Origin: Thermoplasmata archaeon
Lineage (GTDB): Archaea > Thermoplasmatota > Thermoplasmata > Thermoplasmatales > Thermoplasmataceae
Reading direction: 5' to 3'
DNA: 5,679 bases
Assembly: GCA_021806345.1 (NCBI GenBank)
Contig: JAJZXP010000182.1
Coordinates: 1 to 5,679 of the forward strand
Shown here: positions 1-5,679 of the stretch, piece after piece
How the letters are laid out: each line of letters starts with the position of its first letter
How positions within the stretch are numbered: position 1 is the stretch's first letter
Notes under the pieces: model-generated
Databases searched by the model: none
What the model was told of the DNA's origin: nothing
Seen by the model: the letters and a program-made list of their open reading frames with translations, nothing else
Translations under genes and position numbers: made by a program

Positions 1-1
1 A

Positions 2-451
2 GGTTACCAATATCTACTTGCGAATTTCTCTTACACAAATACTGAAGGAATTGTAAATAATGAGAATATAGGAACATATCTCACCGGACAAATCGCTGAC
101 GGATTAGATTATTCCACCAATAATTTGACCATTTGTGTGTGGAATAATGCAATGTGGTCAGAATTTAATTTTTATTGGAATCAACACAGTTATTCCAATG
201 CATATAATTTAGGATGGACTTATAACAGTTCAAGTGGGGTAAGTTTCGGTACGGATAATGTATCTTATTTTCAAAACGGAATATGGACACTTCCAAGTGC
301 TTGGGCATTCCCTTATTTAAATGCCCCATATACACCTGGTACAAGTAGTGAAACTTATCACTTACTTATTGTCGATTATGGATTGAATAATGTGGTGTTC
401 ACTATAACTCAAAATGTTATAGTACACGAGGAAATTGAACATGTGAGTTAA
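2..451 (+). CDS. C-terminal part of a secreted-type protein without Lys or Arg, 5' end outside window
   Basis: The frame is open from the first bases of the window to a TAA at 449-451 and gives 149 residues. The TTG at 125 is an internal codon, because the same frame continues upstream without a stop. The visible part has no lysine or arginine and is very rich in Asn, Ser, Thr, Tyr, Trp and Gly, in alternating polar/aromatic runs typical of extracellular beta-sheet domains. I see no membrane anchor at the C terminus, which ends in a short acidic stretch (HEEIEH). Such a composition is common in surface proteins and secreted hydrolases of thermoacidophilic archaea, for example thermopsin-like or G1-like proteases, but I find no catalytic motif that would identify a family. 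It is convergent with the leftward operon and may be host sequence or the edge of the element. The reading frame is secure; the function is unknown. Confidence 0.8.
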   Translation, partial: GYQYLLANFSYTNTEGIVNNENIGTYLTGQIADGLDYSTNNLTICVWNNAMWSEFNFYWNQHSYSNAYNLGWTYNSSSGVSFGTDNVSYFQNGIWTLPSAWAFPYLNAPYTPGTSSETYHLLIVDYGLNNVVFTITQNVIVHEEIEHVS

Positions 452-460
452 GTGGAATTA

Positions 461-490
461 TTAAATTTCTTTACTATTTACTTATCTCTT
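461..490 (+). terminator. T-rich tract after the secreted-type gene
   Basis: Starting ten bases after the stop at 451, the plus strand is strongly T-rich, with several short T runs separated by A or C. Archaeal transcription commonly ends at U-rich tracts without a hairpin. The tract lies between convergent genes, where a terminator is expected. The call rests on composition and position only. Confidence 0.35.
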
Positions 491-565
491 AGAAAACATT
501 GTTGAACGCAACTTGGTTTGCTGTTTCTACATAAAGAGGTTTGAATTTATGGTGTCAAATCCATG

Positions 566-581
566 AGTTTTGTATAAAACT
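566..581 (-). terminator. Small hairpin at the end of the winged-helix gene
   Basis: AGTTTT (566-571) and AAAACT (576-581) form a perfect 6-bp inverted repeat around a 4-base loop. It overlaps the TAG stop of the leftward gene (580-582). It is AT-rich and weak, but its position at the last codon of the operon suits a 3'-end element for the leftward transcript. Confidence 0.3.
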
Positions 582-879
582 ACCGTGTCTGTGAAAGAAT
601 CTTCTTCTTGATCACAATGATCCCCAGCCTGCCCTTTCCGCTACTTCTGAAGTCTATAAATCCATTTTTTTGCAGTATCAGTAATGTAGGCAGTGCACGT
701 TTGTAGCCAACTTCTTTCAATACTGATGTTGTCAGCTTCTCTCCGACTTTAAAATTTGATAAAATTTGTTCGACTTCGCGTTGGTACTTGATCCTTTTTC
801 TCTTATGACTCCCCTTTGCTACCTCTTCAAACGATTGTCTCAGAATCAACATTCCATTATAGTCAAACATCGGATTCAT
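580..879 (-). CDS. Small winged-helix DNA-binding protein
   Basis: A 99-residue basic protein. Residues 21-35 are a Lys/Arg-rich stretch (KGSHKRKRIK). From about 33 to 92 the pattern fits a winged helix: helix 1 at about 33-42, a short strand (GEKLT), helix 2 at about 51-57, a putative recognition helix at about 60-72 starting in KRALPTLLILQ, then a two-stranded wing with a Gly-rich turn (SSGKGRLGIIVIKKK). It is probably a DNA-binding regulator or a structural protein of the element. Its ATG (879-877) overlaps the TGA of the zinc-ribbon gene upstream as ATGA, so translation of the two is probably coupled. A second in-frame ATG three codons later (870-868) is possible. It is the last gene of the leftward operon. 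The fold is inferred from sequence pattern, and the operator is unknown. Confidence 0.7.
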   Translation of the reverse strand: MNPMFDYNGMLILRQSFEEVAKGSHKRKRIKYQREVEQILSNFKVGEKLTTSVLKEVGYKRALPTLLILQKNGFIDFRSSGKGRLGIIVIKKKILSQTR

Positions 880-1019
880 ATCTCATCGCTCTCCACCTTC
901 ACATCCTTCCCTGGAATAATCCGCTTACATCTCTTGCAGTAATGGCCCACATTTAGATTTCTTATCCCGACAGCCATTAATGGCATCAACTTCTTATGAC
1001 ACTGCTTACAATTAGGCAT
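876..1019 (-). CDS. 47-residue zinc-ribbon protein
   Basis: A 48-codon frame begins at ATG 1019-1017 and ends with TGA at 878-876. The product has two CxxC knuckles, C4-x2-C7 and C28-x2-C31, with a basic second knuckle (YCKRCKR), as in rubredoxin-like zinc ribbons. An acidic tail (KVESDEI) follows. GGAAGG lies six bases before the ATG, a well-placed ribosome binding site. The stop overlaps the start of the winged-helix gene by ATGA. An internal promoter about 60 bases upstream may serve just these two genes. Such tiny ribbons in archaeal plasmids and viruses are usually nucleic-acid or protein adaptors; the partner is unknown, and the winged-helix protein is the obvious candidate. The knuckles, the ribosome binding site and the coupling together make this a convincing gene despite its size. 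Confidence 0.75.
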   Translation of the reverse strand: MPNCKQCHKKLMPLMAVGIRNLNVGHYCKRCKRIIPGKDVKVESDEI

Positions 1020-1025
1020 TCATTA

Positions 1026-1032
1026 CCTTCCT
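1026..1032 (-). promoter_or_regulatory. Ribosome binding site of the zinc-ribbon gene
   Basis: On the minus strand AGGAAGG lies with its last G six bases before the ATG at 1019. It is the best ribosome binding site in this stretch and fixes the start of this short gene. A competing ATG at 1023-1021 in another frame meets a stop after two codons. Confidence 0.6.
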
Positions 1033-1074
1033 GACACATTATATTGGTCACCCTGTTTTCCTGCTGTTATTTTG

Positions 1075-1086
1075 TAAGTTTATATC
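1075..1086 (-). promoter_or_regulatory. Internal TATA box for the zinc-ribbon/winged-helix pair
   Basis: The minus strand reads GATATAAACTTA here, an excellent archaeal TATA box. The same 12 bases occur on the plus strand at 2979-2990. Its centre (about 1081) would place transcription start near 1055, giving a leader of about 36 bases with a ribosome binding site before the ATG at 1019. It overlaps the end of the membrane-protein gene (stop at 1095-1097) only at its upstream side. A CCTGTTTTC (GAAAACAGG on the minus strand, 1052-1060) lies at the predicted start site. Confidence 0.5.
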
Positions 1087-1094
1087 TCATCCGG

Positions 1095-1397
1095 TTAAAC
1101 TCCGCCAAGCACTACTGGCGTTATTATGAGATATGAAATTATCAGCCAGATTACGAACATTAGGATCATCGTTTTGTAGCCAAGCACGAGACGGTGAAAG
1201 ATCAATGTAATTGCTATGGCAATGAATATGGGAAATGCGAGCATAATTCCGTTTAGCTCGTAGTATAAGGATGTGCCTTTTCCAATAGCAAAATCGTTCA
1301 TAAATTTCAGAATGACGAGAATGATTCCCAGCATAGTCAGAAGCATAGTCCCAAAGATTCTCGGATTGAATCGCGTGATAACGCCTGCCCCAAGCAT
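1095..1397 (-). CDS. Small membrane protein with three predicted helices
   Basis: A 100-residue hydrophobic protein with three membrane spans at about residues 13-32 (FGTMLLTMLGIILVILKF), 48-68 (LNGIMLAFPIFIAIAITLIF) and 75-97 (TMILMFVIWLIISYLIITPV). The loops are short: FAIGKGTSLYYE between spans 1 and 2, and HRLVLGYK between spans 2 and 3. No signal peptide or catalytic motif is visible. The start ATG (1397) lies one base after the TGA of the 75-residue gene, and AGGAAGATGAT upstream gives a plausible ribosome binding site, so it is co-transcribed and probably translationally coupled. Small multi-span proteins are common in archaeal plasmids and viruses, where they may be virion envelope, pore or exclusion proteins. 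I cannot assign a family. Confidence 0.75.
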   Translation of the reverse strand: MLGAGVITRFNPRIFGTMLLTMLGIILVILKFMNDFAIGKGTSLYYELNGIMLAFPIFIAIAITLIFHRLVLGYKTMILMFVIWLIISYLIITPVVLGGV

Positions 1398-1398
1398 T

Positions 1399-1626
1399 TC
1401 AGATCATCTTCCTTATGTCAAAAATCTCGTCAAGTATGATTCTTGATCTGCTTCCATCTATGGAGTCAATCAAAATCAATGATCTTTCGTTCAGCTTCAA
1501 CAATAGGCCATCCCTGAATTTCGGAATTGAAACGCTTGTGATACTCCTCTTCTTTGGCGTAAAACCAACAGAAACAGGTTGCCCAATGAGCCTTAAAGCA
1601 CCTGCGTAAATGTCTTCACTGGTCAT
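1399..1626 (-). CDS. 75-residue conserved-operon protein of unknown function
   Basis: The ATG at 1626-1624 directly follows the TAG of the zinc-binding gene with no base between, and the frame ends one base before the membrane-protein ATG. The protein has a helical N terminus (SEDIYAGALRLIG), a basic turn (TPKKRS) and then alternating hydrophobic strands. The last 40 residues (from FRDGLLLKLNERSLILID to DEIFDIRKMI) look like a small beta-barrel or sheet. TTGGAG about nine bases before the start can act as a ribosome binding site. A 64-codon frame on the opposite strand is a shadow. I do not recognise the family. The tight packing between two other small genes argues strongly that it is expressed and works with them. 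Confidence 0.7.
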   Translation of the reverse strand: MTSEDIYAGALRLIGQPVSVGFTPKKRSITSVSIPKFRDGLLLKLNERSLILIDSIDGSRSRIILDEIFDIRKMI

Positions 1627-2109
1627 CTAAATCTTCTCCAAGTAGATTTTTACGAACTGTTTCCAGTTAAATTGTGGCATCCCTGCCTTATTCATCATGG
1701 GGTCAACCTGTTGTAGAGCTTCTTTGATCCAATGCAGACGATCTCTTATAATGGCCAATTCTTTCATCAGGTCAGCGTATTCAAGCTTTGAAAATCCTCC
1801 TGATTGGTAGGTTTTCTCTTTCTCCGTGCCTTTATCCTCTGTCCAGGTTTGTGGTGCATGGATATATCCGCTCTGTTGCTTTGACCTCTCAATCTGATCA
1901 GGTAGCCATCTTATATCCCTGCATTTCGGGCACACTCGCAGGATTGGGGTTGTGTGTTTATTGTGCTGTTCATCCGTCCATTGAACTGTTGCAGTATGCA
2001 TATGGACTTTCTTTCCATCATAACTGCAACGCCGACAATATCTCCCAAGTTTCTTTTCTTCTGAATTAATATCTCTTTGCAGGACTTCTAAAGCCTCGCT
2101 GTATGCCAT
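1627..2109 (-). CDS. Cys4 zinc-binding protein with C-terminal helical region
   Basis: A 160-residue protein and first gene of the leftward operon. A helical start (ALEVLQRDINSEEKKLG) leads into a zinc-binding module with C25-x2-C28 and C60-x2-C63. The 31 residues between the knuckles are rich in His and Thr, as in a large zinc ribbon. A polar, probably flexible linker follows (about 72-104), then a long helix or coiled coil (about 105-137, LEYADLMKELAIIRDRLHWIKEAL) and an aromatic/basic tail (FNWKQFVKIYLEKI). The zinc module suggests nucleic-acid or protein binding, and the coiled coil suggests oligomerisation. There is no ribosome binding site before the ATG at 2109, while TATA-like boxes lie 27-38 bases upstream, fitting a leaderless or short-leader transcript. 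The family is unknown to me. A 93-codon plus-strand frame here is a shadow. Confidence 0.75.
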   Translation of the reverse strand: MAYSEALEVLQRDINSEEKKLGRYCRRCSYDGKKVHMHTATVQWTDEQHNKHTTPILRVCPKCRDIRWLPDQIERSKQQSGYIHAPQTWTEDKGTEKEKTYQSGGFSKLEYADLMKELAIIRDRLHWIKEALQQVDPMMNKAGMPQFNWKQFVKIYLEKI

Positions 2110-2132
2110 ATTAAAAATTTATTCTCGACTAC

Positions 2133-2151
2133 ATATTTAATACTATATAAA
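2133..2151 (-). promoter_or_regulatory. Promoter of the leftward operon
   Basis: The minus strand carries TTTATATA (2151-2144) followed by TTAAATAT (2140-2133). The second is centred about 27 bases before the ATG at 2109 and would give a leaderless mRNA. The first would give a leader of about 12 bases. No ribosome binding site is visible, so either works for an archaeal promoter. Which one is used cannot be decided from sequence. Confidence 0.55.
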
Positions 2152-2194
2152 CTGAAAGTCCTACCTGAAAATTGCATTGATATACAGGGAAAGA

Positions 2195-2216
2195 CAGATT
2201 TTTAACGTGAAATCTG
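2195..2216 (-). terminator. Hairpin after the leftward 86-residue/51-codon unit
   Basis: CAGATTT (2195-2201) and AAATCTG (2210-2216) are perfect 7-bp arms around 8 bases. On the minus strand the hairpin starts nine bases after the TAG of the 51-codon frame (2225-2227) and is followed by TCTTTCCC. The position supports a 3' end for that leftward transcript. Archaeal termination does not need a hairpin, so it may instead stabilise the mRNA end. Confidence 0.35.
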
Positions 2217-2224
2217 CCGCGAGT

Positions 2225-2380
2225 CTATTGTAAAATCAGACCGTTGTGTTTGCAATCGTTCTTGGTAGTGAGTTGGTTCATTGTGAGTCCGACACTTCTT
2301 ATAGTGTATAATTTGGTGTGTATGTAATCCTCGCCTTTCCATTTACCATGTTGGTTGGTGTGGTGTTTAGCAAATAGCAC
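2225..2380 (-). CDS. Possible 51-codon gene, or frameshifted tail of the upstream gene
   Basis: On the minus strand a frame is open from just after a TAA (2425-2423) to a TAG (2227-2225). The only start I see near its beginning is GTG at 2380-2378, giving 51 residues. There is no clear ribosome binding site. The composition is protein-like: VVLFAKHH, GKWKGEDYIHTKLY, IRSVGLTMNQ, then a tail with a single Cys. It is in the -1 frame relative to the 86-residue gene, and open codons of the two overlap at 2398-2422. So it may be a separate downstream gene, a C-terminal domain cut off by a one-base indel, or a product of recoding. I see no classic slippery heptamer in the overlap. A hairpin just after its stop supports a real 3' end. 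Comparison with homologues would settle which it is. Confidence 0.4.
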   Translation of the reverse strand: MLFAKHHTNQHGKWKGEDYIHTKLYTIRSVGLTMNQLTTKNDCKHNGLILQ

Positions 2381-2397
2381 TACTTGGTCTGGTTCTT

Positions 2398-2658
2398 CTA
2401 CTTGTGGATTCTTCTTGTTCTGTTATTGGGGCTTATTTTCCGATGTACTCTCTTTGTATGGGCCTTCACCTTTGTTCCATCTTTTCTCTTGTATGAATTT
2501 ATCCGTTCTTGGACTTCCTCATAAATCCCTTTGCCAGTGTGATAACCTGCTTTGAATAAGTCTGCGTTACCATCCGTTAACTTATTCTCACCATAGCTAA
2601 TTAAGTCGCCCTTTGCTTTCTTGAACTCATTTTTCGGGGAATTCTGAAAACGTGCCAT
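2398..2658 (-). CDS. 86-residue basic protein with an RKDGTKVKAH motif
   Basis: A small basic protein. The N-terminal half is polar and partly helical (NEFKKAKGDLISYG, then LFKAGYHTGKGIYEEVQERINSY). Residues 56-73 hold a compact motif, YKRKDGTKVKAHTKRVHR, and the protein ends in a basic tail (NNRTRRIHK). Short RKDGT-x-VxxH motifs recur, as I recall, in small archaeal and phage proteins of unknown role, and the charge suggests nucleic-acid contact; this is not a firm family assignment. The start ATG (2658) has no ribosome binding site, but a TATA-like element is centred 24 bases upstream, as in leaderless archaeal genes. The 51-codon frame downstream may be its continuation after a frameshift, which would make this copy truncated. 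A 66-codon frame on the opposite strand is a shadow. Confidence 0.65.
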   Translation of the reverse strand: MARFQNSPKNEFKKAKGDLISYGENKLTDGNADLFKAGYHTGKGIYEEVQERINSYKRKDGTKVKAHTKRVHRKISPNNRTRRIHK

Positions 2659-2676
2659 ATGTTATAAATTCTATAT

Positions 2677-2686
2677 CCTATAAAAA
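2677..2686 (-). promoter_or_regulatory. TATA-like element of the 86-residue gene
   Basis: The minus strand reads TTTTTATAGG, centred 24 bases before the ATG at 2658. Transcription would begin at or next to the start codon. This agrees with the absence of a ribosome binding site. Confidence 0.5.
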
Positions 2687-2973
2687 CGATTTCATTATCA
2701 GGTCTCTGTTCGTCTTCCAATAACATAAAAGACGACATAATGCCAACTACCTCTAAAGAATTTCCATTTCTTGATGAAACTTTTTTGTAAGTTTTTCGCA
2801 AGTTATGGTGTGTAGCAACAATAAACAGTAATTCTTGTGCCCTAATAATTCCCGGACACATACATCTAAAATACATAAAACTGCCAAATGCAGTCATAAG
2901 ATCAAGGCATTTCTGAGAGGTATAGGTTCAAAAACCCATTAAAATTGTTTAAAATGTGTTATGAAGTTATTTC

Positions 2974-2990
2974 CGAAAGATATAAACTTA
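2974..2990 (+). promoter_or_regulatory. Near-consensus archaeal promoter without an adjacent gene
   Basis: A purine-rich BRE-like CGAAAG (2974-2979) runs directly into ATATAAAC and TTA (2980-2990), one of the best BRE/TATA matches in the window. The 12-mer GATATAAACTTA also occurs on the minus strand at 1075-1086, before the zinc-ribbon gene. Transcription would start near 3010. No gene begins there: the first ATG (3018) opens 8 codons only. It could drive a small RNA or give the 78-residue gene a leader of about 100 bases. Confidence 0.5.
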
Positions 2991-3073
2991 TGATTTAAGC
3001 CTGGCAGAAGTAGTTCAATGACTATTATATCAATGGGGTTGTAAATGTCCAATATACAAAAGATATAGGAAAT

Positions 3074-3082
3074 TGTATATTT
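3074..3082 (+). promoter_or_regulatory. TATA-like element of the 78-residue gene
   Basis: TGTATATTT is centred about 31 bases before the ATG at 3109, predicting a start site about five bases before the gene. It lies inside the longer frame that would begin with TTG at 3073, which argues against that longer start. Confidence 0.4.
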
Positions 3083-3108
3083 GTCTGGCAATTTATCAAC
3101 GGATAATT

Positions 3109-3345
3109 ATGGTCGATAAAAAAGAAACAGTAAATGAATCCACTGTGATAGGATTGGAATTTATGGTAGTGCGACTCAATGAAATGGTTGATGAAATTCA
3201 TGCATGGAATAGGCTATTGAAATATCACACAGGACAGCAAAAGAAGCACACCATCGGAACTCAGAAGGGAAGTTATCGCTATAATCCGAAAACAAAAAAG
3301 CTGGAAAGGTTAGACGAAGAAGGCAATCTTATAAAGAGCTATTAG
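3109..3345 (+). CDS. 78-residue protein of unknown function, amphipathic helix plus basic tail
   Basis: I choose ATG 3109 rather than the TTG at 3073, because a TATA-like element lies between them at the right distance for a near-leaderless mRNA and the first residues then read as a normal hydrophilic start (MVDKKETVNES). Residues about 12-40 form an amphipathic helix (VIGLEFMVVRLNEMVDEIHAW) that could dimerise. A basic, Gln/Lys-rich turn follows (GQQKKHTIGTQKG), then a short hairpin-like end (YRYNPKTKKLERLDEEGNLIKSY region, about 56-78). No known family is recognised. It points toward the repeat cluster at 3431-3705, which starts 85 bases after its stop. A small DNA-binding or regulatory role would suit its size, but this is a guess. 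Confidence 0.65.
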   Translation: MVDKKETVNESTVIGLEFMVVRLNEMVDEIHAWNRLLKYHTGQQKKHTIGTQKGSYRYNPKTKKLERLDEEGNLIKSY

Positions 3346-3360
3346 TAAGGTACATCTTAC
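3345..3360 (+). terminator. Small inverted repeat at the stop of the 78-residue gene
   Basis: GTAAG (3345-3349) and CTTAC (3356-3360) are perfect 5-bp arms around six bases, starting at the last base of the TAG stop. A short hairpin here may mark the mRNA 3' end. No strong T tract follows, so support is weak. Confidence 0.25.
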
Positions 3361-3430
3361 AAACATAGGAAACTACGGTACTTCTAAAATATGGATATGT
3401 TCATGAGATAGTGTAATTAGGTCAAATTGA

Positions 3431-3705
3431 GAAAACAGGATAAAACAGGAAGGAAAAAGATACACATTTCCTGTTTTCGAATTACTGATTTTTTCCCTTT
3501 TATCCCGTATTTATTTTTAGATGAACCTACAAACGGGAGAAACTGGAAAAAAATTTTGAGAATCTTCAAAATTTTCAATTCAGTGAAATGGGTATTAGAT
3601 TCAATTATAGCCTTCCTGTTTGCTCGGTTTGCTCACGGACCCTTAAAAATAAGGTAAAAATCAGTGATCAATGTCTTCCTGTTTCTATCCTGTTTGCACT
3701 GTTTG
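3431..3705. repeat. Iteron-like cluster of AAACAGGA repeats, candidate replication origin
   Basis: The convergent gap between the 78-residue gene and the ATPase gene holds six exact copies of AAACAGGA or its complement: plus orientation at 3433-3440 and 3443-3450 (10 bases apart), minus at 3469-3476, 3614-3621, 3677-3684 and 3688-3695. A degenerate copy (CTGTTTG) sits at 3699-3705. The 11-mer AAACAGGAAGG is identical at 3443-3453 (+) and 3611-3621 (-). GAAAACAGGA (3431-3440) pairs with TCCTGTTTTC (3469-3478) as a perfect 10-bp inverted repeat. Two repeat groups flank an AT-rich stretch (about 3480-3600) with a dyad. Also present are a tandem TTTGCTC (3619-3625, 3628-3634) and a hairpin CCTTA/TAAGG (3641-3654). 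By my estimate an 8-mer should occur about 0.01 times in this span by chance. The layout resembles iteron origins; a large operator is the alternative. A 76-codon frame starting with TTG at 3427 is judged spurious. Confidence 0.65.
3550..3575. repeat. AT-rich 10-bp dyad inside the repeat cluster
   Basis: AAAATTTTGA (3550-3559) and TCAAAATTTT (3566-3575) form a perfect inverted repeat with a six-base spacer. TTTCA (3573-3577) and TGAAA (3584-3588) add a second overlapping short dyad. It lies between the two groups of AAACAGGA repeats in the most AT-rich part of the gap, where a duplex-unwinding element would be expected if this is an origin. It could also be the site of a dimeric DNA-binding protein. 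Confidence 0.5.
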
Positions 3706-3721
3706 TAAGTCTTGGTGTTGT

Positions 3722-5227
3722 TTAAGATAACATAAAAGAGTGAATTTTCCCTTCGTTCTTCAGTCTGTTCAATTCATTTTCAATTTGTTCATAACTGATC
3801 ACATCGGAAGGAAACAACAATCTTTTCGTTTTCCCTCTGTCTGGCTTAACATTAACGATTATTATCTTGTCCAGGTCAGATAATTTCTTGTAAATGGATT
3901 CCAAATTATCGTATTTTGTTGCTTCGTATATTGAGGTGTGCAACGAACCGAGTTTTCCAGATTTCTTTCTTGAGGCAAAGTTCGACTTTATTAACTCAAG
4001 CACTCGGTTATGTTTTTCATCCACTGATCTCAATGATTCTTCCAGCTTCTTGAGCTCATCAATATATCCTTTTGTCGTCTCCTTTACAAGTTCAATTGCC
4101 TGATCCAAGTGTTTTGGTTCAACAGTCCATTCTCCCTCAGCCAAAGCAAAATTTATGGCTATCCTGTTTAACAGATGGGGATCTTCGAATGGGTATGAAA
4201 ATGAATCCTCTTTAGACACCCTATTAACTGCTTCATGTCGTATTTGCTCCAGCCTTTTCAGAATTTCATTGTCAAAGTGAAGCTCAACAAGCGTAAATCC
4301 CGGGACTGCCGTAGGCGTTCCCTCACCATTGTCTATAATGTTGAAAGTCAATCCAGACTGTATTATCAGTTCTGCAAGGGTTATGAGCCTCCTTGTGAAA
4401 ACTTCTTTGAATATCTGAAAAAGCTGATTAGCTTTTGGCCTGTAAGCTATTGAATCATCCACCATATCATGTGATCTCAAACTCACATCCCAGCATCTTC
4501 TTGCTAATCCTATTCTTAAAAAGTTTCCATTAAGCTCACCGGGGTGCATTGTTGCTATCATCGTAGCATAATATCCTGCTTCAATCTTCATTCCCTTTGA
4601 CGGATCCTTCAGTGATTGGGTAAATCTCTTGCCATCATACACTTGCAGGAGAAGGGTCGTTCTGCCTGCATCATATTTTCCTGAATTCTCCATCTTGATT
4701 AGCGTATAGAATTCATCAACACTGTAGTGTGCGAATCTCTTGTTTTCAAAGACTTTTATCAGGCCTTCAATGCTTCCATCAAAAGTCAGCGACTCGTTTT
4801 CATGTATTACTGGCATTGATTTCAGAGTTCCCTCCACATCCTTTGTAATGTCATCGCACAGTTGCATCAATGAAGTCTTATGAAAGAAATCGGGCCTCGC
4901 AGATAGGATGAGAAATATGTTTGGTCTCGGTTTTGTTATTTCAAGTCCTTTCACTTCAAAGTAAGAACCCAACACCCTCGATATTGTTGTCAGAACCACT
5001 GGCATGAGCGCAAGTTGACTATATCCAGCGCATCGGGCCCAGTGATGGACGAATTCTTTGAGATTAAGTTCATGCACCCTTTTGTCTACAGATTCCGAAT
5101 CTAACCAGATGGGTGTTATATACTGCTCTGCTTCATCCAGTATCACATCTTTTTCATCCGCAATCTCAATTACTGGCACTTCCACACGATTTATATTGTT
5201 GTTTTCTATATTTTCCATTAAGATCAC
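3722..5227 (-). CDS. DUF3987-like P-loop ATPase, probable replication or maintenance protein
   Basis: A 501-residue protein, probably a diverged member of the DUF3987/primase-helicase-like ATPases of plasmids and viruses (inference from motif order). A variable N terminus is followed by a helical lead-in (about 55-95). The P-loop position, after KPRPNIFLILSA (99-110), reads RPDFFHKTS (111-119): Lys and Thr/Ser remain, but both glycines are replaced (P112, H116). A Walker B-like strand, RFAHYSVDEF, has D171-E172. ATMIATMHPGEL (221-232) and FLRIGLARR (236-244) occupy sensor and arginine positions. A helical region (about 350-405) leads to a probable winged-helix C terminus (about 405-500). I prefer the GTG start at 5227, because AGGAG lies six bases before it; ATG 5218 is the alternative. 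It is downstream of the AbrB-like gene, ends 17 bases from the repeat cluster, and has a paralogue at the right edge. Whether it hydrolyses ATP is uncertain. Confidence 0.65.
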   Translation of the reverse strand: MILMENIENNNINRVEVPVIEIADEKDVILDEAEQYITPIWLDSESVDKRVHELNLKEFVHHWARCAGYSQLALMPVVLTTISRVLGSYFEVKGLEITKPRPNIFLILSARPDFFHKTSLMQLCDDITKDVEGTLKSMPVIHENESLTFDGSIEGLIKVFENKRFAHYSVDEFYTLIKMENSGKYDAGRTTLLLQVYDGKRFTQSLKDPSKGMKIEAGYYATMIATMHPGELNGNFLRIGLARRCWDVSLRSHDMVDDSIAYRPKANQLFQIFKEVFTRRLITLAELIIQSGLTFNIIDNGEGTPTAVPGFTLVELHFDNEILKRLEQIRHEAVNRVSKEDSFSYPFEDPHLLNRIAINFALAEGEWTVEPKHLDQAIELVKETTKGYIDELKKLEESLRSVDEKHNRVLELIKSNFASRKKSGKLGSLHTSIYEATKYDNLESIYKKLSDLDKIIIVNVKPDRGKTKRLLFPSDVISYEQIENELNRLKNEGKIHSFMLS

Positions 5228-5232
5228 TACCT

Positions 5233-5254
5233 GCTCCTGTTTACCGACAGGGGC
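5233..5254 (-). promoter_or_regulatory. Hairpin covering the ATPase ribosome binding site
   Basis: Between the AbrB-like gene and the ATPase, CCTGT (5236-5240) and ACAGG (5247-5251) pair around six bases. Two more pairs (5234/5253 and 5233/5254) follow one mismatch on the mRNA strand. The stem buries the AGGAG, so it could limit translation of the ATPase unless ribosomes arrive from the upstream gene or a protein melts it. Confidence 0.35.
5234..5238 (-). promoter_or_regulatory. Ribosome binding site deciding the GTG start of the ATPase
   Basis: AGGAG on the minus strand is six bases before GTG 5227-5225, ideal spacing. For the ATG at 5218 only AGG at 5232-5230 is available, 11 bases away. 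The AGGAG is part of a further AAACAGGA copy (5235-5242) like those in the cluster at 3431-3705. Confidence 0.55.
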
Positions 5255-5262
5255 TCATTTTT

Positions 5263-5445
5263 TCAATCTGATTTATTATTTTTAGGGTATTTGATAAACA
5301 ATCCATTTCCAAGATCTTCAAGTTCTACGTAATCGCCTATCTCTATGTCATGAAGTCTGGTTATCCATTTTGGGATGATCAGATTGCAAGTTCTGTATTT
5401 CCGTGCACCCTGTCCATAGAGTTTTCTTTTTATTACATCTGGCAT
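5263..5445 (-). CDS. AbrB/SpoVT-type swapped-hairpin DNA-binding protein
   Basis: A 60-residue protein with the AbrB-like pattern. A basic start (MPDVIKRKLYGQGARKYRT) is followed by a strand and turn, CNLIIPKWITRL, then HDIEIGDYVELED and a last strand GLFIKYP. The order hydrophobic strand-IPK-helix-x-IxxGDxVxxE is typical of AbrB, MazE and SpoVT dimers, in which two chains form an interlaced barrel that binds DNA. In this family such proteins are transition-state regulators or antitoxins. No toxin is visible next to it; the next gene, 35 bases downstream, is the ATPase. The ATG (5445) lacks a ribosome binding site but has a TATA element about 26 bases upstream, shared with the divergent gene at 5494, so it may autoregulate both directions. 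Domain confidence is high; the role is inferred. Confidence 0.8.
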   Translation of the reverse strand: MPDVIKRKLYGQGARKYRTCNLIIPKWITRLHDIEIGDYVELEDLGNGLFIKYPKNNKSD

Positions 5446-5493
5446 AAATAATAATTTTGAACTAATATTTAAAACTATATTTAGTTATACAAT
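5446..5493. promoter_or_regulatory. 48-bp bidirectional promoter with a shared TATA element
   Basis: Only 48 bases separate the leftward AbrB-like start (5445) from the rightward ATPase-like start (5494). The palindromic TTTAAA at 5468-5473, within ATATTTAAAACTATAT, is about 26 bases from one ATG and 24 from the other. Neither gene has a ribosome binding site, so both transcripts are predicted to be leaderless. A single TATA box, or two fully overlapping ones, must serve both directions, which makes the two starts competitive or jointly regulated. Confidence 0.6.
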
Positions 5494-5679
5494 ATGTTGA
5501 ATACGGCTTCTGCGAGTGATCTAAACTTACTAAAATATAACTATATAGAAGGTGATCTGAAAAAACTAAAACCGAGGGCTAACCTCTTTGCCATAATTGT
5601 AGCCCCACCCGATGAGTTTCATAAATCTTCCTGGATAAGATATGAGGATGAATTAACAGAGGAAATACTGGAGCTTGTG
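5494..5679 (+). CDS. N-terminal part of a second DUF3987-like ATPase, paralogue of the 501-residue protein
   Basis: The frame is open from ATG 5494 to the window end (62 codons) and continues outside. From residue 26, KPRANLFAIIVAPPDEFHKS aligns without gaps to residues 99-118 of the leftward ATPase. Over 37 aligned residues I count 15 identities, with many conservative changes. The P-loop position again has proline and histidine for the two glycines (P38, H43) and keeps K44 and S45-S46. The N terminus before this block is only 25 residues, against 98 in the other protein, so the helical lead-in is missing or shorter. There is no ribosome binding site; a TATA element 24 bases upstream suggests a leaderless mRNA. 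The rest of the gene is needed to see whether it has Walker B and winged-helix parts. Confidence 0.65.
   Translation, partial: MLNTASASDLNLLKYNYIEGDLKKLKPRANLFAIIVAPPDEFHKSSWIRYEDELTEEILELV

Follow-up and report, generated by a model that had tools for sequence, protein, structure and literature searches.

Precedents for the locus analyzed here come from plasmids and other mobile elements. The Sulfolobus plasmid pRN1 requires a non-coding origin element that lies 3' of its replication gene; the product of this gene, ORF904, has a winged-helix domain, and a small repressor is encoded in the same operon (PMC4234260). Origins of the Orc1/Cdc6-ORB type consist of an AT-rich intergenic region with repeats that adjoins the initiator gene (PMC4010727, PMC3177234), and Orc1/Cdc6-type origins have been proposed for the Thermoplasmatales plasmids pTA1 and pPO1 (PMC3177234). 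In bacterial iteron plasmids (RepE, pi, TrfA), a short word is repeated near the initiator gene, with pairs one helical turn apart and an AT-rich stretch alongside (PMC4980987). DUF3987 is predicted to be a helicase that replaces MCM, RepA, or DnaB in primase proteins of mobile elements (Kazlauskas et al. 2018, PMC5862659); the excerpts of the literature searched, subscription papers being outside its scope, give no origin or DNA target for DUF3987 proteins. Part of the members of the pT26-2 plasmid family encode MCM or MCM-like replication proteins, and the origins of this family were predicted from skew and repeats (PMC6972569).

The stretch of DNA under study (the window, 5679 bases) contains clustered copies of the 8-mer AAACAGGA in a gap beside a gene for a predicted MCM-fold ATPase (Table 1). 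Sequence statistics, arrays behind related genes, a structure model, and the analogy with pRN1 make it likely that this cluster is the replication-origin recognition array of a small mobile element of archaea, with the adjacent ATPase as its initiator. The element is presumably archaeal, judging from relatives with known hosts.

Table 1. Coordinates of the array, its neighbors in the window, and integrase or resolvase genes at related loci
Feature	Position	Strand	Remark
Gap between convergent ORFs with array, candidate origin region	3346..3721	.	ORF map
Repeat copy 1, AAACAGGA	3433..3440	+	Exact match
Repeat copy 2	3443..3450	+	Starts 10 bases from copy 1; paired with copy 3 in inverted orientation (arms of 10)
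Repeat copy 3	3469..3476	-	Exact match
One-mismatch copies AAACGGGA (3531), AAACTGGA (3540)	3531..3547	+	Core
AT-rich perfect inverted repeat AAAATTTTGA/TCAAAATTTT	3550..3575	.	At most 1.5 bases from mirror axis of outer pairs
Repeat copy 4	3614..3621	-	Exact match
Repeat copy 5	3677..3684	-	Exact match
Repeat copy 6	3688..3695	-	11 bases from copy 5
Predicted MCM-fold AAA+ ATPase gene, C-terminal winged helix	3722..5227	-	Proposed initiator/helicase
Seventh AAACAGGA copy	4162		Inside ATPase gene
Lone AAACAGGA copy in CCTGTcggtaaACAGG	5235..5242	-	Directly upstream of ATPase start, overlaps AGGAG
Small AbrB/MazE-like DNA-binding protein	5263..5445	-	Upstream of ATPase; PF04014 E 0.0012, below Pfam cut-off
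Phage-type integrase or serine resolvase genes	L198 6363-7499; L200 2222-3418; L196 5956-6582		

The repeat array and its gap

The word AAACAGGA has eight exact matches in the window versus 0.46 expected (mean of dinucleotide shuffles), and the maximum in 200 such shuffles is three. Six of the eight copies fall within 263 bases (3433-3695) of the 376-base gap that immediately follows the 3' end of the ATPase gene, the nearest lying 26 bases from the end of that gene. The start-to-start spacings of the six are 10, 26, 145, 63, and 11 bases, and the copies form two groups with the orientations +,+,- (3433, 3443, 3469) and -,-,- (3614, 3677, 3688). When the window was shuffled 1000 times with a first-order Markov model, no shuffle placed six or more copies of any one 8-mer with three or more letters in 270 bases; five copies were reached once and four copies in three shuffles. 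A sliding scan ranks the array as the densest repeat cluster of the window's contig. Copies of AAACAGGA with one mismatch number 13 in the whole window, two of which lie between the groups. The preliminary description of six clustered exact copies in both orientations, with helical-turn spacing within pairs (10 and 11 bases), is thus borne out. The two groups that it placed around an AT-rich core are also present, although the AT-richness of the core is modest: the lowest GC content over 50 bases is 0.24 (3546-3595), compared with 0.33 for the gap and 0.37 for the window.

The flanking reading frames have the convergent arrangement first described, with the qualification that the plus-strand partner is a 78-aa ORF (3109-3345) without a relative in Pfam, PHROGs, NCBIfam (nothing above cut-off), or the viral_contigs collection. 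The ORFs inside the gap are all short (76, 53, and 45 aa), and the 76-aa ORF (3427-3657) has no Pfam match. Elsewhere in the window, a 160-aa protein with two CxxC pairs (1627-2109) has a weak PADLOC match to type IV Csf1 (E 0.00075) that probably reflects a shared zinc finger. Positions 2-451 encode the C-terminal part of a secreted-looking protein rich in Asn, Ser, Thr, and Tyr, with no match in Pfam, PHROG, or NCBIfam. Searches with window proteins other than the ATPase gave no relatives in viral_contigs or plasmids. An Rfam search of the window gave no match, and tRNAs are present neither in the window nor in five family loci.

The outer pairs of AAACAGGA copies are mirror-symmetric about 3563.5-3564, and the inner copies at 3469 and 3614, both on the minus strand, break the mirror. 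The inverted repeat AAAATTTTGA/TCAAAATTTT is centered at 3562.5; the window has no other perfect inverted repeat whose arms are at least nine bases long and whose spacer is 3-12 bases. Its coincidence with the mirror axis is a post hoc observation, for which the chance is estimated at about 1 in 100 for one repeat within a 376-base gap. Mirror symmetry overall about 3564, measured over 150 bases, is unremarkable at 2.1 sd. The folding of the gap exceeds that of shuffles (z -3.93 and -3.42); the excess falls to z -1.91 (5 of 200 as good) when the boxes are fixed and the remainder is shuffled. With the boxes masked it reaches z -0.97, a value equaled in 39 of 200 shuffles. A long stem-loop of the pRN1 kind was considered for the gap and dropped, and none is claimed because the fold signal derives mainly from the inverted boxes and the symmetry is unremarkable.

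These features also bear on a reading of the gap as the transcription end of convergent genes or a replication terminus, in which AT tracts and the inverted repeat at 3550-3575 would stop polymerases and the boxes would be regulatory. Such an assignment accords with the convergent ORFs and with the cumulative GC skew, which has a local maximum rather than a minimum near 3600, a sign change more like a terminus than an origin. The skew check suggested with the preliminary description is accordingly uninformative to slightly unfavorable for an origin, and the signal is confounded by a switch of gene strand at the same place. A terminator, however, has no need of six exact 8-mers in both orientations, and the box-masked gap folds in an ordinary manner; a terminator or terminus is quite improbable.

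The exact copy at 5235, which sits within a short inverted repeat directly before the ATPase start, could be a site of self-regulation or a mere part of the AGGAG ribosome-binding sequence. It lends some substance to the notion that the boxes are operators, i.e., repressor sites of the flanking genes with no role in replication. The cluster, in contrast, lies at 3' ends, where a promoter is unexpected, and the words of three relatives are absent just upstream of their ATPase genes (see below), which makes operators a very improbable account of the array.

Imperfect arms of 23 bases (3423-3445 and 3683-3705, 78% complementary) border the cluster, as would be expected if a miniature transposable element had once ended there in terminal inverted repeats and left the cluster as its remnant. 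Inspection by eye reveals no target-site duplication at the arm ends, and a spaced box-pair pattern finds 57 stretches in viral contigs, the best with three AAACAGGA copies in 300 bases, which are regarded as chance matches. The arrays of other words that follow this gene in three relatives likewise argue against a transposable remnant, which is exceedingly improbable.

The MCM-like ATPase and its relatives

The ATPase comprises 501 aa from GTG at 5227 or 498 aa from ATG at 5218. A structure model built from 32 aligned sequences predicts an MCM-fold AAA+ protein with a winged helix; its best fold matches are MCM proteins, and the MCM match starts at about residue 42-46. The replication-type ATPase noted beside the cluster is in keeping with this prediction. 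A first model, from five sequences, had a pLDDT of 41.0 and was poor outside the C-terminal 100 residues. An Orc1/Cdc6 chain in the first Foldseek row for that model had E 0.18, with no match at E <= 0.001, and all structural statements here are drawn from the 32-sequence model. The Walker A motif, as read by eye, is atypical, which, like the Orc1/Cdc6 row of the first model, counts against the preferred explanation of the ATPase as initiator.

Domain searches set the family apart from the initiators named above. The N-terminal OB domain and MCM signature (PF00493, PF17207) are without a match at E <= 0.01 in all 32 aligned members. Pfam searches of the 10 window proteins (5.7 kb of the element) and the 32 aligned ATPases detected no Orc1/Cdc6, no Rep of the RepE/pi type, and no primase-polymerase or SF3 helicase; one PHROG 'DNA primase' match is weak (E 0.024, residues 151-210). 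DUF3987 (PF13148) matches the window protein weakly (E 0.23) and 11 of the 32 aligned members at E <= 0.01. Against a cut-off of 27 bits, the PF13148 scores of the proteins at three related loci are 56.6 (L195), 26.6 (L193), and 23.6 (L194).

Close relatives of the ATPase are limited to four proteins (P0002-P0005; P0001 is the window's own) with 71-83% identity, the longest encoding contig of each being 2.9-13.2 kb. None was found in viral_contigs, genome_contigs, phages, or plasmids, and a profile search that scored the 7995 candidates sharing most words yielded no further close relatives. The wider family is absent from viral_contigs, P0020 has no match in phages or plasmids, and DUF3987 is found in none of three virus records. 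Genome searches with family query A1 gave no match in 20 genomes, one weak match in 389, and none in 398. Query A2 matched 12 of 389 genomes, two strongly (at four places) and 10 weakly (E 3.4e-7 to 9.8e-4); five of the 10 weak matches lie in open frames longer than 700 aa, and both of those inspected among these five are MCM. Further A2 searches matched 2 of 52 genomes of the order to which the two strongly matched genomes belong, 0 of 300, 0 of 10, 1 of 186, and 2 of 185.

Arrays behind relatives of the ATPase gene

The 3' flanks of eight family genes from three archaeal phyla were compared, consisting of the window and the loci L178, L179, L180, L192, L193, L194, and L195. By inference, L179, L180, and L192 belong to the Thermoplasmatota, L193 to the phylum of a Methanophagales MAG, and L194 and L195 to the phylum of a Lokiarchaeota MAG (Asgard). 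The gap to the next ORF measures 376 bases in the window, 1156 in L179, 1047 in L180, 684 in L192, 428 in L193, 113 in L194, and 568 in L195, with cut-offs of 50-60 aa for the next ORF; window ORFs of up to 76 aa and a 62-aa opposite-strand ORF that overlaps the L193 ATPase gene were ignored. At L178, the contig extends for 138 bases beyond the gene.

Strong arrays are present at four loci, each with its own word: AAACAGGA in six copies in the window, AGATATTAAG in five at L179, ACATCTTAA in seven at L180, and CTTTTTTAAC in seven at L193. In 200 shuffles of each gap, the top count was never reached at k=8, 9, or 10. A sliding scan blind to gene positions ranks all four first on their own contigs (107, 158, 894, and 1211 scanning windows); on the G209 contig it covered all but about 1 kb. 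The stop codon is separated from the nearest copy by four bases at L180, 33 at L179, none at L193, and 26 in the window. The chance that the densest spot of the L179, L180, and L193 contigs would fall within 400 bases 3' of the stop codon is about 3 in a million, the product of three contig fractions, which serves as a guide only because L179 and L180 are related and the three were found among seven relatives. The window was excluded from this product, its cluster being the reason for its selection. L179 and L180 belong to a single order, have similar words, and are not fully independent.

Genome-wide density of the word was checked in one distant relative, G209, with a favorable outcome: ACATCTTAA occurs 46 times, less often than the reversed word used as control (73), and copies outside the array are never closer to each other than 4 kb. 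The Lokiarchaeota-phylum loci give a different picture. The 113-base 3' gap of L194 contains no array, and its contig is without any strong cluster; in L195, CAACTAAGT occurs three times, a count that shuffles match in 8 of 200 cases at k=9 and in 57 of 200 at k=8, and its place is the top of its contig at k=9. At L192, three-letter words form no array (125 of 200 shuffles are as good at k=8), and an 18-base AT word is repeated there (0 of 200 shuffles). On these sequence statistics, strong arrays occur in two of the three phyla, and the members from the Lokiarchaeota phylum offer no clear support.

The next ORF is convergent in L179, L193, and L195 as well, in line with a terminator or terminus, but the L180 array is present although the next ORF of at least 60 aa is not convergent. 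The exact words of L179, L180, and L193 do not recur just upstream of their own ATPase genes. The candidate-origin reading of the preliminary description gains support from these arrays of different words 3' of three distant family genes in two phyla, and further support from the modeled MCM fold and winged helix and from the 3' origin element of pRN1.

The small gene upstream of the ATPase differs among loci: the window and L193 have an AbrB-like gene, L192 and L180 a weakly SH3-like one, L195 small ORFs of other kinds, and L194 an AAA protein. In L193 (1495-2884), the AbrB/MazE-like gene (PF04014 E 8e-10, above cut-off) overlaps the ATPase gene in the same order as in the window. Clustered short repeats in small elements also suit partition sites. 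The array could accordingly act in partition, as a centromere-like site, or in incompatibility, with the AbrB-like protein or a 99-aa helix-turn-helix-like protein binding to it, as might be suggested by the AbrB-like gene before the ATPase in two loci and by a weak ParB-family match of the 118-aa ORF before the L195 ATPase (E 0.072, below cut-off). It is the ATPase, however, that is common to the family loci while the small partner varies, and none of the 10 window proteins scanned has a ParA-type match; a partition site is unlikely.

Several loci carry further genes of interest. An integrase or resolvase gene lies about 1-3 kb from the ATPase gene in L198, L200, and L196, in a check that covered loci other than L195 and L199. 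In L194 (673-2829), an AAA gene (Pfam AAA 3.5e-8, Rad17 0.018) that reads as clamp-loader (RFC)-like stands immediately before the gene for the MCM-like ATPase. The setting looks like that of mobile-element replication because of these integrase or resolvase genes and the clamp-loader-like gene. The L200 copy may be integrated in a chromosome, since a formylmethanofuran formyltransferase (FTR) gene is located about 2.4 kb from its ATPase gene. On the 47-kb contig G209:C16, two paralogous MCM-like ATPase genes (L196 and L197) lie about 31 kb apart, with a clear array behind one only; they perhaps belong to two nested or fused elements.

A candidate origin among described systems

The array and its position are observed; binding partner, ring assembly, melting, and origin activity we infer, in the following form. 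The MCM-like ATPase would bind the AAACAGGA boxes, which are paired about one helical turn apart, through its C-terminal winged helix, the likeliest reader of the boxes because the ATPase gene is common to the arrays. The two box groups would gather protein on either side of the AT-rich inverted repeat, and at this repeat the AAA+ modules would then form a ring around melted DNA and unwind it, after which the primase and polymerase of the host would act. The small AbrB-like protein encoded upstream may regulate copy number. Differing box words between elements are as expected if initiator and origin co-evolve.

A more tentative proposal, which we hold with some doubt, is that these loci represent an undescribed class of archaeal replicon in at least two phyla. 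A single MCM-like ATPase would serve as both origin-binding initiator and self-loading helicase without Orc1/Cdc6, and its own box word directly 3' would complete a co-evolving, transferable cassette. If such genes carry their recognition array 3', initiator-origin pairs could be read from sequence alone. The same premise would provide defined test fragments and candidate vectors for archaea poor in genetic tools, and a route to ask whether an MCM-type ring can pick a start site without an Orc1/Cdc6 loader.

In the literature searched (including the available parts of PMC6972569, PMC6563490, and PMC4980987, with subscription papers outside its scope), this arrangement is unreported among MCM-like or iteron-like archaeal replicons. 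The origin of pRN1 appears to be the closest precedent for the position of the array: the candidate origin described here is also 3' of a replication-type gene, and a winged helix is present or predicted on both proteins. The two systems differ in that ORF904 is a primase-polymerase with an SF3 helicase, whereas the ATPase here is predicted to have an MCM fold and matches no primase above cut-off. In pRN1 the element is a stem-loop of about 100 bases, with no box array in the available part of PMC4234260, whereas the element here is a repeat array.

With Orc1/Cdc6-ORB origins the locus shares AT-rich intergenic repeats beside a proposed initiator gene, and it departs from them in the absence of an Orc1/Cdc6 match, in an array that lies 3' rather than upstream of the gene, and in the predicted MCM fold of the ATPase. 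ORB words vary between lineages; a mini-ORB pattern, allowed up to three mismatches, has four matches in the window versus 3.2 expected, and none in the gap. The likeness to iteron plasmids consists of clustered copies of one word near a proposed initiator gene, of pairs spaced by one helical turn, and of an adjoining AT-rich stretch. The words here, by contrast, are 8-10 bases long and in both orientations, iterons being about 17-22 bases; a Rep-family match is also lacking, and an AAA+ motor is part of the protein itself.

The resemblance to DUF3987/DUF927 helicases and the SCCmec MCM-like helicase lies in the share of aligned family members that match DUF3987, and the difference in that the ATPase here stands alone, has a predicted winged helix, and is followed by a repeat array 3' of its gene. 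Origins of the pT26-2 family, in the available part of PMC6972569, are described without a tie to the 3' end of the gene. Taken with these precedents, the evidence supports, rather than proves, an initiator-adjacent repeat origin of a kind already known, served by an unusual MCM-like initiator.
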